Assembly (NCBI GenBank): GCA_030430155.1
Contig: JAUIFV010000014.1
Coordinates: forward strand, 1 to 48,204
Direction of reading: 5' to 3'
Length of the DNA: 48,204 bases
From: Gammaproteobacteria bacterium
GTDB taxonomy: Bacteria; Pseudomonadota; Gammaproteobacteria; Xanthomonadales; SZUA-5
The notes under the pieces were generated by a model, which saw only the letters and a program-made list of their open reading frames with translations, made no database searches and was not told the DNA's origin. A program made the position numbers and the translations under genes. The first letter of the stretch is position 1, and every line of letters starts with the position of its first letter. This document shows, in pieces, positions 1-48,204 of this stretch.

Positions 1-2185
1 AACGTGCGTTTGGGGGCTCGAACGGCGGCAGCGCAGGCAGGAAACGTAAGTTTTTACAGCCACTTGCATCACCGTAGGCGAGCCACCGCACTGGTTCAAC
101 AAATCGTAAACGAATCGCCTTGGAGGGCATTTTGGCGAACAGATCCTGCCAGATTCGCAGCGCTCCGGAACCGCCGGTCAAACCGCTGGGTTGGTTGTCA
201 TCCCGGCCCAACCAGACCACGCCAAGGTGCTCGCCGGTGTAGCCGGCGTACCAGCTGTCGCGCAGGTCGTCACTGGTCCCGGTCTTGCCCGCCGAGGCGA
301 TCTGCATGCGGCCGTCGCTGGTCAGACGGCTGGCAGTACCGGAGACGGTGGTCTCAACCAGGGCCAGGGTGAGCAGCTTGATCACCTCCACCTGGGTCGG
401 CAAACCGGCTCGCATGGGCACTCTGGACAGCACCTCGCCCCGTGCATTGGTTACCGCGCGCACCGGGGTCAACGGCAACACCCGCCCCCCGCTGGCCAAG
501 GCCTGGTAGAGCTGCGCCACCTGCAGCGGGGACAACTCAACCGCGCCGAGCACCGCCGAAGGGTTGGGTGGGCTGCCGATATCCACGCCCAGGTTGCGGA
601 TCAGATCGCCGAAGGCCGGCATGCCCAGGTTCAAGCCCATCCGCGCGGCGGCCTGATTGTAGGACTTGGCCAGAGCGTCGATCAGCAGCACCTGACCGTG
701 ACTGCGGCGATCATAGTTCTGCGGCTGCCAGCGCTGGCCGGTAGGCAGCCGATGATTGACCGGATCATCGGAGACCAGGCTGCCCAAAGCGAAGTGCTGC
801 GGCTGCGATAGCGCCAGCAGGTAAACGAAGGGTTTGAGCAGGCTGCCCACCGGGCGGCGCGCGGTCAGCGCGCGATTGAAGCCCGGTACACGCGGCTGAC
901 GACTACCGACCAGGGCCAGGATCTCGCCGTCGCTGGCTCGGGTCAGCACCAGGGCACCCTCGACTTGATCGTCCTTATCGAGTTGTTGCAAGCCCTCGCT
1001 GAGCGCCGCTTCGGCCATGCGCTGAGCGCTGGGGTCCAGAGTGGTAAGGACGTTCAAACCCTGTTCGGCAAGCACCTCGGCGCTGTACTGCTCAGCCAGA
1101 TGGGTGCGCACCAGATCAACGAAGGCCGGATGCCGTTCGCGGGCTGCGCTGGGTCTGGGCGCGACATTGAGCGGCTGCGCCTGCGCGGCGAGCAGCATCG
1201 GCTCGTCGATCAAGCCGGTTTCGGCGAACTGGCGCAACACCAGGTTGCGCCGCTGCATGGCGCGCTGCGGACGGCGTCTGGGGTCATACAGCGACGGACC
1301 CTTGACCAGCCCGATTAGCAGCGCCACCTCGCTGAGCTGCAGCTGATCCAGATCACGGCCGAAATAGAACTCCGCCGCGGCGCCGAAACCCTGCACTGGC
1401 CGCGCGCCCAACTGACCCAGATAGACCCGATTGAGATAGGCCTGCAGGATCTCGCCCTTGTCGAAGCGGGCCTCGATGACGATCGCCATCCCGGCCTCCT
1501 TGAGCTTGCGGCTCAGGGTTCGTTCGGGGGTGAGCAGGGTGTTCTTGACCAGCTGCTGGGTCAGTGTAGAGCCGCCCTGAACCATCTGTCCGGCGCGCAG
1601 ATTGGCCCACATGGCGCGGGCGATGGCCCAAGGATCGATGCCGTGGTGACTATTGAAATCGCGATCTTCCACCGCCTGGATACCGGCCACCAGCAGGGCC
1701 GGCATTTCGGTCAGCGGCAGCGGGCGGCGTTCGTTGGGATCATTGACGAACAGGGTGCCGATCAGCGCCGGATCCAGGCGCTTGAGCGCCACCGCCTCCC
1801 CCTGCGCGTCGACCAGCCGGCCAACCTTGCCACCGGCCAGACTCAGTTCAATGCGCTGCGCCGCCTCGGCGCCGTCGTCGAAACGGAAGGCCCGGGTGTG
1901 TATAAGCGCGCGGTTGCCGCTCAAGCTGTAGCTGCCGGGCAGCGCGGCCGTCGGGTCGCTGCGATAGCGCGCGGCGGCCAGCTCCAGTTCCAGCGTCGCC
2001 GCGCTCATTGCCAGCCCGGGATAGAGCTCCAGGGGCCGTGCGTAGACCCGACTGGGCTCGGGCTGGCGGCCCAGATCGAAACGCGTATCGATCACCCGAC
2101 TCAGATACCACCAGGACGGCGGCAGGAAGCCGATGGCGAATCCCAAGCCCAGCAGCAGCAGGCGCAAGCCCCACCTCAACCACAT
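1..2185 (-). CDS. mrcB: Penicillin-binding protein 1B (bifunctional peptidoglycan synthase), 3' end outside window
   Basis: Bifunctional murein synthase anchored in the inner membrane: it polymerises lipid II and cross-links the peptides. The frame reads from ATG at 2185 down through position 2 without a stop, giving 728 residues, so the C-terminus lies left of the window. An N-terminal membrane helix (about residues 8-25) is followed by a UB2H-like region typical of PBP1B. The GT51 domain has EDRDFNSHHG near residue 171 and GGSTLTQQLVKN near residue 200. The transpeptidase domain has the SLLK active-site motif near 447, SYN, and KTGTT near 632. The UB2H-like region argues for PBP1B over PBP1A. 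All catalytic motifs are intact; E. coli PBP1B is 844 residues, so roughly the last tenth is missing. It is divergent from the glycosyltransferase at 2534. Confidence 0.93.
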   Translation of the reverse strand, partial: MWLRWGLRLLLLGLGFAIGFLPPSWWYLSRVIDTRFDLGRQPEPSRVYARPLELYPGLAMSAATLELELAAARYRSDPTAALPGSYSLSGNRALIHTRAFRFDDGAEAAQRIELSLAGGKVGRLVDAQGEAVALKRLDPALIGTLFVNDPNERRPLPLTEMPALLVAGIQAVEDRDFNSHHGIDPWAIARAMWANLRAGQMVQGGSTLTQQLVKNTLLTPERTLSRKLKEAGMAIVIEARFDKGEILQAYLNRVYLGQLGARPVQGFGAAAEFYFGRDLDQLQLSEVALLIGLVKGPSLYDPRRRPQRAMQRRNLVLRQFAETGLIDEPMLLAAQAQPLNVAPRPSAARERHPAFVDLVRTHLAEQYSAEVLAEQGLNVLTTLDPSAQRMAEAALSEGLQQLDKDDQVEGALVLTRASDGEILALVGSRQPRVPGFNRALTARRPVGSLLKPFVYLLALSQPQHFALGSLVSDDPVNHRLPTGQRWQPQNYDRRSHGQVLLIDALAKSYNQAAARMGLNLGMPAFGDLIRNLGVDIGSPPNPSAVLGAVELSPLQVAQLYQALASGGRVLPLTPVRAVTNARGEVLSRVPMRAGLPTQVEVIKLLTLALVETTVSGTASRLTSDGRMQIASAGKTGTSDDLRDSWYAGYTGEHLGVVWLGRDDNQPSGLTGGSGALRIWQDLFAKMPSKAIRLRFVEPVRWLAYGDASGCKNLRFLPALPPFEPPNAR

Positions 2186-2533
2186 CGATCGCCCGTCCCC
2201 TCGATAGCCAAACACTGATTGCCTACACCGCCAAACCGCGCCCAGCGGCGCCGATGGAGGCTGCCCAAAAGTGGACCATTGTTTTCCACAGCGTGACATG
2301 AATGCCTCCGCTGCCGATAATCGCGCGCCACAGCTGCCCGAAAATCGCCCGATAGCCTACAGCGCTGCAGGCGGCGCCGGTGGTACACGGCGTAGATAGC
2401 TGCTGCATCCACCGCAACGAAGACTATCCATCTTGGCCCGCACTATCGCCACTGCCGCTTACGCCCGCCGTAGCTCAAGGACCACCCAGCTGGTCCGTGC
2501 TCGACGGCGCTCCTTCGACGCGTTGACTGGCGC
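2186..2533. other. Divergent intergenic region between mrcB and the glycosyltransferase
   Basis: This 348-base gap must hold the promoters of mrcB (leftward) and the glycosyltransferase (rightward), but no clear -35/-10 pair stands out to me. A small perfect hairpin, GGACCA/TGGTCC with a 6-base loop, lies at 2479-2496, about 38 bases before the GTG start of the glycosyltransferase. No convincing protein-coding frame is visible; the short open frames here lack homology signals I recognise. Confidence 0.4.
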
Positions 2534-5500
2534 GTGAGCAGCACTGATAACGACCACAGCGTGGCTGAAGCGGCGACGCTGCAAATACTCTGCCCGGATC
2601 CCGCGGCAGCGGCCGGCGTACGCGAGTTCTTTGCCGCCTTGGACATCTCGGTGACCGTGCAGGAGGCCGCAGATCCCTGGCAGTCGCCGGCAGATCCGAG
2701 CGTTGAGCGGCTATGGCTGCGCGGCGTGCCCGCGCACTGGCCGGCCTACGCGCTGCAGCGCTTGCGTCGGGCGGCAGCGTCCAACGCCGCTGCGGTCACC
2801 GCGTTGGGTGCCGGCTGCGCCCTGCCAAGGCCGCTGACTGCCGAACTGAGCCCGGCCCAGGTTGATTCGCTGTGTTACCTGCTGGGCGAGGATCGGCTGC
2901 TGGATGTCGATCCCGCGCAGCCCCCGGCACTGCTCTACTTGCCGCCGCACAGTGACGCGGAGGGGCGCCGGATACTGCTCTGCGAACGCCTGCATATCGA
3001 GATTCCGGGCCAGCCGGCGCCGGCGGTGACACTGCCGCTGACCGCCAATCTGAGCGCCAGGTGGCCGACCTCGCTCCACGACTTCGAACCGATCCACCCC
3101 GGCCTGTCAGCGCAGCCTGTGGTCCTCCACGTGCTCCACGACTGGGGCGGCGGCATCGCTCGCTTTGTCGCCGACCTGGCCGCCGCGGACCCGCAGCGCT
3201 GTCATCTGGCGCTGCGCGCTCGCGGCAGCTGGAGCAGTCGCCGCTACGGCATCGATCTGGAGCTCAGCCTGATCAATGGCGGGCTGGTGCTCGGCAGCTG
3301 GCCGCTGTCGCCGGCAATCGGCAGCATCTGCGAGCACCACCCGGGCTACCGCGATCTGTTTGCGCAGTGCGTTGCGCGCTTCGGGGTCAGTTCGGTGCTG
3401 ATCTCATCACTGATCGGACACAGTCTGGACGCGCTGGACAGCGGCCGGCCCACCGCCGTGGTGGCCCATGACTATTTTCCGCTGTGGCCAGAGCTGCACT
3501 GCAATTTCGGCGACCCCTCGCGGCGCTTCGACGCTGACGAGCGGGCCGCCACGGTGGCCTCCATGGCCAGTGACGGGCTTTTCGGGGAGCGCGATCCAGC
3601 GTTCTGGCAATCCATCCACGGCGCCTATGTGCGGCGCCTGGCGCAACCAGAGCTGCAGATGGCCGCGCCCAGTCAATCGGTGATCAGCAACCTGGCCAGG
3701 CTGGCCCCGGAGTTGGCGGAAAAGCCAATCGCCCTGATTCCCCACGGACTGCGCCCCTGGCCGCAGCCGGTTCCCGAGATCTGTGCCGGTCCCGACAGCG
3801 AGAAGCTGCGCCTGCTGGTGCCGGGGCGCATCGACGGCGGCAAGGGCCTGGAGTTGCTGCGCGGCGCACTACCGGAGCTGACCCGACATGCTGAACTGCA
3901 CCCGCTGGGCTGTGGCAAGGCCGGCGAAGAGCTGTTCGGCGTTGGCGGCGTGCATATCGAGCTGGACTACCAGCACCGGGATTTCCCGACGAGAGTTGCC
4001 CGCATCCGTCCGCATGCGGCGCTGTTGCTGTCAACGGTGGCGGAGAGCTTCAGCTACACCCTGTCGGAGGTATGGAGTTTGGGCGTGGTGCCCTTGGCGA
4101 CCCGCACCGGGGCCTTCGCCGAACGCATTGCCGATGCACAGACCGGCCTGCTGTTTACGCCCGACGCGCGAGCTTTGATCAGCCTGGTGCGCGGGTTGGC
4201 CAACGACCGCGGAGCGCTCGCTGAGATTCGCCAGCGACTGGCGACGCAGCAGATCCGCAGCGATCAGAGCATGGCTACGGACTATCGCCGTTGGCAACAG
4301 GCGCAATCTGCCCGCGCCACGTATGATCATGCGCAGCCGCAGGCGAACGACTATCTGCAGCTGCAGCTGCTCGCCGCACGCGACCAGCTGCGCAGCCAGA
4401 ACAAGACGCTTGAGGTTAAGACAGCCGAGCAGCAGCAAGAGCTGGTGCGCCGTGCGGAGTGGGGCTTCAACCTGGACCGACAGCTGCGCGAGCGCACCGA
4501 ATGGGCGCGCCGGTTACAGCAGGACATTGCCGACCTCAAGGCCGAGATCGAGAGCCGGGAACGCAGCTCGGCCGAACGGGTCAATGAGCTGGAGTTCAGA
4601 CTGCGTCAGCTGCAGGGCGAACTGGAGCAATCCACTGAAGCACGCCGCAAATTGCGCTCCCGGGCCCGTGAGCGCCTCCGCGAGGAGCGGCGACTGGTGC
4701 GCACGCTGACCGTGGAGCTGGCCGATTTGGCCGATCAGATCAAGCAGTTGCTGGCCGACCGTCTGGCCAAGGAAAAGGCCTACAGGGCCGATTTGGCCGC
4801 GTTGGAAGCCGAGCGTGACGGCCTGGGACTAGTGATAGAGGAGCTGCAGTTGGCCAAGCGAGAGCTGTTGACCAGTACGTCCTGGCGCATCACCGCACCG
4901 CTACGCGGCGTCGTGCTCAGCGCGCGCCGACTGGTGCCGGGATTGAACTTCCGCATGGCCCGAGCGCGTGCGCTGCTGGGCCGGGTGCGCGGCTCGTTGG
5001 CTCGCCGCGGCCTGCGCGGGACCATCGCCAGAGCCAGCCAGGAGCTGCGCCGATTGCCGCCACCCACGGCTGCGATCAGCCCGCCTGTTGCCGATGAGCA
5101 GGCCGAGTTCACTCCCTTTGCCGTCCCCTACAGCGTGCAACCGCGGGTGTCGGTGGTGATTCCTGTTTACGGCAAGCTGGCCTACACGGTCACCTGTCTG
5201 CAGTCCCTGGCCGCTTGCGGCGATGGCGTGGCGATGGAGATCATCGTCGTCGACGACTGCTCCCCGGACGACAGCGCCGAGCGATTGCAGCAGGTCGATG
5301 GCCTGCGCCTGATTCGCAATGAACAGAATCTGGGTTTCATCGGCGCCTGCAACGCCGGCGCGAAAGCGGCGCGCGGCGAGTTTGTGTGCTTCCTCAACAA
5401 CGACACAGCAGTGCGCCCGGGCTGGCTGGACGCCCTGGTGGAAACCTTTGACAGGCGCGCCGATTGCGGCCTGGCCGGATCCAAGCTGATCTATCCCGAC

Positions 5501-7027
5501 GGGCGGCTGCAGGAGGCCGGCGGCATCGTCTTCGCCGACGGCGACGGCTGGAACTATGGGCGCTTCGAACAACCCAACGATCCGCGCTTTGACTACGAAC
5601 GCGAAGTGGACTACTGCTCGGGTGCGGCGATACTGATCCGCGCCGCGTTGTTTGCGCAGTTTGGCGGCTTCGACCAGCTCTATCAGCCGGCCTACTACGA
5701 AGACACCGATCTGGCCTTCAAGGTGCGCGACGCCGGACTCAAGGTGATTTATCAGCCGCGCTCGGAAGTGGTGCACTTTGAGGGTATTTCCAGCGGCACC
5801 GATACCAGCAGCGGGATCAAGCGCTTCCAGCCGATCAACCGCAAGAAATTCCTCAAGCGCTGGGCCGACGCGCTAGCCAAGCAGCCGCCGCACGAAGGCG
5901 ACCAGGTCCGCCTGCATTGCGAACATCGGGTCGCCGGGCGGATCCTGATTGTGGATGCCACCACGCCCACGCCGGATCAGGACTCCGGTTCGGTGCGGAT
6001 GATGAACCTGCTGCGATTGCTCGTCGACGAGGGCTGGAAGGTAGTCTTCTTCGCCGACAATCGGGCCTACGTCGAAGGCTACAGCGAAGCGGTGCGCGAT
6101 CTCGGCGTGGAAGTGCAGTATCACCCCTGGCTCAGCGACCCGGTGGAGTTCTTCAAACGTCGCGGTGCCGACTTCGATGCGGTGATGGTCTGCCGCCACT
6201 ACGTGGCCACCCACTACGCCGAACTGGTCCGGCAGTACTGCCCCAAGGCTCGATTCCTGTTCGACACCGTCGATTTGCACTATCTGCGCGAGGAGCGCGC
6301 GGCCAAGGTGGAGGACGACCCGGCGCTGGCCAAGCAGGCCAAGGCGACCCGCAAACAGGAACTGGGTCTGATCAGTGCCGCCGATATCACTCTCGTGGTC
6401 AGCCCCACAGAGCAGACCCTGCTGGCCAGCGAAGCGCCGCAGGCGCGGGTGGAAATCCTGAGCAATATCCACAGCGTGCCCGGGCGTCGGCAGGAATTTG
6501 AGCAGCGTGACGGGATCCTCTTCGTCGGCGGCTTCCAGCACACCCCGAACGTGGACGCGGTGCAGTGGTTTGTCGATGCGGTTTGGCCGCGCGTGCATCA
6601 CGCGCTGCCCCAGGCGCGCTTCCACATCGTTGGCTCGCGGATGCCCAAATCGATCGAGGAACTGGGTCAGCGTCCGGGCGTGATCGCCCGCGGATTTGTC
6701 GAAGAGCTGACGCCGCTGCTGGACGGCTGCCGCATTGCGGTAGCACCGCTGCGCTACGGCGCAGGCGTCAAAGGCAAGGTGAATTCCTCGATGGCCCACG
6801 GTCAGCCGGTGGTGATGACCCAGATCGCCGCCGAGGGCATGCACCTGGAAAACGGCAAGCACGGCTTGATCAGCGACGATCCGGTGGAGTTTGCCGATGC
6901 GGTGATCCAGCTCTACAGCGATCCGGAGCTCTGGCTGCAGATCAGCGATGGCGGCATCGCCAACGTCACCGAGAACTTCTCATTGGAGAGCGCCAAGGCT
7001 GCCTTGCGTAAGATTCTCTACCAGTAA
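2534..7027 (+). CDS. Three-domain glycosyltransferase (GT4 - coiled coil - GT2 - GT4)
   Basis: A 1497-residue protein starting at GTG 2534. Residues 1 to about 190 are a region I cannot assign. From about 195 to 585 there is a GT-B fold of GT4 type (start VVLHVLHDWGGG; nucleotide-sugar segment around AESFSYTLSEVWSLG near 500). About 605-780 is a charged coiled coil ending in STSWRITAPLR, a segment often seen in multidomain glycosyltransferases. About 870-1110 is a GT-A/GT2 domain (RVSVVIPVYG, VVDDCSPDDS, FLNNDTAVRPGW, YYEDTDLAF). About 1136-1497 is a second GT4 domain with APLRYGAGVKGKVNSSMAHG. Likely role: successive sugar transfers in a surface polysaccharide or protein glycan; acceptor unknown. 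No signal peptide is seen, so cytoplasmic or membrane-associated. No LPS or capsule genes adjoin it. Confidence 0.88.
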   Translation: MSSTDNDHSVAEAATLQILCPDPAAAAGVREFFAALDISVTVQEAADPWQSPADPSVERLWLRGVPAHWPAYALQRLRRAAASNAAAVTALGAGCALPRPLTAELSPAQVDSLCYLLGEDRLLDVDPAQPPALLYLPPHSDAEGRRILLCERLHIEIPGQPAPAVTLPLTANLSARWPTSLHDFEPIHPGLSAQPVVLHVLHDWGGGIARFVADLAAADPQRCHLALRARGSWSSRRYGIDLELSLINGGLVLGSWPLSPAIGSICEHHPGYRDLFAQCVARFGVSSVLISSLIGHSLDALDSGRPTAVVAHDYFPLWPELHCNFGDPSRRFDADERAATVASMASDGLFGERDPAFWQSIHGAYVRRLAQPELQMAAPSQSVISNLARLAPELAEKPIALIPHGLRPWPQPVPEICAGPDSEKLRLLVPGRIDGGKGLELLRGALPELTRHAELHPLGCGKAGEELFGVGGVHIELDYQHRDFPTRVARIRPHAALLLSTVAESFSYTLSEVWSLGVVPLATRTGAFAERIADAQTGLLFTPDARALISLVRGLANDRGALAEIRQRLATQQIRSDQSMATDYRRWQQAQSARATYDHAQPQANDYLQLQLLAARDQLRSQNKTLEVKTAEQQQELVRRAEWGFNLDRQLRERTEWARRLQQDIADLKAEIESRERSSAERVNELEFRLRQLQGELEQSTEARRKLRSRARERLREERRLVRTLTVELADLADQIKQLLADRLAKEKAYRADLAALEAERDGLGLVIEELQLAKRELLTSTSWRITAPLRGVVLSARRLVPGLNFRMARARALLGRVRGSLARRGLRGTIARASQELRRLPPPTAAISPPVADEQAEFTPFAVPYSVQPRVSVVIPVYGKLAYTVTCLQSLAACGDGVAMEIIVVDDCSPDDSAERLQQVDGLRLIRNEQNLGFIGACNAGAKAARGEFVCFLNNDTAVRPGWLDALVETFDRRADCGLAGSKLIYPDGRLQEAGGIVFADGDGWNYGRFEQPNDPRFDYEREVDYCSGAAILIRAALFAQFGGFDQLYQPAYYEDTDLAFKVRDAGLKVIYQPRSEVVHFEGISSGTDTSSGIKRFQPINRKKFLKRWADALAKQPPHEGDQVRLHCEHRVAGRILIVDATTPTPDQDSGSVRMMNLLRLLVDEGWKVVFFADNRAYVEGYSEAVRDLGVEVQYHPWLSDPVEFFKRRGADFDAVMVCRHYVATHYAELVRQYCPKARFLFDTVDLHYLREERAAKVEDDPALAKQAKATRKQELGLISAADITLVVSPTEQTLLASEAPQARVEILSNIHSVPGRRQEFEQRDGILFVGGFQHTPNVDAVQWFVDAVWPRVHHALPQARFHIVGSRMPKSIEELGQRPGVIARGFVEELTPLLDGCRIAVAPLRYGAGVKGKVNSSMAHGQPVVMTQIAAEGMHLENGKHGLISDDPVEFADAVIQLYSDPELWLQISDGGIANVTENFSLESAKAALRKILYQ

Positions 7028-7056
7028 GCGACCGCACGCTGCCCGAGAAAAGGCTC

Positions 7057-7084
7057 TTGTCAAGCGCGCAAAGCGCTTTACACT
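7057..7084 (+). promoter_or_regulatory. Probable sigma-70 promoter of alaA with a palindrome in the spacer
   Basis: TTGTCA (7057-7062) and TACACT (7079-7084) are separated by 16 bases, 33 bases before the alaA start codon. The spacer is almost entirely an inverted repeat, AAGCGC-GCAAA-GCGCTT (7062-7078), which would suit a repressor operator. Promoter assignment is by consensus match only. Confidence 0.5.
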
Positions 7085-7117
7085 GCACCGCAACATCGAA
7101 TCACCTCAGGTTGACCC

Positions 7118-8359
7118 ATGCTGCAGCCCTTCTCCGCCGCGCGCCGCCTCGAACAGGTCCGTTACGACATCCGAGGACCGCTGCACGCCCGCGCCGGTGA
7201 GCTGGAGGCCGAGGGTCACCACATCACCCGGCTGCACATTGGCAATCCGGCGCTGTTCGGTTTTGAGGCGCCGGCGCACCTGCGCGCCGCCATCTCGGCG
7301 CGACTGCCGGAGGCCGAGGCCTATTGCCACCAGCAGGGTCTGGCGGTGGCCCGTGAGGCGGTGGCCAAGGTGCAGGCCGACAGAGGCGTCATCGGCGCAC
7401 ATCCCGACCAGGTCTACATTGGCAACGGGGTCAGCGAGCTGATCGATCTGTCGCTGCGGGCAATGATCGAGCCCGGCGACGAGGTGCTGGTGCCGGCGCC
7501 GGACTATCCGCTGTGGTCGGCCGCGGTGCTGCTCAACGGCGGCCGCCCGGTCTATTACCCCTGCCCGCCTGAGCGCGACGGACTGCCCGATCCGGAGCAG
7601 TTGGAGGCCCTGATCGGTCCGCGCACCCGTGCGCTGGTGCTGATCAACCCGAACAACCCCACCGGCGCGGTGTATCCCAAGGAGCTGCTGCAGCGACTGG
7701 TGCAGCTGGCCGAACGCTTCGGGCTGGTCATCTTCAGCGACGAGATCTATGAGGGGCTGACCTTCGATGACGCCGTGTTTCATCCGGTTGCGCCGCTGGT
7801 ACGCGATACCCTGTGCGTGACCTTGAGCGGGCTGTCCAAGGTCCACCGTGCCTGCGGCTACCGAGCCGGATGGCTGGCCATCAGCGGCCTGCTGCGGCCG
7901 GCGCGGGAGTTCTTGAATGGTCTGAACCTGCTCGCCGCGCTGCGCCTGTGTTCCAACGTCCCGGCGCAGTGGGCGGTGGTGGCCGCGCTGCAGGGGCCGG
8001 ATACGCACACCGAACTGGTCCGCGAAGGCGGCCGTTTGCAGCAGTCGCGAGCCGCGGTGCTGGAGGCGGTCAGCAGCTCCAGCTATCTGCAGTGTGCGCC
8101 GCCCCAAGGGGCCATCTACGCATTCCCTGGTGTCGATCCACTGCGCTACCCGGAGTTCGACGATCAGCGCTTTGCCATGCAGCTGCTGGAAGACAAGCAC
8201 ATCCTGGTGGTCCCGGGTTCCTCATTCAACGTGCCCTATCGCAACCACTTCCGCATCACCCTGCTCCCCGACGCGCAGGTGATGCATAGGGCGCTGGCGG
8301 ACATTGATAGCGTGCTGCAGCAGCAGCTGGCGCCGGCAAAGGCGGACGCAGCCGCGTAG
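7118..8359 (+). CDS. alaA: PLP-dependent alanine aminotransferase (AlaA type)
   Basis: Class I/II fold-type I aminotransferase of 413 residues, about the length of E. coli AlaA (405). By memory it aligns with AlaA throughout: YDIRGPLHARAGELE at the N-terminus, LHIGNPALFGF, YIGNGVSELIDLSL, VPAPDYPLW, INPNNPTGAVYPKELL, FSDEIYEGL and SGLSKVHRACGYRAGW, where the Lys near residue 241 should hold the pyridoxal phosphate. AlaA makes alanine from pyruvate and glutamate in the cytoplasm. The start follows a 90-base gap carrying a probable promoter. The SGNH hydrolase gene begins only 10 bases after its stop, so the two are probably co-transcribed. Related enzymes with other amino donors cannot be excluded. 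Confidence 0.88.
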   Translation: MLQPFSAARRLEQVRYDIRGPLHARAGELEAEGHHITRLHIGNPALFGFEAPAHLRAAISARLPEAEAYCHQQGLAVAREAVAKVQADRGVIGAHPDQVYIGNGVSELIDLSLRAMIEPGDEVLVPAPDYPLWSAAVLLNGGRPVYYPCPPERDGLPDPEQLEALIGPRTRALVLINPNNPTGAVYPKELLQRLVQLAERFGLVIFSDEIYEGLTFDDAVFHPVAPLVRDTLCVTLSGLSKVHRACGYRAGWLAISGLLRPAREFLNGLNLLAALRLCSNVPAQWAVVAALQGPDTHTELVREGGRLQQSRAAVLEAVSSSSYLQCAPPQGAIYAFPGVDPLRYPEFDDQRFAMQLLEDKHILVVPGSSFNVPYRNHFRITLLPDAQVMHRALADIDSVLQQQLAPAKADAAA

Positions 8360-8369
8360 GCGTACGCAC

Positions 8370-8999
8370 ATGGCGCAGCTGAGCATGCTCGCACTAGGCG
8401 ACTCCTACACCATCGGCGAACGCGTCGACGAAGCGCTGCGCTGGCCCAATCAGCTGGCGCAGCTGTACCGCCATTCCGGGGTAACGATGTGCCCGCCGCT
8501 GATCATTGCGCAGACCGGATGGACCGCAGACGAGTTGGAAGCGGCCCTGGACGACACCGAACAGGCCCTGATCGAATCCCCCTATGATCTGGTCAGCCTG
8601 CTGATCGGCGTCAACGATCAGTATCGCGGCCGCTCTACCGCGCACTTCGAGCCCGCCTTCAGCCGTCTGCTTGAGCGCGCCATCGCTTATGCCGGCGGCG
8701 ACACACGGCGGGTTGTGGTGGTGTCCATACCGGATTGGGGCGTGACCCCATTCGCCGCGGCACAAGGGCGGGATTCAGCCCAGATCGCCGAGCAGATCGA
8801 TGCCTACAATGCGCTGTGTCAGCGTGAGAGCGAGTCCCGCAAGGTCAGTTTCGTCAACGTTACCGATTTGACTCGACAGGCGGCGCAGCGACCCGAGCTG
8901 CTGACCGACGATGGTCTGCACCCGTCCGGCGTCGACTACGCGCGCTGGGCCGAGCGGGTACGACAGCGGCTGGACGCGCTGGGCTGGCCTCACGCATAG
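8370..8999 (+). CDS. SGNH/GDSL-family hydrolase
   Basis: A 209-residue SGNH hydrolase. Block I is LALGDSYTIGE with the nucleophile Ser near residue 12, block III is IGVNDQYRG, and block V is DDGLHPSG with Asp and His near residues 180-183. I chose ATG 8370 because the family begins directly with the GDS strand; an upstream in-frame start would run inside alaA. There is no signal peptide, so the enzyme is probably cytoplasmic, unlike TesA-type periplasmic lysophospholipases. Substrate unknown: esterase, lipase or deacetylase are all possible. It lies 10 bases after alaA, probably in one operon. Confidence 0.82.
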   Translation: MAQLSMLALGDSYTIGERVDEALRWPNQLAQLYRHSGVTMCPPLIIAQTGWTADELEAALDDTEQALIESPYDLVSLLIGVNDQYRGRSTAHFEPAFSRLLERAIAYAGGDTRRVVVVSIPDWGVTPFAAAQGRDSAQIAEQIDAYNALCQRESESRKVSFVNVTDLTRQAAQRPELLTDDGLHPSGVDYARWAERVRQRLDALGWPHA

Positions 9000-9027
9000 G
9001 CACAGATTCAGTGAATGGCTGTCGTGG

Positions 9028-9046
9028 GTCCGATCTGCGATCGGAC
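9028..9046 (+). other. Perfect 8-bp-stem hairpin downstream of the SGNH gene
   Basis: GTCCGATC and GATCGGAC pair perfectly around a 3-base loop, 28 bases after the SGNH hydrolase stop. No T-run follows, so it is a weak terminator candidate or a 3'-end stabilising hairpin. Confidence 0.35.
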
Positions 9047-9132
9047 GCTTGTCGCCGTGCCGCTCCGGCTCCCGCCGATCCTGATCGCCGATCAGCAGCC
9101 GGCGGCTAGGAGCCATCACGCCGTCTATCAAC

Positions 9133-9161
9133 AAAAAAGGGCGCCCGGTGGGGCGCCCTTT
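9133..9161 (-). terminator. Intrinsic terminator, probably bidirectional
   Basis: An 11-bp perfect stem (AAAGGGCGCCC / GGGCGCCCTTT) with loop GGTG. On the minus strand a run of six T follows, placing it 21 bases after the stop of the SRPBCC-like gene. On plus it could also stop transcription from alaA and the SGNH gene. Confidence 0.85.
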
Positions 9162-9181
9162 GCTTAACGCTTTGCGGAAGC

Positions 9182-10395
9182 TCAGCTTTGTGCTGCTTCC
9201 CCTTCGCCCTGCTCGCCGTCAGCCTGCTCGCCTTCTCCAGGCGGTGCTGGGCCTTCATCGGCGGCGTTCACGCTTGGCTTGGTCTTGCTCGGAATGGCCA
9301 AGGCAGCCGGCACTTCCTCACCCGGAGGCGGCTCCAGCATGAAATAGACGTTGGTGACGTACTCGGTGTTCGGGTCCTCATCGGCGGCATCACCTTCGGA
9401 CTCGCTCTGATCCATTGAGGCATCCAGCGGCTCGTCAAGATCCTCACCGTTGCCGTTGGGAATGGGCAACTCACCCATCAGCTCCTCGAACGGGCGAGAT
9501 ACCTCGCGCATGCCGCGCACGCTCAGATAGGCCTGCAGCTTCTCGCCAGTGACCTTGCTCAAGTTGCGCCGACCCCAATGAGCCGCGGTCACAAAAGTGC
9601 CGGCAAAGGTCTCGCTGACTTCGATCTCCTTGGGCGGATTGAGGTCTTCGGTGCTCTCCACCGGCAGGTAGACGTCGAAACTGGCGCTGTAGCGATCACG
9701 GCTGAGCATATTGACGATCGGCCGGCCGGTGACGTTGGCTTTGGCCCGGACCGCATACTCATTGAGCTTGGCCACCGACTCGTCGATTGCCTTGGGCACA
9801 TCCAGCACCTCTTCGGCGCTGTAGACGGTGATCGAGCCGGTAGTGCGCAGCGCCGGCCGGGCGGCGTGCTTTCCAGCAATGCCTTCAGCCGCATCAGGCC
9901 CATCTGAAACTCATCGCCAATGGCCGCATCCAGATAGATGCCGCGATAACGCATGATCGGATTGACGCCCAGATCAATGTCATAGGACCAGGTCGTCTGC
10001 ACGCCCAAATCATTGGGCTTGAAGCGATAGGACACCGTCGCCGGCGCGAAGCGCTCCCAGTTGTGCGCGATCTTGACCAGCTTGTAGGGGTCCGATTCGA
10101 TGATTCGCTGATTGCCGGAAGACACCTCGGGATTGGCCGAGGCCCACTCATAGGTCGCGCCGAAGCCCTGCTCGGCACCGCTCAATGACGAGCGCATCTC
10201 CGGCGATAAGCGGTGCCAGGGCGACCACTGATCGAAGCGCTTGAAGCTATTGACCATGTCAAAGACATGGCTTGCCGGGCGCTCAATGACAATCGTCCGC
10301 TCGACGTGGCCGGTCTGAGGCAGAAAATACGCCAGACCGAAGAAAAACAGCGCCACGAGTAGAAGCGCGATCAACAGTTCAACAATGGAGCGCAT
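9182..10395 (-). pseudogene. SRPBCC protein fused to a GyrI-like domain, split by a frameshift
   Basis: From ATG 10395 the protein has a membrane helix (residues about 5-25) and an SRPBCC (polyketide-cyclase/START-like) domain beginning GHVERTIVIERPASHVFD. At about residue 178 the reading runs into a non-homologous tail. The adjacent frame then carries a sensible continuation (TTGSITVYSAEEVLD) through a GyrI-like effector-binding region and an acidic Pro/Glu-rich tail to the TGA at 9182. Joining them needs a -1 shift near 9859-9861, in a CCC run on the coding strand, as if one C had been lost. Intact, it would be about 404 residues. It may be a real mutation, a sequencing or assembly error, or less likely programmed slippage. 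Function of the family is not established. Confidence 0.72.
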
Positions 10396-10520
10396 CTGGC
10401 CAGACTCCCCTTCAATGCGTACCGTGGATAGATGTAGCGGTCAATGGTAATGGCACAGCAGGCACCATGTCATGCGAACCCACTGGCCTGTTTGCAGCAA
10501 TGTGACAATGCCCCTGCAGG

Positions 10521-10913
10521 CTAGTCCTCGTCTTTGAGCAACTGCGCATAGGCATCGGCGTCGAGCATCGCGGCGATCTCGTCCGGATTGCTCGGCGCCA
10601 GAGTGAAGATCCAGCCCTCACCGAAGGCATCTTCGTTGATGATTTCCGGGCGATCGCTGAGCGCGTCATTCACTGCCAGCACGCGGCCGCCAATCGGTGC
10701 GTAGATGTCGCTGGCCGCTTTGACCGACTCCACCACCGCGCAGGCGCTGCCGCTGTCGAACTCGGCGCCGACCTCCGGCAACTCCACATAAACCAGATCG
10801 CCAAGCTGCGACTGGGCGTGAGCGGAGATACCAACCCTCACGCTGCCGTCGTCTTCGACGCGCGCCCATTCGTGTGATTTGAGGAAACGTAGATCGCCGG
10901 GTATTTCTGACAT
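10521..10913 (-). CDS. gcvH: Glycine cleavage system H protein
   Basis: Lipoyl carrier of the glycine cleavage complex, passing the aminomethyl group between P, T and L proteins in the cytoplasm. The 130-residue product matches the family length. The lipoylated Lys is residue 65 in VESVKAASDIYAP, and KSHEWARVEDD sits at the N-terminus as usual. ATG 10913 is the correct start; the open frame continues upstream into the inserted element but that extension is not H-protein sequence. It lies downstream of gcvT in the same direction, but a 297-bp inverted-repeat element separates them. gcvP is not in the window. Confidence 0.95.
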   Translation of the reverse strand: MSEIPGDLRFLKSHEWARVEDDGSVRVGISAHAQSQLGDLVYVELPEVGAEFDSGSACAVVESVKAASDIYAPIGGRVLAVNDALSDRPEIINEDAFGEGWIFTLAPSNPDEIAAMLDADAYAQLLKDED

Positions 10914-10993
10914 GCGTGCACTACTGCAGTTGCGGACAGACAAGGGGCGCGAGTTTACATCACCTGCGCAATTTGCGCCCATCGCTTCGCTAG

Positions 10994-11290
10994 GGACTCC
11001 CTGACCAATGCACGCGAGCCGCGTTGCGAGTCCAAATCGCCTGCCCACGTTACCAACAAGCGGGGGCGCAGTCCCGAAAGGCATAGTCACTCTATGCCCG
11101 AGGCTGCAACGCCGCAGCAGGCGCTGGGCCTCCAGAACTTACGGGACAGCACCTGAGAAGCCCGCCAGCTGCGTTGGACGTCTTGCCCTTAAGCGCCCAC
11201 TATGACCTGCGACGCCCGCCTTACTGGCGAACCCAACCTTGCTAAGACATGGAGGTGCCGTCGCGGCCACGTGCATTGTTCAGGGCGTCC
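10994..11290. mobile_element. MITE-like element with 21-bp terminal inverted repeats
   Basis: The ends 10994-11014 and 11270-11290 are inverted repeats matching at 19 of 21 positions (GGAC-CCCTGA-CAATGCACG core). The element is flanked by CTAG on the left and TTAG on the right, which fits a YTAR-type 4-bp target duplication as made by some IS5-family transposases, with one base changed. It is 297 bp long and encodes no transposase, so it would be a non-autonomous derivative mobilised in trans. It lies between gcvT and gcvH, and its interior contains several short hairpin-forming stretches (e.g. GCATAG/CTATGC at 11081-11096). The family link to IS5 is inference. Confidence 0.65.
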
Positions 11291-11321
11291 TTAGGCAGGA
11301 TTGGACTTGCTGCGCAGCGGC

Positions 11322-12413
11322 TCAGGGATCGATACCGGGCGCCGCTTTGCCGGCCTTGACGAACGGAGCCTTGACCAGTCGCAACGGCAGCCAGCGCCCG
11401 CGCATGTCCACTTCCAGCGACTCTCCGTGCTCGGCCGGTAGCAGTGCGAAGGCGATGGACTTGCCCAGCGTCGGGGAGAAGCTGCCGCTGGTGATCACGC
11501 CCTCACCCGCGGCACTACGCACCGTTTGGCCATGGCGCAACACGCCGCGTTGATCGAGTACCAGCGCGACCAGTCTCCGCGCTACGCCCTGGCTACGCTG
11601 CTGTTCCAGCGCGCCGCGACCGATGAAGTCGCGCTCGGGCGGATCGAAAGCCACGGTCCAGGCCAGGGCACACTCCAAGGGCGAGACGCTCTCGTCCATG
11701 TCCTGACCGTACAGATTCATGCCCGCTTCCAGGCGCAGCGTGTCGCGCGCGCCCAGGCCGGCCGGTTTGGCGCCGGCGCCGAGCAATCGATCCCACCAAT
11801 GCTCCACCTGGGCCGACGGCAGCACGATCTCAAAACCGTCTTCGCCGGTGTAGCCGGTGCGGGCAACGAACAACTCGCCGACCTGGGCCGCGCTGAAGCG
11901 GGTCAGCGCCTCGACGCTGGCGCGGTCTTCGTCGTCGAGCAAACCGAGCAGCAACGCTCGCGCCTCCGGCCCCTGCAGCGCGACCATGGACAGATCATCG
12001 CGCTCGGAGATCTGCAGTCCGCTGCCTTCGGCCTGCTCGGCGATCCAGGCCAGATCCTTGTCGCGAGTGCCGGCATTGACCACGATGCGGTAGTGGCTGG
12101 GATCGATGTAATAGACGATCAGATCGTCGATCACCCCACCGCTGTGATTGAGCATGCAGGTATACAGCGCCTTCCCGGACTGTTTCAGCTTGGCCACGTC
12201 ATTGGCCACCAGTCGGCGCATGAAGTCGGCACAGCCCTCGCCCTGCAGATCGACCACGCACATGTGGGAGACATCGAACAATCCCGCGTGCTGGCGCACC
12301 CAATGATGCTCATCGACCTGCGAACCATAGTGCAGCGGCATGTCCCAGCCGCCGAAGTCCACCATCCGCGCGCCCGCCGCGCGGTGCGCAGCATTCAATG
12401 CGGTTTGCCTCAT
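11322..12413 (-). CDS. gcvT: Glycine cleavage system T protein (aminomethyltransferase)
   Basis: Transfers the methylene of the H-protein-bound aminomethyl group to tetrahydrofolate and releases ammonia. The product has 363 residues, against 364 in E. coli. Recognisable segments are MVDFGGWDMPLHYGS near the N-terminus, HAGLFDVSHM, GGVIDDLIVY, VALQGPEA, ARTGYTGEDGFEI and ARDTLRLEAGMNLYGQDMD. Start ATG 12413 is preceded by an AGGAG 9 bases upstream. I looked for a glycine riboswitch in the leader up to about 12570 and saw none of its conserved motifs. gcvH follows downstream across the inserted element. Confidence 0.95.
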   Translation of the reverse strand: MRQTALNAAHRAAGARMVDFGGWDMPLHYGSQVDEHHWVRQHAGLFDVSHMCVVDLQGEGCADFMRRLVANDVAKLKQSGKALYTCMLNHSGGVIDDLIVYYIDPSHYRIVVNAGTRDKDLAWIAEQAEGSGLQISERDDLSMVALQGPEARALLLGLLDDEDRASVEALTRFSAAQVGELFVARTGYTGEDGFEIVLPSAQVEHWWDRLLGAGAKPAGLGARDTLRLEAGMNLYGQDMDESVSPLECALAWTVAFDPPERDFIGRGALEQQRSQGVARRLVALVLDQRGVLRHGQTVRSAAGEGVITSGSFSPTLGKSIAFALLPAEHGESLEVDMRGRWLPLRLVKAPFVKAGKAAPGIDP

Positions 12414-12573
12414 GAGCCTGGCTCCTGTCCTCCCAGTGGGCGCGAACTATAGCGCGTACATCGACGCATTGCGTTGTAGATGGATCGATCCCATGTGCAA
12501 TGCAGCACAAGCATGGCGCACAGCTTTCTGGCTCAATGGCGGCTTCATTGTTGCGATTGATGGAGACCGGCAG

Positions 12574-13125
12574 ATGATCAGATTCCGAGCCACGGTACCG
12601 CTCTGGCTGCTACTGTTCGCGACCACGGTTGCACAACCTCAGACCATTAGCGATGGCCACCGCTCGGTGACCTTCAGCGAGGAGGTCCCGCGCGACCGCA
12701 CCGGCTATGACAGTCCATGGCAGTTCTCGCACGCGATACGCGCCGGCGACTATGTCTATCTCTCCGGCATGGTCCTGGGCGTGCCGCCGCACTACGACAA
12801 ACCGATGGGCGCCGAAGCCTTCAAGGCGCGTGCCGAGGATTTGTTTCGCTACATGCAGCGCTACGCGCGTTCGGCCGGGGCGGAGCTGTCGGGAATCGTC
12901 AAGATCAACACCTTCCATGTCGAGAATCCTGAACTGACCCCGCTGGACAAGACCGAACAGGCGCGGCTGATTGCCGAGGTCAAGAAGGCCTATGTCCCCG
13001 AGCCGCATCCGGCCTGGACCGCGGTGGGTACCACCGGATTGTTTCCGGCCAACGGGCTGGTCGAGATCGAGGTGGTGATCTACGCACCGCAGCAAGCCGC
13101 GCAGCCGGACGACGATCAGGAGTAG
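12574..13125 (+). CDS. RidA/YjgF-family protein with signal peptide
   Basis: A 183-residue member of the RidA/YER057c/UK114 family. Residues 1-23 form a signal peptide (hydrophobic core PLWLLLFATTVA), so unlike cytosolic RidA it should be exported to the periplasm. The RidA fold follows (GDYVYLSGMV, IVKINTFHVENPE, HPAWTAVGTTGLFPAN, VEIEVVIYA). The Arg that binds substrate carboxylates in imine-deaminating RidA is not evident in the C-terminal region, where TAVGTTGL replaces the usual sequence, so deaminase activity is doubtful. ATG 12574 has GGAGA 8 bases upstream. The 3' end overlaps the end of thiD by 10 bases (convergent). Confidence 0.8.
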   Translation: MIRFRATVPLWLLLFATTVAQPQTISDGHRSVTFSEEVPRDRTGYDSPWQFSHAIRAGDYVYLSGMVLGVPPHYDKPMGAEAFKARAEDLFRYMQRYARSAGAELSGIVKINTFHVENPELTPLDKTEQARLIAEVKKAYVPEPHPAWTAVGTTGLFPANGLVEIEVVIYAPQQAAQPDDDQE

Positions 13126-13919
13126 CCGGGTAGCAGGTGATTGAGCGGGCCATGGCCGCCGCCCAGTCCCGGATTGTTGGCAATCGCCTCGGCCACAAAG
13201 CGCTTGGCCAGCACGAAGGCCTTGGGTACGGCCTCGCCCCTGGCCAGGACGGCGGTCATCGCCGCGGCGAAGGTGCAGCCGGTACCGTGGGTGTGCCTGG
13301 TGTGGATACGCGGGCTGGTTTCGCGGTGAAAGGACTCACCGTCGTAGAGCAGATCGGTGACTTCATCGCCATCGGCATGGCCGCCCTTGAGGACCACCCA
13401 GCGTGGACCCATGGCGTGGATGCGCCGTGCCGCCTCGGCGCGGTCGGCCTCGCTGCGGACGGTTGCGCCCAGCAGCGCCTCGGCTTCGGGCAGATTCGGC
13501 GTCACCACCAGCGCCAGCGGCAGCAGGTCCCGACGCAGCGTGTGCACCGCCGCCTCATCCAGCAGCTTTGCGCCGCTCTTGGCGATCATCACCGGATCCA
13601 CCACCAATCGCGTCAGTTTGGCCTCGGTGATCAGCGCGCTGACCGCCGCTACGGTGGCCGCGTCGCCGAGCATGCCGGTCTTCAGCGCGTCGACGCCGAT
13701 ATCATCGACTACCGCAGCGAACTGCGCACGGATGAAGTCGACGCTGACCGGCGCAATGGCGCTGACGCCAAGGGTGTTCTGCGCGGTCAAGGCGGTGATC
13801 ACGCTCATCCCGTAGCAGCCGAAGGCGCCGAAGGTTTTGATATCAGCCTGGATGCCGGCACCGCCGCCGCTGTCGGAGCCGGCGATGCTCAGCGCGCGGG
13901 GGATCTGGATCTGCCGCAT
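13116..13919 (-). CDS. thiD: Hydroxymethylpyrimidine/phosphomethylpyrimidine kinase
   Basis: Phosphorylates HMP and HMP-P for thiamine pyrophosphate synthesis in the cytoplasm. It has the ribokinase-like signature ALSIAGSDSGGGAGIQADIK at the N-terminus, then LKTGMLGD, VVDPVMIAKSG, VVTPNLPEAE, VLKGGH and the anion-hole/catalytic segment HTHGTGCTFAAA. From ATG 13919 it has 267 residues, the family length; a GTG two codons upstream is possible. It is 9 bases downstream of the DUF1820 gene, probably in one operon with it and the rhomboid gene, and overlaps the RidA-like gene tail to tail. Confidence 0.93.
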   Translation of the reverse strand: MRQIQIPRALSIAGSDSGGGAGIQADIKTFGAFGCYGMSVITALTAQNTLGVSAIAPVSVDFIRAQFAAVVDDIGVDALKTGMLGDAATVAAVSALITEAKLTRLVVDPVMIAKSGAKLLDEAAVHTLRRDLLPLALVVTPNLPEAEALLGATVRSEADRAEAARRIHAMGPRWVVLKGGHADGDEVTDLLYDGESFHRETSPRIHTRHTHGTGCTFAAAMTAVLARGEAVPKAFVLAKRFVAEAIANNPGLGGGHGPLNHLLPGYS

Positions 13920-13928
13920 TGCCACGGT

Positions 13929-14252
13929 CTATCGCGGCGCCGGCCCGACCTGGAAGGGCACCACCTTTTCGCCGGCCACGCCGTCACGGATCTTTGCCGC
14001 GCCGCGCTCTTTGACCTCCTCGACGCGGATTACCGCGTGCATGGGCAGGTGCAGGGCCTCGGAGTTGCCGAACTCTTCCTTCAGCCGCTCTTCGCTGGGA
14101 TCCAGCACCACGCTGTTGGTCGCAAAGGAGAGCTCGCTAACGCGGACGAAGCCGTACAGATCGCTGGCCGCAACCGCATTGGCATACAGTTCGTAGACCT
14201 TGGCGCCGTTGCTGAACACCACTTTGTAGAGAGGCTTTTTCTTCGTCGTCAT
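13929..14252 (-). CDS. DUF1820 family protein
   Basis: A 107-residue protein recognised as DUF1820 from YKVVFSNGAKVYELYANAV, SDLYGFVRVSEL, VLDPSEERLKEEF and MHAVIRVEEVKERG. The family is common in gammaproteobacteria and has no established function. ATG 14252 gives MTTKKKPLYKV, matching the usual short N-terminus; an ATG at 14270 would add six residues and abut the rhomboid stop. It sits between the rhomboid gene and thiD with very short spacing, so it is probably co-transcribed with both. Confidence 0.85.
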   Translation of the reverse strand: MTTKKKPLYKVVFSNGAKVYELYANAVAASDLYGFVRVSELSFATNSVVLDPSEERLKEEFGNSEALHLPMHAVIRVEEVKERGAAKIRDGVAGEKVVPFQVGPAPR

Positions 14253-14270
14253 GCGTTCAGTTTGGCACAT

Positions 14271-14942
14271 TCAGCGCAGCGGCAGACTGTTGGGACGACG
14301 TCGATGCACCCAAGGCCGAAGCAGCCAAGCCAGGGTCATGCCGCTGGCGAAGCCGAAGATGTGTGCCGACCAGGCCACGCCTGCGCCCTGTTCGCCGACG
14401 GTCAGCAGGATCTGCAGCAGCAGCCACACGCCGAGCAGATAGAGCGCGGGAACGCGGACAAACTGCACGTAAAGACCCAGGGGCAGCATGATGCCCAGAT
14501 TGGCGCGAGGAAACAGAAACAGGTAGGCACCGATCAATGCCGACACCGCGCCGCTGGCACCGACGATAGGCGCCCGCGGGTCGCCGGCGATCCAGGCCGC
14601 GCCCAGATTAGCCAGCGCTCCGGAGAGCAGCCACATCAGGCTCCAGCGCCAGCCGCGCAGGATACGCTCGGTGGCTACGCCGAAAATGGCCAGAAAGAGC
14701 ATGTTGCCGAGTAGGTGAGTCCAGTCTGCGTGCAGGTAGAGCGCGCTGATCAGGTTCAGCCAACTCGCCGGTTCATTCAGGCTGAGGCGCTCGGGCAGCG
14801 TGGCAAATGCGGTCAGGATCCGATTGCGTACCGGCGCGTCGGCCAACTGCAGCCAAACCGCCAGACCCATGCAGATCAACAGTGCCAGCGGCGTGGCCCA
14901 GAGCCAGGTGCGTCGGGGTCGTTCCTCGAGTTGGACGAACAT
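14271..14942 (-). CDS. Rhomboid family intramembrane serine protease
   Basis: A 223-residue polytopic membrane protein with the rhomboid catalytic dyad: Ser in VGASGAVSALIGAY near residue 129 and His in AWSAHIFGFASG near 194. HADWTHLLGNM, the conserved segment of the second membrane helix, is present near residue 72. About six hydrophobic helices are visible. Rhomboids cleave substrates within the inner membrane; the substrate is unknown. It is the first of three tightly spaced minus-strand genes (rhomboid, DUF1820, thiD) and is separated by 28 bases from gspB upstream. Confidence 0.9.
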   Translation of the reverse strand: MFVQLEERPRRTWLWATPLALLICMGLAVWLQLADAPVRNRILTAFATLPERLSLNEPASWLNLISALYLHADWTHLLGNMLFLAIFGVATERILRGWRWSLMWLLSGALANLGAAWIAGDPRAPIVGASGAVSALIGAYLFLFPRANLGIMLPLGLYVQFVRVPALYLLGVWLLLQILLTVGEQGAGVAWSAHIFGFASGMTLAWLLRPWVHRRRPNSLPLR

Positions 14943-14970
14943 CGGCCGGACGGGACCCTGTTTCGACCTG

Positions 14971-15960
14971 TTACATGCCCTGCCGCGGCAGCAAGAACTG
15001 GGTGCCGCGGAAGGTCAGCACCGCACCGGTACGGCTGATGGAGACCAGCTGTACTTCCGATTCGGCGGCGGTCGATCCCTCCTGCAGGCGCTTGCCATTG
15101 AGCACGATGAAGCGGGCCGCGCGGTCGGCGCTGTACACGTGCATGCTCATGTCCAGCTCCGGCAGCTCTCGGCGTATCTCGTAGCTGAGGTCGTAGACCA
15201 ACGGCACCGCCGGCTGTACTTCGGGCAGCGGGTTTTGCGCGGCCGGCGGCGGCGCAATGGAGGCCACCTGAGCCGGCGGGGGCGGCGGCGGTGCGGCGGC
15301 CGCCACGGGCGCAGGCGCCACCGGCGGTGGCACCGCTGCAGGCGCTGCGCTGGTTACCGGCGCGGGAGTTGCGGCAGGAGTGACCGGTGCGGCTGCCGCC
15401 TTGTCCGGCACCGCTGCCAGGGCTGGTGGCGCGGCAGCCGGCGCCGCGGGTGCGGCGGCCTGCTGTGCTGGCGCGGCCGCGCTGGGCGTATGTGGACGCA
15501 TCCGCTGCGGCGGCGGCAGATCCTGTGAAGCAGCAAAGCTGCCGCCCATCAGGGCGGTTTGATTGGCGCCCAAAGCCCGCGCCTCGGGGTCGATTGCGGC
15601 ATTGACATTGGGCGGCAACGCGCTGGCGACGGGACGAGTTGCCGTGTCATTGGCTGCCGCTGCCGGAGCACTGGGCGCAGCGGCCAGCTGCGTTGGGCTG
15701 TCCGCAATCACGTCGCCCTCCTGCAACGGCGGCAGCAACGCAGCCAGACTGGTATCGACGCTGCTTTCGGCGAATTCCGGCGCCACGCCGCGGTAGATGA
15801 ACCAGCCCGCCGCCGGCGCGCCCAGGACCAGCAGCGCCAAACCCGGCGCGAGGCGCTGTCGGCGCCGCGTAGGCCGCAGCATCGGCGAGTCCAATCGCGG
15901 TGGCATGCCGCGATGACGCTCAGCCTCGGATTTGCGCAACGCTTCCAGTATCAGCGACAT
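14971..15960 (-). CDS. gspB: GspB-like type II secretion accessory protein
   Basis: A 329-residue inner-membrane protein. It starts MSLILEALRKSEAERHRG, the cytoplasmic segment typical of GspB/ExeB, followed by one membrane helix near residues 37-57. Residues about 85-235 are an Ala/Pro-rich periplasmic linker, and the C-terminal ~90 residues (SYEIRRELPELDMSMHVYS through QLVSISRTGAVLTFRGTQFLL) form the conserved GspB domain. GspA-GspB complexes help insert the secretin GspD across the cell wall. An AAGGAAG lies 5 bases before ATG 15960, and gspA is immediately upstream. No other gsp genes are in the window, as is common for stand-alone gspAB pairs. Confidence 0.9.
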   Translation of the reverse strand: MSLILEALRKSEAERHRGMPPRLDSPMLRPTRRRQRLAPGLALLVLGAPAAGWFIYRGVAPEFAESSVDTSLAALLPPLQEGDVIADSPTQLAAAPSAPAAAANDTATRPVASALPPNVNAAIDPEARALGANQTALMGGSFAASQDLPPPQRMRPHTPSAAAPAQQAAAPAAPAAAPPALAAVPDKAAAAPVTPAATPAPVTSAAPAAVPPPVAPAPVAAAAPPPPPPAQVASIAPPPAAQNPLPEVQPAVPLVYDLSYEIRRELPELDMSMHVYSADRAARFIVLNGKRLQEGSTAAESEVQLVSISRTGAVLTFRGTQFLLPRQGM

Positions 15961-16026
15961 TCAACTTCCTTCGTGCCGACGACGCATTCGCCGATCGGTG
16001 TACATAGCCAGCAGCAGCGCTGGTCT

Positions 16027-17697
16027 CTAGTCGGCGGACAATGCCGCTTCCTGCTTGGTTTCCTTGACCGCCGGCGCACTGGCCGCCGCGATCGGCTCGT
16101 CTACCGGCAGCAATCTCGGCCCACCCTCAGCATAGCGCGACAGGGCGAATCCGGTTTCCGGGCCAACGATACCATCGGCGAGCAGACCGTGAATCTCCTG
16201 CAGATCTCTCACTCGCCGCTCTACCGCCTGATCAAATACCTGTTCCTGATCGAGATTGGTCTCGTCGATCTCGGTTGCTGCTACCGCCTGCTCACCGAGT
16301 GCATTGTCCAATCGCTCCCGTACCCACACCACCGCCTCGCCCTGGTCAAACAGCCGCAAGGTGCTGGGAAAAGCGCCCGGCAGCCGATACAGCGCGCGAT
16401 ACTCACCAGACCAGTAGCTGCGCAGCGTCTCCCTTTCAACGACCACGGCGGCGCCCGCAAGTTCCAGCCGCGCCCGTTCACGATCGATTCCGGTCAGCAA
16501 TACCGGCAGGATCTGGCCCTCGTGGCGCAGCAGCAGCAGCACCGGACGGCCGAACTGGCGCAGCTTGCTGAACGAACCGCTGCCGCGGAAACAGACCACG
16601 TCTGCAGCCAGCCCGGTTGGACAGCCCTGCTCCAAAGCAACTTCCTCACCGAGGTCGATCTCCCAACGCACCGCCAGCGCACGCCAGGCATGGCTGGGCT
16701 CTGACTGGGCCAGCCGATTCGCGAACTCACTCTCCTCAAGTCGTTCGGGCAGCTGCACCGTCGGCGCCGGTGGAGGCGGCGGTGGCGGCGCTTCCGGGCG
16801 CTGGCTATACCAGACGGCGATCGCGGCCAGCAGCAGCACCGGCGCACCCCAGGCAACCCAACGCCGCCACGGCGCGCGAGCCTGACCGGTCAGCGCTTCG
16901 TCGGCAGCGTCATTTACCGTACGCTCGCCGATACGATCCAGCGAATGCGCATAGGCCGCCACCAGCGAGCGATCGGCGATCACGTTGATCAAGCGTGGAA
17001 TGCCGCTGGACCGCCGATGCAGGGCGCGCAAACCCAGTCGCGAGAAGGGCTGTCGTTCGCAACCGGCCACGCTCAGTCGGTGACGCACGTAGAGTTCGGT
17101 TTCCTCGGGCTCCAGCGGAGTCAGGTGGTAGCGCGCGGTGATCCGCTGGGCCAGCTGCTCCAGCTCGTCGCGACCGAGAAGCTCGCGCAACTCGGGCTGG
17201 CCGAGCAGGATGATCTGCAGCAGCTTCTGGGTTGCGGTTTCCAGATTGGTGAGCAGGCGCACCTGCTCCAGCGACTCCACCGACAGGTTCTGCGCCTCAT
17301 CAACGATCAGCACCACCCGCCAGCCGTCGCCGTAGGACTTGAGCAGATATTCGTTGAGCTGATCGGTGAGCGCCTTCTGGCTGCCGGCGCGGTCACCCAC
17401 TTCCAGCCCCAGCTCCTCGCTGATCGCTTCCAGCAGTTCCACCGGGCCCAGTTTGGGGTTGAGCACCAGGGCGACTTTGGTCTTTTCCGGCAGCTGCTCC
17501 AGCAGCAGCCGGCACAGCGTGGTCTTGCCGGTGCCAATCTCGCCGGTGAGCTGGACGAAGCCGCCACCACCGCCCTGGCCGACGCCGTAGAGCAGATGCG
17601 CCAGCGCATCACGATGGCGCTCGCTCAGATAAACGAAGCGCGGATCGGGGGTGATCGCAAATGGCGGCTCGGAAAGGCCGTAGTAGCTTAGATACAT
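16027..17697 (-). CDS. gspA: GspA/ExeA-like AAA+ ATPase with C-terminal peptidoglycan-binding domain
   Basis: A 556-residue inner-membrane protein. Residues about 1-270 are an ExeA-type AAA+ ATPase: MYLSYYGLSEPPFAITPDPR at the N-terminus, Walker A GEIGTGKTTL near 51, Walker B VVLIVDEAQNL near 130, and a sensor region GIPRLINVIADRSL. A membrane helix (VAWGAPVLLLAAIAVWYS, about 280-300) follows, then a poly-Pro linker, a C39-peptidase-like region (CPTGLAADVVCFRGSGSFSKL) and a peptidoglycan-binding_1 type domain (VRDLQEIHGLLADGIVGPET). It works with GspB in secretin assembly. gspB begins 66 bases downstream. The complete domain order matches Xanthomonadales and Aeromonas ExeA types. Confidence 0.9.
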   Translation of the reverse strand: MYLSYYGLSEPPFAITPDPRFVYLSERHRDALAHLLYGVGQGGGGGFVQLTGEIGTGKTTLCRLLLEQLPEKTKVALVLNPKLGPVELLEAISEELGLEVGDRAGSQKALTDQLNEYLLKSYGDGWRVVLIVDEAQNLSVESLEQVRLLTNLETATQKLLQIILLGQPELRELLGRDELEQLAQRITARYHLTPLEPEETELYVRHRLSVAGCERQPFSRLGLRALHRRSSGIPRLINVIADRSLVAAYAHSLDRIGERTVNDAADEALTGQARAPWRRWVAWGAPVLLLAAIAVWYSQRPEAPPPPPPPAPTVQLPERLEESEFANRLAQSEPSHAWRALAVRWEIDLGEEVALEQGCPTGLAADVVCFRGSGSFSKLRQFGRPVLLLLRHEGQILPVLLTGIDRERARLELAGAAVVVERETLRSYWSGEYRALYRLPGAFPSTLRLFDQGEAVVWVRERLDNALGEQAVAATEIDETNLDQEQVFDQAVERRVRDLQEIHGLLADGIVGPETGFALSRYAEGGPRLLPVDEPIAAASAPAVKETKQEAALSAD

Positions 17698-17727
17698 GGG
17701 CTCGCCTTGGCGGCGTACACGCTCAGC

Positions 17728-20700
17728 CTACTCCGAAAGCGCCAGCAAACTGGCGTTGCCGCCGACCGCCGCGGTATTGACGGTGAAGGTCCGCTCGCTG
17801 GCGAAACGGGCCAGATAGTGTGGACCGCCGGCCTTGGGACCAGTTCCCGACAGCCCTTCACCGCCGAAGGGCTGCACCCCGACTACCGCGCCGATCATGT
17901 TGCGGTTGACGTAGCAGTTGCCGACCCGGGCGCGAGCCTGGATGCGTTCAACGGTGGCGTCGATGCGGCTGTGAATGCCCATGGTCAAACCGTAGCCGGT
18001 GGCATTGATCTGCTCCACCAGGGATTCCAGATCCTTGGACTTGTAGCGCAGCACGTGCATCACCGGCCCGAAGACCTCACGATTGAGCTGGCTCAGCGAG
18101 CTAATCTCGAAGGCGTGTGGGGCGACGAAGCAGCCGTGCTGGAGGGCATCGCCCAACTCGATCTTACCGATCAGCTGGGCCTCGGCGTTCATCCGCTCGA
18201 TGTGCTGTAGCAACATCTGTCGCGCCTGGTCATCGATTACCGGACCGACGTCGGTGCTGAGCAATCCGGGATCGCCGACGCTGAGCTCGGCCATCGCGCC
18301 GCGCAGCAGGTCCAGCGTGCGCTCGGCCACATCCTGCTGCACACAGAGTATGCGCAGCGCCGAACAGCGCTGGCCGGCGCTGCCGAAGGCGCTCATCACG
18401 GCGTCCTTGATCAGCTGTTCGGGCAGCGCGGTGGAATCGGCGATCATCGCGTTCTGGCCGCCAGTCTCGGCAATCAACACGCCGATGGGCGCGTCGCGGT
18501 TGGCCAGCGCCCTGTTGATCGCCCGCGCGGTTTCGGTACTGCCGGTGAAAGCCACCCCGGCGATGCGCGGGTCGGCGACCAGCTTGGCGCCCACCGAGGC
18601 GCCGTCGCCCGGCACCAGCTGCAGCACCTCGGGCGGCACCCCGGCGCGATGGAAGATCTGCACCGCGCGGTGTGCGATCAGAGTGGTTTGTTCGGCCGGC
18701 TTGGCCAGCACGGTGTTGCCGGAAACCAGCGCCGCGGCGACCTGGCCGACGAAGATGGCGAGCGGGAAGTTCCACGGGCTGACGCAGACGAAAACGCCGC
18801 GCCCGTGCAGCCCCAGATGGTTGGATTCGCCGGTCGGCCCCGGCAACAGCTCCGGCTGGCCAAACAGCTTGCGCGCCTGCGAGGCGTAGTAGCGGCAGAA
18901 ATCCACCGCTTCACGCAGCTCGGCGACGCTGTCAGCCAGGGTCTTGCCGGCCTCGCGGGTGGTCAGCGCGATCAATTCGCCGCGTCTGGCCTCCATCATG
19001 TCGGCGGCGCGCTCGAGCATCTGGGCGCGCAGATCCACCGCGGTGGCGTCCCAGCCGCGCCAGGCGCTGACCGCCGCACTCAGCGCGTTCTCAACCTGCT
19101 CGGCGCTGGCGCTGTGCCATTCGCCCAGCCGGCGGCGACGGTCGGCCGGATCGTGTACCGCCACCGCCTCGCCGCTGGCGGCCTTGCTGGCGATCAGCGG
19201 CTGCACCGAGCAATCCTGCGGCGCCGCACGGGCGACTTCGTCCGCCAACGCCTGCAGTTCCAGATCGCTGGCCAGATTGCAGCCGCGGGAATTCTGCCGC
19301 AGGCTGCCGTAGATGTTGATAGGCAGCGGAATGCGCGGGTGCGCCGTGGGCTGGGTCTGTTTGGCCAGCTCCACCGGATCGGCGATCAGCTCCTCGACCG
19401 GCAGCGCTTCATCGACGATGCGGTTGACGAAGGAGGTGTTGGCGCCGTTTTCGAGCAATCGACGGACCAAATAGGGCAGCAGGTCCTCATGGGTCCCCAC
19501 CGGCGCGTAGACCCGGCAAGGCACGCTGAGGCGCTCGACCGGGATCACCTCGGCGTACAGATCGGTACCCATGCCGTGCAGGCGCTGAAACTCGAACGGC
19601 GCACCCAGCGCCTGCGCGTGGGTGGTGATGGCGGCGATGGTGTGCGCATTGTGGGTGGCAAACTGCGGGTAGAAGGCGTCGCGATGGACCAGCAGCCGCC
19701 GCGCGCAGGCCAGGTAGCTCAGATCGGTGTTGTGCTTGCGGGTGAACACCGGATAGCCGGGCAGACCGTCGACCTGGGCGCGCTTGATCTCGGTATCCCA
19801 GTAGGCGCCTTTGACCAGCCGCACATTGAGCAGTTGGCCAACCTCGCGGGCCAACTCGGCGAGCCAGTCAATCACCGCCAGGGTGCGCTTCTGATAGGCC
19901 TGCACCGCCAAACCAAAGCCATTCCAGCCGGCCAGCGAGGGCGAGCGGATCACCGCGGCAATCACCTCCAGCGATAGCTCCAACCGATCGGCCTCTTCGG
20001 CGTCGATGGTCATCGGGATGCCCTGCGCCTTGGCCGCCTCGGCCAGCTCCAGCACCCGCGGCACCAGTTCGGCAAGCACCCGGTTACGCTTGGCCTTCTC
20101 GTAGCGCGGATGCAGTGCGGACAGCTTGACCGAGATACTCGGTGCGGCATGCACGTCAGGATGCGGTCCGGTGGCGCCGATCTTGCCGATCGCACCCAGG
20201 TAGGCGGCGTGGTAACGCTTGGCGTCGGCTTCGGTCATCGCCGCCTCGCCGAGCATGTCGTAGGAATGCCGATAGCGTCGGTGATCCTTGCTGCGCGCAC
20301 GCTCCAGCGCTTCGCCGATGTTGCGACCCATCACGAACTGATGGCCCATGATGCGCATCGCCTGGCGCACCGCCATGCGGATCACCGGCTCGCTCTTGCG
20401 CCCGATCATGCGCTTGATCGCGCTGCCAAAGTTGCGCTTGGTGTCATCGGCCAATGAAACCAACCGACCGGTCAGCACCAGCCCCCAGGTGCCAGCGTTG
20501 ACAAAGGTTGAGGCGCTCTTGCCGGAATGGGCCTGCCAATCGGCGTCGGCCAGCTTGTCACGGATCAACTCATCTGCGGTATCGGCGTCTGGAATGCGCA
20601 GCAGCGCCTCGGCAACGCACATCAGCAGCACGCCTTCCTCGCTGGAAAGGTCGTACTCGCGCATGAAGGACTCCACCGCACTCTGCTCCGGCGCCCGCGC

Positions 20701-20892
20701 ACGCACCCGCTTGACCAGATCGGCAGCCAGCGCATTGACCCGAGCGCGCTCGTCGGGATCGGTGTCGGCAATGCGGATCAGATCGGCCACGGTCTCAGCC
20801 TCGTCGCGCAGATAGTTCTGCGCGATCCGGGCGAAGCTCGGGTCTTCAATAGGACCGCGGTCAAAGCGCAAGATCGCGTTGTTGTCGCTCAT
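17728..20892 (-). CDS. putA: Bifunctional proline dehydrogenase / L-glutamate gamma-semialdehyde dehydrogenase
   Basis: Oxidises proline to glutamate in two steps, delivering electrons to quinone and NAD. The 1054-residue chain has the proline dehydrogenase barrel at about 150-460 (SVKLSALHPRYE, TIDAEEADRLELSLE, RLVKGAYWDTEIKRAQ) and the aldehyde dehydrogenase domain from about 560 (CVSPWNFPLAIF, AFTGSTETARAINRAL, ETGGQNAM with Glu near 810, GQRCSALR with the catalytic Cys near 844, and NRNMIGAVVGVQPFGGEGLSG). It starts directly with SDNNAILRFDRG and lacks the N-terminal ribbon-helix-helix of E. coli PutA, so it should not act as its own repressor. Upstream are heptamer arrays and the end of the cox operon. 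Confidence 0.95.
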   Translation of the reverse strand: MSDNNAILRFDRGPIEDPSFARIAQNYLRDEAETVADLIRIADTDPDERARVNALAADLVKRVRARAPEQSAVESFMREYDLSSEEGVLLMCVAEALLRIPDADTADELIRDKLADADWQAHSGKSASTFVNAGTWGLVLTGRLVSLADDTKRNFGSAIKRMIGRKSEPVIRMAVRQAMRIMGHQFVMGRNIGEALERARSKDHRRYRHSYDMLGEAAMTEADAKRYHAAYLGAIGKIGATGPHPDVHAAPSISVKLSALHPRYEKAKRNRVLAELVPRVLELAEAAKAQGIPMTIDAEEADRLELSLEVIAAVIRSPSLAGWNGFGLAVQAYQKRTLAVIDWLAELAREVGQLLNVRLVKGAYWDTEIKRAQVDGLPGYPVFTRKHNTDLSYLACARRLLVHRDAFYPQFATHNAHTIAAITTHAQALGAPFEFQRLHGMGTDLYAEVIPVERLSVPCRVYAPVGTHEDLLPYLVRRLLENGANTSFVNRIVDEALPVEELIADPVELAKQTQPTAHPRIPLPINIYGSLRQNSRGCNLASDLELQALADEVARAAPQDCSVQPLIASKAASGEAVAVHDPADRRRRLGEWHSASAEQVENALSAAVSAWRGWDATAVDLRAQMLERAADMMEARRGELIALTTREAGKTLADSVAELREAVDFCRYYASQARKLFGQPELLPGPTGESNHLGLHGRGVFVCVSPWNFPLAIFVGQVAAALVSGNTVLAKPAEQTTLIAHRAVQIFHRAGVPPEVLQLVPGDGASVGAKLVADPRIAGVAFTGSTETARAINRALANRDAPIGVLIAETGGQNAMIADSTALPEQLIKDAVMSAFGSAGQRCSALRILCVQQDVAERTLDLLRGAMAELSVGDPGLLSTDVGPVIDDQARQMLLQHIERMNAEAQLIGKIELGDALQHGCFVAPHAFEISSLSQLNREVFGPVMHVLRYKSKDLESLVEQINATGYGLTMGIHSRIDATVERIQARARVGNCYVNRNMIGAVVGVQPFGGEGLSGTGPKAGGPHYLARFASERTFTVNTAAVGGNASLLALSE

Positions 20893-20958
20893 TGGATGCT
20901 CGCAGGTGGAATCGGCGTCATGGCCGGGTGGTCGGGACGGCGCAGTTTACTCGGGCGA

Positions 20959-21081
20959 GGGCCCTGGGCCCAGGGCTCAGGGCCCAGGGCCCAGGGCCCA
21001 GAATGCAAACACCCGCGCCGGGCTCGGCGCGGGTGGTCGGTTTCAAAGTGTGCCGATACTGGGCCCTCTTCCCTGGGCCCT
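20959..21081. repeat. Heptanucleotide array (GGGCCCA/GGGCTCA units)
   Basis: Six exact-period units run from 20959 to 21000 (GGGCCCT, GGGCCCA, GGGCTCA, then three GGGCCCA). After a 60-base gap holding a hairpin, three more in-register units lie at 21061-21081 (GGGCCCT, CTTCCCT, GGGCCCT). The array fills the 217-base gap between coxC and putA. The same unit recurs at five other intergenic sites in this window. Confidence 0.9.
21011..21034 (-). terminator. GC-rich hairpin downstream of coxC
   Basis: A perfect 9-bp stem (ACCCGCGCC / GGCGCGGGT) with a 6-base loop lies 76 bases after the coxC stop. On the minus strand it is followed by GTTTGC, a weak T tract, so it is a plausible but not strong terminator of the cox operon. 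Confidence 0.5.
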
Positions 21082-21109
21082 CGACCGCGCGCCGGCAGGC
21101 GCGTGGTCG

Positions 21110-21973
21110 CTAAAGCACGTAGACGAAGACGAACAGCCCCAGCCAGACCACGTCCACGAAGTGCCAATACCAAGCCACGGCCTCGAAACCGAAGTGGTTC
21201 TCGTTGCTGAAGTGGCCGGCGATGCAGCGGCCCAGGATTACGCAGAGCATGATCGCGCCCAGGGTCACGTGCATGCCGTGGAAGCCGGTGAGCATGAAGA
21301 AGGTGGAGCCATAGACGCCCGAGCCCAGGGTCAGGTTCAGCTCGGAATAGGCGTGGATGTATTCCTCAGCCTGGAAAAACAGGAACAGGGCACCCAGGGC
21401 AATGGTTGCCGCCAGCCAGAAGATCAGCGCACCGCGCTTGTTCACCTTCAGCGCCCAGTGGGCGGCAGTGATGGTGGCGCCGGACAGGAGCAGCAGGATG
21501 GTGTTGAGCAGCGGCAGGCCCCAGGCCGGAATGGTTTCGAATCGACCACCCACATCGGCCGGGCCATTGGTCGGCCAAGCAGGGCTGAACTCTTCCCACA
21601 GGAAACGATTGGTGTTGAAACCGTCGCCGTCGCCGCCCAACCACGGAATAGAGAATTGACGCGCATAGAACAGCGCGCCAAAGAAGGCGGCAAAGAACAT
21701 CACCTCGGAAAAGATGAACCAGGCCATGCCCTGGCGGAAGGAGATGTCGACCTGATCGGAATACAGCCCCTGCAGGCTCTCCCGGATCACGTCGCCAAAC
21801 CAGCCGAACAGCATCACGATGATCAGCACCGAACCCAGGATCAGCAGCGGACCGCCAGTGGCGGCCTCGTTCATCAGATTGGCTGCTCCAAACATCATGA
21901 TGAACATGGCGACCGAGCCGAAGATCGGCCAGCGGCTGCCGTGCGGAACGTAGTATGTTGCGGATTGGGCCAT
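21110..21973 (-). CDS. coxC: Cytochrome c oxidase subunit III
   Basis: Integral membrane subunit III of an aa3-type oxidase, 287 residues. Recognisable features are the N-terminal YYVPHGSRWPIFGS, several hydrophobic helices, DISFRQGMAWFIFSEVMFFAAFFGALFY-like segment around residues 77-106 with the conserved Glu, LTGFHGMHVTLGAIML near 225 and the C-terminal AVAWYWHFVDVVWLGLF. It is the last gene of the cox operon, about 70 bases after ctaG. A GC-rich hairpin and heptamer repeats follow. Confidence 0.95.
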   Translation of the reverse strand: MAQSATYYVPHGSRWPIFGSVAMFIMMFGAANLMNEAATGGPLLILGSVLIIVMLFGWFGDVIRESLQGLYSDQVDISFRQGMAWFIFSEVMFFAAFFGALFYARQFSIPWLGGDGDGFNTNRFLWEEFSPAWPTNGPADVGGRFETIPAWGLPLLNTILLLLSGATITAAHWALKVNKRGALIFWLAATIALGALFLFFQAEEYIHAYSELNLTLGSGVYGSTFFMLTGFHGMHVTLGAIMLCVILGRCIAGHFSNENHFGFEAVAWYWHFVDVVWLGLFVFVYVL

Positions 21974-22046
21974 GACTATTGCTCGATTTCGTTGCTGAAG
22001 GAGGCCGCTGCGGCGGCGCTGTCGCTACCGCATTCGGCGCTTGGCA

Positions 22047-22646
22047 TCAGGAAGCAGGATTATCGGTTACCGAGTGTTCCTTGGCTACCCGCTGGGTGGC
22101 CAACTCGTTGAGGAAAAAGGTGTAGGACAGGGTCACCGTCTTCACGCTGGCCGGAATGTCCGGATCGATCACGAAACGCACCGGCATCTCGCGCTGTTCG
22201 CCGGGTTCCAGCAATTGCTCGGTGAAGCAAAAGCATTCGGTCTTGTTGAAATAGATGGAGGCGACGTTGGGCGCCACGCTGGGCACCGCCTGGCCGACCA
22301 ACGTCTGCTTATCGAGATTCTGCGCATAGAACAACGCGCTGCTCAACTCGCCAGGGTGCACCTTCATCTCGCGCACTTCCGGTTTGAACTGCCAGGGCAG
22401 CGAGCTGTGCGAGGTGCCGTCGAATTGCACGGTGATCGTGCGGCTGGTGTCCACCAGCACCGGCTGCTCGCCGCTGATCTGCCCGGTCTTGCCGTTGACC
22501 CCGGTGATCTCGCAGTAAATGGTGTAGATCGGGATCAGCGAAAAGCAAAAGAAGAACGCGCCCGCACAGGCCAGCAAGGCACGCTTGACCACTCGGCGAT
22601 TGTTCGCAGAGACGGCGGCCTGCGGATCAGTGGGTGGATTCACCAT
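22047..22646 (-). CDS. ctaG: Cytochrome c oxidase assembly protein CtaG/Cox11
   Basis: Copper chaperone that delivers copper to the CuB site of subunit I. The 199-residue product has one N-terminal membrane helix (ALLACAGAFFFCFSLIPIYT, about 23-43), followed by a periplasmic domain with the CxC copper motif in YFNKTECFCFTEQ near residue 135, and VRFVIDPDIP, all typical of Cox11. ATG 22646 is preceded by GGAG, which overlaps the stop of the small upstream gene, pointing to translational coupling. It stands between coxA/small protein and coxC as in many proteobacteria. Confidence 0.94.
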   Translation of the reverse strand: MVNPPTDPQAAVSANNRRVVKRALLACAGAFFFCFSLIPIYTIYCEITGVNGKTGQISGEQPVLVDTSRTITVQFDGTSHSSLPWQFKPEVREMKVHPGELSSALFYAQNLDKQTLVGQAVPSVAPNVASIYFNKTECFCFTEQLLEPGEQREMPVRFVIDPDIPASVKTVTLSYTFFLNELATQRVAKEHSVTDNPAS

Positions 22647-22652
22647 TGCTCC

Positions 22653-22785
22653 TTAGCTGTTGAGGATGGCGCGCAGGAAGAACGCGCCGTAGATGCCCAG
22701 AGCAACCAGCCCCATGATGATCGCGGTGCGCAGTGCGGCAGACCTGCGCGGATCCTCTGCGGGGCTGGCCGACTGGTCGGCCGGT

Positions 22786-22802
<17 letters not shown>
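22653..22802 (-). CDS. Small single-span membrane protein between coxA and ctaG (cytochrome oxidase small assembly protein type)
   Basis: A 49-residue frame starts at GTG 22802 inside the end of coxA (17-base overlap) and ends with TAA at 22653. The product begins MTSPTKPADQSASPAED and has one membrane helix (AIIMGLVALGIYGAFFLR, about residues 28-45) near its C-terminus. Its stop is 6 bases from the ctaG start and contributes to the ctaG ribosome-binding site (TAAGGAG). Position, size and topology fit the short proteins annotated as cytochrome oxidase small assembly protein in other proteobacterial cox operons. It is too short for many gene callers. The GTG start is the only reasonable one; its function in this organism is inferred. 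Confidence 0.7.
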
Positions 22803-24429
<1,627 letters not shown>

Positions 24430-24455
24430 GACTAGGTTCGTCCTTCTCTTCAGCT

Positions 24456-25310
24456 TTAGCTCTTGGTGATCGGCGCCGGTGCGGGCGTCTGCGCGGTGGC
24501 GCTGACGTCGGGCAGCGCGGCTTGCTGCTGGGCCAGCCAGGCTTCGAACTCGGCCTTGGGCTTGGCGATCACCACAATGGGCATGAAGCCGTGATCCTTG
24601 CCGCACAGCTCGGCGCACTGGCCGCGGTAGGTTCCGGGTTCATCGATCTGGGTCCAGGCTTCGTTGATGAAGCCTGGAATGGCGTCCTGCTTCCAGCCCA
24701 GCGCCGGCACCCACCAGGAGTGGATAACGTCGTCGGCAGTAATCACGAAGCGGATCTTGGTACCGGTGGGCACGATCAGCGGCTTGTCCACATCGAGCAG
24801 GTAGTTCTCGATGGCGGTCACATCCACGCCGGAGCCCAAACGCCGGGCGGCGTCGGCGTCACGGCTCAAGCTGGAGATGAAGTTGACGTCGGTACCGACG
24901 TACTCGTAGCGCCATTTCCACTGATAGCCGGTGATCTTTACCGTCATCTCGGCATCACCGGTATCGGCCATGCGGATCAAGGTGCCGGTGGCGGGGATCG
25001 CCATGCCAACCAGGATCAGTATCGGGACCACGGTCCAAATGATCTCGGCAGTGGTGTTGTGGCTCCAGGTCGCGGCCACTGCACCCTTACTCTTGCGGAA
25101 CTTCCACATTGAATAAAACATCGCCCCGAACACGATCAGGCCGATCACGCAGCAGATCCCGAAGATGATCATGTGCAGCTGATAGACCTCATGCGAACTG
25201 GCGGTCGCCCCTGGGGTCATGTTCAGCTGCCAACGCTCGGGATTGGCCCAGGCCGCAGTCGATGCCAGCGCGGCAAGCAGCATGCCCAGTCCGGTGCTCA
25301 AACGCCTCAT
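24456..25310 (-). CDS. coxB: Cytochrome c oxidase subunit II
   Basis: CuA-bearing subunit of the aa3-type oxidase, receiving electrons from cytochrome c on the periplasmic side. A signal peptide (LGMLLAALASTAAWA) precedes two membrane helices (about 45-66 and 88-108). The CuA domain has ITGYQWKWRYEYVG, DVIHSWWVPALGWKQDAIPG and the ligand loop GQCAELCGKDHGFM. ATG 25310 has AGGGG 8 bases upstream; ATG 25316 has its Shine-Dalgarno too close, so I prefer the second. Product 284 residues. There is no C-terminal cytochrome c fusion. It lies just after the DUF2244 gene. Confidence 0.95.
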   Translation of the reverse strand: MRRLSTGLGMLLAALASTAAWANPERWQLNMTPGATASSHEVYQLHMIIFGICCVIGLIVFGAMFYSMWKFRKSKGAVAATWSHNTTAEIIWTVVPILILVGMAIPATGTLIRMADTGDAEMTVKITGYQWKWRYEYVGTDVNFISSLSRDADAARRLGSGVDVTAIENYLLDVDKPLIVPTGTKIRFVITADDVIHSWWVPALGWKQDAIPGFINEAWTQIDEPGTYRGQCAELCGKDHGFMPIVVIAKPKAEFEAWLAQQQAALPDVSATAQTPAPAPITKS

Positions 25311-25322
25311 AGTCATAACCCC

Positions 25323-25838
25323 TTACTTGAAACTCACATTGGCTTCCAGCGGAGGTGCAGGGTGAATGCTCAGCACGCTCCGAATCATCTTCAGCAGTCG
25401 CTTGCGCTCATCTTCCGCAAGAAAACTGCCCACCTCGACCGCTTTGCCGTGCGAACCCACCAACACCCGCCGCGGTCGCCCTGGAAACTGCCCTGGCTCG
25501 GTCCAGGCCCGCGCCCAATACACATTGAATTCGATGTGGTCATGTCGCTGCCGGCGCCAGCGCTCAACAGTCAGACTATCGCCACGACGCGCTATACGGT
25601 CCTCATCTTCCCCACTGCGCCAGCTCAACAGCAAACAGGCGCCCACCGCAAGCAGATTGATCAGCGCAAACGGCAGCGCCAGCCAGTTGCCCTGCATGAC
25701 GCTGAAACTCACCACGCCCGCCGAGGTCAGCACCAATCCGAAGAAGGTCCCCGCCAGCAAGGCTGGCGTCGCTGATCGATTGGGCCGCGCCACCAGGATG
25801 GAGTCATCCTGGTTGAGCGGGAGAGTAGACACGGTCAT
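25323..25838 (-). CDS. DUF2244 domain protein at the head of the cox operon
   Basis: A 171-residue membrane protein recognised as DUF2244: two adjacent hydrophobic helices (ALLAGTFFGLVLTSAGVVSF and LALPFALINLLAVGACLLL, about 34-82) and a cytoplasmic C-terminal part with RWRRQRHDHIEFNVYWARAW and VLVGSHGKAVEVGSFLAEDE. DUF2244 genes frequently sit next to ctaC/coxB; the function is unknown, but an assembly or stability role is plausible from that linkage. The stop is only about 6 bases from the coxB start. ATG 25838 is preferred; ATG 25865 would add nine residues. Confidence 0.82.
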   Translation of the reverse strand: MTVSTLPLNQDDSILVARPNRSATPALLAGTFFGLVLTSAGVVSFSVMQGNWLALPFALINLLAVGACLLLSWRSGEDEDRIARRGDSLTVERWRRQRHDHIEFNVYWARAWTEPGQFPGRPRRVLVGSHGKAVEVGSFLAEDERKRLLKMIRSVLSIHPAPPLEANVSFK

Positions 25839-25991
25839 CAAAGAGTGCTCGCGCAACCGCCGCATGATACCGATGCGTGCGCCCTAGCAGCAAGGCACCG
25901 CACCACGGTTAGCATGCCACCAACAGCCCTGCACATGGGTCAAGATGCGGAGAAGTGGGCCAGATCGCGGTAGAAACTGCCGCCTCAGCAG

Positions 25992-26019
25992 CGCAGCGCC
26001 CCGACCGCGGGGCGCTGCG
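25992..26019 (-). terminator. Strong hairpin after the secreted BNR gene
   Basis: A perfect 11-bp stem (CGCAGCGCCCC / GGGGCGCTGCG) with a 6-base loop begins 8 bases after the BNR-propeller stop. There is no good T-run, so termination may be Rho-assisted, or the hairpin may protect the 3' end. It separates the BNR transcript from the DUF2244-cox operon. Confidence 0.55.
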
Positions 26020-26027
26020 TGCATAGC

Positions 26028-29000
26028 TCACTGGGGCACGGTGAACACCGTGTCGCCATTCTGATCCAGCAGCCGCAGGCGCAGATCACGCGCGCCGCTG
26101 GCGCCGTAGCTGGGCGCCGAGAGCACCCGGATGCTGGTGGTGTGCGGGGTGGAGATGCAGAATCCGGCGAAGCCGGACACCCCGCCGGCCGGGTTGGTGG
26201 CGTGGTAGCCGCCAACCACCGCGCCGCCCTGGAAGCCACCGCCGGGTCGATCCACAAACTGGGTGGTGAGTGAGAAGAAGAACTGCCCCTCGGGAGCGCC
26301 GCCGGCGGCGCTGGCCGGGAACCCTTCCACCGTCACGGTCGACACGTAGTAGCCGGGCTCAACCACCACCGAATCATCGAAGGCCTCGGCCAGGGTCAGG
26401 TTTGCGGCCGATTCGTACACCGTGACCCGGCCGCTTTGGGTCTCCCTGGCAATGGTGATGCGCACCGGCAGGGTGCCATTGTTGTCGCTGGCCGGACTCC
26501 CGCGCAGGGAAAGATTGAGGCGCTGGTTCTCCTGCGCCGGGTTGGCGATGTTGGCGCCGGCAAATCCTTGTTGGCTGACGTCTACCAGCCCACCGAAATT
26601 CAGGCCGCCCTGCAGATCACGGGTGCCTGGCGAATCCAGCAGCAGTTCCATGCCGTAGATGCCGTTGCTCACTCCGCTGCCGGGGCCATCATCGATGGCG
26701 GCGGTGAAATAGCCGCTGGGGCAGTTCGGATTGGGCGGATTGGGCGCGGGCAGGCCGGCATTTACCACCCCAGGCTCGTCCACCCCGTTGCCACCACCGC
26801 CGCCGCTGGCGGTCAGCGCGACCTGATAGGCGCCGCCGGAGGCGGCGTTGAAGCTGGACACGCGCAGGAAGTAGGTGCCGGCGGCCACCTGACCCTGAAT
26901 CCTGAAGTTGCGGTTGTTCTGATCGCCAGCGCTGTCGTCGTCCTGGGCGATCTGCGAACAGTTGGCGTCATAGAGCGTACCGAAGGAGTCGAACTGCGAG
27001 CTGGCTTCGGCGGTCAGCGTGGCGCTTGCCGATAGCGTGAAGCGGAAGAAGTCGACGTCGCTGGTCGGATCCAGGTTGCCGCTCAAGGTGCTGTTGACCG
27101 AACTGTTGGTCGCCGCCGCGCAGCTGTCGCCGTGGTCGTCGCCACCGCCACCGCCGCCACCGGCGCTCAGTTCGGTGACCCAGACGCTGCGCCCGTAGGT
27201 GGCCGCGGCAAGCAGATTGGTGTTGGCGTTGACCGCCAGGAAACTGACTCCCGCGTTGGGCAAGCCGTTGTTCATCCTGGCCCAGGATCCGCCGCCGTCG
27301 GTGCTGATGAAGACGCCGGTATCGCCGCCGGCGTAGATCTCGTCGGGCTGATCGGGGCGTATCGCCAGCGCGTTGATGGGTGCATCGGGCAGGTTGGCGG
27401 AAACGTCGGTCCAGCTGCCACCGGCGTCATTGGTCCTGAACACGTGGCCGGGCGTTTGCGGAGTAGACCCGTTGAACCCGGAATAGGCGACGTAGACCGT
27501 ACTGGGATTGCTGGGATGCACCGCCACCGATGTGGCGTAGCGGTTCGGCAAGGTCGCGCTGTTGATGACCCCGAAGCTGCCGTTGGCGCCGCGAGCGACC
27601 GTCCCGTCGTTGGCGGTGGTGTAAATGATGCTGCTATCGGACGGCGCGACCGCGATGCGGGTCAGTGCGGCGCCCTGGCTGCGGGTCAGGTCCGAACTGA
27701 CCGGATTCCAGGTGTTGCCGCTGTCGGCGGTTCGATAGAGTCGATTGGTGCCGGCGTAGAGCACTGAGGAGTTGCTCGGGTCCATCTGCAGCGGCGCTAT
27801 GAACTCCACCGGCTCACCTTCTGGCGGCTGGAAGATGGGCTGAAAACTGTTGCCGCCATCGGTGGATCGGTCGATGCGCAGCTGCTGGGTGGAGCTGAAC
27901 ACAATCTGCGGATTGGCAAAGTCGATCGCCGAATCACCGCCGTCACCGCCGGAGACCTCGGTCCAGACGTTGCTGGTGGTGCGGCGGGTGGTGCCGTTGT
28001 CCTGATTGCCGGTGAAGTAGATGTTGGCATTGGTCGGGTGCAGCGACACGTGATAGGGCTGTAGGGTCGCCAGGGTGCCGCCTATGGAAGTCCAGGTGGT
28101 GCCGCCGTTGGTCGAGCGGTAAATGCCGCCGTCGTTGCCGTTGTAGACCACCGATGGGTTGTTGGGGTCGTGCAGCATCACGTGATGATCGACGTGCACC
28201 TGGCCGGGGTTGCCGTTGTCGGCGTTGTTGTTCTCGCCCACGCGCAGGAAGCTCTGCCCGCCATCCTGAGTGCGGTAGCTGCCGACGCCGCCGAGCAAGA
28301 CGTCGTCGGGGTTCTGAGGATTGACTGCGATCACGTTGTCGTAGTCGCACTGCCCTTCGCAATAGCTGAGCGGATTGCCCAGATCGTTGCTATTGGGATC
28401 GGGGATGGCGGTTTCCACCGGCGCGCTCCAGTTTTGGCCGCCATCGGTGGACACCTGCAGCACCACGTTGTTGCCCCGCTGACCGCCTATAAACACTCGC
28501 GAACCGTCACTGGAAAGACCAATGCCCAGGCGATTGACGTCCTCGCCGCTGACCGTCCCGGCGACCCGACCCCAGGTTGCGCCGGCGTCGGTGGAGCCGT
28601 ACAGACCGTTGTCCGCGCCTACGCCGGTGGCGGAATGAAACATGACGTTGAAGTTGTTCGGGACCGCGCGCAGCCCGGTACAGAAGTTGGCCGCGGTGCG
28701 CTGGAAACTCTGCCCGCCATCGGTTGAACGATAGATGCCGCCGACACTGGAGTTGGCGGCGCTGCCTTCCAGGGTTTGCCCGCCTTTGGCACAGACCACC
28801 ACCAGATTGCTGTTACTGGGTGAGATCAAGATGTCGGAGATCTGACCACCGATGAACTCGTTGACCCCGAGTACGCTCCAGCTGGCGCCGCCATCGACAC
28901 TCTTGAGGATTCCCACCCCGTAGTAGGCGCCGTTGCCTTCACCGGTGCCGACATAGAACACGTTGGAATTGCTCGGGTCGATGGCCACTGCCCCCACCGC

Positions 29001-29642
29001 CAGCGAGGGCTGGCTGTCGGTCAACGGCGTCCAGCTGCCGCCGGCATCGTTGCTCAACCAGGCGCCGCCGGTGGCGGTACCCAGCAGCAGCCGACTGCTG
29101 TTGTTGGGGTCGATCGCCAGGGCCCGCACCCGGCCGCTCATCGGGCCCCAGCTGGGCGCCACGTTGGAGTTGAAGCCCACCGGCCCCACCAGCGTCCACA
29201 GACTGCCGCTGCTGGCCTTGGCCCGGCCCTGCACTTCAGCGATCTTCTCGGTCTGCGCCAGCGCCTTCAGTCGCGCACCGACCGGGATGTGGTCGAGCGG
29301 ATAGGCGCGTTGACGATAGAAGTAGTCCGCCCGCTTCTCAGGCCCGCTCATCCCGCCCGGCACCCGCTTGGGCTTGGCCGTGCGCACCGGCAGCCAGGTT
29401 GGGCCGCTGACCGCCAGCGCCGTGTAGAGGGTTGGCAGCGGCGGCGTGGGCTCGACCACATGGGTGCCGGAGTAGGCTCCGAATTGCCAGCTGTTGGTGG
29501 TCGCCTTGGCCCAACCAGCCGTGGCGGTGAACGCAAACAGCAGCAATGTCACGGTCAGCGCACGCGCCGTCGCCGCAACGGTGCCGGCGCCTGACAGCGC
29601 ACCCGCACTCCGTCCTACGCTCCCCCAAGCCTTCATTCGCAT
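26028..29642 (-). CDS. Large secreted BNR/sortilin-type beta-propeller protein with PPC domain
   Basis: About 1204 residues from ATG 29642, which has GGGGAGAAG just upstream. A long signal sequence (hydrophobic core ALTVTLLLFAFTATAGWA, about 28-46) predicts export. Residues about 140-790 hold many BNR/Asp-box repeats (forms such as STDGGQSF, STDGGASW, SNDAGGSW, RTADSGNTW) in a VPS10/sortilin-like double propeller. A Gly-rich linker (GGGGGGGDDHGDSC) leads to a pre-peptidase C-terminal (PPC) domain (DVDFFRFTLSASATLTAEAS, TYFLRVSS). A second Gly linker precedes a C-terminal region of unknown type. PPC domains are typical of extracellular enzymes and may guide secretion. No catalytic sialidase residues are evident (no RIP motif seen), so a binding or structural role is as likely as hydrolysis. 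Confidence 0.82.
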   Translation of the reverse strand: MRMKAWGSVGRSAGALSGAGTVAATARALTVTLLLFAFTATAGWAKATTNSWQFGAYSGTHVVEPTPPLPTLYTALAVSGPTWLPVRTAKPKRVPGGMSGPEKRADYFYRQRAYPLDHIPVGARLKALAQTEKIAEVQGRAKASSGSLWTLVGPVGFNSNVAPSWGPMSGRVRALAIDPNNSSRLLLGTATGGAWLSNDAGGSWTPLTDSQPSLAVGAVAIDPSNSNVFYVGTGEGNGAYYGVGILKSVDGGASWSVLGVNEFIGGQISDILISPSNSNLVVVCAKGGQTLEGSAANSSVGGIYRSTDGGQSFQRTAANFCTGLRAVPNNFNVMFHSATGVGADNGLYGSTDAGATWGRVAGTVSGEDVNRLGIGLSSDGSRVFIGGQRGNNVVLQVSTDGGQNWSAPVETAIPDPNSNDLGNPLSYCEGQCDYDNVIAVNPQNPDDVLLGGVGSYRTQDGGQSFLRVGENNNADNGNPGQVHVDHHVMLHDPNNPSVVYNGNDGGIYRSTNGGTTWTSIGGTLATLQPYHVSLHPTNANIYFTGNQDNGTTRRTTSNVWTEVSGGDGGDSAIDFANPQIVFSSTQQLRIDRSTDGGNSFQPIFQPPEGEPVEFIAPLQMDPSNSSVLYAGTNRLYRTADSGNTWNPVSSDLTRSQGAALTRIAVAPSDSSIIYTTANDGTVARGANGSFGVINSATLPNRYATSVAVHPSNPSTVYVAYSGFNGSTPQTPGHVFRTNDAGGSWTDVSANLPDAPINALAIRPDQPDEIYAGGDTGVFISTDGGGSWARMNNGLPNAGVSFLAVNANTNLLAAATYGRSVWVTELSAGGGGGGGDDHGDSCAAATNSSVNSTLSGNLDPTSDVDFFRFTLSASATLTAEASSQFDSFGTLYDANCSQIAQDDDSAGDQNNRNFRIQGQVAAGTYFLRVSSFNAASGGAYQVALTASGGGGGNGVDEPGVVNAGLPAPNPPNPNCPSGYFTAAIDDGPGSGVSNGIYGMELLLDSPGTRDLQGGLNFGGLVDVSQQGFAGANIANPAQENQRLNLSLRGSPASDNNGTLPVRITIARETQSGRVTVYESAANLTLAEAFDDSVVVEPGYYVSTVTVEGFPASAAGGAPEGQFFFSLTTQFVDRPGGGFQGGAVVGGYHATNPAGGVSGFAGFCISTPHTTSIRVLSAPSYGASGARDLRLRLLDQNGDTVFTVPQ

Positions 29643-30016
29643 GCTCTTCTCCCCGTCGCCGCAGTTGCAAATCACGATCTTCCGGTCCTGCCGGACCGAC
29701 TTACCTGATCGAACGCTGATTTACTGCTGATGAGGACACGGCTGGCGCCGCTTGCTGACCGGTTCAGGGGTCAGCGCCCGCTGCGGCAGTGCGTCAGGTC
29801 GTCAACCCAACGCTAGCACCGTGGCAGGACGGCCACGCGCTCCGCAATGATTGGCAACAATCGGCAACTTGGCCTGGGGCGGTCCGCGCTAGTGAGCCAT
29901 TTCCCTGACTGCGGCGTTGTCCGTCGTCACCATAGCCCTGCTATGACTCCTCCTCTCGCCTTACCTCAGGAAAAAATCCATCGGAACCAGATCCAATGAA
30001 CTAATGGGTCACCACA
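29643..30016. other. 374-base gap between the MotB-like gene and the secreted BNR gene
   Basis: Contains small hairpins: CGGTCC/GGACCG with a 4-base loop near 29683-29698, and GCTGACC/GGTCAGC near 29754-29776. These would lie in the leader of the BNR-propeller mRNA. No open frame with recognisable content and no clear promoter consensus were found. Confidence 0.4.
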
Positions 30017-31147
30017 CTAGCGATTGGTCAGCTGGATCTCGATCCGCCGATTGACGGCGAAGGCTGCCTCGCTGCTGCCGCTATCCAGCGGCCGATGCTG
30101 GGCAAAGCCGTTGGCGGCCAGGCGCTGCGGCGGGATTCCGGCGGCGACCAGGTATTTGACGATGGCAATGGCGCGCGCGCTGGACAGCTCCCAGTTGGAG
30201 GGGAAGCGCGGCGTGCTGATCGGGCGGCGGTCGGTGTGGCCGTCGATGCGCAGCACCCAGTCGATTTCGCTGGGAATCTCAGCGGTGAGCTCGCGCAAAG
30301 TCTGCGCCAGCTTGTCCAGCTGCGGCCGCGCGGCGATGGTCAGCTCGTCTGAGGCTGAGGCGAACAGCAGCTCGGAGGAAACGATGAAACGGTCGCCAAC
30401 GATCTGGATGTCGTCTCTATCGCCGAGCACTTCACGCAGCCGGCCGAAGAAATTGGAGCGATAGCGCTGCAGTTCGTTGACCTTCTCAGCCAGCGCGCGA
30501 TTGAGCTCCTTGCCCAGATCGGCGATCTGCACATCCTTGGCCTTGCTCTGCGCGCGGGCCAGATCCAGCGCCGAGGACAGCTCGGCCAGCTGTTCGCGCA
30601 GCGCCAGCAGCTGGCGATTGAGCAACTCCACCTGGGCCTGGGTCTTGGCCGAAACTTCCTTTTCGCTGCTCAGCGCCGCCTCTTTTTCCTCCAGCTGGGC
30701 CAGCCGCGAGGCGATCTCTGCCTCCAGCTGCGCCTTGAGCTCGCTGAGTGCGCGCAGATCGGCGCTGATCTTGGCCAGCTCGGCCTGATTCTCATCCAGC
30801 GCCTGCGCTGTCTCATCCAGAGTCGCCTTGGTACTGCCCAGATCCAGACTGAGCTGATCACGCTCGGCGCTGGTGCTGGACAGGGACACCGACAGTTCGC
30901 TGGCCTGCGTTTCCGCGCGCAGCTTGGCCTCGCGCTCCATCGACAGCACGCGGGCCAGCTCGGCCAGCTCGGCATTGAGCTGCGCCAGCGCCTTGTCGCG
31001 CCCGCTCAGGGCATCGGACAGGGCGAACTGGCCGATGGTGAAAACCAGCAGCAGAAAGACCAGCACCATAAGCAGCGCACTGAGCGCATCGACGAAGCCC
31101 GGCCAGTAGTCCAGGGCGCGACGGCGGCGTGAGACCAAAGAGCTCAT
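30017..31147 (-). CDS. MotB/OmpA-like peptidoglycan-binding stator protein with long coiled coil
   Basis: A 376-residue inner-membrane protein. The N-terminus is short and basic (SLVSRRRRALDYWPG), then a single membrane helix (FVDALSALLMVLVFLLLV, about 18-40) with Asp20 where MotB-type stators carry the proton-binding Asp. Residues about 45-235 are a long coiled coil (repeated Glu/Leu/Ala heptads). The C-terminal ~135 residues are an OmpA/MotB peptidoglycan-binding domain (VLRIDGHTDRRPIS, NWELSSARAIAIVKYL, RLAANGFAQHRP). Its start overlaps the stop of the upstream MotA-like gene by 4 bases (ATGA), so the two are translationally coupled. No flagellar or chemotaxis genes are near. It probably forms a proton-driven complex of unknown output with its partner. 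Confidence 0.85.
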   Translation of the reverse strand: MSSLVSRRRRALDYWPGFVDALSALLMVLVFLLLVFTIGQFALSDALSGRDKALAQLNAELAELARVLSMEREAKLRAETQASELSVSLSSTSAERDQLSLDLGSTKATLDETAQALDENQAELAKISADLRALSELKAQLEAEIASRLAQLEEKEAALSSEKEVSAKTQAQVELLNRQLLALREQLAELSSALDLARAQSKAKDVQIADLGKELNRALAEKVNELQRYRSNFFGRLREVLGDRDDIQIVGDRFIVSSELLFASASDELTIAARPQLDKLAQTLRELTAEIPSEIDWVLRIDGHTDRRPISTPRFPSNWELSSARAIAIVKYLVAAGIPPQRLAANGFAQHRPLDSGSSEAAFAVNRRIEIQLTNR

Positions 31148-32202
31148 CGCTGACTGTTCTTGCCTTCCATCGCCGCGGCAATCGTGCGGGTGAGCAGGCG
31201 GAACTCGGCGCGCAGCTCATCGCTCAGGTTCGACCCACCGCCCTGATTGGCGGCAATCTGCTTGATCGCGGCGCGCAGCTCGGTTTGGGCCTGGGCCAGA
31301 TCACCAACGTCGCGCGCCTCGCGCATCAGCAGTTCGCTAAGCTTGCCGAGCTGCTGGTTGAGTTCGCTGAGCTGTTCGGCGCTGGCGCGGCGCTCGCGAT
31401 CGCTGTCACCCAGCGCCCGCTGCATCCGATCCAGTCCGTCGGCGGTCTGCTCCAGCAGCGCCTGCACATAGGCCGGCACGCTGGTTTCGCCCTCGATGGC
31501 CATGCCGCCACCGGCGCTCAAGTGGGTCATCGACGACAGCCAGTTCTCCACCTCGGTGTAGAAGCGGTTGGCAGTGCGCGCCGACTGCAGGTCCAGAAAG
31601 CCCAGCACCAGCGAACCGGCCAGTCCGAACAGCGAGGTGGAGAAGCTGGTCGCCATCCCCGAAAGCGGCGCCTGCAATCGATCCTTCAAGGTCTCGAACA
31701 TCGCCGCCGCATCGCTGCCGGCGGTCAGCCCGCCGATGATGTCGCTGACCGAGGCGATGGTGCGCAGCAGCCCCCAGAAGGTGCCGAGCAGACCGAGAAA
31801 GATGAGCAGGCCGATCAGATAGCGGGACAGATCACGCTGTTCCTCCAGGCGCAGGTGGATGCTGTCCAGGATTGAGCGCATCGAGGCGGTGGAGAGCGAC
31901 AGCGGGCGCCGATCGCTGCGCTTGAGCATCTGCGCCATCGGTGCCAGCAGCACCGGACTGCCGATCTTGCGATCCGGGCTGGAGCGGCGGTAGGTATCGA
32001 TCCAATCCACTTCCTGCTGCAGCTTGGTGACCTGACGCAGATTCACCGCAATGCCGATCACAAAAGCCAACAGGATCACCCCGTTGAACACCGGCGTGGC
32101 GCCGAAGGCCTCCACCAACGGCCGGGCCAGGACCACGCAAACCGCGATGATCAGGGCAAGAAAGCCCAACATCCAGATCAGGGCGCGATTGGGTTGGCTC
32201 AT
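31144..32202 (-). CDS. MotA/ExbB-like ion-channel subunit
   Basis: A 352-residue inner-membrane protein. Four hydrophobic helices are seen: about 8-28 (ALIWMLGFLALIIAVCVVLA), 34-54, 130-150 (YLIGLLIFLGLLGTFWGLLR) and 185-207 (SLFGLAGSLVLGFLDL). The GLLGTFWGLL segment resembles the ExbB/TolQ/MotA core. The C-terminal part (about 240-350) is helical and charged, probably cytoplasmic coiled coil. ATG 32202 has GGAG 5 bases upstream; the open frame extends far upstream without related sequence. It is coupled to the downstream MotB-like gene by ATGA overlap. The pair resembles stators of Zorya ZorA/ZorB and the paired ExbB/peptidoglycan-binding genes of alphaproteobacteria, but no ZorC/D/E genes are present. 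Confidence 0.82.
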   Translation of the reverse strand: MSQPNRALIWMLGFLALIIAVCVVLARPLVEAFGATPVFNGVILLAFVIGIAVNLRQVTKLQQEVDWIDTYRRSSPDRKIGSPVLLAPMAQMLKRSDRRPLSLSTASMRSILDSIHLRLEEQRDLSRYLIGLLIFLGLLGTFWGLLRTIASVSDIIGGLTAGSDAAAMFETLKDRLQAPLSGMATSFSTSLFGLAGSLVLGFLDLQSARTANRFYTEVENWLSSMTHLSAGGGMAIEGETSVPAYVQALLEQTADGLDRMQRALGDSDRERRASAEQLSELNQQLGKLSELLMREARDVGDLAQAQTELRAAIKQIAANQGGGSNLSDELRAEFRLLTRTIAAAMEGKNSQR

Positions 32203-32349
32203 GTTGACTCCGGCGGTGAGGTGCGGCTCATCCTGCCAAAGAGCAGCTGAACGGTTACTTCGGTCGCAGTGATTTTCCCTGTGCTGCGTTGCTGCAGATG
32301 GTGAACCGACAGAAATCGAGCGCTCGCCAATGCGCGCTCTTGACTTGCT

Positions 32350-32377
32350 GGGCCCTGGGCCCTGGGCTCTGCGCCCT
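32350..32377. repeat. Short heptanucleotide array (four units)
   Basis: Units GGGCCCT, GGGCCCT, GGGCTCT and GCGCCCT in exact 7-base register lie between the start of the MotA-like gene and the tRNA-Pro promoter. Confidence 0.85.
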
Positions 32378-32395
32378 GAACCTTGCAAATAGTTG

Positions 32396-32424
32396 TTGAA
32401 CCGGCAACAGGCCCCGGTTATCAT
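32396..32424 (+). promoter_or_regulatory. Sigma-70 promoter of tRNA-Pro
   Basis: TTGAAC (32396-32401) and TATCAT (32419-32424) are 17 bases apart, followed by the GC-rich discriminator GCCGGG typical of stringently controlled stable RNA promoters. The tRNA begins 21 bases after the -10. Confidence 0.65.
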
Positions 32425-32445
32425 GCCGGGCTCGCTTCCCTCGGT

Positions 32446-32522
32446 CGGGGTGTAGCTCAGCTTGGTAGAGCACTACCTTCGGGAGGTAGGGGCCGGAGGT
32501 TCGAATCCTCTCACCCCGACCA
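32446..32522 (+). tRNA. tRNA-Pro (anticodon CGG)
   Basis: A 77-base cloverleaf with encoded CCA. The acceptor stem is CGGGGTG / CACCCCG followed by A-CCA. The D arm contains AGCTCAGCTTGGTAGAGC, the anticodon stem is CTACC/GGTAG around loop TTCGGGA (anticodon CGG at 32480-32482), and the T arm has GGTTCGAATCC. It reads the CCG codon, abundant in this GC-rich genome. A promoter and an intrinsic terminator frame it, so it appears to be a single-gene transcription unit. Confidence 0.97.
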
Positions 32523-32537
32523 ACTTGTCTTCGTCTG

Positions 32538-32566
32538 CGGCCCCCATCTGGCGGGCCGTTTTCGTT
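32538..32566 (+). terminator. Intrinsic terminator of tRNA-Pro
   Basis: Stem CGGCCC (32538-32543) / GGGCCG (32553-32558), followed at once by TTTTCGTTT. It begins 15 bases after the tRNA CCA end. Confidence 0.8.
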
Positions 32567-32647
32567 TCTGGCGATTGGCTTTGACTCAGGATCCGCCCGC
32601 CTGCGCTACTCTTGCAGCCCAGTTTGGTTAGCAAGGGCCGCACAGCG

Positions 32648-33508
32648 ATGAAATGGAATCGCGCTCGCCGCAGCAGCAACGTCATCGATAGACGCGGAGG
32701 CGCGGCCCGCAAGGCCGGCGGCCTGGGCATTGTCGGCATTCTGGTAGTGCTCGCCATCGGCTACTTCACCGGCCAAAATCCCCTGCAGCTGCTGGGCCAG
32801 CTGAATCAAAGCGGCGCTTTGAGCAGCGGCGGTGCGCAGACCCAAAGCGGGCCGCCACAAAACGATCAGACCAGCATCTTCATTCAAAGCATCCTCGGCG
32901 AGACCGAGGACGTGTGGAGCGGCATCTTCCGCGCCAGCGGCAGCGAGTATCCGGCACCCAAGCTGGTCCTGTTCTCCGGCAGCGTGACCTCCGCCTGCGG
33001 TCGTGCCGGTGCCGCCAGCGGACCGTTCTATTGCCCCGGCGACCGGCAGCTCTATATCGACACCAGCTTCTTTCAGGAGATGCGCGCGCGCCTGGGCGGC
33101 GGTGGTGATTTCGCCGAGGCCTACGTGATCGCCCACGAGGTCGGCCACCATATCCAAACTCTTACCGGCGTCTCCGCCAAGGTCAACGACATCCGCCGTC
33201 GCGGCGGCAATGTCGAGGGCGCCGACGGTCCGCTGGTTCGTCTGGAGCTGCAGGCCGACTGCTACGCCGGGGTCTGGGGTCACGTCGCCCAGCGCCGCCA
33301 CAGCTGGCTGGAGCCGGGCGACATCGAAGAAGCGCTGAACACCGCCACCGCCATCGGAGACGACCACCTGCAGCGCCAGGCCGGCCGCAGCGTGATGCCC
33401 GACTCCTTCTCCCACGGCACCTCCCAGCAGCGCGTGCGCTGGTTCAAGCGCGGGTTTGAGAGTGGGGATCCGCAGCAGTGCGATACCTTTAGCGCGCAGC
33501 GGTTGTAG
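32648..33508 (+). CDS. ypfJ: YpfJ-family neutral zinc metallopeptidase
   Basis: A 286-residue member of the YpfJ (putative neutral zinc metallopeptidase) family; E. coli YpfJ has 287. The N-terminus is RRGGAARKAGGLGIVG followed by a membrane helix (IVGILVVLAIGYFTG, about 29-43), placing the bulk outside the cytoplasm. The metal site is AYVIAHEVGHHIQTL with the HExxH motif near residue 165, and the downstream LELQADCYAGVW supplies the third ligand region. ATG 32648 gives the standard MKW-R-R start. Its physiological substrate is unknown. It is the first protein gene after tRNA-Pro and converges with argS across a repeat-filled gap. Confidence 0.92.
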   Translation: MKWNRARRSSNVIDRRGGAARKAGGLGIVGILVVLAIGYFTGQNPLQLLGQLNQSGALSSGGAQTQSGPPQNDQTSIFIQSILGETEDVWSGIFRASGSEYPAPKLVLFSGSVTSACGRAGAASGPFYCPGDRQLYIDTSFFQEMRARLGGGGDFAEAYVIAHEVGHHIQTLTGVSAKVNDIRRRGGNVEGADGPLVRLELQADCYAGVWGHVAQRRHSWLEPGDIEEALNTATAIGDDHLQRQAGRSVMPDSFSHGTSQQRVRWFKRGFESGDPQQCDTFSAQRL

Positions 33509-33519
33509 CCGCTGCGCGC
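33492..33519 (+). other. Perfect 11-bp hairpin enclosing the ypfJ stop codon
   Basis: GCGCGCAGCGG (33492-33502) pairs exactly with CCGCTGCGCGC (33509-33519); the 6-base loop TTGTAG contains the stop codon. No T tract follows. It abuts the heptamer array at 33521. Confidence 0.7.
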
Positions 33520-33520
33520 A

Positions 33521-33555
33521 GGGCTGAGGGCTGAGGGCTGAGGGCTGAGGGCTGA
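33521..33555 (+). repeat. Heptanucleotide array, five GGGCTGA units
   Basis: Five exact tandem copies of GGGCTGA begin 13 bases after the ypfJ stop. An inverted copy of the array lies at 33773-33800. Confidence 0.95.
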
Positions 33556-33622
33556 GAAGAGCGTCGCGGGTCCCGGCGCCTGGAATCTGAATGAAGCGAT
33601 TTCTTTGCTCGCAGTTCACTGG

Positions 33623-33699
33623 CGGGCACGCTGCGCTTTGCCCACCCTACGCTGTGCCGACTTTCCGGATCGTAGGTTGGGCAAAGCGCAGCGTGCCCG
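33623..33699. repeat. Long near-perfect palindrome (29-bp arms)
   Basis: Arms 33623-33651 and 33671-33699 are inverted repeats with 28 of 29 matches (core GGGCAAAGCGCAGCGTGCCC), around a 19-base loop. The core is of a type I have met dispersed in many proteobacterial genomes as a REP-like palindrome. It lies between the convergent ypfJ and argS genes and could act as a bidirectional transcription or mRNA-end barrier; a run of eight T is at 33727-33734. Confidence 0.9.
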
Positions 33700-33772
33700 A
33701 CTATTGACGACTTCAGTGCCCGGCTGATTTTTTTTGATTCCTCTGCGCAGCCGCGAACCACAGAATCTCCTC

Positions 33773-33800
33773 TCAGCCCTCAGCCCTCAGCCCTCAGCCC
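33773..33800 (-). repeat. Heptanucleotide array, four GGGCTGA units on the minus strand
   Basis: Four TCAGCCC units, the reverse complement of the array at 33521-33555, end 7 bases before the argS stop codon. The two arrays are thus inverted around the palindrome. Confidence 0.95.
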
Positions 33801-33807
33801 TCAAAAG

Positions 33808-35538
33808 CTACATCTGCTCCGGCGCCCCCATCCCCAACAGCTCCAGCCCATTCGCCAACACCTGTTTGACCCCCAGACACAGACTCAGCCGTGCGTTGCG
33901 CTCGGCTTCGCCGGCGGGGAGGATGGGATGGGCGTTGTAGGCGGTGTGGAAGGCGGCGGCGAGTTCGCGCAGGTAGGTGGCGAGCAGATGCGGCTCCAGG
34001 TTGGCCGCCGCAGTCTCCACCACCTCGGGGTAGCGGCTTAGCTCGATCATCAAAGCCAGGCTCTGCTCATCGGTCAACTGGCTAAGCCCAGCCAGACCAG
34101 CGCCATTGTCGTGGGCAATGCCCTTCTCGCCTGCCTGCCGGAACACGCTGCAGATGCGCGCGTGGGCGTACTGGATGTAGTAGACCGGATTGTCGTTGCT
34201 CTGCGCCCGCGCCAGGTCTATATCGAAAGTCAGCTGTGAGTCGGACTTGCGCGAGATCAGGAAATAGCGAGTGGCGTCGCGACCGACCTCGTCGATCAGA
34301 TCGCGCAGGGTCAGGTAGCCGCCGGCACGCTTGCCCAGTTTGACCTCGGCGCCGCCGCGCATCACGGTGACCATCTGGTGCAGCACGTATTCCGGATAGC
34401 CCTGCGGGATGCCGCACTCCAGCGCCTGCAGGCCGGCCTTGACCCGGGCCAGCGAGCCGTGGTGATCGGCGCCCAGCTCGGTAATCGCCCGCGCATAGCC
34501 GCGCTGCCACTTGCTCAGGTGGTAGGCCACGTCGGGGACGAAATAGGTGTAGTTGCCGTCGGACTTGCGCATCACCCGGTCTTTGTCGTCGCCGAAATCG
34601 GTGCTGCGCAGCCACAGCGCGCCGTCCTGCTCATAGGTGTGGCCGGCCGCATCCAGCGCGCGTACGGTTTCGGCCACCTTGCCGTCGGCATACAGCGAGG
34701 ATTCGAGGAAGTAGACGTCGAAGCTGACCCCGAAGGCGGCCAGGTCGTCGTTCTGCTCGCGGCGCAGCCAGCCGACCGCGAAGGCGCGCACCGCGTCCAG
34801 GTCGTCGAAATCAGCGCTGCCGACCAGATGCTTGCCGTCCACATCGATCTGCTCACCGCGGGCGTAGCCATCGGCAACGGCCTGGATGTAGTCGCCTCTA
34901 TAGCCATCCGCCGGCCAGTCGGCGTGATCCGGAGTAATGCCGCGGCCTCTGGCCTGCACCGACAGGGCCAGATTCTCGATCTGCACGCCGGCATCGTTGT
35001 AGTAGTACTCGCGCGCCACCGACCAGCCGGCGGCGGCCAGCAGCCGGGCCAGTGTGTCGCCGATGGCCGCGGCGCGACCGTGGCCGACGTGCAGGGGTCC
35101 GGTGGGGTTGGCTGACACATACTCCACCCCTACGCGCACGCCTTGGCCGGCGTCGCCGCGGCCATAGTCGGACCCTTGCGCGATCGCTGCCGCGATCTGC
35201 GCATGCCAGGCGGCATCGCTCAAATACAGATTGATGAAGCCCGGACCGGCGATCTCCACCTTGGCGACCAGCGCGTCAGCGGGGATGGCGGCGACCAAAG
35301 CCTGGGCCAGATCGCGCGGCTTGGCCCGCGCCAGCCTGGCCAGCTGCATCGCCACATTGCAGGCGAAATCGCCGTGTTCGCGGGTCTTGGTGCGCTCGAT
35401 CTGCACCTCGGGCAGGTCCTCCACGCCGGCCAGCGGACCGTCGCTGCGCAGGGTGGCCATGGCCCGCGCAATCAGCTCGCGCAGGTGTTGCTTCAAGGGG
35501 GTGGGAATACTGTTCAAAGGTGCAGATCGTCGCGACAA
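33808..35538 (-). CDS. argS: Arginyl-tRNA synthetase
   Basis: Class I synthetase charging tRNA-Arg in the cytoplasm; 576 residues, the usual length. The N-terminal additional domain is [16 protein letters not shown]. The HIGH-type signature is [15 protein letters not shown] near residue 145, preceded by [11 protein letters not shown]. Catalytic and tRNA-contact segments include [49 protein letters not shown], and [23 protein letters not shown] in place of a canonical KMSKS. The DALR domain ends with [11 protein letters not shown]-like sequence ([17 protein letters not shown]). Two heptamers from its stop begins a repeat array. The peptidase gene upstream ends 33 bases before the start. Confidence 0.97.
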
Positions 35539-35571
35539 AGCGGGTCAGTTTAGCTGCCGGCATCCGCGCCG

Positions 35572-36870
35572 TCAGTAGTAGTGACCCCGATCGGCGGTGC
35601 TGGCGACGGCGCGGGTGATCAAGTCGCGTGCGCCGCCGGAGAAAGCGCGGTCGAAGTACGCCTTGGAGGAAAACGGACTGCAGCCGGCCGCGCGCACCTC
35701 GGCGAACATCTGCCCGAGCACGCGCTGGCCCGATTCATTGCGCATCAGGTGGTGAATGATGGACCAGGCCAGCGCGTAATTGAGCTCGCTGCGGCCGGCA
35801 CGGCGGAACTCGACTGCATTGGCGTCGAGCATCTCCAGCGCCGCCTCCACCCTAGCCACGCGCAGCAGGGTCGCGAGCAGCCGGCGGTGGTGGGCACTGA
35901 CGCCTACGGTACCGCCGGAGCCGCTGACCTTGAGATTCTCCAGGTACTCGGCCAGCCCCTCATTGAGCCAAATCGGCGGCGCGCCGATAAACTCGTGGAG
36001 CAGCGCGTGCACGCTCTCGTGACGGACGGTGGCGAAAGTCTGCGCCGAGTCCGGCTGGCGCCAGATCACCATGCGCTGCTGCAGCGGCAGATAGACCCCG
36101 GCGGCCGCGCTCAGACCCAGATCCTTGCCGACGTCTTCGGCGCGGCTGACGAAGCTCAGATTGAGGGTGAAGTCGTCGGCCACCGGCACGCCCAGCTCCT
36201 GGCGCAAAATGGCGGCAATGCGATAGATGTCGGCGGTGGATTGATCGCGCAGCTGTGGCGGTAGCGGGCTGCCATCGCCGGCACCCACGACCAGCTTGAA
36301 CTGCGCACTGTTGCTGCTGCTGACCACCACCCGCTGCGCGCTAACGCCCTGCGGCGGCTGCCGACCGAACTGCAGCGCTCCGTCGGCGTCGCGCCACTTG
36401 TACATCGGTGCGGCCTGCTTGGGCTCGGTCGCTGCCGAGCTGATTCGGCAGTTCGGCTCCAGCACCGATTCAGAACGCCAGCCCGGCGGCGGTCGCGGTA
36501 TGCGGCGAGTCGTGCCGGCGCTGGGGCTGGCTGCCTGCGCACCGGGTGCGTCGACATCCCCGGGGTCAACTTCCGCTGCCGGCTCGACGCCGCCGTATGC
36601 ACGCTCCATCGCCGCGATGGCCTCATTTTGCGCCTTGACCCGGGCCAAGTTCTCGTCGGCCTTGATGCGCAGATACCAAACGCCGCTGCCGCCGATGATG
36701 GCAATGGCGAACAGCACGCCCCAGCGGATCCGCGGCCGGCCGGTATCGACTTGGCGCTGCGCCGGCTGGCGCGGCTGGCGGCGCTTGCGCTGTACCTTGG
36801 CCAGTGCCGCCTGGGCTTTCGGGCTCAAGACCGGCTTGGGTGGCTGCTTCGGCGGTGGGGTCTGGCTCAC
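35572..36870 (-). CDS. Membrane-anchored MA-clan metallopeptidase with DUF4124-like segment
   Basis: A 432-residue protein. A basic, Pro-rich cytoplasmic head (PPPKQPPKPVLSPKAQAAL) is followed by one membrane helix (WGVLFAIAIIGGSGVWYL, about 50-67). About 155-175 has MYKWRDADGALQFGRQPP, resembling DUF4124, a short beta segment common in this bacterial group. The C-terminal half carries a zinc site: TVRHESVHALLHEFIG (HExxH near residues 282-286) and WLNEGLAEYLENL about 17 residues later, the gluzincin/DUF1570 arrangement. Likely an envelope protease of unknown substrate. It is 33 bases upstream of argS and may be co-transcribed. A strong terminator separates it from the M13 peptidase gene. Confidence 0.75.
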   Translation of the reverse strand: MSQTPPPKQPPKPVLSPKAQAALAKVQRKRRQPRQPAQRQVDTGRPRIRWGVLFAIAIIGGSGVWYLRIKADENLARVKAQNEAIAAMERAYGGVEPAAEVDPGDVDAPGAQAASPSAGTTRRIPRPPPGWRSESVLEPNCRISSAATEPKQAAPMYKWRDADGALQFGRQPPQGVSAQRVVVSSSNSAQFKLVVGAGDGSPLPPQLRDQSTADIYRIAAILRQELGVPVADDFTLNLSFVSRAEDVGKDLGLSAAAGVYLPLQQRMVIWRQPDSAQTFATVRHESVHALLHEFIGAPPIWLNEGLAEYLENLKVSGSGGTVGVSAHHRRLLATLLRVARVEAALEMLDANAVEFRRAGRSELNYALAWSIIHHLMRNESGQRVLGQMFAEVRAAGCSPFSSKAYFDRAFSGGARDLITRAVASTADRGHYY

Positions 36871-36937
36871 GCTTCGAATCTGGCTGTGGGTCAGGGAGGA
36901 ACGACAGGGTTACTCCAGCGCCGTCGATGTGCAAGCG

Positions 36938-36961
36938 AAAAGGGCGGCCAAAAGGCCGCCC
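36938..36961 (-). terminator. Intrinsic terminator after the M13 peptidase gene
   Basis: Perfect 8-bp stem GGGCGGCC / GGCCGCCC with loop AAAA (36942-36961). Reading the minus strand, four T follow immediately (36938-36941). It lies 31 bases after the peptidase stop. Confidence 0.88.
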
Positions 36962-36991
36962 CGTGTTTCGCATCCGCCCGCTTGCTACGGG

Positions 36992-39112
36992 CTACCAGAT
37001 GGCGATTCGATCATCGCCGCTGCGCACCATCGCATCATCGTCGCTGCATTCGAAGGCGGCAGCGAAGGCAGGCATGTTCTCCAGCGGGCCGACCGCACGG
37101 AACTTGCCGGGAGCGTGCGAATCGGTGGTCAGGCGGACTTCCATTTCCTTGTCCGTGTAGTTGCGCCGCCACACCGTGGCCCAGTTCATGAAGAAGCGCT
37201 GGTCCTGACTCAATCCGTCAATGGTGGGATCGGCGTAATCCTCGCCCTGAGCCAGCTTGAGCGCGTCGTAGGCCACGGTCAGACCACCCAGATCGGCGAT
37301 GTTCTCGCCCAGGGTCAGGTTGCCGTTGACGAACTTGCCGGGCAGCGCCTCGTAGGCGTCGAACTGCGCCACCAGCTGCTCGGTCTTGGCCTTGAAGCCC
37401 TCGGCATCGCTGGGCTCCCACCAGTTGTTGAAGCTGCCGGCGGCGTCAAAGCGGCTGCCCTGATCGTCATAGCCGTGCAGCATCTCGTGACCGATCACCG
37501 CGCCGATACCGCCGTAGTTGCGCGCATCATCCGCTTCGGCATCGAAGAACGGCGGCTGCAGGATCGCCGCGGGGAAGGTGATCTCGTTCTGCAGCGGGTT
37601 GTAGTAGGCGTTGATGGTCTGCGGGGTCATGCCCCACTCGGTCTTGTCCTTGGGCTTGCCGACCTTGGCCATCTCGAACTGATGGTTGAAGGCCTGTGCG
37701 GCAAGGAAATTGCCCACGTAGCTGTCGCGGCTGGTCTGCAGTCCGGACCAATCCCGCCACTTGTCCGGGTAGCCGATCTTGGGGGTGAAGCTGGCCCATT
37801 TCTCCAGCGCCTTGGCCTTGGTTTCCTCGCTCATCCAGGCCAGATTTTCCAGCCGCACCTTCAGCGCCGCCGACAGATTGGCCACCAGTTGCTCCATCGC
37901 CGCCTTGGATTCGGGCGGGAAGGCCACTTCCACATAGAGCTCGCCCAGGGCCTCACCCACCGAGCCGTTGACCACATTGAGCACCCGCTTCCAGCGCGCC
38001 AGCTGCTCCTGCTGACCGCGCAGGGCCTTGCCATAGAAGGCGAAATTCTGATCGGCGTAGGCCTTGCTCAGATAGGGCGCAGCGTTGTCGATGGTGTGGA
38101 AGCGCAAATAGGCCTGCCATTGCTCCATCGGCACTGACGTGTACAGCTCGTTGAGCTTGGCGAAGAAATCCGGGTTGGACAGGGAGAACTGCTCGGGCGC
38201 CTGCAGTCCGCTGGCGGCGAAGAAGTCGGTCCACGGGAAGCTGGGGGTGATCGCATCGGCATCAGCGACGCTGACCGGGTTGTAGAACTTGGACACGTCG
38301 CGAGACATGTCTTCGCGCGAATAGGAGACCTCGGCCAGGGTGGTTTCCAGTGCCATGATCGATGCAGCCTGGGCCGCGGCCTCTTCTTCACTGGCGCCGG
38401 CGATGCTCAGCAGCTTGGCGATATGATCCTGATATGCCGCACGCGCCTCGGCGTGCTTGTCGTCGCTGTAATAGGTCTTGTCGGGCAAGCCCAGGCCGCC
38501 CTGGGTGACGTAGAGGATGACCTTGTCGGAATCCTTGAAGTCGGACTCCGGACCGAAGCCGAACAGCATGCCGCGACCTTCGCTGTGACCCTTACGCAGG
38601 TAGGCGACCAGATCCTCCGCGCTGCTCAGCGCCGCGACCTCATCAAGCATCGGCTGAATCGGGCTCAGACCGGCAGCTTCGATCGCCGCCTCGTCCATGC
38701 CGGTGGCCCAGAAATCGCCGATCAGCTTGTGCAGACCGGTGGCATCGGATTCACCCGCGGCGGCCTCAACGATCTGCCGCTGCACCGCCAGCGAGCGCTC
38801 CTGCAGGACCTCAAAACTGCCCCAGGTGGTGCGGTCGCCGGGAATCGGATTGGCTGCCAGCCATTGCTTGTTGACGTGGCCATTGAAGTCCACACAGGCG
38901 GCAATGGAGGAATCCAGATCGCTGGCTTTGAACTCCAGGTAACCCGGCAGCTTGGATTCATCGATCTGCAGCTTGGCCGCTGCTGGCTCAGCCTGCGCGA
39001 CCGGCTCGCTGGCCGCAGGCGCTGGTGCCTGGTCCTCGCTGCAGGCGATCAGGGTCAAAGCGGCGGCCAGCGCCAGGGTCAGGGGCTTTAGTGCAAATCG
39101 ATTCAGATTCAT
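36992..39112 (-). CDS. M13-family zinc metallopeptidase lipoprotein (PepO/neprilysin type)
   Basis: A 706-residue M13 endopeptidase. The N-terminus is a lipoprotein signal (LTLALAAALTLIAC with Cys near residue 25), followed by an Ala/Pro/Glu-rich spacer, so the enzyme is anchored to the periplasmic face of a membrane. The catalytic site is VIGHEMLHGYDDQGSRFDA (HExxH near residue 540) with the third ligand in LTLGENIADLGG near 602. NAYYNPLQNEITFPAAILQPP matches the substrate-binding Asn-Ala-Tyr-Tyr segment of neprilysin. The chain ends DDRIAIW rather than the Cys-x-x-Trp usual in mammalian M13 enzymes. ATG 39112 is preceded by GAAGGA; upstream frame is not homologous. Substrates unknown; single-gene unit with its own terminator. 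Confidence 0.92.
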   Translation of the reverse strand: MNLNRFALKPLTLALAAALTLIACSEDQAPAPAASEPVAQAEPAAAKLQIDESKLPGYLEFKASDLDSSIAACVDFNGHVNKQWLAANPIPGDRTTWGSFEVLQERSLAVQRQIVEAAAGESDATGLHKLIGDFWATGMDEAAIEAAGLSPIQPMLDEVAALSSAEDLVAYLRKGHSEGRGMLFGFGPESDFKDSDKVILYVTQGGLGLPDKTYYSDDKHAEARAAYQDHIAKLLSIAGASEEEAAAQAASIMALETTLAEVSYSREDMSRDVSKFYNPVSVADADAITPSFPWTDFFAASGLQAPEQFSLSNPDFFAKLNELYTSVPMEQWQAYLRFHTIDNAAPYLSKAYADQNFAFYGKALRGQQEQLARWKRVLNVVNGSVGEALGELYVEVAFPPESKAAMEQLVANLSAALKVRLENLAWMSEETKAKALEKWASFTPKIGYPDKWRDWSGLQTSRDSYVGNFLAAQAFNHQFEMAKVGKPKDKTEWGMTPQTINAYYNPLQNEITFPAAILQPPFFDAEADDARNYGGIGAVIGHEMLHGYDDQGSRFDAAGSFNNWWEPSDAEGFKAKTEQLVAQFDAYEALPGKFVNGNLTLGENIADLGGLTVAYDALKLAQGEDYADPTIDGLSQDQRFFMNWATVWRRNYTDKEMEVRLTTDSHAPGKFRAVGPLENMPAFAAAFECSDDDAMVRSGDDRIAIW

Positions 39113-39205
39113 TGGTCCTTCCACAGTTCGGTATCCGCGAGGGCGGATTTGGGGACGCACACCATACTCGGCTTGACAGCAAAAGCCAGCCGCCACAGGT
39201 CACGG

Positions 39206-39478
39206 CTACTTCGTGCTGTGCGCCGAGCGCTGCAGCGGGATAACCTCGGCCGAACGATTGGCCGGGCAGCGCGTTCGTGCGCCGCAGCCGGCGCAGGCGC
39301 TGTTTGGGACGGCCGCGGCGCGCGCGATCCCCGGCAGCAAAGTCGCGGCCGGCGTATCTGAGCAGCGGCGCTGCAGACGGCGGACCAGGGCGACCCGCAG
39401 ATCGGCGGGGCAAATGAACCAGACGCAGTAAGCCGCCGCTATCAGCACAATCAGGCCCACCAGCAGCTGCTCAACCAT
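39206..39478 (-). CDS. FeoB-associated Cys-rich small membrane protein
   Basis: A 90-residue frame whose ATG overlaps the feoB stop (TGATG). It has one N-terminal membrane helix (LLVGLIVLIAAAYCVWFI, residues about 5-22), a basic stretch, then SACAGCGARTRCPA, a Cys-x2-Cys-x5-Cys motif like that of FeoB-associated Cys-rich proteins. It is longer than the ~50-residue classic form because about 30 residues separate helix and Cys cluster. Position as third gene of feoABx implies a role in ferrous iron import, perhaps as a metal or redox adaptor, replacing the winged-helix FeoC of enterics, but the function of the family is not settled. Confidence 0.75.
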   Translation of the reverse strand: MVEQLLVGLIVLIAAAYCVWFICPADLRVALVRRLQRRCSDTPAATLLPGIARAAAVPNSACAGCGARTRCPANRSAEVIPLQRSAHSTK

Positions 39479-41361
39479 CAGCCCGCTCCCAACGCCACGG
39501 CGATCTGGTAGGTGAAAAAGGCGGCCAGCCAGGCCAGCCCGAACAGATAGCCCGCAGCCAGCAGCGGATAGCGCCAGGACTGGGTTTCGCGCTTGATCAC
39601 CGCCAGCGTCGGCAGGCACTGCGGGGCAAACACATACCAGGCCAATAGTGCGAGCGCGGTCGCCAGAGACCACTGCTGGGCGACGATGGTGCCCAGCGCG
39701 GCCGCTTCGTCGGCGCCGCCGGAAACCGCGTAGACGGTGGCCAGCGCGCCCACCGCGACCTCGCGCGCGGCAAGCCCGGGGACCAGGGCGACACAGATCT
39801 CCCAGCTGAAGCCCAGCGGCGCGAACAGCGGCTGGATCAGGTGGCCGATCATCCCGGCGTAGCTGTGGTCGATGGCCGGCCCGATGGCGTCGATGGGCGC
39901 CGCCGGGTAGCTGGACAGCGCCCACAGCACGATCATCATCGCCAAGATGATCCCGCCCACCCGACGCAGGAAGATCTTCACCCGCTCCAAAAGGCCGAGC
40001 AGCAGATTGCGCAGATTCGGCAGCCGCCAGGTCGGCAGTTCCATCATCAACGGATGGTGCGCCAAGCTGCCGCCGAAGCGCTGCATCACCCAGGCTACGG
40101 CCATCGCGCTGACGATGCCGGACAGATAAAGCCCGAACAGCACCAGCCCCTGCAGATTGAACACCCCGGCCACGCTTTGCTCGGGAATAAAGGCGGCGAT
40201 CAGCAGCGCGTAGACCGGCAATCGCGCCGAGCAGGTCATCAGCGGCGCGATCAGTATGGTGGTCAATCGATCGCGTGTATTGCTGATCACCCGCGTCGCC
40301 ATGATCCCGGGAATGGCGCAGGCGAAGCTGGACAGCAGCGGGATGAAGGAGCGACCGGACAGCCCCACCTTGCCCATGAAGCGGTCGAGCAGGAAGGCCG
40401 CGCGCGGCAGATAGCCGGAATCCTCCAGGGCCAGAATGAAGGCGAACAGGATCACGATCTGCGGCAGGAAGATGATCACCCCGCCGACCCCGGCAATGAT
40501 GCCGTCGACCAGCAGGCTGCGCAGCGGGCCCTCGCTCATCATGCCGCCGACCTGTACGCCGACCCAGCCGGTCGCGGCGTCGATGGCATCCATCGGCAGG
40601 CCAGCCCAGCTGAACACGGCCTGGAACATCAGCAGCAGCACCGCCGCCAGGATCACCAGGCCTAGCAACGGATGCATCACCACCCGATCGATGCTCTCGT
40701 CCCAGCGCCGCTCGCCTTCGCCGCTGGCAACCACCTGTTCCAGGATCTCCCGCACCTGACGGTGGGTTTGGGTGACCTGGTCCAGTGAAGGGGTCTTCCA
40801 TTCCGGCGCATGCTCGGCGACTGCGGCATAGTCGATTTCATCCAGACTGGCCAGCAGCCGGTCGGCGCCGTGTCTGGCGATCCCGACCGTGCTCACCACC
40901 GGCATGCCGAGCAGCTCGCTGAGCTTGTGGGTGTCCACGCGGATGCCGCGACGCTCGGCCAGATCGCTCATATTCAGCGCCAGCAGCATCGGAATGCCCA
41001 GCTGACGCACTTCCAGCACCAGGCGCAGATTCAGGCGCAGATTGGTGGCGTCGGTGACACAGATCAGTAGTTCGGGACGTTCCTCATCGCTCAGTCGCCC
41101 CAGCAGCACGTCCCGAGTCACTGCCTCGTCGGCGCTGTCGGCATTGAGGCTATAGGCCCCCGGCAGATCCAGCACGCGATAACTGCGCCCGGACGGCGAG
41201 GCGACGCGCCCTTCCTTGCGCTCCACGGTGACCCCGGCGTAGTTGGCCACCTTCTGGCGACTGCCGGTGAGCAAATTGAACAGCGCGGTTTTGCCGCAGT
41301 TGGGATTGCCCAATAGCGCCACCCGGCGCGGCGCATCCAATGCGGCTGTAGCGGCGGTCAT
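39478..41361 (-). CDS. feoB: Ferrous iron transporter B (GTPase/permease)
   Basis: Inner-membrane Fe(II) transporter, 627 residues, in the shorter size class of FeoB. The N-terminal G domain has G1 LLGNPNCGKTALFN near 17-30, G2 around NYAGVTVERKEG, G3 DLPGAYSLNADS, and G4 LNMSD. Two Gate-type permease halves follow, with IFLPQIVILFAFILALEDSGY and RFMGKVGLSGRSFIPLLSSF, then SCSARLPVYALLIAAFIP in which Cys-x-x-Arg-Leu-Pro resembles the conserved Gate Cys motif. The start overlaps feoA by 4 bases (ATGA) and the stop overlaps the small Cys-rich gene by one. A Fur-box-like site stands upstream of feoA. Confidence 0.96.
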   Translation of the reverse strand: MTAATAALDAPRRVALLGNPNCGKTALFNLLTGSRQKVANYAGVTVERKEGRVASPSGRSYRVLDLPGAYSLNADSADEAVTRDVLLGRLSDEERPELLICVTDATNLRLNLRLVLEVRQLGIPMLLALNMSDLAERRGIRVDTHKLSELLGMPVVSTVGIARHGADRLLASLDEIDYAAVAEHAPEWKTPSLDQVTQTHRQVREILEQVVASGEGERRWDESIDRVVMHPLLGLVILAAVLLLMFQAVFSWAGLPMDAIDAATGWVGVQVGGMMSEGPLRSLLVDGIIAGVGGVIIFLPQIVILFAFILALEDSGYLPRAAFLLDRFMGKVGLSGRSFIPLLSSFACAIPGIMATRVISNTRDRLTTILIAPLMTCSARLPVYALLIAAFIPEQSVAGVFNLQGLVLFGLYLSGIVSAMAVAWVMQRFGGSLAHHPLMMELPTWRLPNLRNLLLGLLERVKIFLRRVGGIILAMMIVLWALSSYPAAPIDAIGPAIDHSYAGMIGHLIQPLFAPLGFSWEICVALVPGLAAREVAVGALATVYAVSGGADEAAALGTIVAQQWSLATALALLAWYVFAPQCLPTLAVIKRETQSWRYPLLAAGYLFGLAWLAAFFTYQIAVALGAG

Positions 41362-41681
41362 TGGCCCTCATCCAGCAAATCGACCAGCACGTGCTCGGCC
41401 TCGTGCCGACGCAGCGCGAACATGGTGCCGCCCACGCGCACCGCCAGCGGCTCCCGACCGCCGGGCCCCAGCGCCATCACCCGCACCGCCTCGCCGGGCA
41501 CAAAGCCGATCTCCAGCAGCCGCAGCACCAGCTGCTCACCGTGGCCGTGGGAAGGGGACGGCAGGCGCAGCTCGCGTACCCGCGCTCGCTGACCCAGCTT
41601 CAGCTGCGAAAGCGGCAGCGGCGGCGCCGGATGGGCCACATCGAGCGGCGTCTTGTCGACTTCGGAGGCAGCAGACCACAT
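41358..41681 (-). CDS. feoA: Ferrous iron transport protein A
   Basis: A 107-residue cytoplasmic SH3-like protein that supports FeoB. The core runs from LPLSQLKLGQRARVREL through LRLLEIGFVPGEAVRVMALGPGG, VRVGGTMFALRRHEAEHVLV, all typical of FeoA. The N-terminal 25 residues (MWSAASEVDKTPLDVAHPAP) exceed the family core, and translation may instead begin internally at a non-ATG codon, but ATG 41681 is the only nearby ATG. Four-base overlap with feoB implies coupled translation. A Fur-box-like palindrome lies about 52 bases upstream. Confidence 0.93.
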   Translation of the reverse strand: MWSAASEVDKTPLDVAHPAPPLPLSQLKLGQRARVRELRLPSPSHGHGEQLVLRLLEIGFVPGEAVRVMALGPGGREPLAVRVGGTMFALRRHEAEHVLVDLLDEGQ

Positions 41682-41732
41682 GCAGCGAGCCCAGCGCGGG
41701 GAGGGGCTACATGTTACGACGAGCGCGAGTCA

Positions 41733-41753
41733 AAATGCGAATGACTCTCGTTT
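41733..41753. promoter_or_regulatory. Probable Fur box upstream of feoA
   Basis: AAATGCGAATGACTCTCGTTT is an imperfect palindrome matching the proteobacterial Fur pattern (like GCGAATGATTCTCATT sites). Centred about 62 bases upstream of the feoA start, it would let iron-loaded Fur repress feoAB. By eye only; no weight-matrix score. Confidence 0.6.
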
Positions 41754-41767
41754 GTGGAGAGGGGCGA

Positions 41768-41902
41768 GGGCACAGGGCCCAGGAAGAGCTGGCAAGTACG
41801 GCGCTCGTTTCTCGGCCCTGGCAAGAAAGAGGGCCCAGGGCTCAGGGCATAGGGCCCAGAAGTGCGGGCAGGTCTGGCGCTCTTTTCTGGGCCCTGGGCC
41901 CT
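41768..41902. repeat. Composite heptanucleotide repeat region between feoA and the BNR gene
   Basis: Units GGGCACA and GGGCCCA lie at 41768-41781, GGGCCCA, GGGCTCA, GGGCATA and GGGCCCA at 41831-41858, and GGGCCCT twice at 41889-41902, the last meeting the BNR stop codon. Between them two imperfect direct repeats of about 40 bases (41791-41829 and 41867-41911; shared GGCGCTC-TTTCT) show that the region grew by segment duplication. The 30 bases 41830-41859 recur exactly, inverted, at 43031-43060. Confidence 0.88.
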
Positions 41903-42998
41903 AGCAAAAAGCCACCGCCGCCACCGGCGGCAGGTGACCGCTGATCTGCTTCCAATGGTCGCCCTGGTCCTCGCTGACCCAAAGATTGCCCGTCGTGCTG
42001 GCGAAGGCCAGACGTTGGCCGCTGGAGTCGATGGCCAGCGCGTGCCGATACGTCAAATCGTAAGACGGACCCTCCGGAAGGCCGCTGCGCAACTGCTGAA
42101 AACTGCGCCCGCCGTCGCGGGTGCGAACAACGCAGAGTCGGGCGTCGACGGGCACCCGCTTTTCGTCCTTGACCGCAGGGACGAACCAGGCGCTCTGGCC
42201 ATCGTTGGGGTCAACTGCGACGGCGAAGCCGAATGAGGAGGGTGGCACCTTGATCTCCTCCCACAGGGCGCCCCCGTCAGTAGAGCGAAACACGCCGTTG
42301 TGATGCTGCACCCACAGCTGATCAGGATCCTTGGCGCACTGCACCATGCAGTGTGGGTCCTGGATGGCTTCGTCCTCGCTCAGCTCGGGCGGCATGTAGT
42401 CGGCGCGCATGCCGCGGCAGCGGATAGTCCAGGTCTGGCCGTCGTCCTGGCTGTGCCAAACGCCGCCGCAAGACACCGCAACGCGCAGCTCCGAACTGCT
42501 CCGGGGATCGACGCAGATGGAGTGGATCCCAGGCCAGTCATAGCCGCCGCCGAACCAACGCTCGCGTTCCGGCCGCTCCCATAGACCGCGCAGCAGATAC
42601 CAGCTGGCGCCGTGGTCATCAGAGCGAAACAGCCCACCGGGAATGGTGCCTGCCCAGAGCCGGCCGGGTTGATCGGCACCGCCAGCCGCCAGCGTCCATA
42701 GCAGCTGCAGGGCGGCCGGCTGCGGCTCCTTTCCATCACCTCCACCAACGCGGTCCTGCTCGGCATAGGCCGGCACTGCAATCTCGGTCCAGCTTTCGCC
42801 CTGATCGCTGGAGCGATGCAGCTTGCAGCCGAAATGGCCCAGGTTAAGCGCCGCATACCAGCTGCCGTCACGCTGGTCGCAAAGCGTGTAGCTGAGGTTG
42901 TCGCCAAGAAAGTGCACCGCCTGCTGCGCCCAGCCTTGGGCGCCGCGATCGAATACGAATAGACCCTTGCGGGTGGACAGCAACAAACGCTCGCTCAT
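41901..42998 (-). CDS. Cytoplasmic WD40/YVTN/BNR-type beta-propeller protein
   Basis: A 365-residue protein without signal peptide. It starts MSERLLLSTRKGLFVFDRG and contains several Asp-box/BNR motifs: RSSDQGESWTE, RSDDHGASWYL, HSQDDGQTWTI, RSTDGGALWEE, RTRDGGRSFQQ and VSEDQGDHWKQ, enough for a six-bladed propeller. Related genes are often labelled exo-alpha-sialidase or glycosyl hydrolase, but no sialidase active-site set is visible and the protein is cytoplasmic. The next gene upstream on the same strand encodes a MoaD/ThiS-like protein. I recall this pairing recurring in other genomes, so the two probably work together, in an unknown process. Heptamer arrays flank the gene on both sides. 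Confidence 0.8.
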   Translation of the reverse strand: MSERLLLSTRKGLFVFDRGAQGWAQQAVHFLGDNLSYTLCDQRDGSWYAALNLGHFGCKLHRSSDQGESWTEIAVPAYAEQDRVGGGDGKEPQPAALQLLWTLAAGGADQPGRLWAGTIPGGLFRSDDHGASWYLLRGLWERPERERWFGGGYDWPGIHSICVDPRSSSELRVAVSCGGVWHSQDDGQTWTIRCRGMRADYMPPELSEDEAIQDPHCMVQCAKDPDQLWVQHHNGVFRSTDGGALWEEIKVPPSSFGFAVAVDPNDGQSAWFVPAVKDEKRVPVDARLCVVRTRDGGRSFQQLRSGLPEGPSYDLTYRHALAIDSSGQRLAFASTTGNLWVSEDQGDHWKQISGHLPPVAAVAFC

Positions 42999-43018
42999 CT
43001 ACGACCTCCCGATTGGCT

Positions 43019-43067
43019 GGGCCCTGAGCCCTGGGCCCTATGCCCTGAGCCCTGGGCCCTGGGCCCT
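43019..43067. repeat. Heptanucleotide array upstream of the BNR gene
   Basis: Seven units in exact register: GGGCCCT, GAGCCCT, GGGCCCT, ATGCCCT, GAGCCCT, GGGCCCT, GGGCCCT. Bases 43031-43060 are the exact reverse complement of 41830-41859 on the other side of the BNR gene. Confidence 0.92.
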
Positions 43068-43089
43068 GATCAATACCCCAGCCTGCAAA

Positions 43090-43249
43090 TTTCATGAGTC
43101 TTCTACTGCGGCCGCCGGAGAGCAACTGTGGCGCGATCTGCTCCCTCCTATCGACTCGACGTACTGTTCAAGTACGCCTTCATCGATCTCCAGTCCGCGG
43201 ACCGCACCACAGCAGCTCTCCAACGCCCTCGCAACGAACACTCATGAAA
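43090..43249. repeat. 160-bp inverted-repeat element between the ubiquitin-like and BNR genes
   Basis: Perfect 10-bp terminal inverted repeats (TTTCATGAGT / ACTCATGAAA) enclose further complementary arms: GGAGAGC-CTGTGG-GCG near 43117-43136 and its complement near 43203-43222. A smaller hairpin CGTACT/AGTACG sits near the centre. The whole could fold into one long hairpin in the transcript joining the two genes. No target duplication or open frame was found. It may be a small MITE/REP-type element or a structured intercistronic RNA. Confidence 0.65.
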
Positions 43250-43257
43250 CATGCGGG

Positions 43258-43545
43258 CTAGCCGCCCGACAATGCCTGCATGATATAGACCTCCGAATCG
43301 ACCTCCAGCGGTTGGCTCAAATCGGTCTTGCTGGGCACGACTGTGTTGTTGACAAAGACCGTTACGTGATGACGCAGCCGACCGTGCTCATCGACCACGT
43401 AGCCGCGTAGCTGCGGCGAGTGGGCGAACAGCGCTCTCAGGAGCTCGTCCAAGTTGGCCGCATTGAATCGCAGCTGATCGGCCGGCTGCTCGTCAGCCGA
43501 CGCAATCCAGCGTCTCAAAGCCGATCCCAAGCTGACCTTTGCCAT
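43258..43545 (-). CDS. MoaD/ThiS-type ubiquitin-like protein ending in Gly-Gly
   Basis: A 95-residue beta-grasp protein. The segments KVSLGSALRRWI at the N-terminus, ANLDELLRALFAHSPQLRGYV, HVTVFVNNTVV and the C-terminal EVDSEVYIMQALSGG match MoaD/ThiS-family sulfur carriers; the terminal Gly-Gly is the residue pair adenylated by E1-like enzymes. Neither molybdopterin nor thiazole genes are adjacent, and no MoeB/ThiF-type activating enzyme or JAMM protease is in the window. It therefore is probably neither the housekeeping MoaD nor ThiS. Its partner appears to be the downstream BNR propeller, from which it is separated by the 160-bp inverted repeat and a heptamer array. Confidence 0.85.
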   Translation of the reverse strand: MAKVSLGSALRRWIASADEQPADQLRFNAANLDELLRALFAHSPQLRGYVVDEHGRLRHHVTVFVNNTVVPSKTDLSQPLEVDSEVYIMQALSGG

Positions 43546-43686
43546 CCTTTATACCCCTCCGCCCGAGCGGAACCCCCTTCCGGGGAAATCGCCACCATCA
43601 TGCCGCAGAGCGTTCGCCGCTGTCTCCGTTGGCGACCAATCACTGCCTAACCGGCGATCGCGGCGGGCGAACACTCTTCGCAGCCC

Positions 43687-44265
43687 TCAGCCATAATCTG
43701 CCTCACCACTGCCCAGCTCCTTGAGCAGCCACGCCCGCGCCTGCACCCAGCGGCGGGCGACGGTGCGCGCTGACTGGTCCATCAGCGCAGCACAATCCTC
43801 CACGCTCATCCCGCCAAACCAGCGCAACTCAACCACCTGCGCCATCTGCGCGTCGAGCGACGCCAGGCGGGTTAGGGCAGCGTCCAGCTCCAGCAGCTCA
43901 GCCGGATCGCTGCCCAGTTCGGCACCGGCCGCCGACAGCGATGTGCGACTGTAGTCGCCGCCCCGCTTGCCGCGACTAATTGCCCTCGCATGGTCGACCA
44001 GCACCCGGCGCATGGCAATGGCGGCCACGGCGATGAAGTGCTGGCGATCCTGCAAATCCGGCAGCTCGCTGCCGACCATGCGCAGATAGGTTTCGTGGAC
44101 CAACGCGGTCGCGCTCAGCGTGTGCCCTTGGCGCTCATTGGCGATGCGTGCGGCGGCCAGGTCCTTCAGCTGCTGATAGACCACCGGCATCAACTGGTCC
44201 ATCGCCGCCGAATCTCCGGCGCCGATCTGGGCCAAAAGCTCGGTAATGGGGGTGTCGTCGCTCAT
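43687..44265 (-). CDS. ECF-type RNA polymerase sigma factor (TIGR02999-like)
   Basis: A 192-residue extracytoplasmic-function sigma factor. Region 2 includes LMPVVYQQLKDLAAARI and HTLSATALVHETYLRMVG, and HFIAVAAIAMRRVLVDHARA matches the subgroup usually found beside Ser/Thr kinases. Region 4 is VVELRWFGGMSVEDCAALM followed by RTVARRWVQARAWLLKEL. ATG 44265 was preferred over TTG 44274. It is divergent from the kinase-TPR gene, with only about 100 bases between them; the kinase probably controls the sigma factor's activity, as proposed for such pairs, because no anti-sigma factor gene is nearby. Target promoters are not identified. Confidence 0.9.
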   Translation of the reverse strand: MSDDTPITELLAQIGAGDSAAMDQLMPVVYQQLKDLAAARIANERQGHTLSATALVHETYLRMVGSELPDLQDRQHFIAVAAIAMRRVLVDHARAISRGKRGGDYSRTSLSAAGAELGSDPAELLELDAALTRLASLDAQMAQVVELRWFGGMSVEDCAALMDQSARTVARRWVQARAWLLKELGSGEADYG

Positions 44266-44369
44266 CGAACTCAAGGCAGTGACCGTCGCTGAAGTTTACT
44301 TTGCTTCACCGAAAGCTTGCGCGGCGATCTGTGGGGAGGGAATCTGTGGCACTTGGCGCAGGAGAGGCG

Positions 44370-47174
44370 ATGGATTCGGGTCGTTGGCAAACGCTGTGGA
44401 AGCTCTTCGATATGGCCCTGGCTCAGCCGCAAGAGCAGCGTTTGTCTTGGCTGCGGGAACAGTGCGCCGACGACGCCGAACTGCTCGCCGAACTGCAGGC
44501 ATTGCTCGCCGCCGAGGCGCAGCGCGACGCCATACTCGATCGGGCACCCACGCCACCCATACGCTCTGAGCGCCTGCACCCGGGTGACCAGGTTGACCGC
44601 TATCGCATCGTCCGCGCGCTGGGCCAGGGCGGCATGGGCAGCGTCTATCTGGCCGAACGTACCGACGGTGAGTACGCCCAGCGCGCGGCGCTGAAGGTGA
44701 TCGCGCCCGGTCACGCCCATCCGGTGCTGGTCGAGCGCTTCCGCCGCGAACGCCAGATCATGGCCGCCCTGGGCCACCCCGGCATCGCGCGCCTGCTCGA
44801 TGGCGGTCACACCCAGGCCGGCTGGCCCTATTTGGTGATGGATTTTGTCGACGGCGTCGCCATCGACGCCTATTGCGAGCAGCAGCGTCTGGGGCTCGGC
44901 GCCCGCCTGGCGCTGCTGGCCCAGGTCTGTGATGCGGTCGACTACGCCCATCGTCGACTGGTAGTGCACCGGGACTTGAAGCCCGGCAACATCCTGGTGA
45001 CTGCCGAGGGGCGTCCGGTGCTGCTGGATTTTGGCATCGCCAAGTTGATCGATCCGGACGCGGCCGACGACGCCACCGCGCTGAGCGGCTTGCGCCCCTA
45101 CACCCCGGGTTACGCCGCGCCTGAACAGCTGGAAGGCGAGCCGGTCGGCGTGGCTGCGGATGTCTACGGCCTCGGCATACTGCTGTTTGAGCTGCTCAGC
45201 GGTAGCCGACCCTTTCAGCCCGAGCCCAAAGAGCCGCTGCGCCTGGCCGAGCAGATCCGCAGTCGGCAGATACCGCGACTGCGCGACGGCGCAAAAGCTG
45301 ACCGCCGCGCCCTGAGCCGGATGCCGGAGCTGGATTGGATCGCCAGACGGGCGCTGGCTGCCGATCCCGACCGCCGCTATGCCGACGCCGCCGACCTGGC
45401 CCGCGATCTGCGTGCGCTGCTCGAGCATCGACCGGTCAGCGCTCGTCCGGAAAGCCTGCTCTATCGCAGCGGCAAGTTCTGCCGGCGCCACTGGGTTGGA
45501 GTGGCGATGAGCGTGGGTTTCGTTCTCACCGTCGCCGGTTTCGGCGTTCAGCTCCATCGCGAAAGCCAGCGCACCCGCGCGACATTGGTGCAAAGCAGCA
45601 CCGAACGCGACCGTCACCAGGCCGCCGCTGATTTTCTGCGCGATCTGTTCATTACCGCGGACAGTACCCAGCGCGGCGGCGCCCAGATCAGCGCTCTGGA
45701 ACTGCTCGACCGCGGTCGCCAGGCGCTTGCCGAGCGCACCGACCTGAGCGCTGCTACACGAATGACGCTGCTACAGACGCTGGCTGAGGTCTATCGCAAT
45801 AGCGGCCGTTTTGATGCCGCGCTGGAACTGCTGGAGCAGGCGCTAAGCCTCAGCGATGAGGCCGAGCGCGGCGAACGCGCGCGCTTGCTTGCCGATCTGG
45901 GGACCGTGCAGCAGCTGCGCGGCGAGCATGCGGAGGCGCAAGCCACTTTGGAAAGCGCGCTGGCGCTGGCTGAGCAACCGCGATTGCAGGCGCTGATCCA
46001 GCTGCGTCTGGGTCAGGCGCTGCAGTCGCTTGGAGACCACCAGAGCGCCGGCACCGCCTTTCAGCTCGCCCATCAGCAGCTCAATGCGGTCGATTCCGAG
46101 CGCGACCCTCTGCTCGCCGACGCCGCGCTGCGGCTGGGTTCCTGGCACTGGATGGGCGGCCGGCTGGCGCAGGCCGAAGACTGGTATGCACGCGCACTGA
46201 CGATGCGGCGCAGCGCCGGCGACGCCAATCTGCCCGAGCTGGCTCGCGCCCTGGACGCCTTCGGCGCAGTGCGCCACGCGCGCGGCGATTTCGCTGCAGG
46301 CGTGGCGATGTACCGCGAAGCGGTGCAGCTGCGGCGACGGGTGCTCGGCGACGGCCACAGCCACACCGCCGACAGTCTGAGCAATCTGGGCGCGGCCCTG
46401 TACGACATGGGCGACGATGCCGGTGCCGAGCAGGCGCTCAACGAGGCGCTGGCGATCTATCAGCAGGTCAGTGCCAAGGCCAACCCGGCACAGGCCAGGA
46501 CCCTGAACAATCTGGCCCTGGTCCGGCAGCGCGCAGGCGACCGCGGCCAGGCCCGGGAGCTCTACCAACGCGCGCTGGAGATCAACTTGGCCAGTTTCGG
46601 CGAGAAACATCGTTCGGTGGCGGCCAATCTGAACAATCTCGGGCTGCTTTCCGAGCAGCTGGGCGATCTGGATGCCGCCTTGGACTATCTGCAGCGAGCA
46701 ATTGACGCGCAGGAAGCGGCACTGGGCGCCGAGCACCCGTCGTTGGCCTTCGCGCTGGGCAATCTGGGCCGGGTTCAGCTGTGGCGAGAACAGCCGCAGA
46801 CTGCGCTGGCGCTACTGGGCCGTGCCGCCGAGATCCGGCATCGCGCGCTGGACCCGGAGCACCCGATGCACGCCGAGACCATGAGCTGGTTAGGCTACAT
46901 CCACTGCGTGGTGCTGGGGGAGCACGGAGCGGGCCTGGAACTCCTGGAGCGGTCGCTGGCGCTGCGCGAAGCGCAGTTGGAGCCTGGCGCAGTGGCCACC
47001 GAGGAGAGCCGCGCGCTGCTCGGCTGTTGCCGTCTGGCAGGGGGCGATCTGCCGGGCGCGCGTGCCGACCTGCGCAGCGCCCTCCCGGAATTGCGCAAGC
47101 ACTGGCCACAAACCAGCCCAAGCTGGCAGATGCTGGCTGAGGCAGCTAGTGAGGCGGGAATCCCGGCGCAGTAG
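44370..47174 (+). CDS. Membrane Ser/Thr protein kinase with TPR repeats
   Basis: A 934-residue protein. Residues 1-60 are a helical head (WKLFDMALAQPQEQRLSWLR) typical of ECF-linked kinases. The kinase domain, about 70-350, has GQGGMGSVYLAERT, ALKVIAPG with the catalytic Lys, VVHRDLKPGNILV near 198, LLDFGIAKL near 218 and YAAPEQLEG; it appears catalytically complete. A membrane helix (WVGVAMSVGFVLTVAGFGV) lies at about 373-392. The C-terminal ~540 residues are TPR-like repeats, the last with kinesin-light-chain character (EINLASFGEKHRSVAANLNNLGLL). ATG 44370 has GGAGAGG close upstream. Probably regulates the divergent ECF sigma factor, with the downstream phosphatase as possible antagonist. 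Confidence 0.9.
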   Translation: MDSGRWQTLWKLFDMALAQPQEQRLSWLREQCADDAELLAELQALLAAEAQRDAILDRAPTPPIRSERLHPGDQVDRYRIVRALGQGGMGSVYLAERTDGEYAQRAALKVIAPGHAHPVLVERFRRERQIMAALGHPGIARLLDGGHTQAGWPYLVMDFVDGVAIDAYCEQQRLGLGARLALLAQVCDAVDYAHRRLVVHRDLKPGNILVTAEGRPVLLDFGIAKLIDPDAADDATALSGLRPYTPGYAAPEQLEGEPVGVAADVYGLGILLFELLSGSRPFQPEPKEPLRLAEQIRSRQIPRLRDGAKADRRALSRMPELDWIARRALAADPDRRYADAADLARDLRALLEHRPVSARPESLLYRSGKFCRRHWVGVAMSVGFVLTVAGFGVQLHRESQRTRATLVQSSTERDRHQAAADFLRDLFITADSTQRGGAQISALELLDRGRQALAERTDLSAATRMTLLQTLAEVYRNSGRFDAALELLEQALSLSDEAERGERARLLADLGTVQQLRGEHAEAQATLESALALAEQPRLQALIQLRLGQALQSLGDHQSAGTAFQLAHQQLNAVDSERDPLLADAALRLGSWHWMGGRLAQAEDWYARALTMRRSAGDANLPELARALDAFGAVRHARGDFAAGVAMYREAVQLRRRVLGDGHSHTADSLSNLGAALYDMGDDAGAEQALNEALAIYQQVSAKANPAQARTLNNLALVRQRAGDRGQARELYQRALEINLASFGEKHRSVAANLNNLGLLSEQLGDLDAALDYLQRAIDAQEAALGAEHPSLAFALGNLGRVQLWREQPQTALALLGRAAEIRHRALDPEHPMHAETMSWLGYIHCVVLGEHGAGLELLERSLALREAQLEPGAVATEESRALLGCCRLAGGDLPGARADLRSALPELRKHWPQTSPSWQMLAEAASEAGIPAQ

Positions 47175-47236
47175 TCCATCGGTTGCCTGATTTGCAGCGG
47201 CGTGCGTCACTATGCCAATCCCGCTGGAACTTCACC

Positions 47237-47737
47237 ATGGATCAACCATCAAGCCCCTACGCCGCGCCGACGAGCGCGGTTGCTGATCGCACCGAACGTC
47301 CGGGCCGACCAGTTCTGGCCGTACTCGCTGGCGTTGCCATCGACATCATCGGGACGATCATCGTCAGCATGCTGCTCGGCTTCGGCTACGGAATCTTCCT
47401 GGCCATCAATGGCGCCAACACGTCGGATATGGAGGCACTACTGACGGCTACTGACAGCTCGCTGTATATGACCCTGGGGATGATTTTCGGCTTTGCGGTA
47501 TCGGTATTGGCAGGCTACTGGTGCGCGCGCATAGGCAAGCGGCAGATTTACCTGCTGGGATCGATCCAGTTTGTACTGACCAGCGCTTTCTTCATGCTGA
47601 TCACCCCGACGGAAGCTTCGCTGCTGCATCTGCTGCTGGCATTCATCAACCTGGCTAGCGTGTTCCTGGGCTGTTACCTCTGGCAGCGCAACAACCCACT
47701 CACCCGCGCGGCGGCACCCGCATCGCCAGCGCCGTGA
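47237..47737 (+). CDS. Hypothetical four-helix membrane protein
   Basis: A 166-residue protein with a polar head (MDQPSSPYAAPTSAVADR) resembling the Tyr-Ala-Pro-Pro heads of small uncharacterised membrane proteins. Four hydrophobic helices are seen: about 27-53 (VLAVLAGVAIDIIGTIIV), 78-95 (MTLGMIFGFAVSVLAGYW), 106-120 (LLGSIQFVLTSAFFML) and 127-145 (LHLLLAFINLASVFLGCY). ATG 47237 follows a 62-base gap from the kinase gene, so co-transcription with the kinase is possible. Its 3' end overlaps the end of the convergent phosphatase gene by 38 bases. No family recognised. Confidence 0.7.
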   Translation: MDQPSSPYAAPTSAVADRTERPGRPVLAVLAGVAIDIIGTIIVSMLLGFGYGIFLAINGANTSDMEALLTATDSSLYMTLGMIFGFAVSVLAGYWCARIGKRQIYLLGSIQFVLTSAFFMLITPTEASLLHLLLAFINLASVFLGCYLWQRNNPLTRAAAPASPAP

Positions 47738-48204
47738 TGTCGTCGCTCTGCTCGGCACCGCGGGCAAAGCCGTTGACGCTGTCGACGCAGGCGTTGACCA
47801 GCGTGGTCATGTCCTCATTGGAGTAGCCGACCAGCAGCTCGTGCATGCGCGCCTCGCCGTATTCGTTGTTGTCGGGATCCATCGCCTCGTTGACGCCATC
47901 GGTATAGAGGAACAGCACGTCGCGCTCACGCAGCTTGAGCTGCGCGTTGCCGAACTCGGCGTGTTCTGAGGCGCCCAGTGGCACGGACTTGGCGCCGGCA
48001 ATCTCGGTGGCCTCGCCTTCGCGGATGTAGACCGGATGGTTGTGGCCGGCGTTGCTGTAGATCAGGGTGCCTTCACGCCGATCGAAAACCGCGGCGAAGA
48101 CGGTGACGAACATCGCCTGGCTGTTGTTTCCGACAATTCCGGTTTGCCGCCTTATTTTTCCAGTCTGATTGTGGCGAAGTCCGATCAGGCGGTCACCGAT
48201 GAAG
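47700..48204 (-). pseudogene. SpoIIE/PP2C-type phosphatase C-terminus, probably interrupted at the right edge
   Basis: From about 48119 down to the TGA at 47700 the frame encodes the end of a PP2C-like SpoIIE phosphatase: AMFVTVFAAVFDRREG, YSNAGHNHPVYIREG, VLFLYTDGVNEAMD and QSDDITALAMRVP. These are the usual C-terminal motifs, including the metal-binding Asp of SDD. The frame stays open to the window edge, but upstream of 48120 the residues (IGLRHNQTGKIRRQTGIVGN) do not resemble the expected region before AMFVT, and base composition becomes AT-richer. The gene is therefore either cut by an insertion or its 5' part is unusual. Such phosphatases often oppose anti-sigma or Ser/Thr kinases, which fits the nearby kinase/ECF genes. 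Confidence 0.65.
48122..48204. mobile_element. Possible end of an insertion sequence
   Basis: TGTTGTTTCCGACAATTCC at 48122 starts an AT-richer stretch that breaks the phosphatase homology. A TG dinucleotide terminus with TTTCCGACAA is reminiscent of IS21-family ends, but only 83 bases are visible, so neither family nor orientation can be fixed. Confidence 0.3.

Follow-up and report, generated by a model that had tools for sequence, protein, structure and literature searches.

A conserved pairing of a ubiquitin-like Gly-Gly carrier with a cytoplasmic beta-propeller suggests an uncharacterised module for sulfur transfer or protein tagging

The ThiS/ThiG, MoaD/MoaE and CysO/CysM pairs each define a sulfur pathway, and a carrier with one dedicated neighbour, as in these three cases, usually passes sulfur to the substrate of that neighbour. 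The carrier SAMP1 is a known protein modifier. Outside the cofactor pathways, five types of neighbourhood combining ubiquitin-like (UBL), E1 and JAB genes (types 4a-4e) have been described (Iyer et al. 2006, PMC1779556), in a paper that contains none of the terms BNR, Asp-box, sialidase or beta-propeller. Here we analyse a Gly-Gly carrier paired with a beta-propeller, a combination for which no description was found in open-access papers.

The window is the whole 48,204-nt stretch of gammaproteobacterial DNA that was analysed (contig JAUIFV010000014.1). Both genes lie on its minus strand, confirming the preliminary description of a 95-residue carrier ending in Gly-Gly next to a propeller lacking a signal sequence (Table 1). 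The gap between them is unusually long compared with the medians of about 13-17 nt found in relatives. GGGCCCT-type heptamers (23 matches observed against 1.07 expected) form clusters at window positions 20958-21000, 32349-32377 and 41767-41902, in addition to the one within the gap, and this genome has similar clusters in L002 and L115. The gap cluster and the one located just 3' of the propeller gene flank this gene, and the repeats may account for the length of the gap.

Table 1 Features of the carrier/propeller locus in the window.
Feature	Position	Strand	Remarks
Ubiquitin-like (ThiS/MoaD superfamily) carrier	43258..43545	-	ORF, 95 aa, C-terminus ...YIMQALSGG
Carrier tail codons Ala-Leu-Ser-Gly-Gly and stop	43258..43275	-	tail kept in relatives
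Cytoplasmic seven-bladed Asp-box beta-propeller	41901..42998	-	ORF, 365 aa; putative dedicated partner of the carrier
Lys11 codon (TRKG loop), near-invariant	42966..42968	-	99% of 131 family members
His159 codon, invariant	42522..42524	-	100% of 131 family members
His216 codon, invariant	42351..42353	-	100% of 131 family members
Gln231-His232-His233 codons	42300..42308	-	Gln231 and His233 invariant, 100% of 131
Arg318 codon, near-invariant	42045..42047	-	98% of 131 family members
Intergenic gap between carrier and propeller, 259 nt	42999..43257	.	holds GGGCCCT repeat cluster 43019-43067

The carrier is a member of the ThiS/MoaD superfamily, matching Pfam ThiS (PF02597) with 29.2 bits at a cut-off of 22.5. 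Its best NCBIfam model is SAMP1, but the score of 38.7 bits is below the equivalog cut-off of 60 and places it outside the SAMP1 equivalog; the carrier of L162 reaches 52.6 bits, also below this cut-off. The nearest solved carriers in a profile search are the MoaD-related 1v8c, 3dwg chain C (E 4.9e-10), which we take to be CysO of M. tuberculosis, and SAMP1. The Gly-Gly terminus is found in 129 of 131 carrier relatives, the tail reading QALSGG in 107 of them and QALTGG in 7. In a tree of 84 carriers, built from a short alignment, the MoaD rows (support 100/88) and the ThiS rows (98/95) each form their own clade, and the window carrier falls within the main propeller-linked clade, which has support of its own (97/99). 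The remaining propeller-linked carriers are intermixed with E1-linked ones, their branching unresolved. In addition, the genome of the window encodes its own MoaD within a moa cluster located elsewhere (L001), and another ThiS-type gene is present in L002. Because the genome has both elsewhere and the clades are separate, the sequences support the earlier suspicion that the carrier is something other than MoaD or ThiS.

Several carriers depart from the common pattern. A propeller-adjacent Nonomuraea carrier (L168:7081-7392) ends in ...VLPALA, having lost the Gly-Gly. In three draft assemblies the frame runs on beyond ALSGG (L063:5565-6068, L082:5684-6001 and L099:5714-6046); these carriers would need processing, or the extensions are assembly errors. 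A carrier ending in PAIGGG (L152:2170-2451) lies directly 3' of a xanthine-dehydrogenase-like large subunit, and together with a carrier match in L150 it forms its own branch in the tree. Moreover, four single ORFs from gammaproteobacteria combine a match to the carrier profile with one to E1 and appear to be UBL-E1 fusions (L146:2005-3933, L147:1063-2517, L148:1340-2824 and L149:1355-2821), each with an overlapping or adjoining JAMM match.

The propeller starts with MSERLLLSTRKG, in which no signal peptide is apparent, and matches the BNR and Sortilin-Vps10 Pfam models above cut-off. It contains five strict Asp boxes (63, 126, 183, 239 and 342) and a degenerate one near 292-300 (TRDGGRSF), making the six BNR motifs counted earlier a fair number. 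Its closest PDB relative is 3b7f (phmmer E 1.4e-53, residues 5-362), a member of the same family with 36-37% identity and likewise seven blades. A model of the propeller from the L035 relative superimposes on 3b7f with a Z-score of 48.3 and an rmsd of 2.1 over 351 aligned residues, GH74 being the next best structural match (Z ~28). The entry 3b7f is Reut_B4987 of Ralstonia eutropha JMP134, whose function is listed as not known (PMC2716378). One paper (PMC6449761) names COG4447, a candidate for the propeller family, 'glycosyl hydrolase' and lists it next to COG1033 exporters under aromatic regulators.

The propeller shares the Asp-box architecture of GH33 sialidases and GH74 xyloglucanases, but it has neither the sialidase RIP motif nor a signal peptide, and its single seven-bladed propeller of 365 residues differs from the two tandem propellers of GH74. 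The window propeller has no RIP motif, nor does any of the 131 family members within its first 40 residues, and no sialidase model in Pfam or NCBIfam searches matches the window protein. The exo-alpha-sialidase label thus lacks support at the sequence level, in agreement with the doubt raised in the preliminary description.

Six residues, Lys11, His159, His216, Gln231, His233 and Arg318, are 98-100% conserved across the 131 propeller family members. The strand order predicted for the L035 relative, used without coordinates, would place all six on one face, the loop face at the start of strand A and the end of strand B, around the channel mouth. No invariant Cys was found among the 131 members; a persulfide relay through the propeller is unlikely for this reason, and a catalytic Cys was likewise dismissed. 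Four propellers have no adjacent carrier, three on Rhodobacterales plasmids (L169, L170 and L171) and one in Streptomyces (L167), and one of the four adjoins egtB and egtD. These UBL-less propellers keep most to all of the six residues, including Lys11, and the pocket therefore has a role without an adjacent carrier; it either predates the carrier link or has wider uses.

The pairing extends well beyond the genome of the window. A propeller search of 61 genomes, comprising this genome and its relatives, gave strong matches (E <1e-39) in 13 genomes. Apart from the window's own duplicate, every locus fetched for these has a small GG-ending ORF next to the propeller. Among named genomes, a scan yielded 80 propeller loci from Pseudomonadota, Planctomycetota, Acidobacteriota, Verrucomicrobia, Chloroflexi and Myxococcota; the carrier is located just upstream in 79, and the eightieth ends at a contig edge, giving 79/79 among loci with flanking DNA. 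In the reverse direction, a carrier search of 369 gammaproteobacterial genomes found matches in 54, and the best 30 of these all have an adjacent propeller (30/30), the lower-scoring matches including other carrier families without a propeller. All 127 pairs compared are on one strand, 105 carrier-first (median gap 13 nt) and 22 propeller-first (16.5 nt), and the retention of the pair in two gene orders was counted in favour of a functional pairing. Carrier and propeller distances are correlated (Mantel r 0.85), as is also expected from shared descent. On two annotated plasmids a 'MoaD/ThiS family protein' is followed by an 'exo-alpha-sialidase', in line with the preliminary description, which states that the same pair occurs elsewhere under this label; the Pseudomonas aeruginosa plasmid pZYPA1927 carries the pair (L166:4711-6107). 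No conserved third neighbour was found in the +/-6 kb flanks of the 80 loci of the main clade. A defence-system reading was dropped, as a PADLOC search gave no match and a search for phage homologues of the carrier found none.

The statement that no E1 or JAMM gene adjoins the pair holds for the window, yet E1 adjoins it in distant relatives, twice together with JAMM. E1 lies within the cluster in three distant lineages, in the order E1-propeller-carrier (L178 and L179), divergent from propeller-carrier (L176), or as propeller-YqeC-carrier-E1 (L177) and propeller-YqeC-carrier-JAMM-E1 (L161 and L162). These E1s are of the MoeB/ThiF type, those of L162 and L177 also having a rhodanese domain, and the cluster E1 is the sole PF00899 match found in genomes G015, G025, G040, G214 and G324. 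The YqeC located between propeller and carrier in L161, L162 and L177 matches the selenium cofactor biosynthesis protein model TIGR03172. The genome of the window encodes two E1 candidates, a rhodanese-MoeB beside a moeA-like ORF and a TcdA-like E1. Overall, E1 is present in 69 of 71 pair-bearing genomes examined, the two exceptions without a convincing E1 being incomplete or draft (G435, with a weak partial match only, and G232, in 420 contigs). The E1 adjacency in distant relatives and the presence of E1 in nearly all pair genomes together support an activated Gly-Gly carrier. Around the 80 main-clade loci, single-query phmmer searches found no E1, JAMM or YqeC out to ~6 kb, and among the pair loci searched JAMM lies beside the pair only in L161 and L162.

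One of the nearest known systems is the CysO/CysM/Mec/MoeZ cysteine pathway of M. tuberculosis, which likewise combines a standalone GG carrier of the same superfamily with a dedicated adjacent partner and a MoeB-type E1 with rhodanese. In two relatives the resemblance extends to a JAMM in the cluster and a PF00291 PLP-dependent (cysteine-synthase-like) gene several kb away. However, the partner is a beta-propeller instead of a PLP-dependent cysteine synthase, and most pairs are without JAMM. The ORFs surrounding the window pair include neither a cysteine synthase nor a JAMM, setting the locus apart from the CysO system. As in MoaD/MoaE and ThiS/ThiG, a GG carrier would be combined with a specific acceptor enzyme, a role proposed here for the propeller, and in single-E1 genomes one MoeB could serve all carriers. 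The propeller fold is unrelated to those of MoaE and ThiG, and the pair differs further from these systems in its separately supported carrier clades and in sharing the window's genome with a MoaD and a ThiS-type gene.

Resemblance to the Haloferax SAMP1/UbaA/HvJAMM1 system is found in the best NCBIfam model of the carrier and in genome G324, where desampylase is the nearest match of the JAMM and the UbaA model also matches the E1, whereas the carrier scores below the SAMP1 equivalog cut-off and JAMM is usually missing. In types 4a-4e of PMC1779556, too, a ThiS/MoaD-like protein is linked to E1 (and JAB) apart from the cofactor pathways, but in the main-clade pairs E1 is not adjacent. The pair is filed here as a UBL carrier/partner kind distinct from MoaD, ThiS, SAMP1, CysO and sialidase.

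The best explanation, held tentatively and at slightly less than an even chance, is that the carrier is an E1-activated sulfur carrier with the propeller as its dedicated partner enzyme. MoeB, in the window's genome the rhodanese-MoeB shared with Moco synthesis, would adenylate the carrier tail and convert it into a thiocarboxylate. The tail would then enter the pocket formed by the six conserved residues at the channel mouth of the propeller, and the sulfur would pass to a small molecule bound there, with the propeller presumably catalysing the transfer. The propeller would thus play the part that ThiG, MoaE and CysM play for ThiS, MoaD and CysO. By analogy with these systems, the conserved pocket, the GG tail and the E1 links fit a handover of sulfur to a substrate of the propeller. 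Counting against the sulfur-carrier reading are the UBL-less propellers with conserved residues, the Gly-Gly loss in Nonomuraea, the three read-through carriers, the two fragmented genomes with no convincing E1, the lack of a third gene naming the pathway, and the inconsistent co-folds. A wider form of the sulfur-carrier reading, a widespread thiocarboxylate pathway with the propeller as sulfur-accepting enzyme, leading to an unknown sulfur-containing metabolite or modification, is possible and somewhat less probable.

The preliminary description had suggested a possible sulfur-transfer or protein-conjugation module. The conserved pair at its core is supported, while conjugation reversed by JAMM is weighed against somewhat because this genome and several other pair genomes have no above-cut-off JAMM. 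In a conjugation module the carrier would be joined through its Gly-Gly to lysines, the propeller being the main target or an E3-like substrate adaptor. The proximity of the carrier to SAMP1, the desampylase-like JAMM in the propeller-YqeC-carrier-JAMM-E1 clusters of G214 and G324, and the near-invariant Lys11 all argue for conjugation, but Lys11 is also kept where no carrier adjoins. Moreover, Prok-JAB above cut-off is missing from the window's genome, where one weak match of 23.7 bits was found, and from several other pair genomes, and single-query phmmer detected no JAMM near the 79 main-clade pairs. We regard conjugation as unlikely, though still deserving consideration.

About equally improbable is a non-covalent complex, in which the carrier would serve the propeller as a stable subunit or as a chaperone, its tail docked in the channel without activation. 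The near one-to-one pairing with short gaps agrees with such a complex, as does the Nonomuraea carrier. Co-folding by read-through of an in-frame stop, which returned no coordinates, gave one of two models in its favour, the L035 pair reaching a pTM of 0.86, above the estimate for an undocked carrier, with a poorly ordered tail; the second, L103, reached only 0.76 with a disordered tail. Inter-protein residue coupling gave a strong raw signal, but one that cannot reach significance, because it stems from too few independent changes (3-4 on well-supported branches). The nearly complete retention of GG and the E1 found in the clusters of three lineages, including the five genomes where it is the sole match, argue against a purely structural carrier.

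A role as Moco or tungsten-cofactor accessory, with the carrier as an alternative MoaD and the propeller aiding cofactor or metalloenzyme maturation, is considerably more doubtful. The cluster of G048 continues into MobA and MoeA beside formate dehydrogenase, YqeC accompanies the pair in three genomes, and MoaC was found in 38/38 pair genomes tested. However, MoaC is common anyway (271/369 genomes, with the ThiG control at 307/369), the carrier lies outside the MoaD clade, and no Moco gene is conserved beside main-clade pairs. The Moco link was rejected as a strict general rule, since two genomes with the pair, G367 (96% complete) and G369, are missing from the MoaC matches, and ThiG, the control, is common too. 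Chance adjacency or genomic hitchhiking without a functional link would accord with neither gene having a known function, but it is exceedingly improbable and refuted in practice by the counts across phyla, the two gene orders and the short gaps.

The partner's crystal structure has been available since 2007 with no function assigned, and the clean pairing makes the system directly testable in a laboratory strain. The pair occurs in several bacterial phyla, with Pseudomonas, Burkholderia and Cupriavidus among its hosts, and in bacteria that are common in soil and water. One host is Cupriavidus metallidurans CH34. If the sulfur-carrier reading is true, a further carrier/partner pair with a differently folded partner would represent an overlooked pathway under a misleading sialidase label.
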